A stretch of 64,000 bases of DNA from Candidatus Cloacimonadota bacterium (lineage in GTDB: Bacteria; Cloacimonadota; Cloacimonadia; Cloacimonadales; GCA-2742885), in the NCBI GenBank assembly GCA_002742885.1, contig PDOO01000033.1, positions 1 through 64,000 on the forward strand, in the 5' to 3' direction. This document shows, piece after piece, positions 1-64,000 of the stretch. The notes below the pieces were generated by a model that saw only the letters and a list, made by a program, of their open reading frames with translations, had not been told where the DNA came from and did no database searches. Numbering within the stretch: position 1 is the stretch's first letter; the number at the start of each line of letters is the position of its first letter. The translations under genes were made by a program, and so were the position numbers.

Positions 1-123
1 GGAAAGGAAATAATATCTCCCGTTTTCTATAAGTTTGTTAATTATCTCTGTTTTATCAACATAGATACAATTACTTTTTATAAGCATTGATAATTCTTGC
101 GTTCCCAAACCGGGCTTTTTCAT
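1..123 (-). CDS. AAA-ATPase-like/PD-(D/E)XK family protein, N-terminal 41 residues only (runs off the window)
   Basis: The open frame begins with ATG at 123 and continues past the left edge. A good ribosome binding site (AAGGAG, 6 bases upstream) supports the start. The visible residues (MKKPGLGTQELSML, then YVDKTEIINKLIE and YYFLS) match the opening of the large 'AAA-ATPase-like' family (PF09820 type). In that family a YVDKT segment precedes a P-loop and a C-terminal DUF1703 nuclease-like domain follows. The P-loop lies outside the window. These proteins occur in multiple divergent copies in Bacteroidetes, Cloacimonadota and spirochaete genomes, and their function is not established. Family assignment rests on 41 residues. 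Confidence 0.7.
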   Translation of the reverse strand, partial: MKKPGLGTQELSMLIKSNCIYVDKTEIINKLIENGRYYFLS

Positions 124-208
124 AATTTCTCCTTTTTATAATACGATAAATAAAAAATTATCAAACCTGTGCAGTCAAAGATGTTTTATACAGTCTTAGA
201 TTTAATTT

Positions 209-237
209 ATTAATAATTCTATTCAATATCTTGTCAA
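209..237 (-). promoter_or_regulatory. Possible sigma70-type promoter of the AAA-ATPase-like gene
   Basis: On the minus strand a perfect TTGACA lies at 237-232. A 17-base spacer separates it from ATTAAT (214-209; 4 of 6 consensus bases). The start codon is about 85 bases further on. In such AT-rich sequence these matches are weak evidence. The 16 bases surrounding the -35 hexamer recur upstream of the restriction-modification gene near 3994. Confidence 0.3.
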
Positions 238-265
238 CAGATTTAACGACAGCGGAATCAACTGC

Positions 266-298
266 ATAAAAAATCCCTCCGCCTTATGACGAAGGGAT
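266..298 (-). terminator. Rho-independent terminator after htpG
   Basis: Read on the minus strand, ATCCCT pairs with AGGGAT and further imperfect pairs extend the stem. A run of six to seven T residues follows. It lies about 25 bases after the htpG stop codon. Confidence 0.7.
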
Positions 299-322
299 AA
301 AATAATTAGCTTAAAAGGCAAA

Positions 323-2311
323 TTACAGCATTTTCAAAACGTCGTTTGCTTTTTCGATAAATTTCTGTAATTCTTTACCGGTAAAGCGTTTTTGTTCGAG
401 AAGAGCCAATTGATGAATGTATTCTGCAATGGTTTTGACTTCTTCTTTTTTGCCTTTTTCGTCCAATTCAACTATTTTTTTAACAATATTATTATTAGCA
501 TTAATTATCATCTTATGATTTGCCAACATATCAAAATCAGAATGCGTCATCATGGCATTCATTTCAGAGTAACGTCTCATGTGTTCATTGAAAACAACCA
601 TTCCCGAAATATTATCGGATTTCAAAGATTTAACTTCAGAGGTTACGGGAATGTACATTTGATCAACAATATCGTTAAAAGCGTTTTCTCCTATTTCCTC
701 TCTTACGTTTTGCGGAATATCGTAAGGATTTATAATAGTGTTTTCTTCTTCTTTTCTGATATATTTTTCCAATTTGACAATCGCTTCCGGATGTTTTTTG
801 GAATATTCTTTCAAATTATCGGCACTGAAATTTGCTTCGGTCTTAGGATTAAGAACCTTGTTGAAAATTTCGGCGATTTTGGTATTGAGAGATTTATCTT
901 CATCTGAATCTTTTTTCACTATATTGTCATTGATTTCCGAATCAACTCGAGTAAAAGCGATATCCGATATTTTTTGTTCCAAGTGCTGGAAAAGATGATT
1001 ATCGAGAATTGAAGTCGAGTATATAACTTCAAGTCCCTGTTCTTTCATCAATTTAATGTATGAAACCTGAGTATCTTCGCTTCCGGCATAGAAAATTTTC
1101 TGCGGTTTTTCTTCGGATTTATTTCTTGCCAGATATTCTTCAACCGTAACATAATCTTCGTTGGTTGACTTAAAAATCAAGCTGTCTCGCATGGAATCAG
1201 AAAATTTTTCTTCCGTCAAAACGCCGTATTTGATGATTTGATTAACATCTTCCCAAATTTTTTCGTATCTCTCTCTGTCTTCCTTGAAAACGCTTTTAAG
1301 ATGATCTGCAACTTTTTTGATAATGTATTTGGTAATTTTTTTTACCTGCTGATCATGTTGCAAAAATGATCTGGAAACATTCAACGGAATATCGGGAATA
1401 TCGATTCCGCCTCTGAGAAGCAACAAAAATTCCGGAATAAATTCTTTAAGATTATCGGCGACAAACACATTGTTGCAGAATAATTTAACTCTTCCTTTAT
1501 TGATATCCGGCTCGTTTTTGATTTTCGGGAAATACAAAATTCCTTTGAGATTAAAGGGAAAATCAACATTGAGATGAATCCAGAAAAGAGGATCTTCCCA
1601 ATCATGGAAAGTTTTCTTGTAAAATTCTTTGTACTCTTCTTCGGTAACGTCTTTCGGTTTACGATTCCAGAGAGCTTCTTTCTGATTAAGCGTATCGTCG
1701 CCCATGGTAATAGGGAAAGGCGTAAAACTGCTGAACTTATCGACAAGTTCTTTGATTTTATTTTCTTCTTCGTACTCATGAGAATCGGCGTTCAAATAAA
1801 CGGTAACTGTTGTTCCGACGGTTTTGCGGCTTCCTTTGCCCAAAGAATAATCGGTGGAACCGTCGCATTCCCAAAATGCCGGTTCTTCTCCTTCTCTGTA
1901 AGAAAGAGAATCAATGGTAACTTTTTCGGCAACCATGAAAGAAGAATAAAATCCCAAACCGAAATGTCCGATTATGCTTGATTGTTTATCTTTGAATTTA
2001 TCGACAAAATCTTCCGCTCCGGAAAAAGCGATTTGATTAATATATTTTTCGATTTCTTCCTTATTCATTCCGATTCCGTTATCGATAATCTGTAAAGTAT
2101 GAGCCTTTTTATCAACTTTCAATTCTATTTTCAAATCATCTTCGTTAACGCCTTCATCCACGAGTTTTCTTTTGCTCATGGCATCGATGGCATTTGAGAT
2201 AAGCTCTCTCAAAAAGATATCGTGTTCGGAATAAAGCCATTTTTTTATAATCGGAAAAATATTTTCCGTATGGATTGATAAAGTTCCTTTGTTAAGATCT
2301 TTTTTACTCAT
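323..2311 (-). CDS. htpG: Molecular chaperone HtpG (Hsp90 family)
   Basis: This 662-residue cytosolic ATP-dependent chaperone has the full Hsp90 layout. The N-terminal GHKL ATPase has ELISNAIDA (the Mg-binding Asn), the IIDNGIGM ATP-lid motif and GHFGLGFYS. Middle-domain hallmarks include the conserved FPLNVSR-type loop, seen here as IPLNVSRSFLQ. A C-terminal dimerisation domain follows. The start is placed at the ATG at 2311, because MSKKDLNKGTLSIHTEN is the family's usual N-terminus and GGAG lies 7 bases upstream. An in-frame ATG at 2368 would add 19 unsupported residues. Length is close to the bacterial norm (about 625-680). The gene stands alone between two terminators, so it is probably monocistronic. 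No HrcA or sigma32-type site is evident upstream. Confidence 0.97.
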   Translation of the reverse strand: MSKKDLNKGTLSIHTENIFPIIKKWLYSEHDIFLRELISNAIDAMSKRKLVDEGVNEDDLKIELKVDKKAHTLQIIDNGIGMNKEEIEKYINQIAFSGAEDFVDKFKDKQSSIIGHFGLGFYSSFMVAEKVTIDSLSYREGEEPAFWECDGSTDYSLGKGSRKTVGTTVTVYLNADSHEYEEENKIKELVDKFSSFTPFPITMGDDTLNQKEALWNRKPKDVTEEEYKEFYKKTFHDWEDPLFWIHLNVDFPFNLKGILYFPKIKNEPDINKGRVKLFCNNVFVADNLKEFIPEFLLLLRGGIDIPDIPLNVSRSFLQHDQQVKKITKYIIKKVADHLKSVFKEDRERYEKIWEDVNQIIKYGVLTEEKFSDSMRDSLIFKSTNEDYVTVEEYLARNKSEEKPQKIFYAGSEDTQVSYIKLMKEQGLEVIYSTSILDNHLFQHLEQKISDIAFTRVDSEINDNIVKKDSDEDKSLNTKIAEIFNKVLNPKTEANFSADNLKEYSKKHPEAIVKLEKYIRKEEENTIINPYDIPQNVREEIGENAFNDIVDQMYIPVTSEVKSLKSDNISGMVVFNEHMRRYSEMNAMMTHSDFDMLANHKMIINANNNIVKKIVELDEKGKKEEVKTIAEYIHQLALLEQKRFTGKELQKFIEKANDVLKML

Positions 2312-2461
2312 AATAATCTCCGTTAATATTCTTTGAGTCCAATTAGAAAAAGGGTGAAAATTTGTCAAACTCGTTTTTAGCAGACAAACAAGATGAGCGC
2401 TATTTTAATAATTATTCAGATATTTATAAAACAGATAATTCCTTTAAAACCAATTTATTAT

Positions 2462-2498
2462 AAAAAAAATACCCGACAGCGATATTTCATCTGTCGGG
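2462..2498 (-). terminator. Rho-independent terminator after the double adenylate kinase gene
   Basis: A perfect 8-bp stem (CCCGACAG with CTGTCGGG) around an 11-base loop is followed on the minus strand by a run of eight T residues. It begins 28 bases after the stop codon. Confidence 0.85.
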
Positions 2499-2525
2499 CA
2501 AATTAATGAATCAATTCGAAAATAT

Positions 2526-3704
2526 TTAATTGTTCTTTACTTTGGTAAAATCATCAATCAGAATACGTTCCAGCTTTTCGGCAATCTCTTCTTTGCTTCC
2601 TTTACCTTCTAACTCGCGTACGTTGCGATTTTTACGGAAATATTTTAAAACGGGAACGGTTAATTCCTCATATTCTTCCAAACGCTGTAAAATGGAATCC
2701 GTATGCTTGTCGTAAGATCTGCAATTGTCGGTTTCTCCTCTTGCTTTCAAACGTCTTACCGATTCCAGCGGAGAAACTTTCAACTCAATATAAGATGTTA
2801 TTCGAGAATGAAGTTTCTGCAATAATCCGCCGAGGATATAAATTTGTACGATTGTGCGAGGGAAGCCCTTAAAGACAAAACCTTTTGCTTTAGGGTTCAT
2901 TTTTATTTTATTTTCAATAACTTTAATGACTATTTCATCCGGAACGTTAATGCCTTTTTCCATATAAGTCATGGCAGCTTTTCCGATTTCGCTGTCATGA
3001 GATATTTCATCTCTCAGAATTTTTCCTATCGAGATATAAACAAGACCGAATTTTTCCGCAATAATCTTTGCTTGAGTTCCTTTCCCTGAACCGGGATAAC
3101 CGAAAATAACGACATTAAGCAAATTATTGGATAAAACTTTTTCTGCTGCTTTAGATACTCTTTCAAATACTTCTTCAATTTTTCCGGTTCCGTCCAAAGG
3201 ATGAAAAATTCCTTTATCATTATAATAATTTATGACGGGAACGGTTTTCTTTCTGTATTCTTTAAGACGATTTTCAATGACATCCTTTACATCATCGGAT
3301 CTGCCGCTTGTTTTCGCTCTTTCCAAAAGACGTTTTTTTAATTCTTCTTCGGGAACTTCCAAACTTATTAATCCGGATAATTTCGTGTTCATTCTTCTCA
3401 ATAAACCGTCAAAAATATAAGCTTGCACGTAAGTTCTAGGGAATCCGTCAAAAAGGAATCCCTGAGCGTTTTTATTGTCTTTTATAACTTCTTCAATTAA
3501 TTGGACTATGATTCCGTCATGAACCAATCCGCCTGAATCTATAATATTTCTTACTTTTGATCCGAGCTCAGAATCGGGCTTCTCCAATTCTTTTCTCAAA
3601 ATGTCGCCGGTGGAAATATAAACCAAGTTATACTTTTCCATAAGCAACTTTGATTGGGTTCCTTTCCCGGCTCCGGGAGGTCCGAACAGGACAAGATTAA
3701 GCAT
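2526..3704 (-). CDS. Tandem (two-domain) adenylate kinase
   Basis: The 392 residues comprise two complete adenylate-kinase-like domains (about 1-190 and 195-392). Each lacks the inserted zinc LID and so is of the short type. Domain 1 looks fully active: P-loop GPPGAGKGT (8-16), STGD with R37, FDGFPR (85-90) and SGRSDD (133-138). Domain 2 keeps a P-loop (GYPGSGKGT, 202-210), R231, FPR (281-283) and R329. It replaces the AMP-site Thr32 with Ile226, Asp34 with Lys228 and Asp86 with Lys279, and SDD becomes SYD. The enzyme interconverts AMP+ATP and 2 ADP. Domain 2 may be regulatory or have altered base specificity (inference). A bacterial adk is normally one domain of 190-220 residues. The gene is probably monocistronic, with a terminator downstream. 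No second adk is visible in the window. Confidence 0.93.
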   Translation of the reverse strand: MLNLVLFGPPGAGKGTQSKLLMEKYNLVYISTGDILRKELEKPDSELGSKVRNIIDSGGLVHDGIIVQLIEEVIKDNKNAQGFLFDGFPRTYVQAYIFDGLLRRMNTKLSGLISLEVPEEELKKRLLERAKTSGRSDDVKDVIENRLKEYRKKTVPVINYYNDKGIFHPLDGTGKIEEVFERVSKAAEKVLSNNLLNVVIFGYPGSGKGTQAKIIAEKFGLVYISIGKILRDEISHDSEIGKAAMTYMEKGINVPDEIVIKVIENKIKMNPKAKGFVFKGFPRTIVQIYILGGLLQKLHSRITSYIELKVSPLESVRRLKARGETDNCRSYDKHTDSILQRLEEYEELTVPVLKYFRKNRNVRELEGKGSKEEIAEKLERILIDDFTKVKNN

Positions 3705-4070
3705 AATAACCTCTGCTTTGTTTTTTTAAATAAGAATCGAAGATACAAAATTGCAAAAATTCGTCAAGACAGATTTATTTAAACCCAAACATGAAAACTG
3801 AAAATATAAAATAATCAGAAAAAAGACTTAATATCTGCTTTACCTGAACAAAGGCAATTTTTAATATAATTTTTGCGAAGCTTGATAAAATATAATTTTT
3901 GACTTTTAAAATTATTTCTATCAGCTCTCAGTTATTCGGATGACGGCATTTTTTTAAGATGACGGCATTTTTTTAATTTGAATAAGATTACAATTAAATC
4001 TGTTGACAATATCTTACCGGAAATTTCGAAAAGATAAATTTATAATGTAAAAATCACCGGCGGAGAAAAA
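3705..4070. other. 366-base intergenic region between the divergently transcribed adenylate kinase and RM genes
   Basis: This very AT-rich stretch holds no convincing gene. It contains an exact 19-base tandem duplication (3939-3976). It also has a TTGACA (4003-4008) inside a 16-base sequence shared with the region upstream of the AAA-ATPase-like gene, and a TATAAT at 4041-4046. The last two are 32 bases apart, so they do not form one ordinary promoter. A purine-rich ribosome binding site (GGCGGAG) precedes the ATG at 4071. Confidence 0.6.
3939..3976. repeat. Exact 19-base tandem duplication
   Basis: The unit GATGACGGCATTTTTTTAA occurs twice back to back (3939-3957 and 3958-3976) without a mismatch. 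It lies in the intergenic region upstream of the RM gene. A recent slippage or duplication event is the simplest explanation. Confidence 0.9.
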
Positions 4071-6632
4071 ATGAAATACAAAAATATGCGTGAAGAAGAA
4101 TTAAAAAATAAGGTTGCAGAGGAATGGTTTAACGGGTTTGATACTTCGGAAATAATAGGAAACATAGATTTTTCCGTTTCTTTAAGACAAAAAGGAAGTT
4201 CCGAAAGATTATCTTTACTTTGGGCGGAAGCCAAAACCGGTAATTATGATATTGTCGCCATGTTTGCGCAACTTATTTTAACCGTGGGGAAAGCCCGAAC
4301 TTTTGATAAAATTTTACCGCCGGCTTTTCTCGGAGCATTTGATTTTTGTAAAATGGCATTTATTCCCTACAAAGATATTCAGGATATTTTCTATCTTAAT
4401 GATTTCAATTGGAACGTAACTCCAAGTAAGCGCGAGACCAAAGAATTTAAGCTGATAGAAAAAAGAATCGCCGATATAATAAAGAAAAAATCTTATGTTT
4501 ACGACTATAAAAAAGACAAAAAAGAACTGAAAATTTTTATCAAAAACAATATAAGAAAATCATCCCAATCAGGAAAAATAAAAATAGGAAAAAATAATTT
4601 TATCCCCGTGTATTTGCGTTGGCTGGAAGTCGTAAAACCCGTCATTGACGTAAATTGGGATAAACTGAAAAGCAACAGGATAATAGATGCGGATTTCTTT
4701 CTTGCCGATCTTTTTACCGATGACCAAGATACCCCCGAAATAGACGATGATATTTCAATCAGAGATAATCTTTTTGTCGTTTATCGAAACAAAGGTTACC
4801 GAATTTCCAAAGAAAACATTAACCAAATGTTTGATGCCGCAATAAAGATAAAACACACCGATATTTATCAACAATTTTGGAAAATATACAAAAGACCGCC
4901 TCTTAAAATTTGGCATGAATATATCATTAAAAGACGCGATTTACTCGTTCCGCAGGACATAAGAGAACGAAAAGGAGCTTTTTTTACGCCTCGCCAATGG
5001 GTGGAGCTTTCCCAAAAATACATTGCCGATGTGTTTGGCGAAGATTGGCAAGATGAATATTATGTCTGGGATTGCGCCGCCGGCACCGGAAATTTACTCG
5101 CCGGACTGGTCAACAAATACAATATCTGGGCTTCCACTTTGGATCAAGCCGACGTAAACGTGATGCGCGAACGTATTGAAAACGGAGCCAATCTTCTGAA
5201 AAGTCATATTTTTCAATTTGATTTTTTGAATGATTATATTCCGACTGATCCCCCTGGGTGTCAGTCGCAGACTGACGGAGCGGTAAATGCAGCGACAAAA
5301 GATAAAGACCGCCCCGCCCGGCGGCACCCCTACCGAGGAGGGGAATGTAAACTTCCGCAAAGCCTTTTGGAAGTATTACAAGACCCGGAAAAACGAAAAA
5401 AACTCATTATTTATATCAATCCGCCTTATGCGGAAGCAGGAACAACACGACAAAGAACAGGAACAGGGAAGAATAAAGCCGGAACCGCTGTCAATAATTA
5501 TGTTCATGAAAAATATGCTCAAAGTTTGGGTAAAGCCGGAAATGAGCTTTTCACTCAGTTTTTAATGAGAATATATCAAGAAATACCCTCATGCAAGATT
5601 GCAAATTTTTCAAAGTTGAAAAATTTGCAATCTTCAAACTTCCGAGTATTTCGCCAAAACTTTCGAGCGAAGCTCGAAAAAATTTTTTGCGTCCCGGCCG
5701 CTACCTTTGATAACGTAAAAGGAAAATTTCCGATAGGATTTTTTATATGGGATACTGCCAAAGAAGAAATTTTTACAGACATACAAGCGGATGTTTATGA
5801 TAAAATTGGGGAATTTACAGGACAAAAAAGATTTTCTTCAAACGATAATATTATGAATATTGGAAAATGGCTGTCCAATAATAAAGACAGTAATAATATA
5901 TTTTCAATCGGTATGATGAATTCAGGTCGAAATGATTTTCAAAATCAAAATTTAATAAATATTCAACATTATATAAGTTCAAAACAATCACATGCATTAA
6001 CTATTGAATTAACAATAAAAAATTTAATAATATGCACAATTTTTTTTGCTGTTCGTTTATGCATAAAAGCTACCTGGATAAACGACCGGGATCAATTTCT
6101 TTATCCTGAAGACGGCTGGCAATCGGATAAAGAATTTCAAAATGACTGTCTTGCCTATACGCTGTTTCACGGACAAAACCGCATAAGCTCCGCCGAAGGC
6201 ACAAACCACTGGATACCGTTTACGGAAAGAGAAGTTGATGCCAAAGATAAATTCGAGAGTAATTTTATGACGGACTTTATCGGCGGTAAACTTAAAGAAG
6301 AGACGAATGATGCTTGGCAAACCGAAATTTTATTTGAGGAAACAAGCATTGTCAATCCCTTTGAAAAAAAGATATTTTCAAAGGAAGCAAAAGAGGTTTT
6401 TAACGCAGGACGTAAATTATGGCGTTATTATCACGAACAACCGGGAGCAAATCCGAACGCCTCATTTTATGATATTCGGGAGCATTTTCAGGGAAGAAAC
6501 AGCAAAGGCAGAATGAATGCCGAAAGCAAAGACGCAACTTATACCGGATTAATTGCCGATTTAAGAAAAAAGCTTAAAATTCTCGGCAAAAAGATTGAAC
6601 CTAAAATTTACCGATACGGTTTTTTGCGGTAA
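4071..6632 (+). CDS. Single-chain restriction-modification protein (type IIG-like nuclease + N6-adenine methyltransferase)
   Basis: The protein has 853 residues. The N-terminal region has a PD-(D/E)XK-like signature, Asp33 followed by E53-A-K55 (WAEAKTG), suggesting a DNA-cleaving domain. The central gamma-type N6-adenine methyltransferase domain has motif I around D334 (DCAAGTGN, 334-341) and motif IV NPPY at 450-453. KGAFFTPRQW just before motif I is typical of these enzymes. The C-terminal 200 or so residues, ending YGFLR, probably hold target recognition. One polypeptide would both modify and cut DNA, so no partner subunit is needed; none is adjacent. Residues about 394-425 form an odd GC-rich in-frame insertion between motif I and NPPY (5249-5343). 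A perfect 19-bp inverted repeat lies within the coding sequence at 5595-5634. No promoter can be assigned. Activity is untested; a methylase-only or BREX-related role is less likely because of the EAK motif. Confidence 0.82.
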   Translation: MKYKNMREEELKNKVAEEWFNGFDTSEIIGNIDFSVSLRQKGSSERLSLLWAEAKTGNYDIVAMFAQLILTVGKARTFDKILPPAFLGAFDFCKMAFIPYKDIQDIFYLNDFNWNVTPSKRETKEFKLIEKRIADIIKKKSYVYDYKKDKKELKIFIKNNIRKSSQSGKIKIGKNNFIPVYLRWLEVVKPVIDVNWDKLKSNRIIDADFFLADLFTDDQDTPEIDDDISIRDNLFVVYRNKGYRISKENINQMFDAAIKIKHTDIYQQFWKIYKRPPLKIWHEYIIKRRDLLVPQDIRERKGAFFTPRQWVELSQKYIADVFGEDWQDEYYVWDCAAGTGNLLAGLVNKYNIWASTLDQADVNVMRERIENGANLLKSHIFQFDFLNDYIPTDPPGCQSQTDGAVNAATKDKDRPARRHPYRGGECKLPQSLLEVLQDPEKRKKLIIYINPPYAEAGTTRQRTGTGKNKAGTAVNNYVHEKYAQSLGKAGNELFTQFLMRIYQEIPSCKIANFSKLKNLQSSNFRVFRQNFRAKLEKIFCVPAATFDNVKGKFPIGFFIWDTAKEEIFTDIQADVYDKIGEFTGQKRFSSNDNIMNIGKWLSNNKDSNNIFSIGMMNSGRNDFQNQNLINIQHYISSKQSHALTIELTIKNLIICTIFFAVRLCIKATWINDRDQFLYPEDGWQSDKEFQNDCLAYTLFHGQNRISSAEGTNHWIPFTEREVDAKDKFESNFMTDFIGGKLKEETNDAWQTEILFEETSIVNPFEKKIFSKEAKEVFNAGRKLWRYYHEQPGANPNASFYDIREHFQGRNSKGRMNAESKDATYTGLIADLRKKLKILGKKIEPKIYRYGFLR
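5249..5343 (+). repeat. Palindrome-rich, GC-rich insertion inside the RM coding sequence (RPE-like)
   Basis: These roughly 95 bases are strikingly G+C-rich against AT-rich flanks. They carry several short inverted repeats: GTCAGT/ACTGAC (5260-5276), CCGCCCGGCGG (5314-5324) and CCCCT/AGGGG (5327-5343). They keep the reading frame and encode Arg/Pro/Gly-rich residues unlike the rest of the protein. The segment sits between FLND and KLPQSL, which would otherwise form a continuous methyltransferase sequence. This is the pattern of small palindromic elements that insert in frame into genes, as described in Rickettsia. No second copy is visible in this window. Confidence 0.6.
5595..5634. repeat. 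Perfect 19-bp inverted repeat within the RM gene
   Basis: AAGATTGCAAATTTTTCAA (5595-5613) is followed after two bases by its exact reverse complement (5616-5634). A 7-bp palindromic hairpin (TTCGAGC/GCTCGAA) follows at 5662-5678. Both lie in coding sequence. The encoded residues look like ordinary family sequence, so this may be accidental, but a 40-base hairpin would be very stable in the mRNA. Confidence 0.85.
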
Positions 6633-6824
6633 AAACAAAAAGCCGATAATCATGAACATAATGATAAAATAATCAGTCGTTGCCGTGTTCAAACTCCAAA
6701 AATACCAAAATACGACAACAAACAAGAAAATATCAATTCTGATAACACTAAAATATTTGACAAAAATAAAACAATTTAAAAAAAATAATTTTTTATAAAA
6801 AATATACGTCATAAAGGAATAAAA

Positions 6825-7517
6825 ATGCATAAAAGCAAAAGAGACTTATTGATTGTTTTAATTGTTTTTCCGCTAATTTATTTTATGTACAGCCTGAGTC
6901 CTTGGTCGAAAGAGTTATTCGTTAAAGGAAACGATGACTTATTCATTCCATTTTGGAGCGGTATAATTATTTTACATTGGCTGAGCGTTTTCATCATCAA
7001 AATATTTTTAAATCAAGAAAATAAAACATTTCGAGACATAGGATTTATGCTAAATGCAAAAAAAAACTTAATCCTTGTTATTTCATATTTTACGTTTTCT
7101 TTATTTGTATTCGGATTTACAGAGCAGTTTTTGCAGCATATTTCCATAGACGAAAAAATACTGTCCGGATTACTGAACTTTTTCCCAAAAACAACTTCAC
7201 AAAGACTGTTGTTTATTCTCACGGTTTTTTCCGCAGGATTTTGTGAAGAAATAATTTATCGAGGTTATGCAATCACCAAACTTACAGAACTGAAAATGAA
7301 TAAATGGGCAGCTTTGATACCGGCAGGAATCGCATTTGTATTTACCCACGGAATCGTAACCGTAACCGGATTAGGTCAATTCTTTTTTTATTTTATTCCC
7401 GCCCTGATCTTCGGTTCAATTTTTATATGGCGTAAACGCTTATTATTCAACATAGTCATCCATTTGTTATTTGATCTTACCGCTATGACTGCAATATTCC
7501 AAGCAATAAAATATTAA
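6825..7517 (+). CDS. CPBP family intramembrane glutamic endopeptidase (CAAX-like/Abi)
   Basis: This 230-residue integral membrane protein has about seven hydrophobic helices. It has the hallmark motifs of the CPBP (Rce1-like) family: EEIIYRG near residue 140 (EExxxR) and a downstream FVFTHG motif carrying a catalytic His. The family comprises membrane-embedded proteases; bacterial members are often linked to bacteriocin self-immunity or protein maturation. The ATG at 6825 is preceded by AAAGGA. The gene stands between the RM protein and a secreted protein of unknown function on the same strand. No bacteriocin precursor was seen nearby, so the substrate is unknown. Confidence 0.88.
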   Translation: MHKSKRDLLIVLIVFPLIYFMYSLSPWSKELFVKGNDDLFIPFWSGIIILHWLSVFIIKIFLNQENKTFRDIGFMLNAKKNLILVISYFTFSLFVFGFTEQFLQHISIDEKILSGLLNFFPKTTSQRLLFILTVFSAGFCEEIIYRGYAITKLTELKMNKWAALIPAGIAFVFTHGIVTVTGLGQFFFYFIPALIFGSIFIWRKRLLFNIVIHLLFDLTAMTAIFQAIKY

Positions 7518-7593
7518 AACCGATAAATAAAATTTACCCAAAAACAATAAAACCGGTTATTTTCCGAACATCCGGTTTAAAAAAGGAGAACAC

Positions 7594-9534
7594 ATGAGTA
7601 TATTGAAATCAGAGAAATCATCATCTTCCAAAACCTTATTTTTTATTTTAACGGCGTTAATAATCGTTTCAGCGCAAGTATTGTTTGCCGAAACCGAAAT
7701 TGAAAAAGCCGAGAAATACCTTGAAAAAAAGATAAAACAGGAAGAATACGTTTGGGTTGTCGCTGACAGCCAAAGAGTAATTAATGCAGATATTGCTGAA
7801 GCAAAACTGGCAATAAATCTCGGAAATAAATATTCCGACAATAATATTGCTTCACTTTATTTTATCATCCTGAAAAATAATTTTTATCCTTTCAAAACAG
7901 CGGATGAACTTCTTCAATCAGATGAATTTATTAAAGCTTTAAATCCGGAATTTACTTTAAAAACGGAAGACGATGCCGTTATGTTGCGTTCAGTATTCTA
8001 TGCAACAGATAAAGAAACAAAAAGCAAAATATTCCAAAAAAACGACAAATGGTTTATTATTCGTCAAAGTTGGTTCGGAGAATATCAATACTTTGAAATA
8101 ACAACATCCCCTGAAGGTAAAATCACTGAAATAACATATCGCGAAACCGAATTGGAAGTCCCGGAAGAAACAATGGGCATGACGGTAAATACCGTTTTCA
8201 AAAATAAAGATTATAAGTTAAGCAAGAAAGCAAAAAAAAGAATAGCCGAAATTTTGCATAAAAGTTACGAATCATATAAATTCGATTTTATTCCCTTAAA
8301 AATTACGGGATTAAAAGGTGATTTAAAGTTATTTGAAGGAAAACTTATTATTACTGCTCAAAACGATTACGGTACAAGCTCTTCCGGATATGACTTTATC
8401 TTAATAAAAAACAAAGACGAATATGAAATAATTCAAAGCAAGGATAATTTAACAGAGAACAAAAGAGTTATAGAAGCATTTTCGAAAATTTACGTTATCA
8501 GAAATGAAGAAGATGCCGAAAAATTCGAAAAAGTCTTGGATGAAATAAAACCTGCCGAGCAAAACAGCAAAAAACATTATCTCAAAGATAATATTTGGTG
8601 TTTTGTACGAGAAAAAATATTTGATGACGAATCAGGAATATTGGTCTTAACCGATAAAAAAGGTAAAATATTATATATAGAAAGTTTCAGAGAAATAGAC
8701 GGAGAAGCCATTATGAAAATGAAGCTTCAAGATCCTGATTTTAAATTTGATTACGCATTAAAACTGGAAGAACCGACGGCAAAACAAATAACATTGAATG
8801 CGAAAGACGCGTTACCGGTTAAAGTTACTTTTAATGCCGATATTGTTAATGCTAAAGGTTTGTATTTGGCAACAATAGTTGACGGTAAAATGCAAGGATT
8901 TTCTGCCGGAGATATGGAGTCTCCCTATACAGGAAGATTGGAAGGAAAATATTTTGATAACGGAAAACATTCGGTAAAATACGTGTTGCTGCAATCAGGA
9001 GAAAAAGATCCCGCCGAAGCAGCAGCCGTCGCAGAAATAGAACTGACCGTTGAAGGCGGAATAACTGCTGATGAAACAAGACAATTGGAAGATTTTGCAA
9101 AAAACATTTTGGAAACTTTGCGAACTGAAGACATAAAAAAATTATCTTCGTATATTGTTACCGAAAAACAAATAAAATCAATTATTGCCGGTATAAATGA
9201 AAATACTCCGGAAGCAGAAGAAATTAAAAAAGGATTATCTGAAAAAGATCCTCAAAAAATTACAGATAATGCCCGGACAATGTTTAATAATATCTCAGAT
9301 TTTTTTAAAATGAAAAAATTGGATGTCAAACAAATAAAATTTATTGATTATCGCAGTAAAGATCAGAATGCGACATTTTCGGAATTTAAGTTTTTATCCG
9401 TAAGTTTTATTTATCAATCGGATAAACTTGTCGGAATAATAAATTGTGATTTAGCTTTAACTCCGCAAGGCATTTTCATGTTTAAATTTAAACCGTCTGA
9501 CAGATTATTGCCCAAAGAATTTATGGGTTATTAG
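7594..9534 (+). CDS. Secreted protein of unknown function
   Basis: The 646-residue protein begins with a lysine/serine-rich head and a hydrophobic stretch (TLFFILTALIIVSAQVLFA). This reads as a Sec signal peptide with likely cleavage after FAE or FA near residue 31. The mature part is charged, rich in Lys/Glu/Ile and has no recognisable catalytic motif, lipobox or C-terminal sorting module. It appears to be a multi-segment alpha/beta protein, probably periplasmic. An imperfect repeat is possible: two segments both contain 'DDA/EDA' followed by a 'NDKWFIIRQ/KDNIWCFVRE' pattern (around 135-160 and 305-345). GGAG lies 7 bases before the ATG. A 7-bp hairpin (7550-7578) immediately precedes the ribosome binding site. 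I do not recognise the family. Confidence 0.8.
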   Translation: MSILKSEKSSSSKTLFFILTALIIVSAQVLFAETEIEKAEKYLEKKIKQEEYVWVVADSQRVINADIAEAKLAINLGNKYSDNNIASLYFIILKNNFYPFKTADELLQSDEFIKALNPEFTLKTEDDAVMLRSVFYATDKETKSKIFQKNDKWFIIRQSWFGEYQYFEITTSPEGKITEITYRETELEVPEETMGMTVNTVFKNKDYKLSKKAKKRIAEILHKSYESYKFDFIPLKITGLKGDLKLFEGKLIITAQNDYGTSSSGYDFILIKNKDEYEIIQSKDNLTENKRVIEAFSKIYVIRNEEDAEKFEKVLDEIKPAEQNSKKHYLKDNIWCFVREKIFDDESGILVLTDKKGKILYIESFREIDGEAIMKMKLQDPDFKFDYALKLEEPTAKQITLNAKDALPVKVTFNADIVNAKGLYLATIVDGKMQGFSAGDMESPYTGRLEGKYFDNGKHSVKYVLLQSGEKDPAEAAAVAEIELTVEGGITADETRQLEDFAKNILETLRTEDIKKLSSYIVTEKQIKSIIAGINENTPEAEEIKKGLSEKDPQKITDNARTMFNNISDFFKMKKLDVKQIKFIDYRSKDQNATFSEFKFLSVSFIYQSDKLVGIINCDLALTPQGIFMFKFKPSDRLLPKEFMGY

Positions 9535-9601
9535 TCTTAACGATAAATAAGCGTAACTTATTACGAGACAAAATAGTTAAGGGTAATATGCAAATCCGGG
9601 G

Positions 9602-9656
9602 CGGATATAAAGAAACGAGCTTAAACTTTCGTACATTTTATCCGTCTCATTTTTTA
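9602..9656 (+). terminator. Possible terminator after the secreted unknown protein
   Basis: CGGATA (9602-9607) pairs with TATCCG (9639-9644), with partial internal pairing, and a run of six T follows shortly after. The large loop makes this uncertain. Confidence 0.4.
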
Positions 9657-9756
9657 TTCAGCAGCCGATATTTTCCGGGATTAAACTTAAACGCCTCAAA
9701 AGAACACAATAAAAAATCTGATACATGAACACAGCATAATCAGAAAAGGAGATACT

Positions 9757-10638
9757 TTGAAAATAAGTAAATTTTTAAAGATAACGGGAATCGTATTTTT
9801 TACGGCAACACTTGTTTTTCTCGGAATCGCGATATATTTTTATCAAACCGTTCCCATGCTGAAAGCAATCGTTAAAAACGATGAGTCTAAGCTTTATTAC
9901 TTTCCGAGCAAAAAAATGCTTCCCATGCCTGATTTAGATTATTCTGAATCTGTCCTGCACTCAGAAGATACAATTAAAATAAATACATACAGCTTTAAAC
10001 CTGACAAAAAACATAAAGCTGATCTCTTTCTCATTTACGGAGGAGGGGGCAATATAACAACATATCAGGATATGATCAGAACTCTTGTAAAGAACGGTTT
10101 TGCGGTATATGCTTTTGATTGGCGAGGATTCGGGAAATCAAACGGAACTCCGGGATACAAAGGATTACTTAAAGATGCCGAGGTTGCGTTTGCCGATTTT
10201 CTGACTAAAAAAGAAAACAATTCCCTAAAAACTGTAATTTACGGAATGTCTCTCGGAACACAAATAGCAATAAAAATTACAGAAAATAACGAAAAAGACA
10301 TAGATTTACTCGTATTAGACGGAACTGTTGAATCCGCTCAAGCGCTGGCTGTTGACTTTTCTCCCGTTAAATTTCTAAAGAATAAAGCAAAAAATTCTCC
10401 TCAAGACTTCAACAGAGATTACGTTGCCGTAAGAGACATTGCAAACATAAAAAACACTCCGAAACTTTTTATTCACAGTAAAAAAGATAAAAAAATACCC
10501 CTTATAAGAGGTAAAAACGTTTATCGAGCAGCCAAAGAACCCAAAACATTTTGGGAAACCGAAACCGAACATATAATGACTTTAGTAAAATTGCCGGAAG
10601 AAACAATTAAAAGGATTTATCGGGAATTAAACAAATAA
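9757..10638 (+). CDS. Membrane-anchored alpha/beta hydrolase (serine aminopeptidase/lipase-like)
   Basis: The 293-residue protein has an N-terminal hydrophobic anchor (residues about 8-30), so the catalytic domain probably faces the periplasm. The fold is clear. An oxyanion-region GGGGN is followed by DWRGFGKSNGTPG. The nucleophile elbow is GMSLG (GxSxG). An acid lies in HSKKDKKIP and the catalytic His in ETEHIM near the C-terminus. It resembles YqkD/Bem46-type hydrolases; the substrate cannot be inferred. The start is a TTG at 9757, chosen because AAAGGAG lies 6 bases upstream and the hydrophobic N-terminus begins there. Confidence 0.85.
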   Translation: MKISKFLKITGIVFFTATLVFLGIAIYFYQTVPMLKAIVKNDESKLYYFPSKKMLPMPDLDYSESVLHSEDTIKINTYSFKPDKKHKADLFLIYGGGGNITTYQDMIRTLVKNGFAVYAFDWRGFGKSNGTPGYKGLLKDAEVAFADFLTKKENNSLKTVIYGMSLGTQIAIKITENNEKDIDLLVLDGTVESAQALAVDFSPVKFLKNKAKNSPQDFNRDYVAVRDIANIKNTPKLFIHSKKDKKIPLIRGKNVYRAAKEPKTFWETETEHIMTLVKLPEETIKRIYRELNK

Positions 10639-10826
10639 CGCAAACGTCTTGCCGAGTCGAAGAAATCCCAATGATTGTCCATCATGCGTTATTGCCTGAT
10701 ATAAAACAGGTTGGAAGAACATAAACTTTATCGCTCAGCGCTTTTGCATATACAGATTTGCCGAATTGCTTGACAGTAAAATACATATAAAAATTAAAAA
10801 AATAAAATTTTTCGGAAATATCTAAA

Positions 10827-11714
10827 ATGCATTTTGTAAATTTAAAGACAATATTATCATCTAAAAACAGACTAAATTTATATAGAGGCTGTACTCATGA
10901 CTGCATATACTGCGACTCTCTCAACAATTGCTGCGGAATGGAGCATAATTTTGAAAACATTGAAGCAAAAAAAAATTCACTCAGTCTTTTAAACAGCAAA
11001 TTAAGAGGAAAAAGAAAAAAATGCATGATTCATTTCGGCTCCATGTCAGATCCGTATCTTCCTGAAGAAAAAGAATTAAAATATACCCGAAAAGCATTGG
11101 AATCAGTTTATAAACACAAATTTGGAGCAACCCTTATTACAAAATCAGATTTAGTGTTGCGAGATTTAGATTTAATTAAGAAGATAAATGATACGACAAA
11201 ATGCGTTGTTCAAATGACACTCACAACTTATGACGATAATCTCTGCAAAAAGATTGAAAAAAATGTCTGCCCGACAGGTAAAAGAGTTGAAGTTTTCAAG
11301 AAATTGCATGAACAGGGAGTACCGACCATTGTATGGCTTTCTCCCATTTTACCTTTCATAAATGACACTCGCGAAAATATATCGGGAATACTTAATTATT
11401 GCGCAGAAGCAAAAGTATCAGGAGTAATATGTTTTGGAGCAGGATTAACATTGAGAGCCGGCAACAGAGATTATTTTTATAAAAATTTGGATAAATTTTT
11501 CCCGGGATTAAAAAGAAAATACATAAATTTATACGGGAATAATTATTGCGTCAACAGTAAACGTCATCACGAATTGATGAAAATATTTTATGAAATTTGT
11601 CGAAAGCAGAATATAATTTGCGATAATAAAATAATATTTGATTATTTGGACAAATATGAATTAAAAATATCAAACAGCGATCTCAGTTTATTTGATCTGA
11701 TGGAAGAAAAATAA
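10827..11714 (+). CDS. SplB-like radical SAM protein
   Basis: This 295-residue protein has the radical SAM cluster motif CTHDCIYC (CxxxCxxC) near residue 22, preceded by NLYRGC. The arrangement, with FGSMSDPYLPEE, ITKSD and WLSPILPFIND downstream, is that of the SplB/Rv2578c-like radical SAM group (COG1533). SplB itself repairs spore photoproduct, but most members of the wider group are uncharacterised. Additional cysteines (CCGMEH, ICRKQNIICD) are present but do not form a clear second cluster site. It stands alone, convergent to the tonB operon. A weak TTGACA at 10770-10775 upstream lacks a good -10. Confidence 0.85.
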   Translation: MHFVNLKTILSSKNRLNLYRGCTHDCIYCDSLNNCCGMEHNFENIEAKKNSLSLLNSKLRGKRKKCMIHFGSMSDPYLPEEKELKYTRKALESVYKHKFGATLITKSDLVLRDLDLIKKINDTTKCVVQMTLTTYDDNLCKKIEKNVCPTGKRVEVFKKLHEQGVPTIVWLSPILPFINDTRENISGILNYCAEAKVSGVICFGAGLTLRAGNRDYFYKNLDKFFPGLKRKYINLYGNNYCVNSKRHHELMKIFYEICRKQNIICDNKIIFDYLDKYELKISNSDLSLFDLMEEK

Positions 11715-11865
11715 AATCGGACACATTAAAATCATAAGTTTCTGATAATTATTGCATAGATAACAAACAAAAAATCGTAATGCTTTTATCCTTAAAATTG
11801 CCTGTTAAAAATGAATATTCCAAATAAAAAAATAACGTTAATCGGAAAACAAAACCGACAAAAAG

Positions 11866-12642
11866 TTACTTCAATTTAAACACGAAAGTAATGTAACCTG
11901 TTTGATTTTTTTGAATTGAAGTTCTGCTGAAACGCCATTTTTTAAGAGATTCCGTTGCCGTTTTTTCCAATAAGGGATCTGCTTTCTTTAAAACAACCGG
12001 AAAAACAACCTTACCGTCCGGCGTAACTTCAAATTTTATTTTGACGGTTACGTTTTTATGAATTCCTTGCGGGTACTCAGGCAAAAACTTTTTCTTTATT
12101 GCTCGTTTGGCTATTTCGCCTTCCAGAAGGAAAGGAGAATCTGTTTCGTTTTCTCCCGATATTTTATCGGAAATATTCTTTAAATAATTATCCGCCGGAA
12201 TAAAAGATGATTCGTCTTGGAGAATTTCTTTTTCGTTTACGGTTGATTTTCCTGCAATCGAAGAACTTAAATTTTTATATGAATTCCCGACTTTTTCAGT
12301 AATTTCAAGAGGATTAACCGCAGCAAAATCATCCTCCGGAATCTTAAATTTTTCCAATGGGTTATCTTCCGTAAACCTGCTTGCCGGAAGATTTACTTTT
12401 TGAGGAGAAAGATTGGTTTTCTGACCGCCCGACTCTTTGTTCAATAAAGGTTTTCCCAATTTTTTCATCGGCATAAGATCAGACTTTCCGCCCGAAGTTA
12501 TTTGGGTATATCGGATATCCAGTACCTCTATCTTTTTAATAACGTCTTCCGGAATAAGTTCAAGTTTTACAATCAAAGCGATTATCAAAATAAGAAGGTG
12601 GAAAGCAAGGGATAAAACCCAAGCGCTAACCTTATCGGTCAT
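11866..12642 (-). CDS. TonB-like energy transducer
   Basis: The 258-residue protein has an N-terminal membrane anchor (residues about 6-28), then a long low-complexity periplasmic linker rich in Asn/Glu/Lys/Ser. The C-terminal 75 residues form a TonB-type domain: VTPDGKVVFPVVLKKADP, ATESLKKWRFS, and a final beta strand TGYITFVFKLK. It would transmit proton-motive force from ExbBD to outer-membrane transporters. It overlaps the exbD stop by one base (TAATG). It is the last gene of exbB-exbD-tonB. No TonB-dependent receptor lies in the window. Confidence 0.88.
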   Translation of the reverse strand: MTDKVSAWVLSLAFHLLILIIALIVKLELIPEDVIKKIEVLDIRYTQITSGGKSDLMPMKKLGKPLLNKESGGQKTNLSPQKVNLPASRFTEDNPLEKFKIPEDDFAAVNPLEITEKVGNSYKNLSSSIAGKSTVNEKEILQDESSFIPADNYLKNISDKISGENETDSPFLLEGEIAKRAIKKKFLPEYPQGIHKNVTVKIKFEVTPDGKVVFPVVLKKADPLLEKTATESLKKWRFSRTSIQKNQTGYITFVFKLK

Positions 12643-13052
12643 TATTCCTCCCGCGTCATTATCTCGGTTGCTATAAAGAATCTGTTTGAACCGGATTCTC
12701 TTGCTTTATCCAAAAGGAGTACAACTTTTTTCAGAGGAATATCTTCGTCCGCTCTTACCACAACCACCTGTTCCGGATCGTTTAACATTCTTTCATTCAA
12801 AAGTTTGGGCAATTTTTCAAGATCAACAAGCTCATTGTCGAGATAAATCTTTTCGTCTTTTGTCATAGTGAGACTTATATTTTTTGTATATTCATTTCGT
12901 TGAACCGCCGATGACGGGAGATTTATTTTTATTCCGCTGTGAGTAATAAAACTTGAAGAAATCAGAATAAAAATCAATAAAAGAAAAATAATATCGGTAA
13001 AAGAAATCAAGGCAACAGACGAAATTCTTTTCTTTTTATGTTTCAGTTTCAT
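12642..13052 (-). CDS. exbD: ExbD/TolR family biopolymer transport protein
   Basis: The 136-residue protein has a single N-terminal transmembrane helix containing the proton-path Asp (SFTDIIFLLLIFILIS) and a periplasmic ExbD/TolR domain (VVVRADEDIPLKKVVLLLDKA). The start overlaps the exbB stop by four bases (ATGA). This indicates translational coupling and co-assembly in the ExbB-ExbD motor. ExbD is preferred over TolR because a TonB-like gene follows directly and no tolB or pal is present. Confidence 0.93.
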   Translation of the reverse strand: MKLKHKKKRISSVALISFTDIIFLLLIFILISSSFITHSGIKINLPSSAVQRNEYTKNISLTMTKDEKIYLDNELVDLEKLPKLLNERMLNDPEQVVVVRADEDIPLKKVVLLLDKARESGSNRFFIATEIMTREE

Positions 13053-13666
13053 TTCAGATTCCTGATTCTCAAGATAAATTCGGTTGATTTTTCTTCCAAG
13101 TCAATGGTAATTTCTTCAATTTTCGAGATGAGATAATTATAACATAAAATGGTAAGAATACCCACAGCCAAACCGCCGATGGTCGTAATCATCGCTTCCC
13201 AAATGCCGCCTGCCAAAAGAGAAATATCAACACCTCCTCCGGTTTCTTGAATTCTTTTGAAAACTTTAACCATGCCGGTAACCGTTCCCAAAAATCCCAA
13301 AAGCGGAGCAATTGCCGAAAATGTCGAAAGTGTTCCGAGATTTTTTTGTAAAGCATGAAGTTCTGAACCGGCAGCCGTTTCAACCGCCTCTTTCACGTCT
13401 CCCATACCGAGATCAACTGCCCAAAGACCTTTGGCGCAGATGCGAGCAACAGGGCTGCTTTCTCGAATTTGGCATAATCTCAAAGCTTTTTTGTAATCTC
13501 CCTCTCCCAGCATTGAATAAATATCTCCTAAAAATTCATCTTCGTTGGTTTTGGCTTTTTTAAGTTTAATTATTCGTTCGATAATTATTGCAACCGCAAA
13601 AATCGAGATCGCAAAAAGTAAAATCATAATAAATCCGCCTTTGGCGGCAATTGAAAAAATCGACAT
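13049..13666 (-). CDS. exbB: ExbB/TolQ/MotA family proton channel
   Basis: The 205-residue inner-membrane protein has three helices: about 10-30, then two after the cytoplasmic loop. The conserved motif LSTFSAIAPLLGFLGTVTGM is followed by GGIWEAMITTIGGLAVGI. This is the proton-channel subunit powering TonB. It is first in the operon; GGAGG (written as CCTCC on the plus strand, 13672-13676) is the ribosome binding site. Its UGA stop overlaps the exbD ATG. Confidence 0.94.
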   Translation of the reverse strand: MSIFSIAAKGGFIMILLFAISIFAVAIIIERIIKLKKAKTNEDEFLGDIYSMLGEGDYKKALRLCQIRESSPVARICAKGLWAVDLGMGDVKEAVETAAGSELHALQKNLGTLSTFSAIAPLLGFLGTVTGMVKVFKRIQETGGGVDISLLAGGIWEAMITTIGGLAVGILTILCYNYLISKIEEITIDLEEKSTEFILRIRNLK

Positions 13667-13816
13667 GTTTTCCTCCGTAATTAATATTTTTTGATTTTTT
13701 TATTTTGGATATTTGTAAAGAGTTTTTATTAAAATTTTTATTCTCATTAATATTTTAACTTTTAAACCCTGATTTTTGCTTTTTCTTACAATAAATGAAA
13801 CCTTTCTCGCCAAAAA

Positions 13817-14431
13817 TCAAATTAATTTATAAAATTCTCTTATTGTCTCGGCTGCAATTTCAGAAAACAATTCCGCATTTTCCGGAATCCCCCTTATGCT
13901 CCAAGGCAATTCTGCATGTATCGCATTCCATAAGCTTGTATTAACGGTTTTTGTATATTGAGCCGTAAAATATATTTTCCGCCAGTCTCCGCAAACCGTG
14001 AATTTTTCCAAAAGAGATCCTTTCATTTTTTTTCTCAACAATTCTGCAAATTTCATGCTTATTTCGTTTTTTTCAAAAGATCCGGCAGATATTTCAATAT
14101 CGTAACGGGCGGACTTGCTGCCGTGTCCGTGTATTTCCGTAAGCAGCCGCAGATTATTTCTTTTTATTATTTTAAAATAATCGCTGTCTTCAAACTTGTT
14201 GGAATCAATGAAATAATTGGAGGCGATAACGGAAGAGCAATTCAAAATATTTGCCGTTTTTTTGACGATAAATCCGACTCCCTCGTCTCCGGGACGCAGT
14301 TTTTCGCAAGGCATGTAAGGAGCTCCGAAAGGAGTATGATGAGGCGCCGCAATTATAATATCGGTATTTTCTCTTTCATTAAATAAAAGAATACTTTGAT
14401 CTTTAATTTGCAGAATTTGATCGGAAAACAT
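13817..14431 (-). CDS. Possible N-formylglutamate amidohydrolase-like protein
   Basis: The 204-residue soluble protein has an APHHTPFG motif near the N-terminus, PGDEGVG around residue 48, and LLTEIHGHG followed by RYDIEIS around residues 95-115. The pattern of His, Glu and Asp/His motifs resembles the zinc-dependent N-formylglutamate amidohydrolase fold (first His motif, then a D/E-x-H-G segment). Similarity is partial and the catalytic function is not established. It is the last gene of the six-gene operon, 20 bases after the pseudo-receiver gene. Nothing nearby concerns histidine degradation, so a hydrolase of another substrate is possible. Confidence 0.5.
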   Translation of the reverse strand: MFSDQILQIKDQSILLFNERENTDIIIAAPHHTPFGAPYMPCEKLRPGDEGVGFIVKKTANILNCSSVIASNYFIDSNKFEDSDYFKIIKRNNLRLLTEIHGHGSKSARYDIEISAGSFEKNEISMKFAELLRKKMKGSLLEKFTVCGDWRKIYFTAQYTKTVNTSLWNAIHAELPWSIRGIPENAELFSEIAAETIREFYKLI

Positions 14432-14451
14432 AATTGCCTCATCCCGGTATT

Positions 14452-15282
14452 TTAAAACTCTCCGAGAAAAGATTTTAAACTTCCGTGATCTATTTTATCC
14501 TGACCGATTTTCTTCTCAGTATCTTTTATCAGCAAAACCTGAAAAATAACATCGTCTTTTTGACGTAATTTCATTTTTTGCAGAACCAGACTGTGTCCGT
14601 TATATGTATTTATGTCCACTTCATCAAAAAAGTTTTTTTCTTTAAGATGCAAATTGGTATCTTGCGCCGTCATAAACTGTTGCGAATGATAAAATTCATC
14701 AGCGTTACGCCCTATTGCGCTTCCTACGATTAATTTTGCCGCCTCATTCTCAAAAACAATTTTACCGTTGCAATCCACCGCTTGAATACCTGCTTTCAAA
14801 GCCAGCATAACATCATCGGAAAAGTCTTTTCCATCTGTTTTATCGGGATAAGCTTCCGTTTTAATTTTCGATAATTCATTTTTATTATTCGATGATTTTT
14901 CGAAAAATTCTTTCATTTTAAGAAAAGATTTTAACTTTATTTTAAGAATACTTTTTTTGAAATGAGAAGTAATTATGTCATCGCAATCTATTGCGTCGGC
15001 AAATTCAATAACTTTATCTCTGTAACTGTCGGTTACGATTATAAGAGGAATATAAGTTGAAATCTCCGATTTTACAAATCGGCAAAAATCGGAAATTCTT
15101 TCGCTTACCGATGACATTTCAACCAAAATCAACGAAACAGGTTCCGAATTAATATAACGTTTGGCTTCCGTAGGAGATTCTCCCGGAATAAATCTTATAT
15201 TTTGAAATTCCTGAAGAGCTTCTTCCGTTTTTTTGCGGTTATCGCTTGATAAAGCGACTCCTAGTATAATTCCTGATTCCAT
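14452..15282 (-). CDS. Pseudo-receiver plus PAS-like signalling protein
   Basis: The 276-residue protein has two parts. Residues about 1-125 fold like a response-regulator receiver. The usual phospho-acceptor Asp is replaced by Glu (SLILVEMSS), while the later IIVTDS and CDDIITSHFKK segments fit strands 4-5. After a Lys/Ser-rich linker, residues about 160-260 look like a PAS domain (ALKAGIQAVDCNGKIVFENEAA). No output or kinase domain follows. The start is taken at 15282, where GGAGG lies 8 bases upstream, rather than the ATG at 15300. Even so it overlaps the 3' end of thyX by 44 bases. The position in an operon with thyX, deoC and rlmN gives no clear hint of role. Confidence 0.68.
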   Translation of the reverse strand: MESGIILGVALSSDNRKKTEEALQEFQNIRFIPGESPTEAKRYINSEPVSLILVEMSSVSERISDFCRFVKSEISTYIPLIIVTDSYRDKVIEFADAIDCDDIITSHFKKSILKIKLKSFLKMKEFFEKSSNNKNELSKIKTEAYPDKTDGKDFSDDVMLALKAGIQAVDCNGKIVFENEAAKLIVGSAIGRNADEFYHSQQFMTAQDTNLHLKEKNFFDEVDINTYNGHSLVLQKMKLRQKDDVIFQVLLIKDTEKKIGQDKIDHGSLKSFLGEF

Positions 15283-16669
15283 TTTTTTTAACCTCCGCAA
15301 ATTTATCTTTGCCCATCATAAAAAGAGATGTGAGAGGAGCAAATTCTTTGAATTTTTCATCGATTTTTAAAGATATTTCGCGAATTTCCCATTGAGCATG
15401 TTTGTCGGATCTGAGTCTGGAAAAATGATAAAATTCTCTTAAATTGGCTTTAAACAAAACATTAACTTTATGCCCGTTGCAAAGGACATAACTTCCCAAT
15501 CCTTTTTTAATTTTTTCCAGTTCATAAAATAAATTTTCGGATTTTTTCAAAATAATTTCAATTCTGTCGTTCATTTTAAGTTTCTTTATCAATTCCGGTA
15601 TAACGACTCCCGATTCAGGAGAATATTTTTGAGTAATTACAGTTGCCGGTCTGTGTCTTTTTAACTGAGCAAAGCACGATGATGACATTAATGCTTCAAA
15701 AGCGAAATCACAAACTTCAAAAGCTCTGGGAACAGTGTTGAAAGGTTCCATTCTTTTAAAATATTCCATCAGAAATGATATTTTGCTTTGTTTTTCAAGT
15801 TTCTTTACGCTTTCAAAAATTTCATCCCATTCACAATTTGAATGTTCAAAGATAAGTGAAGCAATAACTTTCTCGTCCGCATATTCTTCCGTTTTTACGA
15901 ATTTAATGTCTTCCCGTTTATTTATTGTTTTGTAACGCGGCAATTCAGGGATAAATTTTTCGAAATCATCGGCTTTCGTGTAGCGAATAACGGACGGAGC
16001 CGCTTCTTTGGCATGTTTCAGAAGATTTTCCCTTAATTCGTCAGCTTCTTTTAGACCGGTTTTATCGAGTCTTCTCAAAAGACGTTCCAAGCTGCGAGCA
16101 TTTACGGTCATCCCCATTTGGGTTTCCGTTGCTAAAGGCAGAAAATATCTGGCATCTTCTTTTGCTTTTCCTCGAATTAATTTTTTGCTTTCCGAAAAAT
16201 TTTCTTTTTCCAAAAACTTTATTCCCGCTTCGTAAAGATCGCGATACAAATTATTCATTCTTTCAATTAAATCCCGGTAATCTTTTTCTGCGGCAGTATT
16301 TTTTATTTCTTCAGGAACAACAAAATCTCCTTTTAAAGTTACGTATCTTTGAGATTTTTCGGTAAACGAAGCAAATCTTGTTTTTTGAATAATTTCCGTA
16401 AGATAACGCGAAATTCCTATAATGTCAAAATTAAATACCGCATGTTCTGCGATAGATCCGTGCCCCATGTCAAAAATAATGTTTTCGTTGGATTTTCTGG
16501 CATTTTCGACTTCGCTTTTTGCCTCTTCCCGTAACTCAGTAACGCTTTTTGAACTTCTGCTGATACGAGCGTAAGCGGCAGAAATCGTTTCCGGAGTAAC
16601 AATGCTTCCGTCCGGAATTTGATCGGTTAAAGATGTGTCTATATTATATCCTGCCAAAGCTATTTTCAT
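15239..16669 (-). CDS. thyX: FAD-dependent thymidylate synthase, long two-lobed form
   Basis: The 476-residue protein makes dTMP from dUMP with methylenetetrahydrofolate and FAD. It is about twice the usual ThyX length (210-250). The N-terminal half has GHGSIAEHAVF (69-79) and a KTRFASFTEKSQRY segment (96-109) resembling the signature RHR-x7-S region. The C-terminal half has an intact RHR (338-340, KRHRPATVITQKYS) and NLREFYHFSRLR with HAQWEIR (409-430), the usual nucleotide-binding end of ThyX. So two ThyX-like repeats are fused, with catalytic residues apparently shared unequally. Similar long ThyX proteins are known in several anaerobic lineages. It follows deoC with no gap. No thyA was seen. 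Confidence 0.88.
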   Translation of the reverse strand: MKIALAGYNIDTSLTDQIPDGSIVTPETISAAYARISRSSKSVTELREEAKSEVENARKSNENIIFDMGHGSIAEHAVFNFDIIGISRYLTEIIQKTRFASFTEKSQRYVTLKGDFVVPEEIKNTAAEKDYRDLIERMNNLYRDLYEAGIKFLEKENFSESKKLIRGKAKEDARYFLPLATETQMGMTVNARSLERLLRRLDKTGLKEADELRENLLKHAKEAAPSVIRYTKADDFEKFIPELPRYKTINKREDIKFVKTEEYADEKVIASLIFEHSNCEWDEIFESVKKLEKQSKISFLMEYFKRMEPFNTVPRAFEVCDFAFEALMSSSCFAQLKRHRPATVITQKYSPESGVVIPELIKKLKMNDRIEIILKKSENLFYELEKIKKGLGSYVLCNGHKVNVLFKANLREFYHFSRLRSDKHAQWEIREISLKIDEKFKEFAPLTSLFMMGKDKFAEVKKNGIRNYTRSRFIKR

Positions 16670-17449
16670 TTATTTCACCCCGATAATGCTTAAACTTGCG
16701 CTTGCTCCGATTCTGTTGGCTCCGGCTTTTATCATGGAAACGGCTGTTTCGGCATCTCTTATTCCGCCGGCGGCTTTCACGCCTATTTTGGGACCTGCGA
16801 CTCTTCTCATCAGCCTGACATCCTCGGTTTTTGCTCCGGAAGTTCCGAACCCGGTGGAAGTTTTTATAAATTCGGCTCCGGCTTTTTTGGAAATTAAGGC
16901 AGCTTTAACAATATCTTCCTGCGTCAAATAACAATTTTCGAAAATTACTTTTAGCAACGAACCGTGATTACGGCAGGTGTCGGCTATTCTTTTTATCTCA
17001 TTGTAAACTTTATCGTATTTTTTATCCAACATTCCGGCAATGTTGATAACCATATCAATTTCTTCAGCTCCGGACTTACAGGCATCCGATGTTTCCATTA
17101 TTTTAGCCTGAGCAGTGTTTGCCCCGAGAGGAAATCCGATAACCGTACATACGGGAACGGTTTTGAGTCTTTCTTTCGCATGTTCTATATTAGTCGGATT
17201 AATGCATACGGAAGCAAATTTATATTTCTCTGCTTCATCGCAAAGCTTGTTTATATCCTCTTCCGAAGAAACAGCTTTTAAAGCAGTGTGATCAATCAAA
17301 CATGCCAAATTGTCAGTTTCCGCCAATTGATCTTTTTCGCCGAAACGACAGTAAACGCATTGAAGACAAATTTCATGCTCTCCTCCGCAACGGCATTTAC
17401 GGTTCTCGTCCAAATCGAAAAGATCCAGCGCAATTTTTTTTATGTTCAT
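16670..17449 (-). CDS. deoC: Deoxyribose-phosphate aldolase with N-terminal cysteine-rich extension
   Basis: The 259-residue class I aldolase cleaves 2-deoxyribose-5-phosphate to acetaldehyde and glyceraldehyde-3-phosphate. The DeoC core spans about 46-259. It has LIDHTALK, EIDMVIN (Asp132), KVIFENC, the Schiff-base Lys196 in FIKTSTGF, and Lys225 in GVKAAGG. The first 40 residues are an addition not found in standard DeoC. They carry five cysteines (C19, C21, C28, C31, C34; CRCGG, then CLQCVYC), which suggests a small metal-binding knuckle. It lies between rlmN and thyX in the operon (13-base gap upstream, none downstream), a plausible nucleotide-salvage grouping. Confidence 0.93.
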   Translation of the reverse strand: MNIKKIALDLFDLDENRKCRCGGEHEICLQCVYCRFGEKDQLAETDNLACLIDHTALKAVSSEEDINKLCDEAEKYKFASVCINPTNIEHAKERLKTVPVCTVIGFPLGANTAQAKIMETSDACKSGAEEIDMVINIAGMLDKKYDKVYNEIKRIADTCRNHGSLLKVIFENCYLTQEDIVKAALISKKAGAEFIKTSTGFGTSGAKTEDVRLMRRVAGPKIGVKAAGGIRDAETAVSMIKAGANRIGASASLSIIGVK

Positions 17450-17461
17450 TTCAGGTTCTCC

Positions 17462-18493
17462 TTATTTTTGATATTTACCTGCCAATTGACCGCAAGCGGC
17501 AGCTATATCGTCTCCTTTACTGCGTCTGACTGTCAAAGCGCAACTCAAATTTTTCAATTCATCCAAAAAATCATCGATTTCTTTTTCTCCCGGCGCGATA
17601 AAATCACTCTCCTCTATGCTGTTCCACGGAATAAGATTTAATTTGCAGGATAAATCACCGACATATTTCTTTAATGCTTTTATATCTTCTTTGCCCATAG
17701 TAAAATTTTTTATCATGATGTATTCGAAAGTTACCCTGAATTTACTCTTTCTGAGATAATAACGCACTGCTTTTTTTAATTCTTCGAGATCATATTTCAA
17801 ATTAATCGGCATAAATTTATTTCGCTTAGCGTTTATCGCAGAATTCAGACTTACGGCAAGCTTTACTTTTATGCCGGAATCAGCTAACTTAAAAATACCC
17901 GGAACTGCTCCGCAAGTGGAAATCGTAATCCGTCTCGGACTGAATTTCAAATATTTATCGTTTTGAATTATTTTCAATGATTTTATGACGTTTTCAAAAT
18001 TGTCCAAAGGTTCTCCCATGCCCATATACACGATATTCGTCAGTTTCCCGGGGAGAGATTCTTTCATTCCCGATAAAATTTGTCCTATGATTTCCGAAGT
18101 CGTCAACTGACGTTTTAAACCGATTTTGCCGGTAGCGCAAAATTGACATTGTCGTCCGCATCCTGCTTGAGAAGAAACGCATAACGTTATTTTATCGCCC
18201 GCAGGCATTAAAACAGATTCTATATATTCTTCGTCTCTGAGCTTCAAAAGATATTTTTTGCTGCCGTCCGATGAATAAGAAATTTTTTCTGTTTTAGGAA
18301 TATAAAGCGGAAGCTCATTATTTACAGTTTCTCTGAAATCAGCCGGCAAATCCGTCATTTTATCGTAAGAAAAAACAAATTTATTGAAAATCCAATTCAA
18401 AATTTGACGAAGTCTGTATTTTTTCCAGCCTTTAGCTTCAAAATATTCTTCAGGATTTTCGGTAAGCAAAGAAAGAAAATCAAGATTCTTCAC
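17462..18493 (-). CDS. rlmN: Dual-specificity RNA methyltransferase RlmN
   Basis: The 343-residue radical SAM enzyme methylates C2 of 23S rRNA A2503 and of A37 in some tRNAs. The iron-sulfur cluster motif is C112-x3-C116-x2-C119 (CGRQCQFC). The N-terminal accessory domain contains KGWKKYRLRQILNWIF, and GMGEPLDN and STCGAVPG are typical. The methyl-carrying Cys lies in AACGQLAG near the C-terminus. It overlaps the end of the PSP1 gene by 14 bases. Confidence 0.96.
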   Translation of the reverse strand: MKNLDFLSLLTENPEEYFEAKGWKKYRLRQILNWIFNKFVFSYDKMTDLPADFRETVNNELPLYIPKTEKISYSSDGSKKYLLKLRDEEYIESVLMPAGDKITLCVSSQAGCGRQCQFCATGKIGLKRQLTTSEIIGQILSGMKESLPGKLTNIVYMGMGEPLDNFENVIKSLKIIQNDKYLKFSPRRITISTCGAVPGIFKLADSGIKVKLAVSLNSAINAKRNKFMPINLKYDLEELKKAVRYYLRKSKFRVTFEYIMIKNFTMGKEDIKALKKYVGDLSCKLNLIPWNSIEESDFIAPGEKEIDDFLDELKNLSCALTVRRSKGDDIAAACGQLAGKYQK

Positions 18494-19346
18494 AGCAGCT
18501 TTTTCCGTTATTTTTTGCTTTCCGGGGACAATTATTCCCTGTGCAGCTTAAAAATTCATCCAAAGACAAAACAGTAATTTCCTGACTGTTGTTCATAAGA
18601 TGAACTTTTTGATTATAAATATCATTTTTATAGACATAGTTTTTCATGTTTTTGTAAAAAACGGTTTCTCCGGTTTCAGGAAAGTTTTTATTTCTTTCGA
18701 TGTACAAATCTTCTTCATACTGGAGACAACACAAAAGTCTTCCGCAAGGTCCGAAAATTTTGTCAAGATTACGATTAAGATTTTGATGTTTTGCCATTTT
18801 TATGGTTATGGGATGAAATGATTTTAGGTAAGCGGAACAGCAATACTGATAACCGCACATACCGAAACCGCCCATCCGTTTGGCTTCATAACGTCCGTTG
18901 GTTTGATGAAGTTCTATCCTGGTAAGAAAAATTGAAGCAAGTTCCCGAACAAATTCCCGGAAATCGACTCTTTCCTCAGCGCGGAAAAAAAAAGTCAATT
19001 TACTGCCGTCTAATTGGTAAAGAGTTTCAACTAATTTCATTTCCAACGGATATTTTTTCAAAATATCAAGGAAAACGTCTTTAGCTTTTTTTTCTTCTTC
19101 TTGTACAGAAGCAAGTTTGCTCAAGTCCTGTTCGTCGGCAACTCTCAAAATATTGAAAACTTTCTGCGAATCCAAAGCTTTTTCCAATGTTTCGGAATTA
19201 ACATAATTATAAACAACTTCAACAATTTCAATACCGCGTTCAATTTCAATAATGACCTTTTGCCCGGGAGTCAGATCAAAATTATCGGGGTTAAGAACAT
19301 ATCCCGTACGCCCCGAACGAAATTCAATTTCCACAAATTCTTTCAT
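18480..19346 (-). CDS. PSP1 domain protein, RicT/YaaT-like
   Basis: The 288-residue cytosolic protein has the PSP1 C-terminal domain: FFRAEERVDFREFVRELA, then a cysteine-rich stretch (GFGMCGYQYCCSAYL, CGRLLCCLQYEE) typical of RicT/YaaT. In Bacillus RicT is part of the RicA-RicF-RicT complex, which carries iron-sulfur clusters and affects RNA processing. The partners are not visible here. The C-terminal tail has additional cysteines (CTGNNCPRK, SCCEES). It is first in the operon. A small dyad, TGTGT-AA-ACACA, lies upstream at 19368-19379. Confidence 0.9.
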   Translation of the reverse strand: MKEFVEIEFRSGRTGYVLNPDNFDLTPGQKVIIEIERGIEIVEVVYNYVNSETLEKALDSQKVFNILRVADEQDLSKLASVQEEEKKAKDVFLDILKKYPLEMKLVETLYQLDGSKLTFFFRAEERVDFREFVRELASIFLTRIELHQTNGRYEAKRMGGFGMCGYQYCCSAYLKSFHPITIKMAKHQNLNRNLDKIFGPCGRLLCCLQYEEDLYIERNKNFPETGETVFYKNMKNYVYKNDIYNQKVHLMNNSQEITVLSLDEFLSCTGNNCPRKAKNNGKSCCEES

Positions 19347-19753
19347 ATTTATTCCTTATATATCAATTGTGTAAACACAAAAACTGATGTCATATTTTAA
19401 TTTCGATTATCTTAAAAAAGAAAAATCTGATTATCTTAATATTTCAAGCAAAAATTAGGCTTTTTCTTGTAAAGATATTTTTCTCAATTAACCTAAACTG
19501 TTATCTCTATAATTGTAATTTCGTTCCGAAGAAAAATTATTTTATCAGGATAAAGCATTGGAATAATCAGGTTTCATATAAATAATTGTCTCCAATAAAC
19601 AAGTAATATCGAGTGATTTTATAAATTTAACAGATAAAAATCAGATGATAAAAATACTTTCCCGACTAAAACATTGACCTCAAAATACGAAGAAATTTTT
19701 TTTATCTTAAAATATCCCTTATAATGAATATCATAAAACATACAGGAGGCAAA
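19347..19753. other. 407-base divergent intergenic region (PSP1 operon and fucosidase)
   Basis: No gene is supported here. The region is AT-rich and must hold two divergent promoters. Visible elements are a 5+5 dyad (TGTGT-AA-ACACA, 19368-19379) close to the PSP1 start, and a TATAAT close to the fucosidase ATG without a good -35. No riboswitch-like fold was recognised. Confidence 0.5.
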
Positions 19754-21040
19754 ATGTCATTCGTTCCTCGCAAAAATATGCTCTGGTGGCACAATTCAAA
19801 ATTCGGAATGTTCATTCATTGGGGGCTTTATGCTTTGCCGGCTCGCCACGAATGGGTAAAAAATTATGAAGAAATGACTACAGAAAAATATCAAAAATAT
19901 TTTGATCATTTTTATCCCGATCTTTTTGATCCGGAAGATTGGGCAAAACAGGCAAAAAATGCCGGCATGAAATATTTTATTATAACGACTAAACATCATG
20001 ACGGTTTTTGTCTTTGGGATTCAAAATTTACCGATTATAAAGTTACCGAAACTCCCTGGGGAAAAGATTTAATCAAACCGCTGGTAAAAGCGTTTTCAAA
20101 AGAAGGCATAAAAACAGGATTTTATTATTCTTTGCTTGATTGGCATCATCCCCATTTTACTATAGACAGACATCATCCGCAAAGAAATTCTCCCGACAGA
20201 GAAAAATTAAATTCTAAACGAGACATGAAAATTTATCAACAATATATAAAAGATCAAATTACGGAATTATTGTCGGAATTCGGCAAAATTGATTGCCTGT
20301 TTTTGGACTACTCATATCCGGAAGGAGAAGACGGAAAAGGAGCTGAAGATTGGGATTCTGAAAATCTTATAAATCTTATCAGAAATTTACAGCCTGAAAT
20401 TACAGTAAACGACAGACTTGATTTAATGAACAATCCCGGAGGTTGGGATTATATCTCTCCTGAACAATTCAAATTAACTTCCTGGCCTGAAAAAGACGGG
20501 AAAAAAATTGCTTGGGAAACATGCCAAACCTTCAGCGGTTCATGGGGATATTTCAGAGATGAATATACTTGGAAGTCTCCGGATCAACTTTTGGGTTTGC
20601 TTATCGAAACCGTATCAAAAGGAGGAAATTTACTTTTAAATGTCGGACCTGACGGAAGAGGATGCTTTGATAATCGAGCGAAAAAAGCTTTAAAAGAAAT
20701 AGGCAAATGGATGAAATTCAACTCCCGTTCAATTTATAAATGCACGCAAGCGCCCGAATATTTTGAAGCTCCGGAAAATACGATTTTGACTTATAATCCT
20801 GAGTCAAAACGACTTTATATTCATATTTTGGCATGGCCGACAGGAAAAATAACCATAAAAAATGCAGCAGATAAAATTAAATACGCTCAACTCTTACACG
20901 ATGCTTCGGAAGTTCTTTTTTCAGATAAAGACGGAGGACCTCTCAGGGAAAACAAAGTTGAAAAAAACGCCGTTGTCATGAGCTTACCGATAAAAAAACC
21001 TGAAATTGAAATTCCCGTAATAGAAGTATTTTTGAAATAA
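19754..21040 (+). CDS. Alpha-L-fucosidase, glycoside hydrolase family 29
   Basis: The 428-residue enzyme shows the GH29 hallmarks: WWHNSKFGMFIHWGLYALP at the N-terminus, YFIITTKHHDGFCLWDS, DWHHPHF, and the catalytic nucleophile Asp185 in CLFLDYSYPEG. A late SKGGNLLLNVGPDGRG motif is also present. No signal peptide is seen, so it should be cytoplasmic and act on imported fuco-oligosaccharides. The C-terminal beta domain is short. The start at 19754 is set by GGAGG 4 bases upstream; an ATG at 19724 has no ribosome binding site. It is a lone gene with its own terminator. No fucose transport or catabolic genes are nearby. Confidence 0.93.
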   Translation: MSFVPRKNMLWWHNSKFGMFIHWGLYALPARHEWVKNYEEMTTEKYQKYFDHFYPDLFDPEDWAKQAKNAGMKYFIITTKHHDGFCLWDSKFTDYKVTETPWGKDLIKPLVKAFSKEGIKTGFYYSLLDWHHPHFTIDRHHPQRNSPDREKLNSKRDMKIYQQYIKDQITELLSEFGKIDCLFLDYSYPEGEDGKGAEDWDSENLINLIRNLQPEITVNDRLDLMNNPGGWDYISPEQFKLTSWPEKDGKKIAWETCQTFSGSWGYFRDEYTWKSPDQLLGLLIETVSKGGNLLLNVGPDGRGCFDNRAKKALKEIGKWMKFNSRSIYKCTQAPEYFEAPENTILTYNPESKRLYIHILAWPTGKITIKNAADKIKYAQLLHDASEVLFSDKDGGPLRENKVEKNAVVMSLPIKKPEIEIPVIEVFLK

Positions 21041-21097
21041 GATAAAATACGATATAAGATTTAAAGATAAGAATAATTGCAGAGACAACAATTACCG

Positions 21098-21127
21098 ACA
21101 GCCTCAAATTTACGAGGCTGTTTTTTA
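21098..21127 (+). terminator. Rho-independent terminator after the fucosidase gene
   Basis: An 8-bp perfect stem (ACAGCCTC with GAGGCTGT) around an 8-base loop is followed by TTTTTT on the plus strand. Confidence 0.9.
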
Positions 21128-21174
21128 TGAAAAATTTAATCAAGGAAAATTTTACGCTAACAACTGAATACTGT

Positions 21175-21204
21175 AAAAAAAGCCCCGAACTTCTGTCCGA
21201 GGCT
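21175..21204 (-). terminator. Rho-independent terminator after the candidate selenoprotein gene
   Basis: On the minus strand an imperfect 10-bp stem (AGCC.CG.AC with its complement, two mismatches) is followed by seven T residues, 20 bases after the stop codon. Confidence 0.75.
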
Positions 21205-21224
21205 TGTATAATTTAAAATACCGA

Positions 21225-23468
21225 TTATTTCATAAGAAGAATTTTATCGGTTTTACTGTAATTTGAAGTGTTCAATCTTACATAATAGACACCGCTTGCA
21301 ACAGATTTATTATGATCATCCGTACCGTTCCACTGAACAGAATGAGGACCGGCTTCCATCATTCCGTTTTGAAGTGTTCTTACAACCTGTCCTTTTACGT
21401 TGTAAATAACAAGAGAGACGTCAGTTGCTTTACCGATTGAGAACTTAACGGAAGTAGAAGGATTAAAGGGATTGGGGTAAGATCCGAGGTAAGCTGTACT
21501 GCCTGTAAAGACATCATCATTGTCCATGACAAAGATTTCAACTTCCGGAGAAGGCGCAGATTCCTGATCTCCGTAAAGAGCAGTTACATAATAAGTATAA
21601 GTTTCATTCTGAACAGGAATTTCGCTGTCGGTATAAGTTCTTGCTTCAGGATTAGAAACTACAGAAATCATTTCTCCGTTTCTGTAAACCTTGAATCCGG
21701 TTAAATCTCTTGTTTTTACGGCAACAACCTTTACATCCCCTGCTCTGGAGTAAGGTTTTTCGGAAATTGTTTTTGAGTAAGAGACCAAATCAGCTGTATC
21801 AATATTAATTACTCTCTCTTCGTCGGAAATACTTACAGCATCAATAAACCAAACATACCATAATCCGTCATTTGTAGGTCCGTCAACAGCTTGCCAAGCA
21901 AACTTTACGGTTTCACCTGCATAAGCGTTCAAATCAATATTAACGGGAGAATCATACATGTTATCGCCTTCCGGTAAAGCGGAGGCATCCCAAAGTTCTG
22001 TCCAAGTTGAACCGTTATCGGTTGAAATCTTAACATAGTAATGATCGGCATGAGTAGAACCGTAATGACAATAAGTCCAGAAATTAAGGAACATTCCGTT
22101 TCCTAAAGTGTAATTATCGCTGATCAGCCATTCATCTTGATGACCGTAATCCCACCCGAGTTTTGCTTGAAATTCGCCGTCAACGGGAACAACATCTCCG
22201 GACGGATAAGAAACGATACCTTCTTGCATCCAACTTTGAGCAACATTAGTTACTACTGCATCCCAACCTGCCGGAGGAACTGATTCTTCAAAGCTTTCAC
22301 CTTCAAATTCGTCTCCGCCGTTGCCTTCGCCCGGCATAGTCCAGGTAAGCAAAACGTTATTCTCGTAATCGTTTGTAATGTCAGCTGTCAAAGTTTCGGG
22401 AGCAATCAAGTCATCTCCGCCGCCGTTACCTACGGTAAAAGTATATTCTGTCGTTCCGTTACTTCCGCCCTGTCCTTCACTCAATACTTCTCCGTCTGCC
22501 GCAACAAATTCCCAGGTATTTTCATTTCCGTAACCGTCTGCAGCCGTGTAAGTATAGGTATAAGTTCCTTCTTCAAGCTCAAATAAAGCTTGATTTTCAG
22601 ACTCGCCTTGTCCGCATGAATATTGCTGACCTTCGAAAGTTATATAATTGAAATTTCCGTTATATCCCCATCCGTCACCGTATGAATCATGCATATAAAG
22701 AGTTACAATATTTGAATTAGGATCATAGACGGTAACGTTAAAATCGCATGAAGCATTATCTTCACCTGCTGTTGCGTTAATTATAACGGAAGTTGAACCG
22801 GATGTATTTCCTGCCGTAACAGTTAAATTGTTTCCGTCAAGTTCAGCTGAAGCAATATCAGCATTATTGCTTTGAACGGTAAAACTGATTTCATTTCCGT
22901 TAGGATCGATAAATAAGTTTGAAATGTCGAAAGAAAGACTTTCGTTGTATCCGATAATTTGATCATCAATTGAATTAATTTGATGAAGATGATTAAAATC
23001 ATTGACAGCTTGATTGACATAAGGGGTTACTGAAGCACCGTTGTCTCCGTAGTAAAGCTGATACCCAGGACCGATTACTGCAAAGAACGGAACATATCCG
23101 TTTCCGAATGCAGCGTAATGATTGTACATGGCGCTGCTTGCGGGATAAGTTTGATCAGGAACAGTTCCGGCTGCTTCCCAGTCTGTAGTTGATACAAAAA
23201 AAGCGCTTTGATCTGCTTCATAGTTATTTGCCCATATTGATTGTATATTCGGCGCCGCCGCAACACAACCCGGTCAGCCGGTACCGCCGAAGAAAATCAT
23301 AACCGGTTTTCCGGCATCAATCTGTTCGTAAATAGAGGTTGTTCCGGATTCTCCTCCCGGAATCTGATAATCGAATGTTATATCATCTACAATATCTCCG
23401 ACATCGTATGCGGCAAATAATCCGCAGGTAAGCAAGATTGCCATGATAAACATCAGTACTCTTTTCAT
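21225..23468 (-). CDS. Candidate selenoprotein: exported thioredoxin-like/adhesin protein with in-frame UGA (U65-P-G-C68)
   Basis: Read through one in-frame TGA at 23276-23274, the gene encodes 747 residues. In order: a signal peptide (1-19, ending GLFAA), then a thioredoxin-like domain. In that domain PVMIFFGGTG is followed by the UGA, then PGCVAAAPN and later GYVPFFAVIG. Next come Ig-like segments, a 'cleaved adhesin' domain around 450-560, an FN3 domain, and the C-terminal sorting module (SYPNPFNPSTSVKFSI, YNVKGQVVRTL, final KILLMK). The UGA takes the place of the first cysteine of a CxxC redox motif. A stem-loop of bacterial SECIS type follows it. The start at 23468 has GGAG 6 bases upstream. 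Both flanks (64 and 682 codons) are fully open in this frame and contain matched halves of one domain. A point mutation or sequencing error (TGC or TGT to TGA) would give the same picture; selAB/C/D are not in the window. Confidence 0.75.
23241..23268 (-). promoter_or_regulatory. Candidate bacterial SECIS element downstream of the in-frame UGA
   Basis: Five bases after the UGA (minus strand) a stem-loop begins. UUGUGU pairs with AUACAA (one G.U), then a 2x3 internal loop, then CGGC pairs with GCCG around a GGC loop. The apical loop begins 17 bases after the UGA and its first base is G. The published bacterial SECIS model asks for 16-37 bases between UGA and loop and a G among the first two loop bases; both are met. 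Hairpins of this size also arise by chance. Confidence 0.55.
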
Positions 23469-23718
23469 AATATCTCCTTTTTTTTTGTTGTTAAGGGTTA
23501 ATTTTATGATGAAATTTTTTTTGAGTCTTTTACATTTTAACTTAATTTTTGTAAAGATTTTTTTTGACAATGGCGAAAATTATAGATTCAGGCAGAAAAA
23601 TATCGATTCAAGATATCAGTCCTGATTCCGTTTTTTTATAAGAATCTTAAACTCTGAATTTCTAAAATATAATGAAATTTATGGTAAAAAGGATAAAAAA
23701 TAATTAAAGTTTTGCAAT

Positions 23719-23750
23719 AAAAAAAGCGGCATGAAAACCGCTTTTTATTT
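23719..23750 (-). terminator. Terminator after frr (T-runs on both sides)
   Basis: AAAAAGCGG pairs with CCGCTTTTT around CATGAAAA-type loop bases. The A and T tracts flank a GC core, so it can work in both directions. It lies about 25 bases after the frr stop. Confidence 0.8.
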
Positions 23751-23769
23751 TATTCAATAATGAAAGAAT

Positions 23770-24324
23770 TTATACTTCCATAATTTCTTTTTCTTTATTG
23801 TTTGCCGATTCGGTAATCTTGTTTATCCAATTATCGGTACTGTCCTGAATATCAGAATTAAATCTTTTTTCGTCATCTTCCGTTATTTCGCTTGCTTTTT
23901 TCTTTTTCTTGGCTATATCGTTTCCGTCGCGACGAATTTTTCTGATTGCAACTTTTCCGTCTTCGGCAAGTTTTTTGATTTGCTTAACGATTTCTTTTCT
24001 CTTTTCTTCGGTCAAAGCCGGGAAAGGAAGTCTTATAACGTTTCCGTCATTCTCCGGAGTTATTCCCAAATTTGCTCCGAGAATAGCTTTTTCAACATCT
24101 GACAACACTTTTTTATCCCAAGGTTTTACGACAATCATTCTGGCTTCCGGAATGGAAATATTGCACAATTGTTTTATCGGAGTGGGAGTGCCGAAATAAT
24201 CAATTTGAATTCTGTCCAAAACGGCGGCGCTGGCTCGCCCGGTTCTTAATTTCGAAAAATTGGCAAGAAGAGCGTTAAAAGTCTTCTCCATTTTTTCTTC
24301 CAAGGATAATAATGTTTCTTCCAT
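23770..24324 (-). CDS. frr: Ribosome recycling factor
   Basis: The 184-residue protein splits post-termination ribosomes together with EF-G. Family motifs are all present: LSKLRTGRASAAVLDRI near residue 20, YFGTPTPIKQL, the Pro-rich turn in IRLPFPALTEEKRKE, and the C-terminal helix with IRKIRRDGND. Length is the norm (185). It is last in rpsB-tsf-pyrH-frr, 9 bases after pyrH, the classic bacterial order. Confidence 0.97.
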   Translation of the reverse strand: MEETLLSLEEKMEKTFNALLANFSKLRTGRASAAVLDRIQIDYFGTPTPIKQLCNISIPEARMIVVKPWDKKVLSDVEKAILGANLGITPENDGNVIRLPFPALTEEKRKEIVKQIKKLAEDGKVAIRKIRRDGNDIAKKKKKASEITEDDEKRFNSDIQDSTDNWINKITESANNKEKEIMEV

Positions 24325-24333
24325 TTTTACTCC

Positions 24334-25062
24334 TTAATTATGAACAAAAGTTCCGACGTTGTTCTTTAATACGGCTTCTTTGAATTGTCCTTTGGCTCCG
24401 ACGTTAAAAATTTTCATGTTAATGTCATTTTCTCGAGCCAAAGAGAAAGCTGTCATATCCATAACATTCAATTTTTTCGCCAAAACTTCGTCATAGGTTA
24501 TGTCTTCGATAAATACGGCTTTTTTGTCTTTCACCGGATCAGCGGAATAAATGCCGTTAACCTTTGTACCTTTCATAACAAGATTAACTTTCAGCTCAAT
24601 TGCCCGCAAAACGGCAGCGGTATCAGTAGTAAAAAACGGATTTCCCGTTCCTCCGCAGAAGAAACAGACTTTACCTTCCTGAAAAGAGGTAAGAGCTCGG
24701 TTCGGAGTGTAAAATTTTACGATTCGATCAATTTTAAATGCCGAATAAACTTCAGACAAGATATTGCGTCTTTTCAAATAATCGCTGACAACCAAAGCAT
24801 TTTGAACAGTTGCCAACATACCGACGTTATCACCGGTTACTCTTTCTATGCCGGAATTTTCAGCTCCTTCCACTCCTCGAAATATGTTTCCTCCGCCGAT
24901 GACGATTCCTATTCTCAAACCGAGTCTTTTTATCTCAACAATGTCATCTATGAGATTTTCCAGGGTGTCATGATCAAAACCGAATCTTTTGGGACCGGCA
25001 AGAAATTCTCCGCTGATTTTCAGTATTATGCGGTGAACTTTTTCGGGTTGATAGACTTTCAT
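24334..25062 (-). CDS. pyrH: UMP kinase
   Basis: The 242-residue amino-acid-kinase-family enzyme phosphorylates UMP to UDP. Motifs: LKISGEFLAG near the N-terminus, VIGGGNIFRG, GDNVGMLATVQNALV, GGTGNPFFTTDTAA and KGTKVNGIYSADP. It forms hexamers regulated by GTP and UTP in other bacteria. It lies 13 bases downstream of tsf in the translation operon. The start ATG is the first in frame and fits the family N-terminus. Confidence 0.97.
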   Translation of the reverse strand: MKVYQPEKVHRIILKISGEFLAGPKRFGFDHDTLENLIDDIVEIKRLGLRIGIVIGGGNIFRGVEGAENSGIERVTGDNVGMLATVQNALVVSDYLKRRNILSEVYSAFKIDRIVKFYTPNRALTSFQEGKVCFFCGGTGNPFFTTDTAAVLRAIELKVNLVMKGTKVNGIYSADPVKDKKAVFIEDITYDEVLAKKLNVMDMTAFSLARENDINMKIFNVGAKGQFKEAVLKNNVGTFVHN

Positions 25063-25075
25063 AAAACACCGACTT

Positions 25076-25957
25076 TTATGCGCCCGTTATTTCTGCAACT
25101 TCAGCTGCGAAATCAACGGATTTTTTTTCAATTCCTTCTCCCAGCATAAAACGAGAAAAGCCTAAAACTTTTACGGAATCGGCATATTTTTCGACGGATA
25201 TTTTATCATCTTTTACGAATTTTTGTTGCATAAGGCAATTATCTTCGTAGAATCTGTTCATTTTACCGATAATAATTTTATCGATGATTTTTTCAGGTTT
25301 TCCTTCTCTGACCAACTCTTTGCGAGTCATTTCTCTTTCTTTCTCAAGATCGGCTTCCGAAATTTGCGATTTGTCAAAATAACGAGGATTCATGGCTGCG
25401 GCATGCATTGCAACATCTTTTGCTTTAACGATATTTTCTTCGTTTGCGTCTCCGCCGGCATTAATAAGCACTCCTATTTTTCCGCCCATGTGGATATAGG
25501 TATGAACGAACCCTTCGGAATTAATTTTTTCAAAACGGCGAATACTCATGTTTTCACCTATTTTTGCGATTTTTTCCGTGATTTTATCGATAATTTTTAC
25601 GCCGTCAATTTCAAAATTATTAAGAGTTTCTACATCTGCGATATCGTTATTCAGAACAACATTTGTTATTTCCTGACCGAGATTTTTAAATTCTTCGCCT
25701 TTTGCCACGAAGTCAGTCTCACAATTGAATTCAAGAATAACTCCGGTCTTTTTATCTTCGGAAACGGCAGCAAAAATATTACCTTCGGCAGCTATGCGGT
25801 CAGCTTTTTTGGCAGCTTTGCTGATTCCTTTTTCACGTAACCAGTCAATAGCTTTGTCCATATCGCCTTCCGAAGCGATAAGAGCCTTTTTACAATCCAT
25901 CATACCGGCTCCGGTTTTTTTTCTGAGATCCATTACGAGTTTTGCGCTTATTGCCAT
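25076..25957 (-). CDS. tsf: Translation elongation factor Ts
   Basis: The 293-residue nucleotide-exchange factor for EF-Tu has the N-terminal UBA-like domain with LRKKTGAGMMDCKKAL. The core motif NCETDFVAK near residue 80 is followed by two dimerisation subdomains and a C-terminal module. The spacing from rpsB is unusually wide (126 bases) and holds a hairpin that may act as an attenuator. AAGGAG precedes the start. Confidence 0.97.
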   Translation of the reverse strand: MAISAKLVMDLRKKTGAGMMDCKKALIASEGDMDKAIDWLREKGISKAAKKADRIAAEGNIFAAVSEDKKTGVILEFNCETDFVAKGEEFKNLGQEITNVVLNNDIADVETLNNFEIDGVKIIDKITEKIAKIGENMSIRRFEKINSEGFVHTYIHMGGKIGVLINAGGDANEENIVKAKDVAMHAAAMNPRYFDKSQISEADLEKEREMTRKELVREGKPEKIIDKIIIGKMNRFYEDNCLMQQKFVKDDKISVEKYADSVKVLGFSRFMLGEGIEKKSVDFAAEVAEITGA

Positions 25958-25999
25958 TTCTATCTCCTTAATTTAAATTATTTTTTGTTTTTTTTAAAA

Positions 26000-26023
26000 G
26001 AATGGAGAGACATCAGTCTCTCC
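26000..26023 (-). terminator. Hairpin between rpsB and tsf (possible attenuator or partial terminator)
   Basis: A 7-bp stem (GGAGAGA with TCTCTCC) lies in the rpsB-tsf gap. On the minus strand it is followed by ATTCTTTT. The T-run is interrupted, which fits partial termination that lowers tsf-pyrH-frr expression relative to rpsB. Confidence 0.55.
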
Positions 26024-26083
26024 GGGCTTATATATAGTATAGTTTGATTATTTTCAATTTAAGGTTATTGAGTCGGTTAATAT

Positions 26084-26854
26084 TTATTCCGCAACTTCTT
26101 CGATAACTTCTTCTTCAACTATTTCTTCTTCATCTGCGACAGAAGCTTCGGTCATATCCATACCTTCTGTTAAGGATTGAGTTCCTTCAACTACGGCTTT
26201 ACCCATTATTTCAGTGATAAGATGAATAGCTCTGATAGCATCATCATTAGCGGGGATCACATAATCTATAAGATCGGGATTAGAGTTTGTGTCCACCATA
26301 CCTACAATCGGGATACCGAGTTTACGGGCTTCGTGAATAGCGATAGCTTCGTTTTCCGTATCAACAACAAATAATGCTCCTGGCGCTTTTTCCATTTTAC
26401 GAATTCCGCCGAGAGCTTTTTCTATTTTATCGTGCTTTCTGCGCATACGAGTTGCTTCCAATTTAGTAAAGCTTTTAATGGTTCCGTCTTCTTCGATTTC
26501 TTCAAAGTATTCCATTTTTTCTATACTTTTGCGAATCGTGGCAAGATTTGTCAACATTCCGCCGTACCATCTCTGATTAACGTATAAAGAGTCGCATTTT
26601 TTTGCAACTGTTTCAATTGCGTCAACCGCTTGTTTTTTGGTTCCGACAAAAAGCACGCTTTCGCCTTTTGCGGCGACTTCTTTGATAAACATATATGCTT
26701 CGTTTATAGCATCAACTGTTTGTTTTAAGTCAATGATATGAATCCCGTTTCTTTTGATGAAAATATATTTTTTCATTTTGGGATTCCATTTATGAGTCTG
26801 GTGTCCGAAGTGTACACCTGCTTCAAGTAACTGCTTCATCGTTACAACTGACAT
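26084..26854 (-). CDS. rpsB: 30S ribosomal protein S2
   Basis: The 256-residue small-subunit protein begins MSVVTMKQLLEAGVHFGHQTHKWNPKM. It contains FVGTKKQA, QRWYGGMLTN and PGALFVVDTENE, all diagnostic. The last 25 residues are strongly acidic (DEEEIVEEEVIEE), a variable tail seen in some lineages. It is first gene of the rpsB-tsf-pyrH-frr operon and follows rpsI by 113 bases with no clear terminator, so readthrough from rplM-rpsI is possible. Confidence 0.98.
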   Translation of the reverse strand: MSVVTMKQLLEAGVHFGHQTHKWNPKMKKYIFIKRNGIHIIDLKQTVDAINEAYMFIKEVAAKGESVLFVGTKKQAVDAIETVAKKCDSLYVNQRWYGGMLTNLATIRKSIEKMEYFEEIEEDGTIKSFTKLEATRMRRKHDKIEKALGGIRKMEKAPGALFVVDTENEAIAIHEARKLGIPIVGMVDTNSNPDLIDYVIPANDDAIRAIHLITEIMGKAVVEGTQSLTEGMDMTEASVADEEEIVEEEVIEEVAE

Positions 26855-26967
26855 CTGTTCTCCTTATTACGGTTTTTTTTCCGGGTTATGCTTACCGCAT
26901 TACAATCGACAATTTATCGACACCGCCATGCAACACATAATCCTATAATTCCGGATAATGTCCAAAA

Positions 26968-27354
26968 TTAACGTTTTGAGAACTGGAATCTCTTACGCGC
27001 TTTCGGTTGTCCCGGTTTTTTACGTTCAACCATACGAGGGTCACGAGTCAAGAATCCATATTGTTTTAATCTTTTTTTTAAATCTTCGTCGTATTTTACC
27101 AAAGCTCTGGCTATTCCGTGACGAATGGCTCCGGCTTGTCCGGAAAGTCCTCCGCCTTTAACGTTTACTTTAATGTCAAACTTGTCGGAAAGATCAAGAA
27201 TTTTAAGAGGTTGTTCAACCATCATTTCAAGAATTTCTCTGGCAAGGTATTTTTTCATTTGAACGTTATTAACAAGGCGTTTTCCTGTTCCCGGGGTTAT
27301 ACGAACTCTTGCAACAGAGGTCTTTCTTCTGCCTACGGCATCAAAATATTGCAT
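26968..27354 (-). CDS. rpsI: 30S ribosomal protein S9
   Basis: The 128-residue protein has the family start ([21 protein letters not shown]), the [19 protein letters not shown] core and the basic C-terminal tail ending FQFSKR. That tail reaches the P-site tRNA in the ribosome. It lies 11 bases after rplM, the near-universal rplM-rpsI pair. Confidence 0.98.
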
Positions 27355-27365
27355 TAAGTTCCTCC

Positions 27366-27794
27366 CTAATCATTCAAAGGTTTGGGTTGTTGCGCCTGAT
27401 GCGGATGTTCCGCTCCTGCGTAAACCTTTAATTTTCTGAAAATTTTACGACCTAACGTGTTCTTGGGAAGCATCCCTTTCACTGCGTGTTCAATAATCTG
27501 CTCCGGTTTTGCAGCCATCATGCGTTTGTAGGAGATCTCTTTCTGACCTCCGGGATATCCGCTGTATCGCTTATAAACTTTTTGCAGCTCTTTGTTACCG
27601 GTAAGTCTTACTTTGTCGGCGTTTATAACAACGACAAAATCGCCGGTATCAAGATGCGGCGTGTAGTAAGGCTTGTTCTTACCGCGAAGAACGGCAGCAA
27701 TTTTGGAAGCTAATCTACCCAGAACCTGATCTGAAGCATCGACAATATACCAGTCTTGCTTGATCATGTCTTGTTTGGGTACAACTGTTCTCAT
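27366..27794 (-). CDS. rplM: 50S ribosomal protein L13
   Basis: This 142-residue protein carries [49 protein letters not shown] and [12 protein letters not shown], all diagnostic. The start is the ATG at 27794 (AAAGGAG 7 bases upstream; MRTVVPKQD). An in-frame ATG at 27827 would add 11 residues with no ribosome binding site. It is first in the rplM-rpsI unit. Confidence 0.98.
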
Positions 27795-27830
27795 AATCAC
27801 TCCTTTATTTATTTTGGAAAAAATCAAGTC

Positions 27831-27859
27831 AAATATTTGTTGGGCTGTTTTCGTGTCAA
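27831..27859 (-). promoter_or_regulatory. Possible promoter of rplM-rpsI
   Basis: A perfect TTGACA (27859-27854) is separated by 17 bases from ATATTT (27836-27831) on the minus strand, about 40 bases before the rplM start. The -10 match is poor, so this rests mainly on the -35 and the position. Confidence 0.35.
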
Positions 27860-27936
27860 CTTTATTGACTTATTTTTTTATTTATTTTCTATATAACGAA
27901 TTTTTCCGCTATTTAATTATTATTTTTCCCTCTTAA

Positions 27937-30933
27937 CTATTTCATCAATAGCATTTTTCGGATAAATAATTTTTCTTTGGTCTTTATCCGATAAAAATAA
28001 ATTCCCGAAGATTGAAGTTTATTTTGATTGTCTTTACCATTCCAAAAAACGCCGTTTTTTCCTTTCTCGTAAATTTCCGGAGCAAAGTTTTTAACAACCT
28101 GTCCTTTTACATTATATACTGTTATTTCAGTTTTCTGTTTTTCCGCCAATTCAAACAAAATTTCAGTTCCCGAATCTCTGCTTGAATTTTCAATTACGAA
28201 AGGATTGGGACGACTGCCCAAAGGACGGGTTTCAAAAACCGGATAATTCTCGTTGTCGTAAATATTGATTTCTATTTCCTCGGTTTCCGTTGCTCCTCCT
28301 TTTCCCGTCTCAAAAACAGGAACTGCATAATATGAATACGTACCGTTCGGTAAATCCGCATCAAGATATGTTAAGACATCATTTTCGGTTTGAGCAATGT
28401 TTTGGCTGTTACGGAAAATCTTAAATCCGGTAAGCAATCTGTCTCTATAATTTGAACCGACATTTCCGTATCGAAGCATTTCCCAAGTCAGAGTAACATT
28501 ATTGCCTTCCGCCTGAATTACAAGATTTCCGGCATTTGCCGTAACTTCATCGGTTGTTACGGAAACAGTATCGGAAACAGTATATCCCATATCATTTACC
28601 GCTCTGGTAAAATAGTCGTAATTATTTCCGTAAGAGTAAGTTGTATCTTGATAAGATGTTGAAGTTACGCTTGCAAGAAACTCGCCGTTTCTGAAAATTT
28701 CATATTGGTTTACCGTACCGATTTCGGGAGCGTCCCAAGCAACAGTCAAAACAGGATCCGAGAAATTTGCGTTCATATTCAAAGGTTTGGACAGTTTTAT
28801 GATATTATAAGTTTCTTCGGCAATATCAGACGGCAAAAAACCTTCGGCATAAGCAATTGCTTTTACGGTTACTGTGTCCGTTATCTCAAAAGGAGATTCA
28901 TAAAGAATAGACGATGCGTCAGGATCGGAACCGTCCAAAGTATAAAATATTTCTGCATCGGGAGTTTGACAATTCAGATAAACTTCCGCAACATTAAAAA
29001 AATCATTTCCGGGAGGATTAATAACCGGCGTTGCGCAAATATCGGCAAGATTTCGGTAAATAACATTATTGCTTCCGTAAGAAATAATGTTTCCTTCCGC
29101 GCAAAAAATTCCTAAAGCTCTGTTTTTATTGAAAGTCAATTCCGGCAAGGTTTCGCTTGTCCAAGTTGCACCGTTATCGGTTGATTTCATTATTACGTTT
29201 TCTGTTCCGCAGTTATTCGGAGCAGAAGAATAACCGGCAACAAAGAAATTTCCGTCAAGGTCAGATGTTACGCCTCTTATTTCTTCGGAAGTTTCTTCTT
29301 CCGCCTGAATCCACGATTCGGCAGTTAAACCTCCTGAAGTCGTATAATAAATCTCTCCGTCTTTGTTTACCAAAACACCGTGATCCTGGTCTTTAAAATG
29401 AATATCGTAAATTTTAGAATCACCTGCGGTAAACATTTCCCAAACGGATCCGCCGTCGGATGTTTTAAAAACCTTACCGCTTTTGGAAACAGCTAAAGCA
29501 TTATTTTCGTCAAACCAAAAACTTTTGTATAATCTTTCAGAACCGCCTATATTTTCTCCGGAGCAAAGCGTCCATGTTTCGCCGGCATCAGTTGTTTTGG
29601 CAAATTTATTGCCCGGTCCCATAGCAACTCCTACTGAATCATTTACAAAGAAAAAGTGATAAAAATATTTGGAAGAACTTATGCCTTCGACAGTCGAAAC
29701 GCTCCAACTTTGCCCGCCGTCGGAAGTTTTATATATTTTTCCGCCTGTTTTCCCCGAAACGAATCCGGTGTCTTTATCGAGGAATTTCACTGCCGTAAAT
29801 TTTTCATTTAAGTCGCTGACCGGCAAAACCTCAAAACTGTTTCCTCGGTCAGAGGTTTTGATAAGATAAGAATAATATCCGACAAAATACCAGGTTTCTT
29901 CATCTCCGTAATCCCCCGAATAAAGGGCGTTATAAGGAACTGACTGCTCTGTCCAAAAATTACCGCCATCAATTGATTTAAGAATATTTCCGTACCAACC
30001 GCAACCGACAAGTTCCCCGTTTCCGTTAAAGTCTATACCTTCAAATTTTTGCATATAATTGTTTTGTATAGAGATATAATCTTCTGAACCGAAACTGAAA
30101 CCGAGCAATTTTCCATCCCAACCGGCAGCATAGCATAAATCATCAGTCAAAAGAATATCTCTGTATTTGCAATCTTCAGAACCTGCCGAAGAAACGATAT
30201 TGTAATTTGCAAAAAAGTCAGTACTGTGTATGATTGTACCGTTTTCTCCTCCTATATAAGCATGACCGTCATAAATCTCCGCAACATAAAGATCAAGATC
30301 ATTTTCGGGATCAAGATTATGACTTGTCCAAGTTACGCCTCCGTCTTCGGATTTGAATAAATTTTCGGCAACGTCATCTGAAGCGATTCCTACCGCAATA
30401 TAAACAGAATCGGCAGCAGTAATATCGGTAAGCTGAGTTCCGGCATCGTACAACACAGTCCAATTATTTCCGCTGTCGTTTGTTTCAGAAATTTTTCCGT
30501 CAAAATTTACGGAAAGCCATTTATTTTGAGAAATCATACAAATACTTTTAATACTTTCCGCAGAGACCTGATCAGAATAAGAAGTTATTTCTGTCCATGA
30601 GACTCCGCCATTCTCGGTTTTTATCAATAATCCGTCATAACCGCCTATTAACCCGATGTTTTCATTTATAAAATCAACGCAATTCAAATCGCGGTAAATG
30701 TCATTTTCGAGATCAAAAGCCGGAGTATTGACAAATTCATAAGTCTCTCCGTTGTCAGAGGAATGCGCAACACCGCCTGATGAGCCGACTGCCCAAACAT
30801 GATTTCCGACAGTATCCAAAGAATAAAAATTAACAGGAAAACCGCATTGACGAGATATTTCCCAACCGCTCAATGTCGTTGTCCAAAATACGACGGATAA
30901 AAGATAAATAATTTTCTTCATAACTAAAATCAT
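27937..30933 (-). CDS. Exported BNR/Ycf48-like repeat protein with FN3 domains and C-terminal sorting module
   Basis: The 998 residues start with a signal peptide (MKKIIYLLSVVFWTTTLSG). Residues about 25-640 hold at least ten Asp-box repeats of the form S/T-x-D-x-G-x-x-W (SEDGGVTWTS, TSDGGQSWSV, TTDAGETWTL, STDNGATWTS). This predicts a beta-propeller such as in Ycf48/BNR proteins. A chitobiase/hexosaminidase C-terminal-type domain follows (FYTLDGSDPDASS), then two FN3 domains. The sorting module comes last (RPNPFV, YNVKGQVVKNF, VFWNGKDNQN, final KMLLMK). The ATG at 30933 directly abuts the TAA of the upstream aminopeptidase gene; a second ATG at 30921 gives the same signal peptide. No enzymatic residues are identified, so a binding or adhesion role is likely. 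Confidence 0.85.
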   Translation of the reverse strand: MILVMKKIIYLLSVVFWTTTLSGWEISRQCGFPVNFYSLDTVGNHVWAVGSSGGVAHSSDNGETYEFVNTPAFDLENDIYRDLNCVDFINENIGLIGGYDGLLIKTENGGVSWTEITSYSDQVSAESIKSICMISQNKWLSVNFDGKISETNDSGNNWTVLYDAGTQLTDITAADSVYIAVGIASDDVAENLFKSEDGGVTWTSHNLDPENDLDLYVAEIYDGHAYIGGENGTIIHSTDFFANYNIVSSAGSEDCKYRDILLTDDLCYAAGWDGKLLGFSFGSEDYISIQNNYMQKFEGIDFNGNGELVGCGWYGNILKSIDGGNFWTEQSVPYNALYSGDYGDEETWYFVGYYSYLIKTSDRGNSFEVLPVSDLNEKFTAVKFLDKDTGFVSGKTGGKIYKTSDGGQSWSVSTVEGISSSKYFYHFFFVNDSVGVAMGPGNKFAKTTDAGETWTLCSGENIGGSERLYKSFWFDENNALAVSKSGKVFKTSDGGSVWEMFTAGDSKIYDIHFKDQDHGVLVNKDGEIYYTTSGGLTAESWIQAEEETSEEIRGVTSDLDGNFFVAGYSSAPNNCGTENVIMKSTDNGATWTSETLPELTFNKNRALGIFCAEGNIISYGSNNVIYRNLADICATPVINPPGNDFFNVAEVYLNCQTPDAEIFYTLDGSDPDASSILYESPFEITDTVTVKAIAYAEGFLPSDIAEETYNIIKLSKPLNMNANFSDPVLTVAWDAPEIGTVNQYEIFRNGEFLASVTSTSYQDTTYSYGNNYDYFTRAVNDMGYTVSDTVSVTTDEVTANAGNLVIQAEGNNVTLTWEMLRYGNVGSNYRDRLLTGFKIFRNSQNIAQTENDVLTYLDADLPNGTYSYYAVPVFETGKGGATETEEIEINIYDNENYPVFETRPLGSRPNPFVIENSSRDSGTEILFELAEKQKTEITVYNVKGQVVKNFAPEIYEKGKNGVFWNGKDNQNKLQSSGIYFYRIKTKEKLFIRKMLLMK

Positions 30934-33780
30934 TTATTTCATCAGTAATATTTTTTGAGTTTCAGTGAGGCTTTCTGATTTTATTTTTATGAAATAAACC
31001 CCGTTTCCGAGAGCATCGTCTTTTTTAAACGTCAATTTACTTAGTCCTCCGGCAAATTTCTTGTCGGCAAGAGTTTTAATATGCTGACCCTTTATATTGA
31101 AAAGAGAAATATTTACATGTTGAGGAGAGGGAATTTCAAATCTTACGGTAACGACGGAATTTCGTAAATTTCCGTAAACCGGATTAGGATACACCGCAAA
31201 ATCCGTTTTCTCCGGTTGACTTGGATTTTCTTCGTTACCCGTTTCTCCGAGCGATGATAAAATTTGTCCCATTAAATTGTAAGCCTGAGATTCGTAAGTA
31301 AAATAAAGCGGAAATCCGAAACAAAAAATTTTGCCGCCGTTTTCATAATAATTGAAAACCGAGTTTCCGTTCCACTGGCTGCCTTCTCCAAAATAAGTTC
31401 CGGCTGAATGATCTTCATTTTCAAAAATAAAAATATTATTAAGAGTTCCGTTCCAATCAGGGAAAATTTTATCGGGATCAACAATAATCTCCGGATAATC
31501 TGCGGAGTTCATTGCCGAAAATTCCGTTTCCGAAGTAAATTGAACATCAGAATCAAAAAGGATATTTTTTATCATCGGACTTAAATTACCTAAATGATTC
31601 CAACCGGAAATAATAAGATTTCCGCCGGCAAGAACGTAAGAAGCCAAATAATCTTCAACATCATCAATATTATCGACAGCCATATCGTCGGCATGATAGA
31701 TCACGGTTGAATAATCCGCTAAAGTTGTTGCATCGATTATTTCGGAAGCATTTATTTCATCAACATCAACCTGCGCTATATTTCGATAAAAGCCGTCAAC
31801 TTCCTCATCGGAGGGAAGTCCGGGATTTCCGTTTCCGTCAAAAGTTTCATCTGCAATCAAAATACCTTGATCCATGGGAAATTCAACCGGAGTAACGGAA
31901 ACAGCATTTGAGAAAACGGAAGAAAATGTTCCCGATTTTGCTTTTACCTTATAATACACAGTTTGCATGTTATCGGTTTCATCAATATAAAAATTTTCAT
32001 TAATTCCTGATTGTACAAGAGAATAACTTCCGTTTTCCGAATCCGATTTGTAAAGATCAAAACCGTCTGTTTCAAATTCATTGAAAGTTGAAGGCATAAA
32101 AATCACGGCTTGACCGTCTAAACCGAAAACCTGCGATAAGGTCGGAATCAATTCAGATGCGTTTTTGTACAAAGTCCATTCATGAGGATCTATTTCAAGC
32201 TGAAAATCATTATCAATCGTAATATCGGCTTCCGTTGAAGAAAATTCCGGAGAAGCGGTTATCAATATCGAATCTTCAACCGTTCCGTCCGTAAAAACGA
32301 AAGGAATTTCAAAATCAAAATCGGTATCGCTGTTTGAAGTTGATTGAGCAAATATTTTTACTCTGCCGGCATTTTCATCCTTAAATACGGAATAGCGAAT
32401 TGAAGGAAGTCCGGAACCGTAAATCCATTGATCGAAAAATCCGTCCAGATTCATACCTGAAACTTCTTCGCATTTGTCTTTAAAATTTTGCGTTACCACA
32501 TAACCGTAACGATAAGCGTCAAAATAATTTTGCAAAATAGAGAAAAAAGTCTCCGAACCTGTTTTCATTCGCAACATATTCAAAACGGAAGCTGCTTTTT
32601 CATAAGACGGAGGCGCAAAATAATTGTTGTACGCAGGATCATAAATGGTATGAGGAGTGTTTCCTGCCCAGCTTTTGTAACGATTGTGAATACGGGTTCT
32701 GACATAATTTTCCATGGATTCTCTGCCGTGCCATGCTTCTTCGTAGATCGCTTCCGAAATAACGGCAAAACCTTCCGACAGCCAAACATCCTTCCACGTA
32801 AGAGGAGTAAGACAATTTCCGAACCAATGATGAGAAAGTTCATGGGCAATGGTGTGTTCTCCCGTATGAGCAGTCGAAATATGCGTTGTGTTAAGAGTTG
32901 TCATTGTTTGATGTTCCATGGCGCCGAAAGTTACCATTCCGACTACGGCATTACCGTATTTTTCAAAAGGATAAATTCCGTATTTATTTTGAAAAGTCTC
33001 CATCATAAAAGGTAAATTAGAAAGAGCTTCGGGAGCCGCTTCTTCCTGAGTCGGCAAAATAAAATTCTGAATGGGAATTTCTCCGAAGTTTTGATTATAT
33101 TCAACATAATCCGCCGCATGAATAACACTCAGATAAGTTGCGACGGGATTGGAGCCTGTCCAGTGATGGGTTCGGGTTCCGTCATTGTTATCGGAGATTG
33201 ACTCTCTTATGCCGTTGCAAGCGACAAGCCAGTCATCTCGAACGGTAACGTGAAAATCAATAACAGCTTTGTCCCAAGGATGATCGTAAGCCGGCCACCA
33301 CCAACGACATCCGCTCGGATCGGAAAGCGTAAAAAATCCGTTATCGTCAAAAATCATTCCTATATGATAAACGTCATTACTGGTTTGAGGATTACCTGAA
33401 TAACTTACTTCCGTAGTAAAAGTTTCACCGTTTTCTATATCGGCAAGCGGAATATTTATAACACCGTTTTCGTGAGTAAAAGAAGCATTTTCTCCGTTTA
33501 CCTTCACTTCTTCAACTGTTAAAGCTTCCAATTCGTAATTAATTTCAGATAAATCTTCTTCAGCCGAAACAACGGCGGTTACCGTTCCGGAAAGATATTG
33601 AGATTCATCATCAACCGCTATCGAAATATCATAAGACTGAACATCAAATCCGTGAGCAGAATCGGCTCTTGAATGATATTCGTTCCATGCTTTAAAATAA
33701 TCTTCTTTTCTTTCGCATCCGCAATAAGCAGAAAGGCAGACAAAAGAAAATACAAGAGCTGCAAAAAATATTTTTTTCAT
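30934..33780 (-). CDS. Exported M1 family aminopeptidase with C-terminal sorting module
   Basis: The 948-residue protein begins with a signal peptide ending near SAYCGC. The M1 metallopeptidase core is clear: GAMEHQ substrate-binding motif near residue 285, zinc site HELSH about residue 312, and the third ligand Glu in WLSEGFA 18 residues later. A Tyr-containing region follows (YEKAASVLNMLR). After the peptidase come FN3-like segments and a probable ThuA/glutamine-amidotransferase-like region (about 650-830). The FlgD-like sorting module ends KILLMK. It would release N-terminal amino acids from peptides outside the cell, which fits an amino-acid-fermenting lifestyle (inference). It is translationally coupled to the following BNR-repeat gene (TAA-ATG). 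Confidence 0.92.
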   Translation of the reverse strand: MKKIFFAALVFSFVCLSAYCGCERKEDYFKAWNEYHSRADSAHGFDVQSYDISIAVDDESQYLSGTVTAVVSAEEDLSEINYELEALTVEEVKVNGENASFTHENGVINIPLADIENGETFTTEVSYSGNPQTSNDVYHIGMIFDDNGFFTLSDPSGCRWWWPAYDHPWDKAVIDFHVTVRDDWLVACNGIRESISDNNDGTRTHHWTGSNPVATYLSVIHAADYVEYNQNFGEIPIQNFILPTQEEAAPEALSNLPFMMETFQNKYGIYPFEKYGNAVVGMVTFGAMEHQTMTTLNTTHISTAHTGEHTIAHELSHHWFGNCLTPLTWKDVWLSEGFAVISEAIYEEAWHGRESMENYVRTRIHNRYKSWAGNTPHTIYDPAYNNYFAPPSYEKAASVLNMLRMKTGSETFFSILQNYFDAYRYGYVVTQNFKDKCEEVSGMNLDGFFDQWIYGSGLPSIRYSVFKDENAGRVKIFAQSTSNSDTDFDFEIPFVFTDGTVEDSILITASPEFSSTEADITIDNDFQLEIDPHEWTLYKNASELIPTLSQVFGLDGQAVIFMPSTFNEFETDGFDLYKSDSENGSYSLVQSGINENFYIDETDNMQTVYYKVKAKSGTFSSVFSNAVSVTPVEFPMDQGILIADETFDGNGNPGLPSDEEVDGFYRNIAQVDVDEINASEIIDATTLADYSTVIYHADDMAVDNIDDVEDYLASYVLAGGNLIISGWNHLGNLSPMIKNILFDSDVQFTSETEFSAMNSADYPEIIVDPDKIFPDWNGTLNNIFIFENEDHSAGTYFGEGSQWNGNSVFNYYENGGKIFCFGFPLYFTYESQAYNLMGQILSSLGETGNEENPSQPEKTDFAVYPNPVYGNLRNSVVTVRFEIPSPQHVNISLFNIKGQHIKTLADKKFAGGLSKLTFKKDDALGNGVYFIKIKSESLTETQKILLMK

Positions 33781-33831
33781 TATTACTCCGAGTTTTGAGT
33801 TATTTAGTTTTTATAAAAATATGAATAAAAT

Positions 33832-34248
33832 TTAAGTTGATAACAAATAAACGCCGATCATGGCGGTACCCATGCCAAAATATTGTTTTACGGTCAAGTT
33901 TTCATGCAAAAAAAACATGGCGTAAGCCATAACCAAAAGAGGATAAAGCGCAGTAATCATGGTAACAACCCCGGTTTTGCCTTTTGCCAAAGCCTGAAAG
34001 AAGAAATATGATCCGATCATGCCGGTAAGTCCGGTAGCCACGGATAAAGCAATGCCGGGAAAATTGAATTCCCACTTTATTTTATTAATATAAAAAGGCA
34101 ATCCCAATAAAGCTACAGAAATGGTTCCTATCCCTTGCCACACTAAAACCATAAAAGGGTCATGGAGAAATTTTTGGGCAAGCTTCGGAAAAAATGCCCA
34201 AAGAGAATAAAAAAACAATGCCAATATAGAATTTATAATCCAATTCAT
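33832..34248 (-). CDS. EamA/DMT family transporter, single-repeat form
   Basis: The 138-residue membrane protein has about five transmembrane helices (WIINSILALFFYSLWAFFPK, VWQGIGTISVALLG, GLTGMIGSYFFFQALAKG, and two more) and the VTMITALYPLLV motif of EamA domains. It is one half of the usual ten-helix transporter, so it probably works as a dimer. The ATG at 34248 overlaps the rnhC stop by four bases (ATGA), with GGAG upstream. The substrate is unknown. Confidence 0.85.
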   Translation of the reverse strand: MNWIINSILALFFYSLWAFFPKLAQKFLHDPFMVLVWQGIGTISVALLGLPFYINKIKWEFNFPGIALSVATGLTGMIGSYFFFQALAKGKTGVVTMITALYPLLVMAYAMFFLHENLTVKQYFGMGTAMIGVYLLST

Positions 34249-35171
34249 GATATGTCTCCGCAAATTTTTTTATAGGTTTGAAAATGTATTTTTGAAGTTT
34301 TTCTTAATTCCGCAACGGAATATTTTTTTATAAACTCTTTACCGAATGAAATAACTTTTTGCGATGCTCCTTTAGGAAATTCCATTCCGTATTTTATAGA
34401 AAGCGATTTCATGTTCATCAAAAATTGATAACGGGATAATACTGAAGCGGCTGCCACGGCAGGGTCTTCTTCCGCTTTTATCATATTGATCAGTTTAATG
34501 TTTTTAAATTCGCTGAGAGAGTTTTTGAGATTTTTATCGGCGGTAAATTTATCGACAACCGCTCCTTCGAAATCTTTTTTTTGTTTAAGGTTGAGAATAG
34601 CTCTGGTATGCATCCAAGCCAACAATTCGTTTAATTTTTTCCCGCGAGAAGCAAATTTTGCGTAAAGTTCGTTATATTTTTCAGGAGTAAGAGCAATCGA
34701 TTCAAAACATCCGGGAAATAAACGGTAAATTTGATGAGCAATTGTTTTGATTTCCGAATCTTTTAATTTTTTGGAATCGGTGATTCCCAATTTAAGAAGT
34801 TCAGGAACTTTATCCCGTTCGACCCGAAAACATGTAACGACCAAAGCTCCGAAAAAATCACCTTTCCCCGATTCGTCCGATCCGACCCAAACATTCCATT
34901 TATGCTTCAATTCTGTTTCTTTTCTATTTGCGGAAACGTAGGATAAAATTCGATTAACGATAAATTCAGCTTTCGGATTTTTTTTCCCGCCGATAACATA
35001 AGAAAAGCCTTTTTTTTCAGAAAAATACATGTTCAAAATAATTTTATCGCCGTTTATCTCCAACTTATATTGTTCTCCGTAAGGAATATCTTTTTGTTCG
35101 ATAACAAGAATTTTGTTTTTCTCGCATTGATAAAGAAATTTTTCAATTATATTTTGCAACTCTGTACTCAT
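34245..35171 (-). CDS. rnhC: Ribonuclease HIII
   Basis: The 308-residue enzyme degrades RNA in RNA-DNA hybrids. The N-terminal TBP-like substrate-binding domain spans about 1-85. The type 2 RNase H core starts with WVGSDESGKGDFFG, where DES (rather than DEA/DEV with other context) is typical of HIII. Further motifs are ITDSKKLKD and KAEEDPAVAAASVLSRY. The start is set at 35171 (AGAGG upstream). Its UGA stop overlaps the next gene. Confidence 0.93.
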   Translation of the reverse strand: MSTELQNIIEKFLYQCEKNKILVIEQKDIPYGEQYKLEINGDKIILNMYFSEKKGFSYVIGGKKNPKAEFIVNRILSYVSANRKETELKHKWNVWVGSDESGKGDFFGALVVTCFRVERDKVPELLKLGITDSKKLKDSEIKTIAHQIYRLFPGCFESIALTPEKYNELYAKFASRGKKLNELLAWMHTRAILNLKQKKDFEGAVVDKFTADKNLKNSLSEFKNIKLINMIKAEEDPAVAAASVLSRYQFLMNMKSLSIKYGMEFPKGASQKVISFGKEFIKKYSVAELRKTSKIHFQTYKKICGDIS

Positions 35172-35346
35172 TTGCCTCTCTTTCAATTTTTAATGAGAAA
35201 GACAAAATAAGAAACTTACCGTAAAGTCAAGAGGCAAAGACAGGAAAAAGTAATTTTTCTTCAGTCATTTTATTTCATGCAAAAATAAGCTCAATATTTT
35301 AATAAAATATTACCTGTTTTCTTTAATTAATCAATGCGTTGAACGG

Positions 35347-35388
35347 AATAAAAAACGGGTTAAGAATAAAATATTTCTTACCCCGTTT
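35347..35388 (-). terminator. Rho-independent terminator after the MscS gene
   Basis: AAACGGG(T)TAAGAA pairs with TTCTTACCCCGTTT, a 13-14 bp stem with one weak position. TTTTTT follows on the minus strand. Confidence 0.9.
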
Positions 35389-35423
35389 ATACAGTTTCAG
35401 AATTTTTAAAAGTAAATCAAAGA

Positions 35424-36311
35424 TTATTTCTTTTGCGTATTTTCAATTTTAAGAGCTTTATCAAATAAATTAACTCCGCCTTTTACTCCGAAATCCAAAG
35501 TCATTACAGAGTAAGCGAGAGAAATATTTTCTTTTTCAAAACGCTTTTTTATTCTGACGATAGTCTCGCTCATGGCTTCAAGATAATCGGTTTGTTTTTC
35601 AAAACTGATCCAAAAACGCACTTCGAAATTATAAGCGGAACTTCCGATACCGGTAAAATAAAAATCAATGTCTTCTTCTTTAAGTACGCCGCTCACCAGA
35701 TTTATTTCTTCCAATGCCGTTTTTTTGACCAAATCCAAGTCGTCTCCGTAAGATACTCCTGTTTTAAAAACGACTCTTCTTTTTCCGAAAACGGAATAAT
35801 TAGAGAAAGAATTGTTGTAAATTAATTGATTGGGTATAAATATCACCTGACCGCTTGTGTTTTTTACGGCAGTAGTAATCAACCCTATGGTTTGCACCGT
35901 ACCGAAACTGTCGCACATATCAACCCAATCCCCTATTTCAAAAGGGCGTTGCAAATAAATTAAAAAACCGGCAAACATATTGGAGACTATGTCTTTGAAA
36001 GCAAAACCGGCAACAATACCGATAATTCCGGCTCCTGCCAATAATTTAGTAAGAACAGCATCCAACCCCATAACTTCCAAACATAAAAAAACACCGGAAA
36101 GAAGAAAGAAAAAATAAATTACCGAAGAAATTATTTTTGCTATGTTTGATTCTTTTTTAAATATTTTGGAATAAAAACGCAAGCTCAGTTTTTTGAATAT
36201 TCCGGCAATAAAATAAAATATCAGCAATAATAATATTCCCAGCATTAATTTAGGAAGATAACGAATTATAGACTCTTGCCATTTTTCTAAAAGTATTGTG
36301 ATTTCGCGCAT
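35424..36311 (-). CDS. Small-conductance mechanosensitive channel, MscS family
   Basis: The 295-residue protein has three membrane helices: 21-41, about 62-82, and a pore helix with LLAGAGIIGIVAGFAFKDIVSNMFAGFLI. The cytoplasmic beta domain contains FEIGDWVD, FIPNQLIYNNSF and GVSYGDDLDLVK. It would release osmolytes on sudden osmotic downshift. The gene lies 10 bases after the ZIP transporter gene and before a strong terminator. Confidence 0.94.
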   Translation of the reverse strand: MREITILLEKWQESIIRYLPKLMLGILLLLIFYFIAGIFKKLSLRFYSKIFKKESNIAKIISSVIYFFFLLSGVFLCLEVMGLDAVLTKLLAGAGIIGIVAGFAFKDIVSNMFAGFLIYLQRPFEIGDWVDMCDSFGTVQTIGLITTAVKNTSGQVIFIPNQLIYNNSFSNYSVFGKRRVVFKTGVSYGDDLDLVKKTALEEINLVSGVLKEEDIDFYFTGIGSSAYNFEVRFWISFEKQTDYLEAMSETIVRIKKRFEKENISLAYSVMTLDFGVKGGVNLFDKALKIENTQKK

Positions 36312-36321
36312 TTTTATCTCC

Positions 36322-37029
36322 TTAAATTAATTTTTTACCGATTATCCCTATCCAAAATCCCAGGGATGCTCCGACGGATACAAGATAATGTTTGTCCATT
36401 TTACTTGCCGGAATGATGTCCTGTATTAAAAGATAAAGAATTCCGCCGCCTGAAAATGTCATTAAATAAGCTGTAATATCGGGATAATCTCTCAAAAAAA
36501 CATAACCGATCAAGGTTCCGAAAACTCCGAAAAAACTTAAAAAAAAGAAAACTGTCAGAGTCTTGCGGGGAGTAAACCCGCTTAACACCAAATCCCTGAA
36601 AGAATTAAAAGATTCGGGAAGATTTTGCAGCCCAATAAAAACGGCAAGCAGCAAAGCCATTTTGTGATCAACGGCAAAAACAGCTCCCAAGGCTATCGAC
36701 TCCGGAACAAAATCCATCATCATAGCAAGAAGAGCAGATCTTTTACCGCCTTTTTTTTCCAAATAACGATCAATAATCATAAAAATAAAGGTTCCCGACA
36801 AAAATGAAATCGAGACCGGAATAAGATCAAGCCTGTTCAGCCCTTTAGGAATAAGAACCAGAGCCAAAGCAGACAAAATTATCCCTGCCCCGAATGACAT
36901 TAATGTATGATTAATTTCTTCTTTTACGGGACTTTCCTTCAAATGATGATTAAAATAATTTGATAACATTCCGCCTGATAAAACCGTAATTCCGGAAAAA
37001 AAACCAACCGATATTATCTTTAAAATCAT
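36322..37029 (-). CDS. ZIP family divalent metal transporter
   Basis: The 235-residue protein has about eight transmembrane helices and two ZIP signature segments, MMDFVPESIALG in helix 4 and GLQNLPESFNSF in helix 5. Usual members have HSIPDG/HNFPEG. Here both His are replaced (Phe and Gln), so metal coordination may differ. The cytoplasmic loop has few His. Zinc, iron or manganese import is the family role. It is probably co-transcribed with mscS. Confidence 0.8.
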   Translation of the reverse strand: MILKIISVGFFSGITVLSGGMLSNYFNHHLKESPVKEEINHTLMSFGAGIILSALALVLIPKGLNRLDLIPVSISFLSGTFIFMIIDRYLEKKGGKRSALLAMMMDFVPESIALGAVFAVDHKMALLLAVFIGLQNLPESFNSFRDLVLSGFTPRKTLTVFFFLSFFGVFGTLIGYVFLRDYPDITAYLMTFSGGGILYLLIQDIIPASKMDKHYLVSVGASLGFWIGIIGKKLI

Positions 37030-37087
37030 TTTCTTATCCTCGTTTTATTTTATATTTTATCGTGTTGACAAAAGACAATAAAAAATA

Positions 37088-37504
37088 CTATCTTAATCTC
37101 AGCTTGAATTTTTCTTTCAATTCTCGAGCATGAGAACCGAACCAATATTTTTTTCTGCATTTTAAGCAAAAAGTTTCTGATTCTTCCGTATTTTTTTTCA
37201 GAACCGAATTACATTTTGAGCAACGGGAAAACAATTTTTTTTCATCGAAGAAGATAAACCCTTTTAATTCGGTCAATTGCATCAAAACATTATCCGATTT
37301 TATTTTAATCTTTTTACTTTTGTCATTTCGATTGAAAAAAGTTTTATTTCGAGTCAGAATAATCAAACGTTTTTTTTTTGCCAAATTAACAATTTTTGTT
37401 TTAGACAAATTATTGTCCCAAAGACAATAATATCCTGCCAATCTGAGGTATTTAGCCAGTTTTCCCAAATTTCTGTCGCAGATAAACTTATGTTCTTTCA
37501 TCAA
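37088..37504 (-). CDS. Mut7-C RNase domain protein with zinc ribbon
   Basis: The 138-residue protein matches the Mut7-C/DUF82 family. The PIN-like part (FICDRNLGKLAKYLRLAG, IILTRNK) carries the conserved Asp residues, and a CxxC...CxxC zinc ribbon (CSKCNSVL, CLKCRKKYW) closes it. An RNase role is predicted for the family; substrates are unknown. Its start overlaps the stop of the upstream YugP-like gene by four bases. Confidence 0.87.
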   Translation of the reverse strand: MMKEHKFICDRNLGKLAKYLRLAGYYCLWDNNLSKTKIVNLAKKKRLIILTRNKTFFNRNDKSKKIKIKSDNVLMQLTELKGFIFFDEKKLFSRCSKCNSVLKKNTEESETFCLKCRKKYWFGSHARELKEKFKLRLR

Positions 37505-38175
37505 TTGCGAGAATTCCTTATTCCGATGAATCTTAAAAGTTGAATCAGACTGATAAGCGCGCTCATTACATAAGTCATGGCGGCTGCTCCGAGCACTTTT
37601 TTGGTTCCCGTCAATTCTTCTTCGGTAATCAGACCGTTTGACAATTGTTTCAATGCTCTTGCCGAAGCATCAAATTCTACCGGCAAAGTAACGATTTGAA
37701 AAATCAAAGCTGCCGCAAAGGCAATTATTCCGAGATCCAAAAATCCGGAGATACGAAAAAAAATTCCCATAAAAATTAACGGGAAAGCGGCTTTTGATCC
37801 AAAGTCGGCAACAGGCAAAATTGCCGTGCGTATCTGCAAAGGAAAATAAGCTTTCGCATGCTGAATGGCATGTCCCGTTTCGTGAGCAGCAATACTTGCC
37901 GCCGAAACGCTCGCTTTACCGTAAACTTCATCGGAAAGGTTAACCGTTCTGTTGCGAGGATCGTAATGATCAGTCAATATTCCGGGAACATGCTGCACCC
38001 GAACGTCATGAATGCCGTTGGCTGCGAGAATGTATTCGGCTATTTTGGCTCCGGTAAGACCGCTGCTGCTTCTCACTTTGGAAAATTTTATGAAATTACT
38101 TTTGACAAGATGCTGAATCCAAAACGAGAAAATTACGGCTCCGAGCAAAATAAAAGTCATGTTTGCTGAGACCAA
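37501..38175 (-). CDS. YugP-like membrane zinc metallopeptidase
   Basis: The 224-residue membrane protein has the zinc-binding motif HETGH within SIAAHETGHAIQHA near residue 107. A hydrophobic N-terminal anchor precedes it and three further helices follow. VPGILTDHYDPRNRTVNLS upstream of the HExxH is diagnostic for the zinc_peptidase_2 (YugP) family. The physiological substrate is not known. It ends in UGA overlapping the Mut7-C gene. Confidence 0.92.
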   Translation of the reverse strand: MVSANMTFILLGAVIFSFWIQHLVKSNFIKFSKVRSSSGLTGAKIAEYILAANGIHDVRVQHVPGILTDHYDPRNRTVNLSDEVYGKASVSAASIAAHETGHAIQHAKAYFPLQIRTAILPVADFGSKAAFPLIFMGIFFRISGFLDLGIIAFAAALIFQIVTLPVEFDASARALKQLSNGLITEEELTGTKKVLGAAAMTYVMSALISLIQLLRFIGIRNSRN

Positions 38176-38221
38176 AAGAATCTCCTTAAATATTTTTTAT
38201 AATATAACCGAAACCGAAAAA

Positions 38222-38971
38222 TTATATTCCAAAAAATTTCCGGGCGTTTTCAAAAGAATATTCGGCAACCTTATTTGGTGTTATCCGTTTTAATTCCGAT
38301 ATTTTCTCAATTACGTGTTGCAATCTGAAAGGAGCGTTTCGTTTTCCCCTGTAAGGAACCGGACTCAGATAAGGCGAATCCGTTTCAATAAAAAATCTGT
38401 CTTGCGGAACCATTTTCACTGCTTCTTTTAAAGTCGTGTTTTTGTAGGTAACAGTTCCCGTAAAAGAAATAAACCAACCTTGCTCTAAAATTTTTTTCGC
38501 CATGGCAAGATCACCCGAATAGCAATGAAAGACCAATTTTTCCGGTTTATGTTTTAATAATATTTCCATGGTGTCTTCATGCGCGTCTCTGTCGTGAATA
38601 ACCACGGGTAAATTCATCTCTTTCGCTATTTTTAATTGCTCCTCGAAAGCATAAATTTGGGTTGATGCGAGAGAAAGATTTCGATAATAATCAAGACCGA
38701 TTTCTCCTATTGCGACAACCTTTTTTTTCTTGGCAAAAGATCGCAGTTTTTTTTCGTCAAATTTGTCGGCATCGTGAGGATGGTAACCGACGGTTGCATA
38801 AATCAAGTCATATTTTTTTGCCAATTCTATGCTTTTTCTGGATGTTTCTTCATCGCATCCGACATTAATAATATATTCAACGCCGGCTTTTCTGCATTGT
38901 TCGATAACCTCATCTCTGTCTTCGTTAAAATCCTTGGAGTCAAGATGAGCATGTGATTCAAAAATTTTCAT
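38222..38971 (-). CDS. tatD: TatD family metal-dependent deoxyribonuclease
   Basis: The 249-residue amidohydrolase-fold protein has the metal ligands in ESHAHLDS (HxH), a catalytic Glu in AIGEIGLDYY, His in VVIHDRDAHEDT and VFHCYSGD, and Asp in FIETDSPYLSP. TatD proteins are 3'-5' exonucleases and quality-control nucleases. Length is normal. It lies about 95 bases downstream of groES, behind a terminator, so it is probably expressed separately. Confidence 0.95.
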   Translation of the reverse strand: MKIFESHAHLDSKDFNEDRDEVIEQCRKAGVEYIINVGCDEETSRKSIELAKKYDLIYATVGYHPHDADKFDEKKLRSFAKKKKVVAIGEIGLDYYRNLSLASTQIYAFEEQLKIAKEMNLPVVIHDRDAHEDTMEILLKHKPEKLVFHCYSGDLAMAKKILEQGWFISFTGTVTYKNTTLKEAVKMVPQDRFFIETDSPYLSPVPYRGKRNAPFRLQHVIEKISELKRITPNKVAEYSFENARKFFGI

Positions 38972-39029
38972 AAATTCTCCGGATAAAATAAATCCGGGAA
39001 AGATTCAATGATTCTGTCCCGGAATTAAT

Positions 39030-39057
39030 TAAAAATAAAGTTCTCCGAAAGGAGAAC
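39030..39057 (-). terminator. Rho-independent terminator after groES
   Basis: A 7-bp stem (GTTCTCC with GGAGAAC) closed by a four-base loop is followed on the minus strand by TTTATTTTT. It lies 10 bases after the stop codon. Confidence 0.85.
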
Positions 39058-39066
39058 CGGATAAAA

Positions 39067-39336
39067 TTATTCAATAATTGCCAAAATGTCGTTTCTTGAA
39101 ACGATAAGATACTTTTCACCTTCAAGTTCTATTTCGGTTCCGCCGTATTTGGCGTAAAGAATTTTATCTCCGACTTTTACGATTTCTTTTAATTCTTCAT
39201 CGGTTCCCACGGCAATAATTTCGCCGATATTGGGTCTTTCTTTGGCTGTATCGGGGATGATGATTCCGCCGACTGTTTTTTCGGCAACATCTTTAGGTTC
39301 GATAACTACTCTGTCGTCCATAGGTTTGATGGTCAT
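39067..39336 (-). CDS. groES: Co-chaperonin GroES
   Basis: The 89-residue protein has PMDDRVVIEP at the N-terminus, the mobile loop ending in GGIIIPDTAKE, and the YAKYGGTEIELEGEKYLI C-terminal part. It caps GroEL. The start at 39336 is fixed by GGAGG 9 bases upstream and by family length; an ATG at 39381 is too far upstream. No groEL follows: a terminator comes directly after the stop, then tatD. A degenerate CIRCE operator precedes the gene, so HrcA-type heat-shock control is likely. Confidence 0.97.
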   Translation of the reverse strand: MTIKPMDDRVVIEPKDVAEKTVGGIIIPDTAKERPNIGEIIAVGTDEELKEIVKVGDKILYAKYGGTEIELEGEKYLIVSRNDILAIIE

Positions 39337-39374
39337 GGATAAACCTCCGTATATTATTTTATTTAATTTCAAAA

Positions 39375-39414
39375 TTAGCAAGACCCTTTTTAGAGTGCCA
39401 ATTTATTAGGTCAA
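39375..39414 (-). promoter_or_regulatory. CIRCE-like HrcA operator overlapping a promoter, upstream of groES
   Basis: On the minus strand TTGGCACTC (39401-39393; 8 of 9 to consensus) is followed after nine bases by TCTTGCTAA (39383-39375; 6 of 9 to consensus). This is exactly the CIRCE spacing. A promoter overlaps it: TTGACC (39414-39409), a 16-base spacer and TAAAAA (39392-39387). HrcA binding would block this promoter. Confidence 0.7.
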
Positions 39415-39524
39415 GTATTTTTTGACCTCAGAGTTTTAAGATTCCTTAACTTCAAATAAAATGATAAAATAGACGGATAAATATTAATCTGTTCAATATC
39501 CTGTTTTTTGGATTTAACGGTCAA

Positions 39525-40454
39525 TTAATTTTCTTTTTTATTCTCTTGAGTGAAGTTAAGGGCATTTTTCATTACCGAGGCAATGCTTGTTATATCAGCA
39601 ACATTGGAAGGGATTATCATCGAATTATTTTTTTTCGCAAGATTACCGAATTGCTGAATCCACTCTTGAGCAATCTGCATTTCAACCGCATTTTTACCTC
39701 CGGGTTCATTAATTGCTTTAGCAATTTCTCTTATACCTTCGGAAGTTGCCCTGGCAACGGCAAGAATAGCTTGAGCTTTACCTTCCGCTTCGTTTGCCAA
39801 TCTTTCTTTTTCACCTTCGGAAATCTTTATCGCTTCGGCTCTTTCGCCTTCGGCGCGATTGATTTTTGCCTGTCTGTCCCCTTCGGATAAAGCTATTTTT
39901 TCGCGTTTTTCTCGTTCCGCCCTCATTTGTTTTTCCATGGCATCTCTGATACTTTGAGGCGGTTCTATATTTTTTATTTCATATCTGGTAACTTTTATTC
40001 CCCACGGATCGGAAGCTTCGTCTATTGCCTGGACTATAGCTGCATTGATATTTTCTCTGGATTCGAAAGTTATATCCAAATCAAGTTTTCCTATTTCGGA
40101 ACGCATCATAGTCTGCGCCAACTGGATGATGGCAAAACGATAATTTTGTATACCGTAACTTGCTTTTATGGGATCAATTACTTTTATATATAAAACTCCG
40201 TCTATTTCCACAGAGATATTATCTTTGGTGATACAAACCTGAGGCGGAACATCAACAGCCATCTCTTTCAAGGTATGCTTGTAAGCAACCCTGTCCACAA
40301 TCGGTATTAAAAAATGAAGTCCGGCGCTGAGAGAACGACTGTATTTACCCAAAGTTTCAATAACGAAAACTTTTTGATTGGGGACAATTCTAATCATTCT
40401 GTTTAATATGAAAATAACAAATACTGTTACTATAATCGGAAAAGCGGTAAACAT
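39525..40454 (-). CDS. SPFH/Band 7 protein, slipin/QmcA-like
   Basis: The 309-residue membrane-anchored protein has an N-terminal helix (1-19) and the SPFH domain: VPNQKVFVIETLGKYSRSL, HFLIPIVDRVAYKHTL, SYGIQNYRFAIIQLAQT, MRSEIGKLDLD. A long Ala/Glu/Arg-rich coiled coil (AEREKREKIALSEGDRQ and following) comes after it. Such proteins form membrane scaffolds and work with NfeD-type partners. The gene follows the NfeD gene by 9 bases, the standard pairing. Confidence 0.93.
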   Translation of the reverse strand: MFTAFPIIVTVFVIFILNRMIRIVPNQKVFVIETLGKYSRSLSAGLHFLIPIVDRVAYKHTLKEMAVDVPPQVCITKDNISVEIDGVLYIKVIDPIKASYGIQNYRFAIIQLAQTMMRSEIGKLDLDITFESRENINAAIVQAIDEASDPWGIKVTRYEIKNIEPPQSIRDAMEKQMRAEREKREKIALSEGDRQAKINRAEGERAEAIKISEGEKERLANEAEGKAQAILAVARATSEGIREIAKAINEPGGKNAVEMQIAQEWIQQFGNLAKKNNSMIIPSNVADITSIASVMKNALNFTQENKKEN

Positions 40455-40463
40455 AAATTCCTC

Positions 40464-40913
40464 CTATTTTTTCTTTACTTTAAGTTTTAAATTATCGTGT
40501 CCGACAAGAACGGCAATCTCATGCTCTTCAATAATATCTTCCGATTCGGCTTCCCAAATCGAGCCTTGATATTTTACTTTGCCTTTTCCTGTTTTCGAAT
40601 CAATTCTTTCAATAACTTCAACGGAAGAACCTATGGCAAAATTAAATTCCTCCGACTCTTTCTCCGTAAATTTCTTTCCCCCGAAAATGTTGGAAAAATA
40701 TTTTCTCAAAAAAATAAGAGAAATTATCGATGAAATCAACATGACAGCAACCTGACTCGAAGTTGAAGATGTCCAACCGAGATAAGTTGTACCGGAACAA
40801 ATCAAAGAACCCAATCCGAAAAAAACAATAAATACTCCGGGAATTATAAATTCCGCCGTAATTAAAAGCAACCCTATGGCAAACCATATCAGTTCAGGAG
40901 CTGAAAAAATCAT
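40464..40913 (-). CDS. NfeD family membrane protein
   Basis: The 149-residue protein has three to four N-terminal transmembrane helices (WFAIGLLLITAEFIIPGVFIVFFGLG and following) and a C-terminal OB-fold NfeD domain (FAIGSSVEVIERID, GKVKYQGSIWEAES). It is the short form without a ClpP-like protease domain. It pairs with the downstream SPFH protein, probably in membrane-domain organisation or quality control. Confidence 0.93.
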   Translation of the reverse strand: MIFSAPELIWFAIGLLLITAEFIIPGVFIVFFGLGSLICSGTTYLGWTSSTSSQVAVMLISSIISLIFLRKYFSNIFGGKKFTEKESEEFNFAIGSSVEVIERIDSKTGKGKVKYQGSIWEAESEDIIEEHEIAVLVGHDNLKLKVKKK

Positions 40914-41116
40914 ATAACCTCCTTTTATTTATACTGCAACAAAACATTTTTCCGGAATGATGAAAGTCAATATTTATTTACAAATACTTTTCAGCAGCGT
41001 TAATATTAGAATTACATTTTATCGGATCGGCTGATTAATTTATTTTTTAATCTCATACAAACAATAATATAAAATAAACAGCTTACTCCGGATTTATATT
41101 TTTTGCAAAACCTCAA

Positions 41117-42298
41117 TTATCGAGGATATTTTTGAATAAAATCAATAAATTTATCAAAATCCTTTTTGTTTTGCCAAACCGCATCTCCCGCCTGTTTATT
41201 GCCGCCTCCTTTTCCGGCAAAGCTCTTTAAATTTTCGACGTAAAACTCTTTTACGCTAAAGTTATCATTTGAAGAATAAACCGAAACTCGGAGCAATGAT
41301 TCTAAAATAAAAAAGACGATTTTTCCGTCTCCAATTAATTTTTTTATTTCTTTAATCAAATCATTATCATGAAAATTCTTATCCAATTTAAGAATAAATT
41401 TTTCATCCTCGGAGGAGTTTATTGTTTGGGCAAAAATTTCGGCAATTTCCGTTCTCATGCCGTTGAGATTTTTTTTGATAATTGAATTTTTATTGTTTTC
41501 TTTTTCAATTTTATTCAAAATTCCTTCTTGTCCGCAGGAATAAAGCGTCGATAAAGCATTAACTATTTCGGATTTTGCTCTGTAATCACTGAAAGATCGT
41601 TTACCGGCAACAAAAAATAAACGATAATTTCCTTTGTAATTTTCCAGTTTTAAAATCTTAATTATGCCTATCTCTCCGGTAGATATTACATGAGTTCCTC
41701 CGCAGGGCGAAGCATCGTAACCGGCAATCTCGACAATTCTTATATCTTTATTGACTTTCGGTTTTTTACGAAGTTTTTTATTCTTTATCCCGGATAAATC
41801 AGCAAAAATCTCAGCCGTTACAGGAATATTCTTTGCGACAGCTTCCCAACAAAGATCTTCTGCATCAGGTAAAAATTCAGACCTGAAAAACTCCGACTCA
41901 ATATCAATGGTTGAATATTCTTTACCGAGATGAAAACTCAAAGTTTGCGTCTTGTATTTATCAAATAACACGGCGCTTAATAAATGTTGGGCGCTGTGCT
42001 GAACAGTATGATCGTTGCGTCTTTCCCTATTCAACAGCAAATTAACGCAATCGCCTTCCTTATAAGCCGTTAATATTTTTTTATCGGTATAATGAATTAT
42101 TTTGTCGTCCTTAATTTGAACATCGTAAACCGGACAATCGGCAATACATCCCGAATCAGCCGGCTGTCCTCCTCCTTCCGGATAAAAAACAGTCGCGTTC
42201 AAAATAACTTCCGCATATTTTTTGCCTTTTTTCAAACTGATAATTTCTGCTTTTATATGATTCTTTTCCGGATGAGAATAATAAATTTTTTCGGTCAT
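41117..42298 (-). CDS. AlaX-L type alanyl-tRNA editing protein
   Basis: The 393-residue protein resembles the editing and C-terminal parts of alanyl-tRNA synthetase without the synthetase core. TVFYPEGGGQPADSG leads into the editing domain. Zinc ligands are in HSAQH (about residue 96) and CGGTH (about residue 195). A linker and a DHHA1-type C-terminal domain with KSFAGKGGGNKQAGDA follow. It should hydrolyse mischarged Ser- or Gly-tRNA(Ala) in trans. The start at 42298 has GAGGA upstream; an ATG at 42325 is not supported. It follows the SpoIID gene by 65 bases. Confidence 0.9.
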   Translation of the reverse strand: MTEKIYYSHPEKNHIKAEIISLKKGKKYAEVILNATVFYPEGGGQPADSGCIADCPVYDVQIKDDKIIHYTDKKILTAYKEGDCVNLLLNRERRNDHTVQHSAQHLLSAVLFDKYKTQTLSFHLGKEYSTIDIESEFFRSEFLPDAEDLCWEAVAKNIPVTAEIFADLSGIKNKKLRKKPKVNKDIRIVEIAGYDASPCGGTHVISTGEIGIIKILKLENYKGNYRLFFVAGKRSFSDYRAKSEIVNALSTLYSCGQEGILNKIEKENNKNSIIKKNLNGMRTEIAEIFAQTINSSEDEKFILKLDKNFHDNDLIKEIKKLIGDGKIVFFILESLLRVSVYSSNDNFSVKEFYVENLKSFAGKGGGNKQAGDAVWQNKKDFDKFIDFIQKYPR

Positions 42299-42363
42299 AA
42301 TTTCCTCACAATTCAGACTTTTCATTTAAGCCTTTTATTTAAAATAAACATTAAGCTCATGCT

Positions 42364-43782
42364 TTATTCTGTTATTTTCAATTCTTCGATTTGACAATTA
42401 CGAAAATAAAATTTTAATATTTCCGAGTATGAAATACCGGTTTTTGCCATGTTTATCGTACCTGTTTGACACATTCCCACACCGTGTCCGGAACCTTTGC
42501 CGACAAAAACAAAAGGATTGCGTTTTTTTACGTAAAACAAAGAAGACGGCAATCCGCCAAGAGCTTTTCTTATATTGTATTCGCCTTTTATTATCTTGTT
42601 TGAACGTCCTTTAACTTCAATTTTATTGGCTCTTCCGGATTCTCCGCGAGATAAAATTTTAATATCCCGAACACCCTGAACTCCGGTTAATCCGGAAATT
42701 TTATATCGAGAGACTTCTCTTTCCCATCGGTAATTTTTTTTCTGCCAACTGCTTGAACTTTCAACCGGTTTACAAAAAGATTTTCTGTCGCTTTTTATCC
42801 AGTTTATCGCCGCTCCGTTTGACTTTAAAGGAGGCAAACTGAGATTTTTTCCGTCCGGTCTGCTTTGCAGATAATCAATTTTTCGACCTTCCCAGACAAA
42901 TTGATTTGATTCCGTTCTCCCTCCGCAGGAAGAAGAATAAACAGCATCAATCGGACGGTTTTGATAAGTCAATATCTCTGCTTTCGTATCGTCAACGGCA
43001 AGATCGGTATTCTCGTTACGTCTGTAATTTCCTCTGTAAACCTGACAGTGAACTTGAGAACATAATGTATAACCGTCTTTTTTATGACGGTTTACCAGCA
43101 TTTTAAAAATGGTTTGAGTCCGAGCTGACACGGCTTGAGCTTTGAGAGCTTCCAGAGGAGCATTAGATCCTATTTCATTAGGGATAACGCCTTTAACGTA
43201 TTCTTCAAGATCAAGCCTGTTTATGACTCTCATCTTATCGCCGAGTGATTCCACGATTAATTTGCCGTTATAAGAATATCCCGAATTATTCAATTTTATC
43301 TCTGAATCAGAATTGCATTCAATAGGCAATTCCAACTCAAATTCCTTGTCAAAATCTGAGACAAGAACAGTTTTAAATTCAAGCTCTATATAATAAATAT
43401 CAATAAAAGTTATGTCATTTTGAAAGCAAAATAAGTTTGCAGAAGATTCATCAGTAAAAAGAGAATCCACAAAAAAATCGGCAATTTCTTCACATGCCAG
43501 AGCATTGTTTTTCCATTTATATTCAAAAAATTTTTCTACTCTTAATTTATCGTAAAGACAATCTTCTGAAACTTTGATTTGATAACCTGAAATTTTTTTT
43601 CTTTCAATAGTTTCAATTGTTACTTCATTATTAAAAATATGAGGAAAAGGAGAATCTCGCTCAGTAACGGAAATATGATTTCCGGTCATGACTATCCGGT
43701 CATCATCGCTTATATGAATATCGACTTCAAATCCGAAACAGAGAGAACAGAAAAAACAAAATAAAAAAATAAATTTTCTCAT
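42364..43782 (-). CDS. SpoIID/LytB domain protein, exported
   Basis: The 472-residue protein has a signal peptide (IFLFCFFCSLCFG). The SpoIID domain spans about 185-465: INRLDLEEYVKGVIPNEIG with the catalytic-type Glu, LKAQAVSARTQTI, AVYSSSCGGRTESNQ, and GKGSGHGVGMCQTGTINMA. SpoIID is a peptidoglycan lytic transglycosylase cleaving denuded glycan. Homologues in non-sporulating diderms probably act in wall turnover. The N-terminal 180 residues are a less conserved beta-rich part. It starts close behind the metG terminator. Confidence 0.92.
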   Translation of the reverse strand: MRKFIFLFCFFCSLCFGFEVDIHISDDDRIVMTGNHISVTERDSPFPHIFNNEVTIETIERKKISGYQIKVSEDCLYDKLRVEKFFEYKWKNNALACEEIADFFVDSLFTDESSANLFCFQNDITFIDIYYIELEFKTVLVSDFDKEFELELPIECNSDSEIKLNNSGYSYNGKLIVESLGDKMRVINRLDLEEYVKGVIPNEIGSNAPLEALKAQAVSARTQTIFKMLVNRHKKDGYTLCSQVHCQVYRGNYRRNENTDLAVDDTKAEILTYQNRPIDAVYSSSCGGRTESNQFVWEGRKIDYLQSRPDGKNLSLPPLKSNGAAINWIKSDRKSFCKPVESSSSWQKKNYRWEREVSRYKISGLTGVQGVRDIKILSRGESGRANKIEVKGRSNKIIKGEYNIRKALGGLPSSLFYVKKRNPFVFVGKGSGHGVGMCQTGTINMAKTGISYSEILKFYFRNCQIEELKITE

Positions 43783-43786
43783 AGAT

Positions 43787-43811
43787 AAAAAAAGCCGTTC
43801 GAAAACGGCTT
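43787..43811 (-). terminator. Rho-independent terminator after metG
   Basis: An 8-bp perfect stem (AAGCCGTT with AACGGCTT) with a CGAA loop is followed by TTTTTTT on the minus strand, 6 bases after the stop. Confidence 0.9.
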
Positions 43812-43817
43812 AAATAT

Positions 43818-45845
43818 TTAAGAAATCAAAGAACCGTCCGGAATATCCCTGTCCGGCACAAGCAAAGATAATTCATCTCCGTTTTCGGCAGCTAAGATCA
43901 TTCCCTGCGATTCGGTTCCCATCATTTTACGAGGCGGAAGGTTAAAAAGCATAACAACTTTTTTGCCGACAAGTTCCTCCGGATTATAATTCGCTTTTAT
44001 GCCGGACAAAACAACTCTTTCTTCATCTCCGGCTTTAACTTTCAGCTTAATAAGTTTTTTGGATTTTTTCACTTTTTCGGCTTCCGTAATCTTAACGACT
44101 CGCAACTCGACTTTCATGAAATCATCAAATTGAACTTCTTCTTTTCGTCCTTCAAGTTTACGGGGTTCGTTTTCTTTTGATTTTTCTTCCAGAATTTTGA
44201 TTTGCTCTTCTATTTGCTCGTCTTCAATTTTAGCAAAAAGAGGATAAGTTTCTCCTATTGCAAAGGATGCGGCAAAATCATTTAATTCGTTCCAAGCTTT
44301 TGCTTCTTCAAGATTCATCATATTACGCAATTTTTTACAGGTTTCAGGCATCACGGGAGTAAGCAAAATTGAAATTCGGCGCAATATCTCGGCGCAAACA
44401 CAGATTGTTTCTTCTGCCGAATCTTTAGTATCTTCATTCTTTACAGTCTTCCAAGGTTGATTCTCGTCAAATGTTTTGTTGCCGATACGAGCAATATCCA
44501 TAATGGTTTTAACTGCTTTTCGAACTCGATAATTATAAAAACAATGTTTAACTTCTTCAGAAAGTTCTTCGACTTCCGCCAAAACGGATTTTGATTTCTC
44601 AGACATTTCGTCCGGTTTATTTATCCTTGAATCAAAATATTTTTTGGCAAAAACAAAAGTTCTGTTTGCCAAGTTACCTAAAATATTTGCCAATTCGTTA
44701 TTGACTCTGCTTTGAAAATCTTTCCAGGTAAAATCGCTGTCTTTTGTTTCGGGAGCATTGACCGCCAAAACATAACGCAACAATTCGCCGTCAAAATATT
44801 TTAAGAAATCCTCTGCCCATATAGCCCAATTTCTGCTGGTGGAAAGTTGTTTGGATTCCAAATTGAGATATTCATTGGCGGGAACGTCGTAAGGCAATAC
44901 GTAATCAGATTTTTGTCCCATCAAAACAGCCGGCCAGATAATGGTGTGAAACGGGATATTGTCTTTCCCGATAAAGTGTATCAGTTTAGTCGAAGGATCT
45001 TCCCAATACTCTTTCCACAAGTCAGGTTTACCCATTTTTTCAGCCCATTCGACAGTTGAAGAAATATATCCTATGGGAGCGTCAAACCACACATAAAGAA
45101 CTTTCCCTTCAGTATTTTCAATCGGCAATTTTATTCCCCAGTCAATGTCTCTGGTAACTGCTCTGTCAATCAAACCTTCGTTCAGCCAATTCATGATAAA
45201 ATTATAGACGTTGGATTTCCAGTAATCTTTGGTTTTAAGCCAATTTCTAAGTTGATCTTCAAATGCCGGAAGTTTAAGAAACCAATGTTTAGTATCCTTT
45301 ATAATCGGGGAATTTCCGCAAATTTTACATTCAGGATTTTTCAAAGAAACAGCATCTATTAATTTACCGCATTCGTCGCATTGATCGCCTCTGGCTCCCG
45401 GTTCTCCGCAATGAGGACAAACCCCTTCCACATAGCGATCAGCCAAAAATCTTTTGTCGTGTTCGCAATAATACTGCTGATTTACCTGAGTATCGATAAA
45501 TCCGTTATCGCATAATCTTTTAAAGAATTTTTGAGCCAATTTGTGGTGAGCCGGTCTTGCCGTACCCGAGAAATTGTCAAAATTGAAATTTAATCCGTCA
45601 AAATCATTTTTAATGCTTTCATGATAACGATTTACTATATCTTGAGGAGTTACGTTTTCCTTCTCGGCTTTAATTGAAATAGGAGCTCCGTGTTCGTCTG
45701 TACCGCAAACGTAAATAACGTCTTCTCCCTGCAACTTTAAAAATCTTACAAAAATATCTGCCGGCAAATATGCCCCTGCCACATGTCCTATATGCAACTT
45801 CCCGTTGGCATAAGGCAATGCGCTTGTAACAATGTATTTACTCAT
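43818..45845 (-). CDS. metG: Methionyl-tRNA synthetase
   Basis: The 675-residue class I synthetase has SALPYANGKLHIGHVAGAYL (HIGH-type motif) and a zinc insertion with CPHCG, CDECG and CKICG knuckles. The second signature, LSTSRNWAIW, takes the place of KMSKS; this KxSTSR version is common in Bacteroidetes-type enzymes. The anticodon-binding helical domain follows. The last 105 or so residues are a tRNA-binding OB fold (FMKVELRVVKITEAEKVKKS) that mediates dimerisation. It is followed by its own terminator. Confidence 0.97.
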   Translation of the reverse strand: MSKYIVTSALPYANGKLHIGHVAGAYLPADIFVRFLKLQGEDVIYVCGTDEHGAPISIKAEKENVTPQDIVNRYHESIKNDFDGLNFNFDNFSGTARPAHHKLAQKFFKRLCDNGFIDTQVNQQYYCEHDKRFLADRYVEGVCPHCGEPGARGDQCDECGKLIDAVSLKNPECKICGNSPIIKDTKHWFLKLPAFEDQLRNWLKTKDYWKSNVYNFIMNWLNEGLIDRAVTRDIDWGIKLPIENTEGKVLYVWFDAPIGYISSTVEWAEKMGKPDLWKEYWEDPSTKLIHFIGKDNIPFHTIIWPAVLMGQKSDYVLPYDVPANEYLNLESKQLSTSRNWAIWAEDFLKYFDGELLRYVLAVNAPETKDSDFTWKDFQSRVNNELANILGNLANRTFVFAKKYFDSRINKPDEMSEKSKSVLAEVEELSEEVKHCFYNYRVRKAVKTIMDIARIGNKTFDENQPWKTVKNEDTKDSAEETICVCAEILRRISILLTPVMPETCKKLRNMMNLEEAKAWNELNDFAASFAIGETYPLFAKIEDEQIEEQIKILEEKSKENEPRKLEGRKEEVQFDDFMKVELRVVKITEAEKVKKSKKLIKLKVKAGDEERVVLSGIKANYNPEELVGKKVVMLFNLPPRKMMGTESQGMILAAENGDELSLLVPDRDIPDGSLIS

Positions 45846-45868
45846 TTTTATTCCTTTAATCAGAAAAT

Positions 45869-46234
45869 TTATCCTAAGTGTTTTTTTACGAGAGAATTTA
45901 AATCTTTCAGCCGATAAGGCTTTTTGATTATTTCATCAAAACCTTTCTCTTTGTAAAACTTCACATCATCATCCGTAAACATGCCGGAAGCAAGCACGGA
46001 AATAAAGTCATCGGAAATTTTTCTGATGGAGTCAAAAACATTAACTCCCAATTCTTGATCCAAATTCATGTCAAATATGCAAAGTTCAATTACATCTTGA
46101 TTTTCAGTGAATATTTTAACGGCTTCGCATCCTGTATGGGCAATAAAAGTACCGACATTGCAATTTCGGAGCATCTCTTTGGTCAAATCGCATAAAATCA
46201 TATCATCTTCAACCAGTAAAATTCTTTTTTCCAT
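45869..46234 (-). CDS. Stand-alone response regulator receiver protein
   Basis: This 121-residue single receiver domain has acidic residues in LLVEDDMILCD, the phospho-acceptor Asp in LCIFDMNLDQE (about residue 55), Ser in SVLASGMF, and Lys in IIKKPYRLKD. There is no output domain, so it should act through protein contacts. It lies 32 bases after aspartate kinase and 23 bases before metG; the partner kinase is not visible. Confidence 0.93.
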   Translation of the reverse strand: MEKRILLVEDDMILCDLTKEMLRNCNVGTFIAHTGCEAVKIFTENQDVIELCIFDMNLDQELGVNVFDSIRKISDDFISVLASGMFTDDDVKFYKEKGFDEIIKKPYRLKDLNSLVKKHLG

Positions 46235-46266
46235 AATCCATTCCTCAAAAAAGTTAAAATTTTATT

Positions 46267-47436
46267 TCAACATTGCTTACTGAAAACAGTATTGTGTATA
46301 AGCTTCAAAGCTTTTTTACCGTCTTTCAAGTCAACATATATTCTTATAGAATTTGATTCGTTTATTATTTTATTTATTTCAATGTTATTCTCGGAACATT
46401 TTTTCAAGATGATTTCAGTCAAGCAATAATCATTTTTAAGATGATCGCCGGCTAAAGTAATCATGAAAAAACGACTGTAATCGCTTAAAATCAAATCATC
46501 GGCAAATTTTTCGAACCTGTCTTTATATTCAGTTTTTATCTCAATGTAAATATAATTTTCTTCGATTCGATAAGACAATATTTCATTACCGCTTTTTCTG
46601 AATTTATGCAAAAAAGACAAAAAATCTCGCTTAGCGTTTTTTATTTTATAACCGCTGACATCTTCAAGATGAGCAATAGCTTTTACCAAAGCCTTTTCCA
46701 TATCGGATTTCCCCCGAATCTCCGTACCTTTATTAAATTTGAAAGATGATTTAACCTCAATCGGAATACCGTAATGAGAAGCAAATTCAACTGCCCGAGG
46801 ATGCAAAACAGAAGCTCCGAAATAAGCCAAAGTCCTCATTTCCGTCCAACTCAGCAAATCAGTTTTAAAAGCATTTTCGACAATATTGGGATCAGCCGTA
46901 AAAACACCGTCAACATCTGTATAAATCTCGCATTTTTCGGCATGAAGATAACCGGCGAGAGCAACCGCTGTCGTGTCCGATCCGCCGCGTCCCAAAGTGG
47001 TAACTTCCTTTTCCGAGCTTACCCCCTGAAATCCCGCAACTATAACTATCTTGTTTTTGTTCAATTCCTCCAAAATACGAAAAGACCTGACATCCGTAAT
47101 TTCCGCATTTCCGTGAGACGTATCCGTGATAATTCCGCTCTGAGAACCGGTAAAAGAAATTGAATCCAATCCGCATTTTTGCAATGCCAACGACATCAAA
47201 GACATACTTATCCGCTCTCCCGCCGTCAACAGCATGTCCAGTTCCCTGAGACAGGGTTGCGGATTTACCTTACGGGCTAATTCACAAAACTCGTCAGTAG
47301 TTTTTCCCATAGCCGAAACAACCAAAACAAAATGATAACCTTTACCGGCTTCACAACTTATTTTTTCAGCTATTCCGGCAATGTTTTCCACCGTTGCCAA
47401 AGAGGTTCCGCCAAATTTTTTCACTATTATTTTCAC
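46267..47436 (-). CDS. Aspartate kinase
   Basis: The 389-residue enzyme phosphorylates aspartate, the first step toward Lys, Thr, Met and diaminopimelate. Motifs: KFGGTSLATVENI at the N-terminus, GERISMSLMSLAL, GFQGVSSEKEVTTLGRGGSDTTA, and DVDGVFTADPNIV. Two ACT-like regions follow (residues about 250-389), weakly conserved and shorter than usual, so feedback control may be altered. It appears monofunctional. The downstream receiver gene may be co-transcribed. Confidence 0.95.
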   Translation of the reverse strand: MKIIVKKFGGTSLATVENIAGIAEKISCEAGKGYHFVLVVSAMGKTTDEFCELARKVNPQPCLRELDMLLTAGERISMSLMSLALQKCGLDSISFTGSQSGIITDTSHGNAEITDVRSFRILEELNKNKIVIVAGFQGVSSEKEVTTLGRGGSDTTAVALAGYLHAEKCEIYTDVDGVFTADPNIVENAFKTDLLSWTEMRTLAYFGASVLHPRAVEFASHYGIPIEVKSSFKFNKGTEIRGKSDMEKALVKAIAHLEDVSGYKIKNAKRDFLSFLHKFRKSGNEILSYRIEENYIYIEIKTEYKDRFEKFADDLILSDYSRFFMITLAGDHLKNDYCLTEIILKKCSENNIEINKIINESNSIRIYVDLKDGKKALKLIHNTVFSKQC

Positions 47437-47809
47437 TTATTTTTCTCTCAAAACATAATTGATAATCAGCCCGAACCAAAGCCTAAACGATTGTTTTATT
47501 CAAGTAATCGATCATCATAAAATCCTTAATAATTTATCTTAAAGACGTGTCAAGACTCTTTTAAAGAAGAAATGAAGCATAAAAAAATATATCTGAAAAA
47601 ATTTTAACCTGACACATTTCTTGCCTCACTAAAAAGACAGAGACAAAATAATATCATTCACTTTCTTTCTGTAAACCGGAAAATATAAAAAAAAAGATTC
47701 TAGTACTTCCTTTAAAAACAACCAAATAAACTGCCGATTCCGAAATATTTTGCTAAAAAAAATGCCCCGCACTCTCGTCCGGGGCTTAGTTTTAGTTTAA
47801 GTTACGGTT
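47437..47809. other. 373-base intergenic region upstream of aspartate kinase
   Basis: This AT-rich region holds no supported gene. It contains the terminator of the large adhesin gene at its right end (47753-47785), and the aspartate kinase promoter must lie near its left end. No lysine riboswitch-like structure could be recognised by eye. Confidence 0.5.
47753..47785 (-). terminator. Rho-independent terminator after the large adhesin gene
   Basis: A GC-rich 6-bp stem (GCCCCG with CGGGGC) with a 10-base loop is followed on the minus strand by ATTTTTTTT, about 25 bases after the stop. Confidence 0.88.
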
Positions 47810-50800
47810 TTATTTCAGAAGCATCATTTTTTTGATGTTTTTATAATCGGAAGTTTGCATGGAACAGAAATAGATTCCGCTGGCAACTTCTCTGTTTTGG
47901 AAATCTTTTCCTTTCCAAGTTACTTGATAATTGCCTGCCTTCATAAACTCATCGACAATAACTTTAACAAGTTGACCTTTTGCATTGTAAATTATTAATG
48001 TTACGTCATCATCTTTATTGACAGAGAATTCTATCGACGTTTCAGGATTAAACGGGTTGGGATAATTACCTTTCATTTCCGTAATCAACGGGATAATATT
48101 ATCTTCTTTACCGTCAGATCCTTGAACATAAATATCTTCCGTATTGGAATGAACAGACTCGTATTCACCGTAATAAATTGCAGTTACATAGTACTCGTAA
48201 TCACCTTGTTCTAATCCCGTATCAATATAAGATCTTGCTTCGGGATCTTCCAGGTAATCGAGTAAAGTATTATTGCGATATATTTTGAATCCCGTAACTT
48301 CTCTTGTTAATCTGACTGCTCTTCCCGAATTATTTCGAGTAAAATTATTTGATCGCGAGAAGCTCCATTCCATGAATACAGAGTCAAGATTAGTCGATAA
48401 ATCAAGTCCGTAAGGCGGCATCATAGCTTCAACAGTAACTTCCTGCTCATTTGAGGCAGGAGAATCGGAAGTACCGTTATGAACAGCTTTTACCCAATAA
48501 ACATGTGTTCCAGGCGGTACCATTTCGTCAATGTAAGTTAACTGATTTGCTGGAATCGTTGCAATAGGCGTATCTTCATTATCTCGGAAGATCTTATATC
48601 CTGTAACTTCACGATTTGAAGTTCCGGAGTTTCTGCTTTTGCGCAGTATTTGTCGAGAATTTCTTTGAGGCTGCTCCCAACTTAAATTTACGTTAAACAT
48701 CTCCACTTCGGCAAGAAGGTTTTGAGGAGGAGCGGCAAAAGAAATTTCCCCTTCTATAAACAATTTATAATCTCCGAAATTAGTTGATCTGCTTCTCGGA
48801 TAATTGGCAAAATAAGAAACTCTCAAGAAATAGAATCCGCCTGCATCAACATTATATGATATTTCAGGCTGCAGATTTCCGTGAGAATCATCATTTTGAG
48901 CAATATATCCCCCTAAGTCAACATCGGAACCGTCTATGGCATTCGGACCGTAAAAATAGAATCTGGCATCCAAAGTTGATAATTGGTATCTCTCGGTATA
49001 CATAAAAAGGTCAGTTCCTTCCGCAGCATAGAAAACAAACCAATCGGAGTCATCCGCGTCAAAAATTGAATAAATCGCGCCGTTTGTCGGTCCGTAAAGA
49101 GGCGTTGCCGTTGTCGGCTCGTTTCCGTTATCCGGATTTGGATGCATAGAAAAATCTTGGGTTATTTCCATGCTGTCAACAACAACGCTGCCAACGGAAT
49201 AATTTGTATCAAAATCCAATCCCATACAATAAATATCATAAGTTCCGTAAAGTAATTCTGCTGATTCATAATGCCCGTTTTCATCAGCAGCATACTGAAT
49301 GCCGTTAATTATGACCTTGGCTTGTGCTACAGCTTCTCCGTTATCCTGATTGATAACGTTTCCGCTGATAATTCCGTAATGATGAGGCTCCATTTCAAAA
49401 TTATAATTTACTGAATCCTCATATACTTCTACCTCTTCGGGAGAAATATAATTGAAATAATGCAGTTTTGATGCCGTAACCTGGTATGTATTCCTCAAAA
49501 CGGCACTGTAATGATAATATCCGTTTTCATCAGTAGAAGCAGAATATTCTCCGCCGTAATTCACGACAACGCCTTCAACAGGTTCGTTTGTTTCCGAATT
49601 TGTAACCGTACCGGTTACAACAGAAAAAAGATGATGACTTAAACTTATGTCATAAACAGTATCTTCTTCAATTTCAACAGAATCGGGAGATATATAATTA
49701 TAGTAATTTGCGGCTGTTGCCATTACGACATAACTTCCCCCGGGAATAGAATTTAATTGATAATAACCTGCCGTATCGGTTATAGCAGCCGAACTGCTTC
49801 CGTTAAGAAAAACTGAAGCTCCGACTACAGGTTCTCCCGTATCTTCGTCTGTAACGATTCCGGAAAGCGAAGAAAGAGTTGTTTCTGTTCCCGTAATACT
49901 GAGATCATAGTCGCCGCAGGAGCTGCCGTATCCGTCAACAATAACGAAATAAGAACCTGCTTGAAGAGCTAAATCAGTAACTTGCGATTGCAGATCTCTC
50001 GAATTTCTCTGTTCTTTAGGAGCAGTTTTCATTAACAGATTATTGTTGCGGTAATAATCATCATTATATCCTATGTAATTGTCCGGTCCCGGAGTCCATC
50101 CCGGGACATCAGAATGATCTTCGTAAATTGCAAGTTTTGTATCATATTCGGATCCGAGAAGAGAAATTGTAGTAACATAATCATTTTCTAAAATCAATTT
50201 ATAGACAACATCTTTACCGTCTGATCCCGGTAAATCATAATCATTGTTATATTCAGTTGTATTCCCTTCGTCTGTATATTCAACTCCGTCAAAATTAACT
50301 TCATAAGCATTCATAAACAAATCGCCGTCGAGAGGTTCATATCCGCTCCCGCTTACGGGAATTGAGACTTCGCCCGTTATGCTGTTGCTTTGAATAACTA
50401 AAGTATCAGAAAAATCTCCTTCTTCTTCGGGGCTAAAGGAAATGAAAACGGTTTCCGATTCGAAAGCTTCTATTACTTCAGGAAAATCAGCGTAAAAAGG
50501 CGACGACAATTGTACGTCCGAAATAACTAAATCTGACCCTCCTGAATTATTCAGAGCAAAAGCGAAATACTCGGTTCCTCCGATTCCTGTCGGCGGAAAT
50601 GCTATATTGGAAATATTTACAACCAATTGAGGTTCATCGGTCTGAGCAATAACGGCAAAGTTATCGACATACATATTTACATCATTATTGCTAACGGTTG
50701 ATTCTCCGTAAAAAGCAAATTTTACGATTCCGGTATAATCGCTTAAATCGATACTTTGGTGAACTCCTGTCGGCGGTATTTGAGATTCGCTGTTCCAAAG

Positions 50801-52078
50801 TTCGACAATATTTTCTTCCGACCATTCGTTTTCATACTCGTTCTGAATCAATAAGGCAAATTTATCGTCCTCACCCAGAGATGTTTGAACCGATCCGGAA
50901 TAAGGAGTAAGGGCAAGATCAAATTCCAGTCTGTAAGAAACAGAATTATCTCCCAAATCAAAATAAGGAGAGAACATCCAATCTTTTACATGAGTTGACC
51001 AAATATTAATTCTGGCAGAACCTGATGTTCCGACATTTCCGAATCCGTCCGCAGTCCACGAGGATGATTCTGAGGTAAATTCCGTCGGATTTGCCAACAA
51101 ACCTTTTCCTTCTGTCCAATTTACCGGCGGATAATTCTCAAAATCTTGCATGTGCGGCGGCGTTATGACAGGATTTTCAATGGTCGTAAAAGACCAGATA
51201 GGGCAGTTCTCGGCTTCTCCCGCCTCATTTGAAGGAACAACTTGCCAATAATAAGTTTGCATCCATTCCAAATCACTGAAGTTATAAGTTGTTGTTTCCC
51301 CCAGAGATGTTCCGTTTTCAATTGAAGTCGGCGACTCGGTTCCGCCTCCGTCGCTTCCGAAATACAATTTATAGTCGGTTGCTCCAGCTGAAACTTCCCA
51401 TTCCAAAACACCATTTTTAAAAATATTATTCGCTCCGTCCGCCGGACTGATGAGATTTACGGCAAAAGGCGGATCGTCATTACTCTGATAACTTATGACA
51501 ATATCATCAATGCAAACAGGGTCTCCCGAACCGACACTGCCGTCATTTCGCCATCCGAAGACAAGACGCATTGCAGTTTGACCTTCCGTAAGCGGCAAAG
51601 GAATATTAAGTGTCGTAAAAGTTGACTGGTTATTCAAATATCCGCTTACCGCATAATCAGGATCAAGAATAGCACCTGCTTCGGGAACTATATCCGGAGT
51701 TGTCCAATAAACTCTTCCCCAATCCCAAGAAGTAACTTCTCCCATGCCTTTCCAAGCAAAAGACAAATTAAGCAAGACTGCATCTTCCGGAATGTTTATA
51801 TCGCGATAGAAGAATACAACCGAAGGGGAACTTGTATTGTAAGCAGCGTTTGTTCCGTCTTCCGAAACAAATGCTCCGTAATTTCCGTTTGCAGCTCCTA
51901 CTGCTCCCGTGTACCATTGATTTGTTTGCTGATCGTTTACGACATGCCAGTCCTCAAAAGTTCCCGATTCAAAATCTTCAGTATAAACAGGATCGGCAGC
52001 AAGATTGAGAGTTGCCGTTAATATCAGCAGAAAAACAGATAAGAAGGTCAATTTTTTCCAATGATTTGAATTATTCAT
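47810..52078 (-). CDS. Large exported multidomain adhesin with carboxypeptidase-regulatory repeats and C-terminal sorting module
   Basis: The 1,422-residue protein has a signal peptide (FLSVFLLILTATLNLAAD). In order: a cleaved-adhesin/MAM-like domain (about 25-190), an FN3-like domain (200-305), and a second adhesin domain (310-480). A HYDIN/ASPM-type beta domain (490-590) and a pre-peptidase C-like domain (600-740) follow. Then come three successive CarboxypepD_reg-type repeats (about 745-990: SGIVTDEDTGEPV, TGTVTNSETNEPV, SGNVINQDNGEAV), another pre-peptidase C-like domain and two FN3 domains. The sorting module (GNYPNPFNPETSIEFSV, YNAKGQLVKVI, WKGKD, final KKMMLLK) ends it. No catalytic centre is seen; surface binding is likely. 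The start at 52078 has GGAGG 6 bases upstream. A dedicated terminator suggests monocistronic transcription. Confidence 0.88.
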   Translation of the reverse strand: MNNSNHWKKLTFLSVFLLILTATLNLAADPVYTEDFESGTFEDWHVVNDQQTNQWYTGAVGAANGNYGAFVSEDGTNAAYNTSSPSVVFFYRDINIPEDAVLLNLSFAWKGMGEVTSWDWGRVYWTTPDIVPEAGAILDPDYAVSGYLNNQSTFTTLNIPLPLTEGQTAMRLVFGWRNDGSVGSGDPVCIDDIVISYQSNDDPPFAVNLISPADGANNIFKNGVLEWEVSAGATDYKLYFGSDGGGTESPTSIENGTSLGETTTYNFSDLEWMQTYYWQVVPSNEAGEAENCPIWSFTTIENPVITPPHMQDFENYPPVNWTEGKGLLANPTEFTSESSSWTADGFGNVGTSGSARINIWSTHVKDWMFSPYFDLGDNSVSYRLEFDLALTPYSGSVQTSLGEDDKFALLIQNEYENEWSEENIVELWNSESQIPPTGVHQSIDLSDYTGIVKFAFYGESTVSNNDVNMYVDNFAVIAQTDEPQLVVNISNIAFPPTGIGGTEYFAFALNNSGGSDLVISDVQLSSPFYADFPEVIEAFESETVFISFSPEEEGDFSDTLVIQSNSITGEVSIPVSGSGYEPLDGDLFMNAYEVNFDGVEYTDEGNTTEYNNDYDLPGSDGKDVVYKLILENDYVTTISLLGSEYDTKLAIYEDHSDVPGWTPGPDNYIGYNDDYYRNNNLLMKTAPKEQRNSRDLQSQVTDLALQAGSYFVIVDGYGSSCGDYDLSITGTETTLSSLSGIVTDEDTGEPVVGASVFLNGSSSAAITDTAGYYQLNSIPGGSYVVMATAANYYNYISPDSVEIEEDTVYDISLSHHLFSVVTGTVTNSETNEPVEGVVVNYGGEYSASTDENGYYHYSAVLRNTYQVTASKLHYFNYISPEEVEVYEDSVNYNFEMEPHHYGIISGNVINQDNGEAVAQAKVIINGIQYAADENGHYESAELLYGTYDIYCMGLDFDTNYSVGSVVVDSMEITQDFSMHPNPDNGNEPTTATPLYGPTNGAIYSIFDADDSDWFVFYAAEGTDLFMYTERYQLSTLDARFYFYGPNAIDGSDVDLGGYIAQNDDSHGNLQPEISYNVDAGGFYFLRVSYFANYPRSRSTNFGDYKLFIEGEISFAAPPQNLLAEVEMFNVNLSWEQPQRNSRQILRKSRNSGTSNREVTGYKIFRDNEDTPIATIPANQLTYIDEMVPPGTHVYWVKAVHNGTSDSPASNEQEVTVEAMMPPYGLDLSTNLDSVFMEWSFSRSNNFTRNNSGRAVRLTREVTGFKIYRNNTLLDYLEDPEARSYIDTGLEQGDYEYYVTAIYYGEYESVHSNTEDIYVQGSDGKEDNIIPLITEMKGNYPNPFNPETSIEFSVNKDDDVTLIIYNAKGQLVKVIVDEFMKAGNYQVTWKGKDFQNREVASGIYFCSMQTSDYKNIKKMMLLK

Positions 52079-52429
52079 TTTTCCTCCGCATAAAAAAATC
52101 ATTCTTTAAAATAAATTGGTTATTGTTCAAAAAAACGGATTTCGAAGTTAAAATAAATTTCAGGTAAAAGACGTTAAAAATCTGCAATAATTTGACATTT
52201 AATTAAAATCTATGTTTACAAAAACAATTTTCAAACAAATAAAAGTCAACCTTTAAATTTAAAATTATTGTTTTTCTAAAGGATTGTAAACTTTATGTAT
52301 AGCGCAACTTTCGGTAACAGCCGGAACACATTGAAGATTATATAGCATTCCTCCTTGACAAAATAAGTTTAAATCCCGAAACAACCATAAAAATATTCGA
52401 ATCATTTAAAGTGCACGGAGAAGGGATTT
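52079..52429. other. 351-base divergent intergenic region (adhesin and chemoreceptor)
   Basis: No gene is supported. Two TTGACA hexamers point toward the chemoreceptor (52192-52197 and 52355-52360). Neither is followed at 16-18 bases by a good -10. No sigma28-type flagellar promoter was recognised. Confidence 0.45.
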
Positions 52430-54820
52430 ATGAAATTTTTTAATAATCTTAATATATTGCAAAAAATATTGTTGCAAATTATTATTGTTATTATCATATC
52501 TTTATCGATTATAACATATTTGACAAATTACTATTTTAATAAAAATCTTGAAAATAATTATGAAAGAGCTCTTAAAACAAAAAAGCTTGAAATAGAAGCA
52601 AGTTTTAAATCCATTTCCGACGAAGCCCTTAAAACGGCTTTTATCTGCTCCGGGATGCCGGAAGTAAAAAAAGCTTATGAAATTTTTGAAAAAGAACATG
52701 ATTATAAAAAAAGTCAAAAAATATTGAAAAATACCGTTCACGATTTCGAAAACAATTTGAAAAAATATTCCGGAGAAAAAACCAAAATTCATTTCCATCT
52801 GAGCAATATATCATCACTTTGCAGAAGCTGGAGCAAAAAATCAGGCGATGATTTATCGAGTTTCAGATTTTCCGTAAAAAAGACCATTGATACGGCTGAG
52901 CCGGTTCAGGGAATAGAAGTAGGAAGAGCCGGACTCGTAATTCGCGGCATTGCTCCTATTTTTGATAAAAACAATCATATTGTCGGTTCGGTAGAATCAA
53001 TTCAATCAATTGCCCGTTTTATGAAATCAATCATAAATTCCGAAAATGAAGAATTCACTGTTTTTCTGAATAACGATTATCTTGATATTGCCACAAAATT
53101 TGCCAAGGCTTTAGACAGCAATTCCAATAAAAAGAATAAGCAAGTCGGCAATTTCTCTTTAATAGACATTTCTTCCCAAAAAATGAAAACAAATTTATTG
53201 ACTAAAGATTTTTTGAGCAAAGCATTCCAATCCGGTTATGATATTGAAAGAATCGGAAATTATGCCGTTTCCGCTTTTCCCGTCTTGGATTTTCAGGGAA
53301 ATAAAGTCGGTCTTATTGCCTGTCAGATAAATTTATCGGAAGAAATAAAGCGATTAAATGAATTAAGGAAGACATTTTTTATTGCCTCCTTGATTATAGT
53401 CCTGATTTCTTATCTTATAATATTCTTTATTTCAAAAGGCATTTCTAAAAAATTACGAGAAGTTGTTTATGCATTGAATAACTTTGCAGCCAATGATTTT
53501 ACTTTTACCTTTGAAGATTCGTCTTTCGACAGAAAAGATGAAGCAGGTCTGATTACCGGAGCTTATACAGAAGCTCAGCGAGAAATAAAAGATTTAATCA
53601 GAATGCTGAGAAAATCAGTGAGCGTACTTTCCGAAAATAATTCTAAATTAACCCAAACCTCATCTGTTTTGCTCAATAATTCCGAATCTGCTCTTATTAA
53701 AACGGAAGAAGTTGCTTCATCTTCTCAACAAATTAAAGAAAGAGTAAAGACTATCTCAGTTGCCGCCGAAAATACCGGAGAGAATATAGAAAACACAACA
53801 AATGCAGCCAATAAATTATTCAATAATATAAATGAAATTGCCTTAAACAGCGATAAAGCAGCCGACAATATATCTATAGTAAACAAACAAACCGGAGAAC
53901 TGACCGGAACCATCAAAAATGTCAAAGAAATCGGAGAAATTTTGCAACAGGAAGTTTCCGCTGTCGTCGTTGCAATAGAAGAAACAAACGCCACCCTTAA
54001 CGAAATAGAATCCGGAACCGAACGAGCCGTAAGCATGGCTAATTACGCAAAAGAAGAGTCAAATAAATCTGCCGAACTTTTTGCTTCTTTGGAAGAAGCC
54101 ATTATGGAAATAGGCTCAATCACGGAAGTAATAAATTCCATTGCCGCCAAAACAAATATGTTGGCTTTAAACGCTACTATAGAAGCGGCAAGCGCAGGAG
54201 AAGCGGGAAAAGGTTTTGCCGTGGTTGCCGGAGAAGTAAAAGAACTGGCAAAACAAACCGGAGAAGCAACCGAAAAAATATCGAGACAAATAGAATGTAT
54301 TTACAAATCAACCAATCTGTCAGTAAAATCAATAAATGACGTAAAAGAGGAAATTGATAAACTCGCAACGGTAAACGATACTATTGCTTACAGTATAAAA
54401 GAACAGGTTGATACAACCAATGAAATATCCAGATCAATATCTAAAATGTCTATGTCGGGAGAATCTCTGGCGGAAAGCAGCGAAGCAGCCTTTAAGGCAT
54501 CCGAAACAGTTTTAAACAGCGTAAATATTGCCTCTGAAGAAATAAACCGGATTGCAGAAAATACTCAAATTTCAACCGGAACGGCAAAAGATATTGCCTT
54601 AAAATGCGAAAGAGTCAATGGTTTGGTGCATGAAATAGTCAACTATACAAATGAAATATCACAAGGCATAAACAATATAAATACAAGCATATCCGCCGTA
54701 AACATCGCTGCCGGAGAAACAACGGACGAAGCTAAAAGCGTTCACGGAATCTCAAATGAACTGGCGGAGATAACAAACGATATTAACTCAATTTCCAAAA
54801 AATTCAAAATAGAAAGCTAA
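52430..54820 (+). CDS. Methyl-accepting chemotaxis protein
   Basis: The 796-residue chemoreceptor has TM1 at about 10-30 and a large extracytoplasmic sensor (about 31-305) with a double-Cache-like pattern including [19 protein letters not shown]2 lies at about 314-335 and a HAMP-like linker follows. The cytoplasmic signalling domain has a hairpin tip [20 protein letters not shown] near residues 570-590. That tip is longer and flanked by Gln/Glu-rich methylation-type helices. It would control CheA kinase. CheA and CheW are not in the window, but cheB, cheR, cheX and cheY-like genes lie 5 kb downstream. GGAG precedes the ATG. Confidence 0.95.
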
Positions 54821-54888
54821 CTCTCCCGGGAAACAAAATTTACCTGTTTTATCGGTTTACGGGAAAAAGATTGCCATCGAGAAATAAA

Positions 54889-55779
54889 ATGAAAAAAGAA
54901 TTAAAAAATAAATTTGAAACTGCTCTTTTAAAATCAGCAATATTTTTATTTGCTCTGCTTCCCTATTCGGCAACCAAAAAGATTATTACGGGATTATTTG
55001 TTTTTATCGGTTATCGCATAGGCATAAGAAAAAAACTTGCTTTACGACAATTGCGTTATGCTTTTCCCGAAAAATCAGAAGACTGCTTAAAAAGAATTGC
55101 CAAAAGAATGTATTATTTAATGGGTCAAACAGCTGCCGAAAACTTTTTCGGAAATGACGAAAAGTTGATAAAAGAAAGTAAGTTTACAGGCTTTGAAAAT
55201 ATGGAAAAAGCTCTTGCCTGCGGAAAAGGCGTTATTTTGGTAACGGCGCACATGGGTAACTGGGAGCTTGCCGCTAAAGCTAAAGCAATGAAAGGGAAAA
55301 AATTAAGCGTGGTTATAAAAGCATTGAGAAATAAATTTTTTGAAGAATTGACAAATGCTCAGCGTCGCAAATACAATATGACCGTAATTTACAAGAAAAG
55401 AGCTTTGCGTCCGATACTGAAGTCTCTGGAAAACAATGAAACAGTATGTTTCGTAGCAGATCAAAACGCTCGCAAGGAAGGGATCAGACTTAATGTTTTT
55501 GATCATCCGGCATCCGTATTTACAGGTTGGGCAAAAATAGCCGCAAAAACCGGAAGTCCGATTGTTCCAGGATTCGCTTATCACGATAACAAAAATCGCA
55601 ATTGCTTTGAATATCTTGAACCTGTTTTACCGCCGGAAAATGCCGGCAAAGAAGACGTTTACGACTTGGTAAAAAAAGTCTCTCGCCTCACCGAAAAATA
55701 CATAAAACGTCATCCGGCAGATTGGTTTTGGGTACATAAACGCTGGAAAGGCGCTCACCAGGCTAAAACGGCAGATTAA
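54889..55779 (+). CDS. Lipid A biosynthesis-type lysophospholipid acyltransferase (LpxL/HtrB family)
   Basis: The 296-residue protein has an N-terminal membrane anchor (KSAIFLFALLPYSATKKII). Its catalytic HX4(D/E) motif is HMGNWE at about residue 121, and FVADQNARKEG and GSPIVPGFAYH are further blocks of the family. It would add a secondary acyl chain to lipid A, consistent with an LPS-bearing diderm. The start is taken at the ATG at 54889; a TTG at 54871 is possible. Neither has a strong ribosome binding site, and the gene is only about 70 bases downstream of the chemoreceptor, so co-transcription is likely. Confidence 0.9.
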   Translation: MKKELKNKFETALLKSAIFLFALLPYSATKKIITGLFVFIGYRIGIRKKLALRQLRYAFPEKSEDCLKRIAKRMYYLMGQTAAENFFGNDEKLIKESKFTGFENMEKALACGKGVILVTAHMGNWELAAKAKAMKGKKLSVVIKALRNKFFEELTNAQRRKYNMTVIYKKRALRPILKSLENNETVCFVADQNARKEGIRLNVFDHPASVFTGWAKIAAKTGSPIVPGFAYHDNKNRNCFEYLEPVLPPENAGKEDVYDLVKKVSRLTEKYIKRHPADWFWVHKRWKGAHQAKTAD

Positions 55780-55961
55780 ATTATTTTTTTATTATCCCCC
55801 ATCCCTGATCCGAGCTTAAATAATTAAAACCCGTCAAATTCTTGTGCCGCATAAATTATTATATCGACCGAAACAGGAGATACTTTAGAATTAAATTGAC
55901 TTAATTTCAGAAAAAATTTATTTTCGTTTCGGTTGATTACGAGCGGGATATTTTCCCCGAT

Positions 55962-55992
55962 AAGGAGGCGAGACGTTCGTCTCCTTTTTTAG
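55962..55992 (+). terminator. Rho-independent terminator on the plus strand after the acyltransferase
   Basis: GGAG...CTCC and an inner GAGACG/CGTCTC stem form a hairpin followed by TTTTTTT on the plus strand. It lies 180 bases after the acyltransferase stop; the gap between shows no convincing gene. Confidence 0.65.
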
Positions 55993-55995
55993 TTT

Positions 55996-56586
55996 TTAAT
56001 CATCATCTGTATCGACATCTTCTTCTTCGAAAAAATCGTAAATATTATATTTTTTTGCCAATTTTAAAATCATTATATCCGTTATTATCACAGACAGAGA
56101 GAACATTAAAAATATTATAAAATAATCAAGAAACTTATTGAGGGCAAAAGCAGAATTTACTGATTTGTTCAATATATTCATAAATAAAAATTCAGCTCCC
56201 GTAAAAACAGTTGAAGTAATCAGACTGAACTTTACGCTTCTTAAAATTTTCATGGAAACATTATACCAAAGCCAATTAAAAGCAAAAACAAAGGCAACAA
56301 AAGTTATCATGTAAATTACGGAATTAACGACTCCTCCCAATTCGGAAGTTTCAAAAACCAAAAAAGCCGTCAGGGAAAAAAACGGAATCATAATATAAGG
56401 AAACAGTCTTTTCCCCGTTAAATTACCCCAATAAACAACTGCCCCGAATAAGGGAATAAACCAATAAGCCGAATTGCTTAATTGAAATAAAGATACCTTT
56501 GCCGTTACGGCTGCCGCAACAGATAAAATAAGACTTAGCGTCAAATTAATGAAAAATCCGTATGTCGATAATTTTTTATAATCCAT
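55996..56586 (-). CDS. Membrane protein of unknown function
   Basis: The 196-residue protein has five to six predicted membrane helices (LILSVAAAVTAKVSLF, AYWFIPLFGAVVYWG, IMIPFFSLTAFLVFE, SVIYMITFVAFVFAFNWLW, FLDYFIIFLMFSLSVI) and a strongly acidic C-terminus (EEEDVDTDDD). No catalytic or transport motif was recognised. It lies downstream of gpmA on the same strand but behind a terminator. I do not recognise the family. Confidence 0.75.
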   Translation of the reverse strand: MDYKKLSTYGFFINLTLSLILSVAAAVTAKVSLFQLSNSAYWFIPLFGAVVYWGNLTGKRLFPYIMIPFFSLTAFLVFETSELGGVVNSVIYMITFVAFVFAFNWLWYNVSMKILRSVKFSLITSTVFTGAEFLFMNILNKSVNSAFALNKFLDYFIIFLMFSLSVIITDIMILKLAKKYNIYDFFEEEDVDTDDD

Positions 56587-56597
56587 AATTCCTCATA

Positions 56598-56626
56598 TAA
56601 AAAAGGGAAAACCAAAGCTTTCCCTT
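56598..56626 (-). terminator. Rho-independent terminator after gpmA
   Basis: An 8-bp stem (AAGGGAAA with TTTCCCTT) with an 8-base loop is followed by TTTTTTAT on the minus strand, 16 bases after the stop. Confidence 0.9.
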
Positions 56627-56642
56627 GATTATTCTTAATATT

Positions 56643-57386
56643 TTACGCTTTACCTTGCGAAGCAACTGCTTCCTGAGCGGCTTTTACAGCTTCCGGATTT
56701 CCCAGATAGTAATGTTTTACGGGCTTAAGATTTTCATCAAGTTCATAAACCAACGGAACTCCTGTCGGAATATTTAATTTGAGAATATCTTCTTCCGAAA
56801 TATTGTCCAGATATTTTGCCAAAGAACGCAAACTGTTGCCGTGAGCAACAATTAATACATTTTTGCCTGATTTTATTTCAGGAGCTATTTTTTCATTCCA
56901 TAAAGGCATTAATCTTTTTAAGGTTGAAGCCAAACTTTCCGTTGCAGGCAGTTCATTTTTCGGCACATCAGCATAACGTCTGTCATTTGCCGGGTGTCTT
57001 TCGTCATCCGATTCTAAGGCAGGAGGAGCGATATCATAACTTCTTCTCCACTTCAGCACCTGATCATCGCCGAATTTTTTTGCTGTTTCTTTTTTATTGT
57101 AACCCTGCAAAAATCCGTAATGTTTCTCGTTTAATCTCCATGACCTTTCAACCGGAATCCACATCATATCGGATTTGTCCAGAACCAGCCACAAAGTTCT
57201 GACAGCTCTTTTTAATACTGATGTAAAAGCAATATCAAAAGAATATCCCTCTTTTTTAAGCAAATCACCGGCATCTTTCGCTTCTTTAATGCCTTTTTCA
57301 GAAAGATCGACATCTGTCCAACCCGTAAATTTATTTTCTTTATTCCATAAGCTTTCGCCGTGTCTTATTAAAACCAATTTATGCAT
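56643..57386 (-). CDS. gpmA: 2,3-bisphosphoglycerate-dependent phosphoglycerate mutase
   Basis: The 247-residue glycolytic enzyme interconverts 3- and 2-phosphoglycerate. The phosphohistidine motif is [18 protein letters not shown] with His8 or His9. [15 protein letters not shown] and [14 protein letters not shown] (second catalytic His) are also present. Length matches the family (about 250). It follows the cheX-like gene by 36 bases and may be read as the last gene of the che transcript. Confidence 0.97.
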
Positions 57387-57422
57387 TTTTACTCCTTTTG
57401 GTCAAAAAAAACAGATAAATCT

Positions 57423-58256
57423 TTAATCTCCGGTTAATGCCATTAAACAAATTTGAATAGCAAAATATTCTTCGTTTAAACGATAAACCATGACAGCGCA
57501 AGGCATTTCTTTTTGCTGGATAACTCTGTGCCTGCTTCCTGTAATAACGGCGAGAGCAGATAAAAGAAAATGCTCATCATCCGTCAATCTGGCTTTTGCT
57601 CCGCCGGCAATCATATTGATCATTTCGCCGATTCCGTCGTGAACATCTTCTTCTTCCAATGCATCGGGAGAGGTTGCCGAAATGTTGGCTATTATCCGTC
57701 TTGCCGTTTTTTCGTTTAAAGAAAGAATAATACCGCCTTTTTTGGTGCCGGCAAGAGCCATTACGGCAGAAACTTCTCCGAAGTGGAAATGAGTCGTTAC
57801 CTTATATTCTTGAATCAATTCGGCATTCATCATTGCCATCATTCTGAATATTTCCGATACTGCTGCCTTGAAAGGTTCCAAAACATTTTCGGGAAAAACG
57901 GAAGATTTTTGATGAAGCCCGTATATCATCTTAAAAAAAATCGTCAGTTCTTTTGAAGAACTCGGTTTCTCTTCAACAAAATCCGCTCCCGATCTTAATG
58001 CCTTTTTCTTTTGAGACAAATCAACTGTATCGGTTAACACCAGCAATGTTACGTTATGAAAAAAAAGATTCTCTCTTATTTTCTTTATAATTTTTAAATC
58101 TGTTTCAGGAAGATATATTACTATCAGTTCATAATTTGTTAAGTTATTCAGTTCATTTTCCGAAAAATCGGCAAACTCAGGTTCAAAAGTTTGAGATTCC
58201 AAAATTTCATGAATAGAATAATCATTTTTTAAATTATACAGAAGCGCTTTATACAT
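57423..58256 (-). CDS. CheX-like chemotaxis phosphatase fused to a pseudo-receiver domain
   Basis: The 277-residue protein has two parts. Residues about 1-115 have a receiver-like alternation of strands and helices, but the acceptor Asp position is Tyr (LIVIYLPETD), so it cannot be phosphorylated normally. A late EEKPSSSKE segment retains the conserved Lys. Residues about 120-277 are CheX/CheC-type. They carry the active-site-like pattern DGIGEMINMIAGGAKARL (Glu and Asn spaced as in ExxN), preceded by GEVSAVMALAG. CheX dephosphorylates CheY. It overlaps the HDOD gene by one base. Confidence 0.8.
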   Translation of the reverse strand: MYKALLYNLKNDYSIHEILESQTFEPEFADFSENELNNLTNYELIVIYLPETDLKIIKKIRENLFFHNVTLLVLTDTVDLSQKKKALRSGADFVEEKPSSSKELTIFFKMIYGLHQKSSVFPENVLEPFKAAVSEIFRMMAMMNAELIQEYKVTTHFHFGEVSAVMALAGTKKGGIILSLNEKTARRIIANISATSPDALEEEDVHDGIGEMINMIAGGAKARLTDDEHFLLSALAVITGSRHRVIQQKEMPCAVMVYRLNEEYFAIQICLMALTGD

Positions 58257-59107
58257 TAATTACCTCCGATTTTAATAAGTGCTTTTGCTTTTTCTACACT
58301 TTTTTGAACGCTTTCCAGTATTTCGGGAATATCATCTATCGAAAGGTCAAGTTCATCCCAAATATCATCGTAAAAACTCTCAGGGAAAAATCCGGTTCCG
58401 TTGTCAATACCTCTGTTATTGCAAATAAAGTCAGCCAAATAAATTATTTTCCCGGCACCGGGGTTATAATTGACTTTTTGCGGCATATCGGAGAATTCTA
58501 TAATATCCGCAATATCTTCCGGCAAATTCCATTTTCTCATAAGCAAAGCGCCGACTTCAGCGTGAGATATGCCGAGAATTTTATTTTCGACCAGTCTTAA
58601 ATCTGATTTTCTTTCGGTCGCTATTCCGAAAATTTTTCGATAAACAGCAGTAAAATGATGATCAAGAATAATTACTCCTATGTCATGAAGGAGACCGGCA
58701 TTATATACTTTTTCGTGATTTATTTCCAAGTTTGATCTTTTAAGAAGCTCCAACCCGAGATAAGCCACGCTGACCGAATGTCTCCAAAACTTATCGTAAT
58801 CGACGTAAAAATTCCTGAAACTGTTTATTACGGCAACAGATACAGTCAATCGTCGTATTTCGGAAAAACCGAGTTTTGCAACGGCATTGGTCAGACTGAC
58901 AATTCGACGGTTTCCGGCATATAATGCTGAATTTGCCAAACGCAATACTCTCATCGCCATGGCAGGATCCAGGCGTATCAAATCGCTTACCTGTACCGGA
59001 GTCGTTTTACTGTCGGCGGTAAGTTTTTCCAGTTTTATCGCCATGTTGAATAAAGAAGGAATCTCTTTAATCGAGTCAAGTTTCTTTATTATCGCTTCAC
59101 GATACAT
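58256..59107 (-). CDS. HDOD domain protein
   Basis: The 283-residue protein is one HDOD domain. It opens with IPSLFNMAIKLEKLTAD and RLDPAMAMRVLRLANSALY, and contains the degenerate HD-type motif GLLHDIGVIILDHHF and SHAEVGALLMRKWNLPEDI. HDOD proteins are signalling modules that bind partners rather than hydrolyse nucleotides. It lies in the che operon between the receiver gene and cheX, 8 bases after the former. Confidence 0.93.
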   Translation of the reverse strand: MYREAIIKKLDSIKEIPSLFNMAIKLEKLTADSKTTPVQVSDLIRLDPAMAMRVLRLANSALYAGNRRIVSLTNAVAKLGFSEIRRLTVSVAVINSFRNFYVDYDKFWRHSVSVAYLGLELLKRSNLEINHEKVYNAGLLHDIGVIILDHHFTAVYRKIFGIATERKSDLRLVENKILGISHAEVGALLMRKWNLPEDIADIIEFSDMPQKVNYNPGAGKIIYLADFICNNRGIDNGTGFFPESFYDDIWDELDLSIDDIPEILESVQKSVEKAKALIKIGGN

Positions 59108-59115
59108 CGGAAATC

Positions 59116-59544
59116 CTAAAAATCAAGGTCATCAAGACTTAAATCAATCTCTTCCGTTCCGTAACTCTCTTCGAATCCCATGCCTGCGCATTCAAAAATC
59201 TTTGTAGATAAATCCTCCGGGGTAAACGGTTTAGTCAAATAATTGTCGGCTCCGCTTTGGATTGCCTTTATTACATTTTTGCGTTCGCCCTCGGTTGTAA
59301 CCATCATTACCGGGATATGTTTATATTTTTTATCGTTTTTTATTATTTTCAATAATTCGTAACCGTTCATCCCCGGCATATTCCAGTCTAATAAAATAAG
59401 ACCGATTGTTTCGTAATTTTCTTCAAGAACAGCCAATGCTTTATCAGCATTAGGAGCTTCCAGAACTTCATGCCCCAAGGATTTAATGGTATTTGATATA
59501 ATTACTCTGATCATTCTTGAATCATCGACAGTTAAAATTTTCAT
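59116..59544 (-). CDS. CheY-like response regulator
   Basis: The 142-residue receiver protein has acidic pair Asp in TVDDSRMIR, acceptor Asp in LILLDWNMPGMNGYELL (about residue 56), Thr in MMVTTEG and Lys in YLTKPFTPED. The C-terminal extension is acidic (EEIDLSLDDLDF), about 20 residues beyond the domain. Its ATG overlaps the cheR stop by four bases. This is probably the CheY output of the local chemotaxis cluster. Confidence 0.94.
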   Translation of the reverse strand: MKILTVDDSRMIRVIISNTIKSLGHEVLEAPNADKALAVLEENYETIGLILLDWNMPGMNGYELLKIIKNDKKYKHIPVMMVTTEGERKNVIKAIQSGADNYLTKPFTPEDLSTKIFECAGMGFEESYGTEEIDLSLDDLDF

Positions 59545-60407
59545 AATACACCTTTTCTCTTTTTGGGTTTGTAATAGACACCGCGTTTGTACTCATACTG
59601 ATCGAAATCAGCAGAATACCCTATCAAACTTTCCGTCGCTCCGATAAAGAAAAATCCGTCGGAATTCAGTTTATCATAAATCTTTCTAAATAATTGTTTT
59701 TTGAAATCAGCCGAAAAATATATGGCAACATTTCGGCAAAAAATCAAATCGCAATCAGGCAGTTTTCCGAAATCGTGTTGTAAATTAAATTGCTTAAAAA
59801 TAACCCTTTTCTTTACTTCATCCGAGATTTGACTGACGGCTCCGTCATCTTTAAAATATTTCATTTTATACTTGGGTATCATTCCCCGAGCCATTGCAAT
59901 GCTGTTGTAGCGTCCGCTTATAGCCATATAAAGAGCGCTGGGAGAAATATCCGTTGCCAAAATTCTGAATTGTTCAGGTTTAACAGAAGGTTCTTTCCGT
60001 AAAGCATCCAGAATAAGAAACACCAAAGAATAAGGTTCTTGCCCGGTAGAGCAAGCTGCTGACCAAATATTGATGCGTGTTTTCCTTTTTGCTTTCAAGT
60101 CGGCAATAAATTTGGGGATAATAACGTCTTCCAAAATTTGCCAGGGTTTTTGGTCTCTGAACCATAAGGTTTCGTTGGTTGTCATTGCATCAACTATCTT
60201 ATTTCTAAGTTTTTTGGTAATGTCGCTTTTTGCTTTTATATAAAATTCTTTAAAGCTTTTGCATTTCGTTTCAACAACCAGACGAGCCAAACGGCTTTCA
60301 ATAAGATAAACCTTCTCATCTCCGACTACGATTCCGCATTCGCGTTGGATATATTCGCGCAGAAGAACAAATTCTTCATGATTAATTGCTATTTTTGATG
60401 AGAGCAT
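59541..60407 (-). CDS. cheR: Chemotaxis protein methyltransferase CheR
   Basis: The 288-residue SAM-dependent enzyme methylates glutamates of chemoreceptors. Motifs: TTNETLWFRDQKPW, SAM-binding IWSAACSTGQEPYSL, ATDISPSAL, and CDLIFCRNVAIYFS. The N-terminal helical domain is present. It lies 38 bases after cheB and is coupled to the following receiver gene by ATGA overlap. Confidence 0.96.
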   Translation of the reverse strand: MLSSKIAINHEEFVLLREYIQRECGIVVGDEKVYLIESRLARLVVETKCKSFKEFYIKAKSDITKKLRNKIVDAMTTNETLWFRDQKPWQILEDVIIPKFIADLKAKRKTRINIWSAACSTGQEPYSLVFLILDALRKEPSVKPEQFRILATDISPSALYMAISGRYNSIAMARGMIPKYKMKYFKDDGAVSQISDEVKKRVIFKQFNLQHDFGKLPDCDLIFCRNVAIYFSADFKKQLFRKIYDKLNSDGFFFIGATESLIGYSADFDQYEYKRGVYYKPKKRKGVL

Positions 60408-60445
60408 TTATACTCCTGTTTAATATAAGTGATATATTTAATTAT

Positions 60446-61555
60446 TTACCGTTTTTTTATGAGGGATGTTACGCGCGCCGACATTTTATCCAAATCTACC
60501 GATTCATCAGAAAATCCGGCTTCGGCAACCGCTCTGGGCATTCCGTAAACAACGCAACTCTTTTCTGACTGAGTTATGCTGTAACACCCCGTTTGTTTAA
60601 GTTTTTCCACTCCGCTCATTCCGTCAGCTCCCATACCGGTCATTATAACTGACAAAACATTGTTTTTATATATTTTTGCAACGGAATCAAAAAGAACGTC
60701 AACTGAAGGCTTACAGGAATTAACAGGCGGGCTGTCAATTATTTCTATTACGGTTTGTCCATGCTTTTCGGAAATAACCATGTGCTTGCCGCCGGGAGCG
60801 ACGTAAACTTTATTTTTTTCCAGAATCTGATTATTTATTGCTTCCGTAACTTCTATTGCCGATTTTGCGTTTAAGTGATTTGCAAGAGATTTTGTAAACA
60901 TGGGCGGCATATGTTGCACCAATAAGATCGGAACGCCCAAATCAGCAGGCAACTCGGGAATAAATCCGGCTAAAGCATTCGGACCGCCTGTAGATACGCC
61001 TATAACCATAACATCAAATCTTTTGGGCAAAGGAGTCTTTTGGGGAATCGGCTTTTTGGGCTTAGAGTTAAAAGAAGATGAAATTACCGTTTTTTTCTCG
61101 GCAATGTCCGATTCGATTTTATCTCTTGCTCCGGAAGCGGCATGACGAGTTAAAAACAAATTAACGATAGGTTTTAAGCTGTCGGTGAGGAATTTTATGT
61201 TTTCATGCATATTCCGTCCTATCGGCTTGGGGACAAAATCAATTGCTCCTCTTTGCAAGGCTTCCATGGTAATTGCAGCTTGTCTTTCGTTGATTCCGCT
61301 GACCATGATTACGCCGATTTCGGGAAATTTTTGTTTGATAACCTTCAACGCTTCCAAACCGTCCATTTCGGGCATTTCAACATCCAGTAAAATAAGCTCC
61401 GGTTTATGAGTTTCGATTTTTCTCAGAGCCAGTTTACCGTTGGACGCCGAGGCAACCGTTTCTGCATTTTCTAAGCTTTCAATAACATCTTTGAGTATTT
61501 TGCGATAAATTATTGTATCATCAACAACCATTACTCTGAGTTTGGAAATTGGCAA
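60446..61555 (-). CDS. cheB: Chemotaxis response regulator protein-glutamate methylesterase CheB
   Basis: The 369-residue protein has an N-terminal receiver (VVDDTIIYR, acceptor Asp in LILLDVEMPEMDG, Lys in FVPKPIGR) and a C-terminal esterase. The esterase has catalytic Ser in GVSTGGPNAL, His in VQHMPPMF and Asp in IMTGMGADGM. It demethylates and deamidates receptors, with activity gated by phosphorylation. It is first gene of the cheB-cheR-cheY-HDOD-cheX operon. Confidence 0.97.
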   Translation of the reverse strand: MPISKLRVMVVDDTIIYRKILKDVIESLENAETVASASNGKLALRKIETHKPELILLDVEMPEMDGLEALKVIKQKFPEIGVIMVSGINERQAAITMEALQRGAIDFVPKPIGRNMHENIKFLTDSLKPIVNLFLTRHAASGARDKIESDIAEKKTVISSSFNSKPKKPIPQKTPLPKRFDVMVIGVSTGGPNALAGFIPELPADLGVPILLVQHMPPMFTKSLANHLNAKSAIEVTEAINNQILEKNKVYVAPGGKHMVISEKHGQTVIEIIDSPPVNSCKPSVDVLFDSVAKIYKNNVLSVIMTGMGADGMSGVEKLKQTGCYSITQSEKSCVVYGMPRAVAEAGFSDESVDLDKMSARVTSLIKKR

Positions 61556-61623
61556 TTCTCCTCCAATGATTGTATTGGTTTCATTTAATTATGCGAAATA
61601 TTTAAATATTCCGAATTTCTTAC

Positions 61624-61652
61624 AAAAAAAGGATGACTTTTTGAGTCATCCT
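61624..61652 (-). terminator. Rho-independent terminator after the exported OB-fold protein gene
   Basis: A 9-bp perfect stem (AGGATGACT with AGTCATCCT), five-base loop, followed by TTTTTTTT on the minus strand, about 20 bases after the stop. Confidence 0.93.
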
Positions 61653-61672
61653 CCAAATTACTTAACTTAAAA

Positions 61673-62668
61673 TTACTTCAAAAGGATCATTTTTTTGGAA
61701 CCGGTATAACGTCCCGATCTCATTTTAAAATAATATATTCCGCTTGCAACATCTTTGTTGTTGCTGTCTTTACCGTTCCAAATAATCTCGTGCATGCCGG
61801 AACCGTAAACGCCTTTGGCAACCGTTTTAACTTTTTCGCCTTTAGCATTGTAAACAGTAAGATCAACTTCTCCTGCTTCATTGAGAGAGAATTTCAAAGC
61901 AGTTGACGGATTAAAGGGGTTAGGATAATTATTGTAAAGAGTTACGTTATTTACCGGTAACTCAATATTATCATTTTCGGTATTAACGACAATATCTTCC
62001 GGAACTCTCGGATTGAGACCGAATTCATCGTAAGAAAAATCAAGGATACCTTGGATAGCGGCAAAATGATCTCCTTCTTCAACAACAATTTCAGGATCAA
62101 CCGAATCAAGATAGAAGAAACCGTCGTCTATTTGCAATTCGTTTCCTTCTGCATCTTCAACATACCATTGTCCGTATTCGTCTTGTTCTCCTCCTTCGGC
62201 AACAGTAAGGTCTTCTGTTCTGATAAAAACGCTTTCGTATGCTTCGTTTTGCGCTTCTTCGACAGAAACAACGGAAGGATCGGGGATAGGATTTCCGGAT
62301 GAAATTTTTGTAATTGAGAACTGATCGTAATAAGGATCATTAAAATGTCCGGTTATTTCCGTAAATCCGTAATATTCAACAACATGACCGGTAACGGATA
62401 CCATGTCTCCGGGTACCAGCATAGTATCTCCGCAGGCAAAAACGTAAATACCGTTCCAAGCCCCGCCTTCGGGAGAGGAAATGTAAATATTGTCTTTATA
62501 TCCTTTGTAACCGGTTGCGACAACAACACCTTCAACTCCTGAGACAACCTGATCTGCGTAAGGAGAATTTCCTTCCGGATCTTCGGTGTACTGGATATCA
62601 TGGATGGTAACGGCCATAGCCGAAACAGCAAATACAGTGAGTAAGATTGCCATAAAATTTTTTTTCAT
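61673..62668 (-). CDS. Exported OB-fold (DUF5689/YhcR-like) protein with C-terminal sorting module
   Basis: The 331-residue protein has a signal peptide (MAILLTVFAVSAMA). A nucleic-acid-binding-type OB-fold region spans about 20-225: VSGVEGVVVATGYKG, YISSPEGGAWNGIYVF, GDMVSVTGHVVEYYGFTEI. Such a region often precedes secreted nucleases, but no nuclease domain is present here. The sorting module follows: NNYPNPFNPSTALKFSL, YNAKGEKVKTV, IWNGKDSNNKDVASG, final KKMILLK. GGAAGG precedes the ATG. The function is unknown; DNA or ligand binding at the surface is a guess from the fold. Confidence 0.85.
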   Translation of the reverse strand: MKKNFMAILLTVFAVSAMAVTIHDIQYTEDPEGNSPYADQVVSGVEGVVVATGYKGYKDNIYISSPEGGAWNGIYVFACGDTMLVPGDMVSVTGHVVEYYGFTEITGHFNDPYYDQFSITKISSGNPIPDPSVVSVEEAQNEAYESVFIRTEDLTVAEGGEQDEYGQWYVEDAEGNELQIDDGFFYLDSVDPEIVVEEGDHFAAIQGILDFSYDEFGLNPRVPEDIVVNTENDNIELPVNNVTLYNNYPNPFNPSTALKFSLNEAGEVDLTVYNAKGEKVKTVAKGVYGSGMHEIIWNGKDSNNKDVASGIYYFKMRSGRYTGSKKMILLK

Positions 62669-63274
62669 TTTTCCTTCCTCTTTTCTTTTTTTTGATTTTA
62701 GTCATACAAAATCTTCAAGTAAATTCATAGGATAAAACGAACATTACGCTTTACCGATATTTGTCAAAATAAAAAAGATAGAGACCCGATAAAAAAAATC
62801 AAAATTATTGTCAAGCATACTGTAGCAAATCAGAATTTTAACAAAAAAAATAAATTTATATTTTAATCCGGCAGTTTATCTAAAAGAAACAATTTCTTAT
62901 TCGTTAAAGATTTTCCAGGAGTTCATAAGACAAAATATAATCATAATCTTATATGTGTAACAACAAATATTGAATATTTTTTTTATTTCAACTAAAAGAT
63001 GCGCTTAATAACGTCAGAAACTTAATATCCCGGGATAAATGCCTGTAAACGCAGGGAAACATAAAAGAGGTAATTATATTAATTACAGTATCTTACCGAT
63101 ATAATTTTCATTAATTCCATTTATCTTTTATTTCTCTTGACTTTTTATTTGCTTTTTTGAATTTTATAAAAAATGTTTTAAGGAGGTTCTTATGAGAAGG
63201 AAAACATAATCGCAAAAAATATATTCAGCAAAAATATTTAATTCACAAAAAAAATAAACATTAGAGAGGAAAAA
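62669..63274. other. 606-base divergent intergenic region (OB-fold protein and papain-like protease)
   Basis: The region is very AT-rich. It has no ORF of note except a five-codon mini-ORF with a strong Shine-Dalgarno at 63180-63209. A TTGACA-type hexamer upstream of the OB-fold protein gene (near 62760, minus strand) lacks a good -10. No RNA gene was recognised. Confidence 0.5.
63180..63209 (+). other. Five-codon mini-ORF with strong ribosome binding site, upstream of the protease gene
   Basis: AAGGAGG is followed 6-7 bases later by ATG AGA AGG AAA ACA TAA (63192-63209), about 65 bases before the protease ATG. It may be a leader peptide (Arg-Arg-Lys-Thr) or the remnant of a lost gene start. 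Confidence 0.4.
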
Positions 63275-64000
63275 ATGAAAAAATCAATACTGTTATTATT
63301 GATAAGCTGTTTGGCATTCGGCTTATCGGCAGAAAGAATTGTTTATGAAGCAAACGATTTTAATGTAACTGCCGAAGAACTTAAAGAAATAAGAAAAATC
63401 CCTGAATTTAATGCAACGAAATTTCGTAATCCCCGGGAGATTCCGTCAAGCATTGATAATTCTCAATTAAAATTTTTCCCGCCTATCATTCAGCAGTCAG
63501 GGGGCAGTTGCGCGCAGGCGGCAGGAATATACTATCATTTCGGATATGAAATGAACAGATTGCGCGATACAGATGCTTCGGCAACGACAGAAAATGAATA
63601 TCCGAGTCATTTTACTTGGAATTTCTTGAATCGAGGAACAGGATTCGGATCTTGGTACGGTTCAGGATGGAATATCGTAAAAAAAATCGGTTGTCCCGAT
63701 ATTGAAACTTACGGAGGCTCATTTGACGCTTTGGGCGATACCGGTTGGATGAGCGGTTACGATAAATACAGAACAGGCATGAATAACAAAATTAAAAACA
63801 CAATGTCTATAGATGTTTCTGACGAAGAAGGATTACTTGCCTTAAAACAATGGATTACCGATAAAGGCGAAGGCGCGGAAAGCGGAGGTCTTGCCAATTT
63901 TGCGGCAGGAATGAGTTTAGATGTGGAAACTCTTGCAGAAGGCACTCCCCAAGCAGGTAAAAAGATTTTTACCAATTGGGGTTCGGTTGCTAATCATGCC
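63275..64000 (+). CDS. Papain-like (C1 family) cysteine protease, exported, N-terminal 242 residues (runs off the window)
   Basis: ATG at 63275 follows GAGAGGA by 5 bases. A signal peptide ends near CLAFGLSA (residue 19). The catalytic Cys79 lies in QQSGGSCAQAAG, with the oxyanion Gln six residues earlier as in papain. The usual Trp after Cys is missing. The last visible residues, NWGSVANHA, contain the expected catalytic His (residue 241), so the frame is cut exactly at the second catalytic site. The rest, and any C-terminal sorting module, lie beyond the window. It is divergent from the OB-fold protein gene. Confidence 0.85.
   Translation, partial: MKKSILLLLISCLAFGLSAERIVYEANDFNVTAEELKEIRKIPEFNATKFRNPREIPSSIDNSQLKFFPPIIQQSGGSCAQAAGIYYHFGYEMNRLRDTDASATTENEYPSHFTWNFLNRGTGFGSWYGSGWNIVKKIGCPDIETYGGSFDALGDTGWMSGYDKYRTGMNNKIKNTMSIDVSDEEGLLALKQWITDKGEGAESGGLANFAAGMSLDVETLAEGTPQAGKKIFTNWGSVANHA

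Follow-up and report, generated by a model that had tools for sequence, protein, structure and literature searches.

The window, by which we mean the whole stretch of 64,000 nucleotides of a Candidatus Cloacimonadota genome that was analysed (contig PDOO01000033.1), contains on its minus strand, from 23468 to 21225, a reading frame of 747 residues that runs from ATG to TAA with a lone in-frame TGA at 23276-23274. The initial annotation had described this locus as two ORFs of the same frame and strand parted by one TGA, placed at the first cysteine position of a CxxC motif, and translation of the frame confirmed both points: the TGA is residue 65 and is followed by P66, G67 and C68 (U65-P-G-C68). 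In a listing of ORFs under the standard code, the locus was represented only by a 634-amino-acid ORF starting at 23129, a headless version without the signal peptide and the active site. The features of the locus are as follows.

21225..23468, minus strand: candidate selenoprotein gene, 747 residues, with UGA as selenocysteine (Sec) at residue 65 (translation and homologues)
23409..23468, minus strand: predicted signal peptide region, MKRVLMFIMAILLTCGLFAA (inspection; starts of related frames by pattern and by eye)
22986..23408, minus strand: thioredoxin-like (AhpC/TSA, redoxin, ResA-like) domain with a UPGC active site (domain scans, profile alignment)
23274..23276, minus strand: putative Sec codon UGA, U65 (TGA in 48 of 48 domains at the alignment column)
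23250..23260, minus strand: putative bacterial SECIS core hairpin CGGC-GGC-GCCG, loop from 17 nt past the UGA (comparison and folding)
21828..22298, minus strand: choice-of-anchor J domain, NF038128, residues 391-547 (60.4 bits, cut-off 30)
21237..21479, minus strand: type IX secretion system (T9SS) type A sorting tail, TIGR04183, residues 664-744 (36.8 bits, cut-off 23)
21180..21205, minus strand: intrinsic-terminator-like hairpin directly downstream of the gene (sequence)

Genes for ribosomal protein S2, EF-Ts, an amino-acid kinase and ribosome recycling factor lie upstream, and an alpha-L-fucosidase gene (PF01120, 293.8 bits) at 19724-21040 adjoins the frame on the opposite strand. The label 'adhesin', given to the product earlier, was not retained, as domain scans beyond the thioredoxin-like domain returned the choice-of-anchor J domain and a T9SS type A/FlgD-Ig tail, where the TIGR04183 match overlaps a FlgD_ig match. 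The sorting module was indeed common to four other proteins of the window, with a like tail at the ends of the frames 27937-30933, 30934-33810, 47810-52105 and 61673-62701, two of which were flagged by a regular expression and two by eye from their last 30 residues.

The thioredoxin-like domain of the window protein scored below the Pfam cut-offs (18.4 of 26 bits for PF00578 and 17.9 of 27 bits for PF13899), and none of the NCBIfam families matched it at E ≤ 0.5. Across 47 domains of the family, PF00578 matched 32 and PF08534 matched 29 at E ≤ 0.01. Profile matches to solved thioredoxin-fold structures were obtained with 4fyu (E 2.3e-5) and 3hcz (E 3.2e-5); the CxxC motif was in register with both of them, and the proline segment was aligned in 4fyu only. 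Thioredoxins have a cis-proline at the position where this family has a conserved NGYVP segment. On these matches, the domain of the window protein is assigned to the thioredoxin fold superfamily as a predicted member. NCBIfam models gave weak matches over the 47 family domains, the lone selenoprotein model among them being TsoB (2 of 47, best E 0.0021). A likeness to ResA/TlpA proteins was also found, with an NCBIfam model of that group matching 26 of the 47 domains at E ≤ 0.01 and the PDB ResA structure 4nmu matching the family profile (E 9.1e-4).

In order to see what homologues have at position 65, as the initial annotation had proposed, the TGA was followed through related frames. When 124 genomes of the phylum were first searched, 39 matches were obtained in 33 genomes, with one TGA in 37 matches, none in one, and two in one weak match. 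Most of these rows went into a profile, which then returned 38 matches with E < 1e-30 in 32 genomes, among at most 31 candidates scored per genome; within this set, 37 had exactly one TGA, and none had a Cys form at the Sec position. The remaining strong match, L064, has SPSS in place of UxxC and has thus lost both active-site residues. Below the strong matches there was a gap, followed by at least 47 matches of at most 42 bits; 12 of 47 weaker matches were read, and they comprised 11 Cys-type ResA/TlpA-like sequences (FWAxxCxxC) and one decayed copy, L065. A further scan of contigs added five loci, four of which have U (three from Delongbacteria and one from an 'uncultured bacterium'), leaving one Cys-type outgroup. 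The U-bearing contigs hold four (L053), three (L054), three (L055) and one (L052) copies of the domain. Excluding the Cys outgroup (L056), the serine copy (L064) and the decayed copy (L065), 51 frame hits yielded 48 domains, 37 from 32 genomes of the phylum and 11 on the four Delongbacteria-type contigs.

All 48 aligned domains have TGA at the Sec column, in the motifs UGGC (23), UPGC (9), UPSC (6), USGC (3), UNTC, UDGC and UISC (2 each) and ULDC (1). The alignment (A3) has 47 rows, leaving out L053 6531, a Delongbacteria copy that runs into an assembly gap, and shows conserved residues on both sides of the TGA. Such a codon, at the same column in every domain and flanked by conserved residues, is not there by chance. 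A tree of 58 rows was built from 46 UGA domains, L064 and 11 Cys outgroups, without L053 6531 and the cut copy L055 3337. The outgroups, ResA/TlpA-like relatives from the same phylum with CxxC, fell on one side of the tree with support of 100/99, unlike the UxxC family; the point at which they join the UGA family is unsure, because long branches meet there.

An ordinary CxxC protein could also show a TGA in such a motif, through a nonsense mutation or a mistake in the assembly, and the window genome is known from one assembly. L064, without both active-site residues, and the decayed L065 fit this explanation as well and count against strict conservation of the UGA. The recurrence of the TGA in 48 of 48 domains, in the phylum (32 genomes) as well as on four Delongbacteria-type contigs, speaks against it, as do the lack of any Cys among the 38 strong matches (at most 31 candidates scored per genome) and the codon-locked hairpin described below. 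The concern that the TGA belonged to a single decaying copy is answered by the same recurrence and the same hairpin, and we regard an error or a mutation as having almost no chance of being the right explanation.

Several related loci deserve description in their own right. L064 (1001-3053, G063:C160) is a second copy with frame and tail intact, alongside a UGA copy in the same genome. L065 (1229-1560, G106:C101) is a remnant of the UPNC type whose frame breaks down shortly behind the UGA; its genome gave no match to selA, and the copy is possibly a relic of lost Sec decoding. The Delongbacteria contigs L053, L054 and L055 have three or four family genes each, every one with its own UGA. In a Delongbacteria-type genome, a divergent relative (L092 6723-8003, G126:C3) has a CxxU-like motif, ACYSUSG, with a predicted hairpin GAUGCC-GGA-GGCGUC behind the TGA and selA about 1.7 kb away.

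The residues AAP behind the UGA are written with nearly invariant codons: GCG in 44 of 45, GCG in 47 of 47, and CCG in 41 of 46 cases, compared to 7.9% for GCG and 17.8% for CCG elsewhere in the family genes. The codon bias at these three positions was G 216, 239 and 115, and the next largest biases in the domain (G 47 and 41) were at glycines two codons after and one codon before the UGA. This codon block folds as CGGC-GGC-GCCG, with a distance of 17 nt from the UGA to the loop. The fixed hairpin, with G in the first two loop positions, was present in 44 of 48 domains, while in 200 rounds of synonymous resampling it appeared in 0.11 domains on average and never in more than 1. One of the four domains that lack it, L051, had no other hairpin under the test used. 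The hairpin matched the published bSECIS model as given in the available passages of a 2026 review (PMC13188914), which calls for a loop of 3-9 nt, a stem of 4-16 bp, G in the first two loop positions, a distance of 16-37 nt from the UGA and an MFE of at most -7.5; in the window, the loop is GGC, the core has 4 bp, the distance is 17 nt, and the energy is -12.6 kcal/mol for 45 nt.

Covariation also supported the hairpin, with a score of 0.164 that was reached by none of 500 shuffles. Two-sided changes were counted in three of the four pairs, and two of these pairs are sound: C-G to A-U at columns 17-27, seen in L047, two L054 copies and L053 8374, and G-C to A-U at columns 19-25, seen in L053 8374. 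The third (columns 20-24) is not, since it rests on L053 6723 alone, where the predicted fold is shifted; this divergent sequence has its own predicted seven-pair hairpin, with the loop GGUC, one nucleotide further on. Slid controls had lower covariation scores, but the +3 slide had more pair types (6 vs 5). RNAalifold on the alignment favoured another helix (columns 9-12 with 19-22), which was rejected because it has no pair with two-sided changes, as the inner hairpin has. As a single sequence, the window stretch behind the UGA did not stand out in stability from its dinucleotide shuffles (z -0.18 to -0.89), and the case for a SECIS element was for that reason taken from comparison. Against synonymous versions the stretch was moderately stable, with 47 of 1000 versions equally stable, and over the 48 domains the mean z was -1.47, with 43 below zero. 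An exact SECIS pattern run over the 124 genomes hit 45, including some without the family, and gave one hit in the window genome, at 23250-23276. Some of the hits probably arose by chance, and the pattern was thus kept as a cross-check alone. Two genomes without the gene family, from two families of the phylum, share a near-identical 27-nt hit (G053:C28:31074-31100 and G065:C265:10775-10801).

The search for the Sec machinery, also proposed at the outset, found every component in the window genome: a tRNA-Sec (Rfam 60 bits, gathering threshold 47; ARAGORN anticodon tca), selA (524.7 bits), selB (360.6 bits) and selD (356.9 bits), each of the three protein matches over its cut-off. Thus, Sec decoding is possible in this genome. 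Its selD has an in-frame TGA of its own, in the segment ASGUGAKLGPG, followed by a predicted hairpin. A Cloacimonetes-type tRNA-Sec is mentioned in the available part of a 2017 paper on tRNA-Sec. Among the 124 genomes of the phylum, 61 had a selA match (58 over the cut-off); it was present in 31 of 32 genomes with the family (30 over the cut-off, that of G100 being a fragment), in comparison to 30 of 92 others (Fisher p 3e-11, not corrected for relatedness). The one family genome without a match, G062, is 61% complete. All four Delongbacteria-type genomes with U-bearing loci had selA. Additionally, selA lies directly downstream of the family gene and on the same strand in seven of the eight family genomes of one lineage, f13, with 83-147 nt between the family gene's stop codon and the open selA frame. 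The two genes are on different contigs in the eighth genome, G121, whose family gene is close to the end of its contig.

These data also bear on decoding without selenium, in which TGA would be taken as tryptophan, through reassignment or leaky reading, or in which the ordinary machinery would insert Cys. Cys stands at this position in the 11 ResA/TlpA-like relatives examined, and low-level read-through is compatible with the sequence. The complete Sec machinery and its co-occurrence with the family, together with a SECIS-type hairpin fixed at the right distance, argue against such a reading. TGA was also used as a true stop elsewhere in the window, as the initial annotation had held, since it ends 7 of the 43 stop-to-stop frames with at least 200 codons, a set not filtered for overlap. 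L053 8182-9870, with TGA both in the UxxC motif and right after the sorting tail, appears to use the codon in both ways, the second TGA probably ending translation. We consider decoding without selenium very improbable. With Sec machinery, TGA in 48 of 48 domains and a codon-locked SECIS-type hairpin all in support, the candidate selenoprotein is upheld, and the window gene very probably encodes a true selenoprotein in which the UGA at codon 65 would be read as Sec. Most likely, SelB with Sec-tRNA reads the codon by means of the hairpin, which starts 13 nt behind the UGA.

The product would then be exported through its signal peptide and reach the cell surface by type IX secretion, for which its C-terminal tail would be the sorting signal. 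SprA was found in the window genome (484.5 bits, neighbours in frame), and the tail was above the NCBIfam cut-off, both as in T9SS type A cargo (Por_Secre_tail), so that the window protein is classed as predicted cargo of this type, and we infer its secretion to the surface. Of 23 family frames ending in a stop within the DNA examined, 15 contain the exact tail motif YPNPF and four a PNPF or PNPV variant (by eye), two have dockerin-like repeats at the end, and two are cut or gapped. L060 and L061 differ from type A cargo in that dockerin-like repeats at the end, identified by eye, replace the T9SS tail. T9SS cargo with Sec was not found in a search of open-licence papers, covering title and start of abstract.

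If the protein is a selenoprotein, its UxxC thioredoxin-like domain probably has a redox role at the surface, where it could act as a selenol/thiol oxidoreductase in disulfide exchange or in the reduction of a peroxide-like oxidant. Extracytoplasmic thioredoxins usually receive their electrons through DsbD/CcdA proteins. This route is not evident here, since a search of the window genome, which is 93.6% complete, found no membrane domain of the DsbD/CcdA type (PF02683). A neighbouring possibility, which overlaps with the explanation above in that the protein is again a selenoprotein, is that the domain acts before or during secretion, in periplasmic folding or in selenium or metal handling; the link with selA could, for instance, mark a selenium-status or storage protein. 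The adjacency of selA in seven genomes and the missing DsbD/CcdA-type donor would agree with this, but one Sec per protein makes a poor store, and the conserved UxxC and proline segment seem to point to redox catalysis. We consider such a role unlikely, though it deserves more weight than either of the alternatives without Sec, and we prefer an oxidoreductase at the cell surface.

Cys homologues are usual for selenoproteins but do not define them. According to available passages of the 2026 review (PMC13188914), Cys homologues exist for almost every selenoprotein, and the customary search for Cys/Sec pairs depends on them. As practically every copy of the present family has UGA, it is hard to see by such a search. 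The review reports many UxxC thioredoxin-like selenoproteins, none of which, in the passages available, could be tied to the family by description. The nearest, listed in its Table 1 as Prx-like thiol:disulfide oxidoreductase and 'Redoxin family protein' (UxxC; PF00578/PF08534), share with it the UxxC motif and an AhpC/TSA-redoxin-type fold, whereas the family has a long secreted architecture, a T9SS tail and no Cys among the strong matches, a comparison of descriptions only. Thioredoxin-fold bacterial selenoproteins found from UGA frames, as far as the available text describes them, resemble the family in fold and in detection through UGA; they differ in being small, in belonging to PF13192 and in having a Cys homologue in the same cluster. 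The available text of PMC13188914 had no occurrence of cloacimon-, delongbacteria, secreted, exported, periplasm or signal peptide, and 'extracellular' occurred once. No link to the family was seen in the passages available from PMC13188914, PMC9312934, PMC1088965 and PMC5330540, and the parts of Cloacimonadota papers that were term-searched had no word in selen-. Papers on this family were likewise not found in the open-licence literature, mostly title and start of abstract, which is weak evidence of absence. Set apart from the listed selenoproteins by description, the family reads as a new and apparently Sec-only selenoprotein family, whose architecture is new and whose adherence to Sec is unusually strict.

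Taken as a whole, a Sec-only family of redox enzymes that reach the surface by type IX secretion, spread over two phyla, adjacent to selA in one lineage and without DsbD/CcdA in the window genome, is a tentative reading to which we give slightly less than an even chance. If it is true, these anaerobes would bear a selenol on their outer surface. The substrate and the electron source can be guessed at: the domain may draw its electrons from a reductant outside the cell, for example sulfide or low-molecular-weight thiols, or may itself act as an oxidant. Selenium use would then reach type IX cargo, and the phylum of the window together with Delongbacteria would offer many sequences for studying SECIS recognition and why Sec, not Cys, is used outside the cell.
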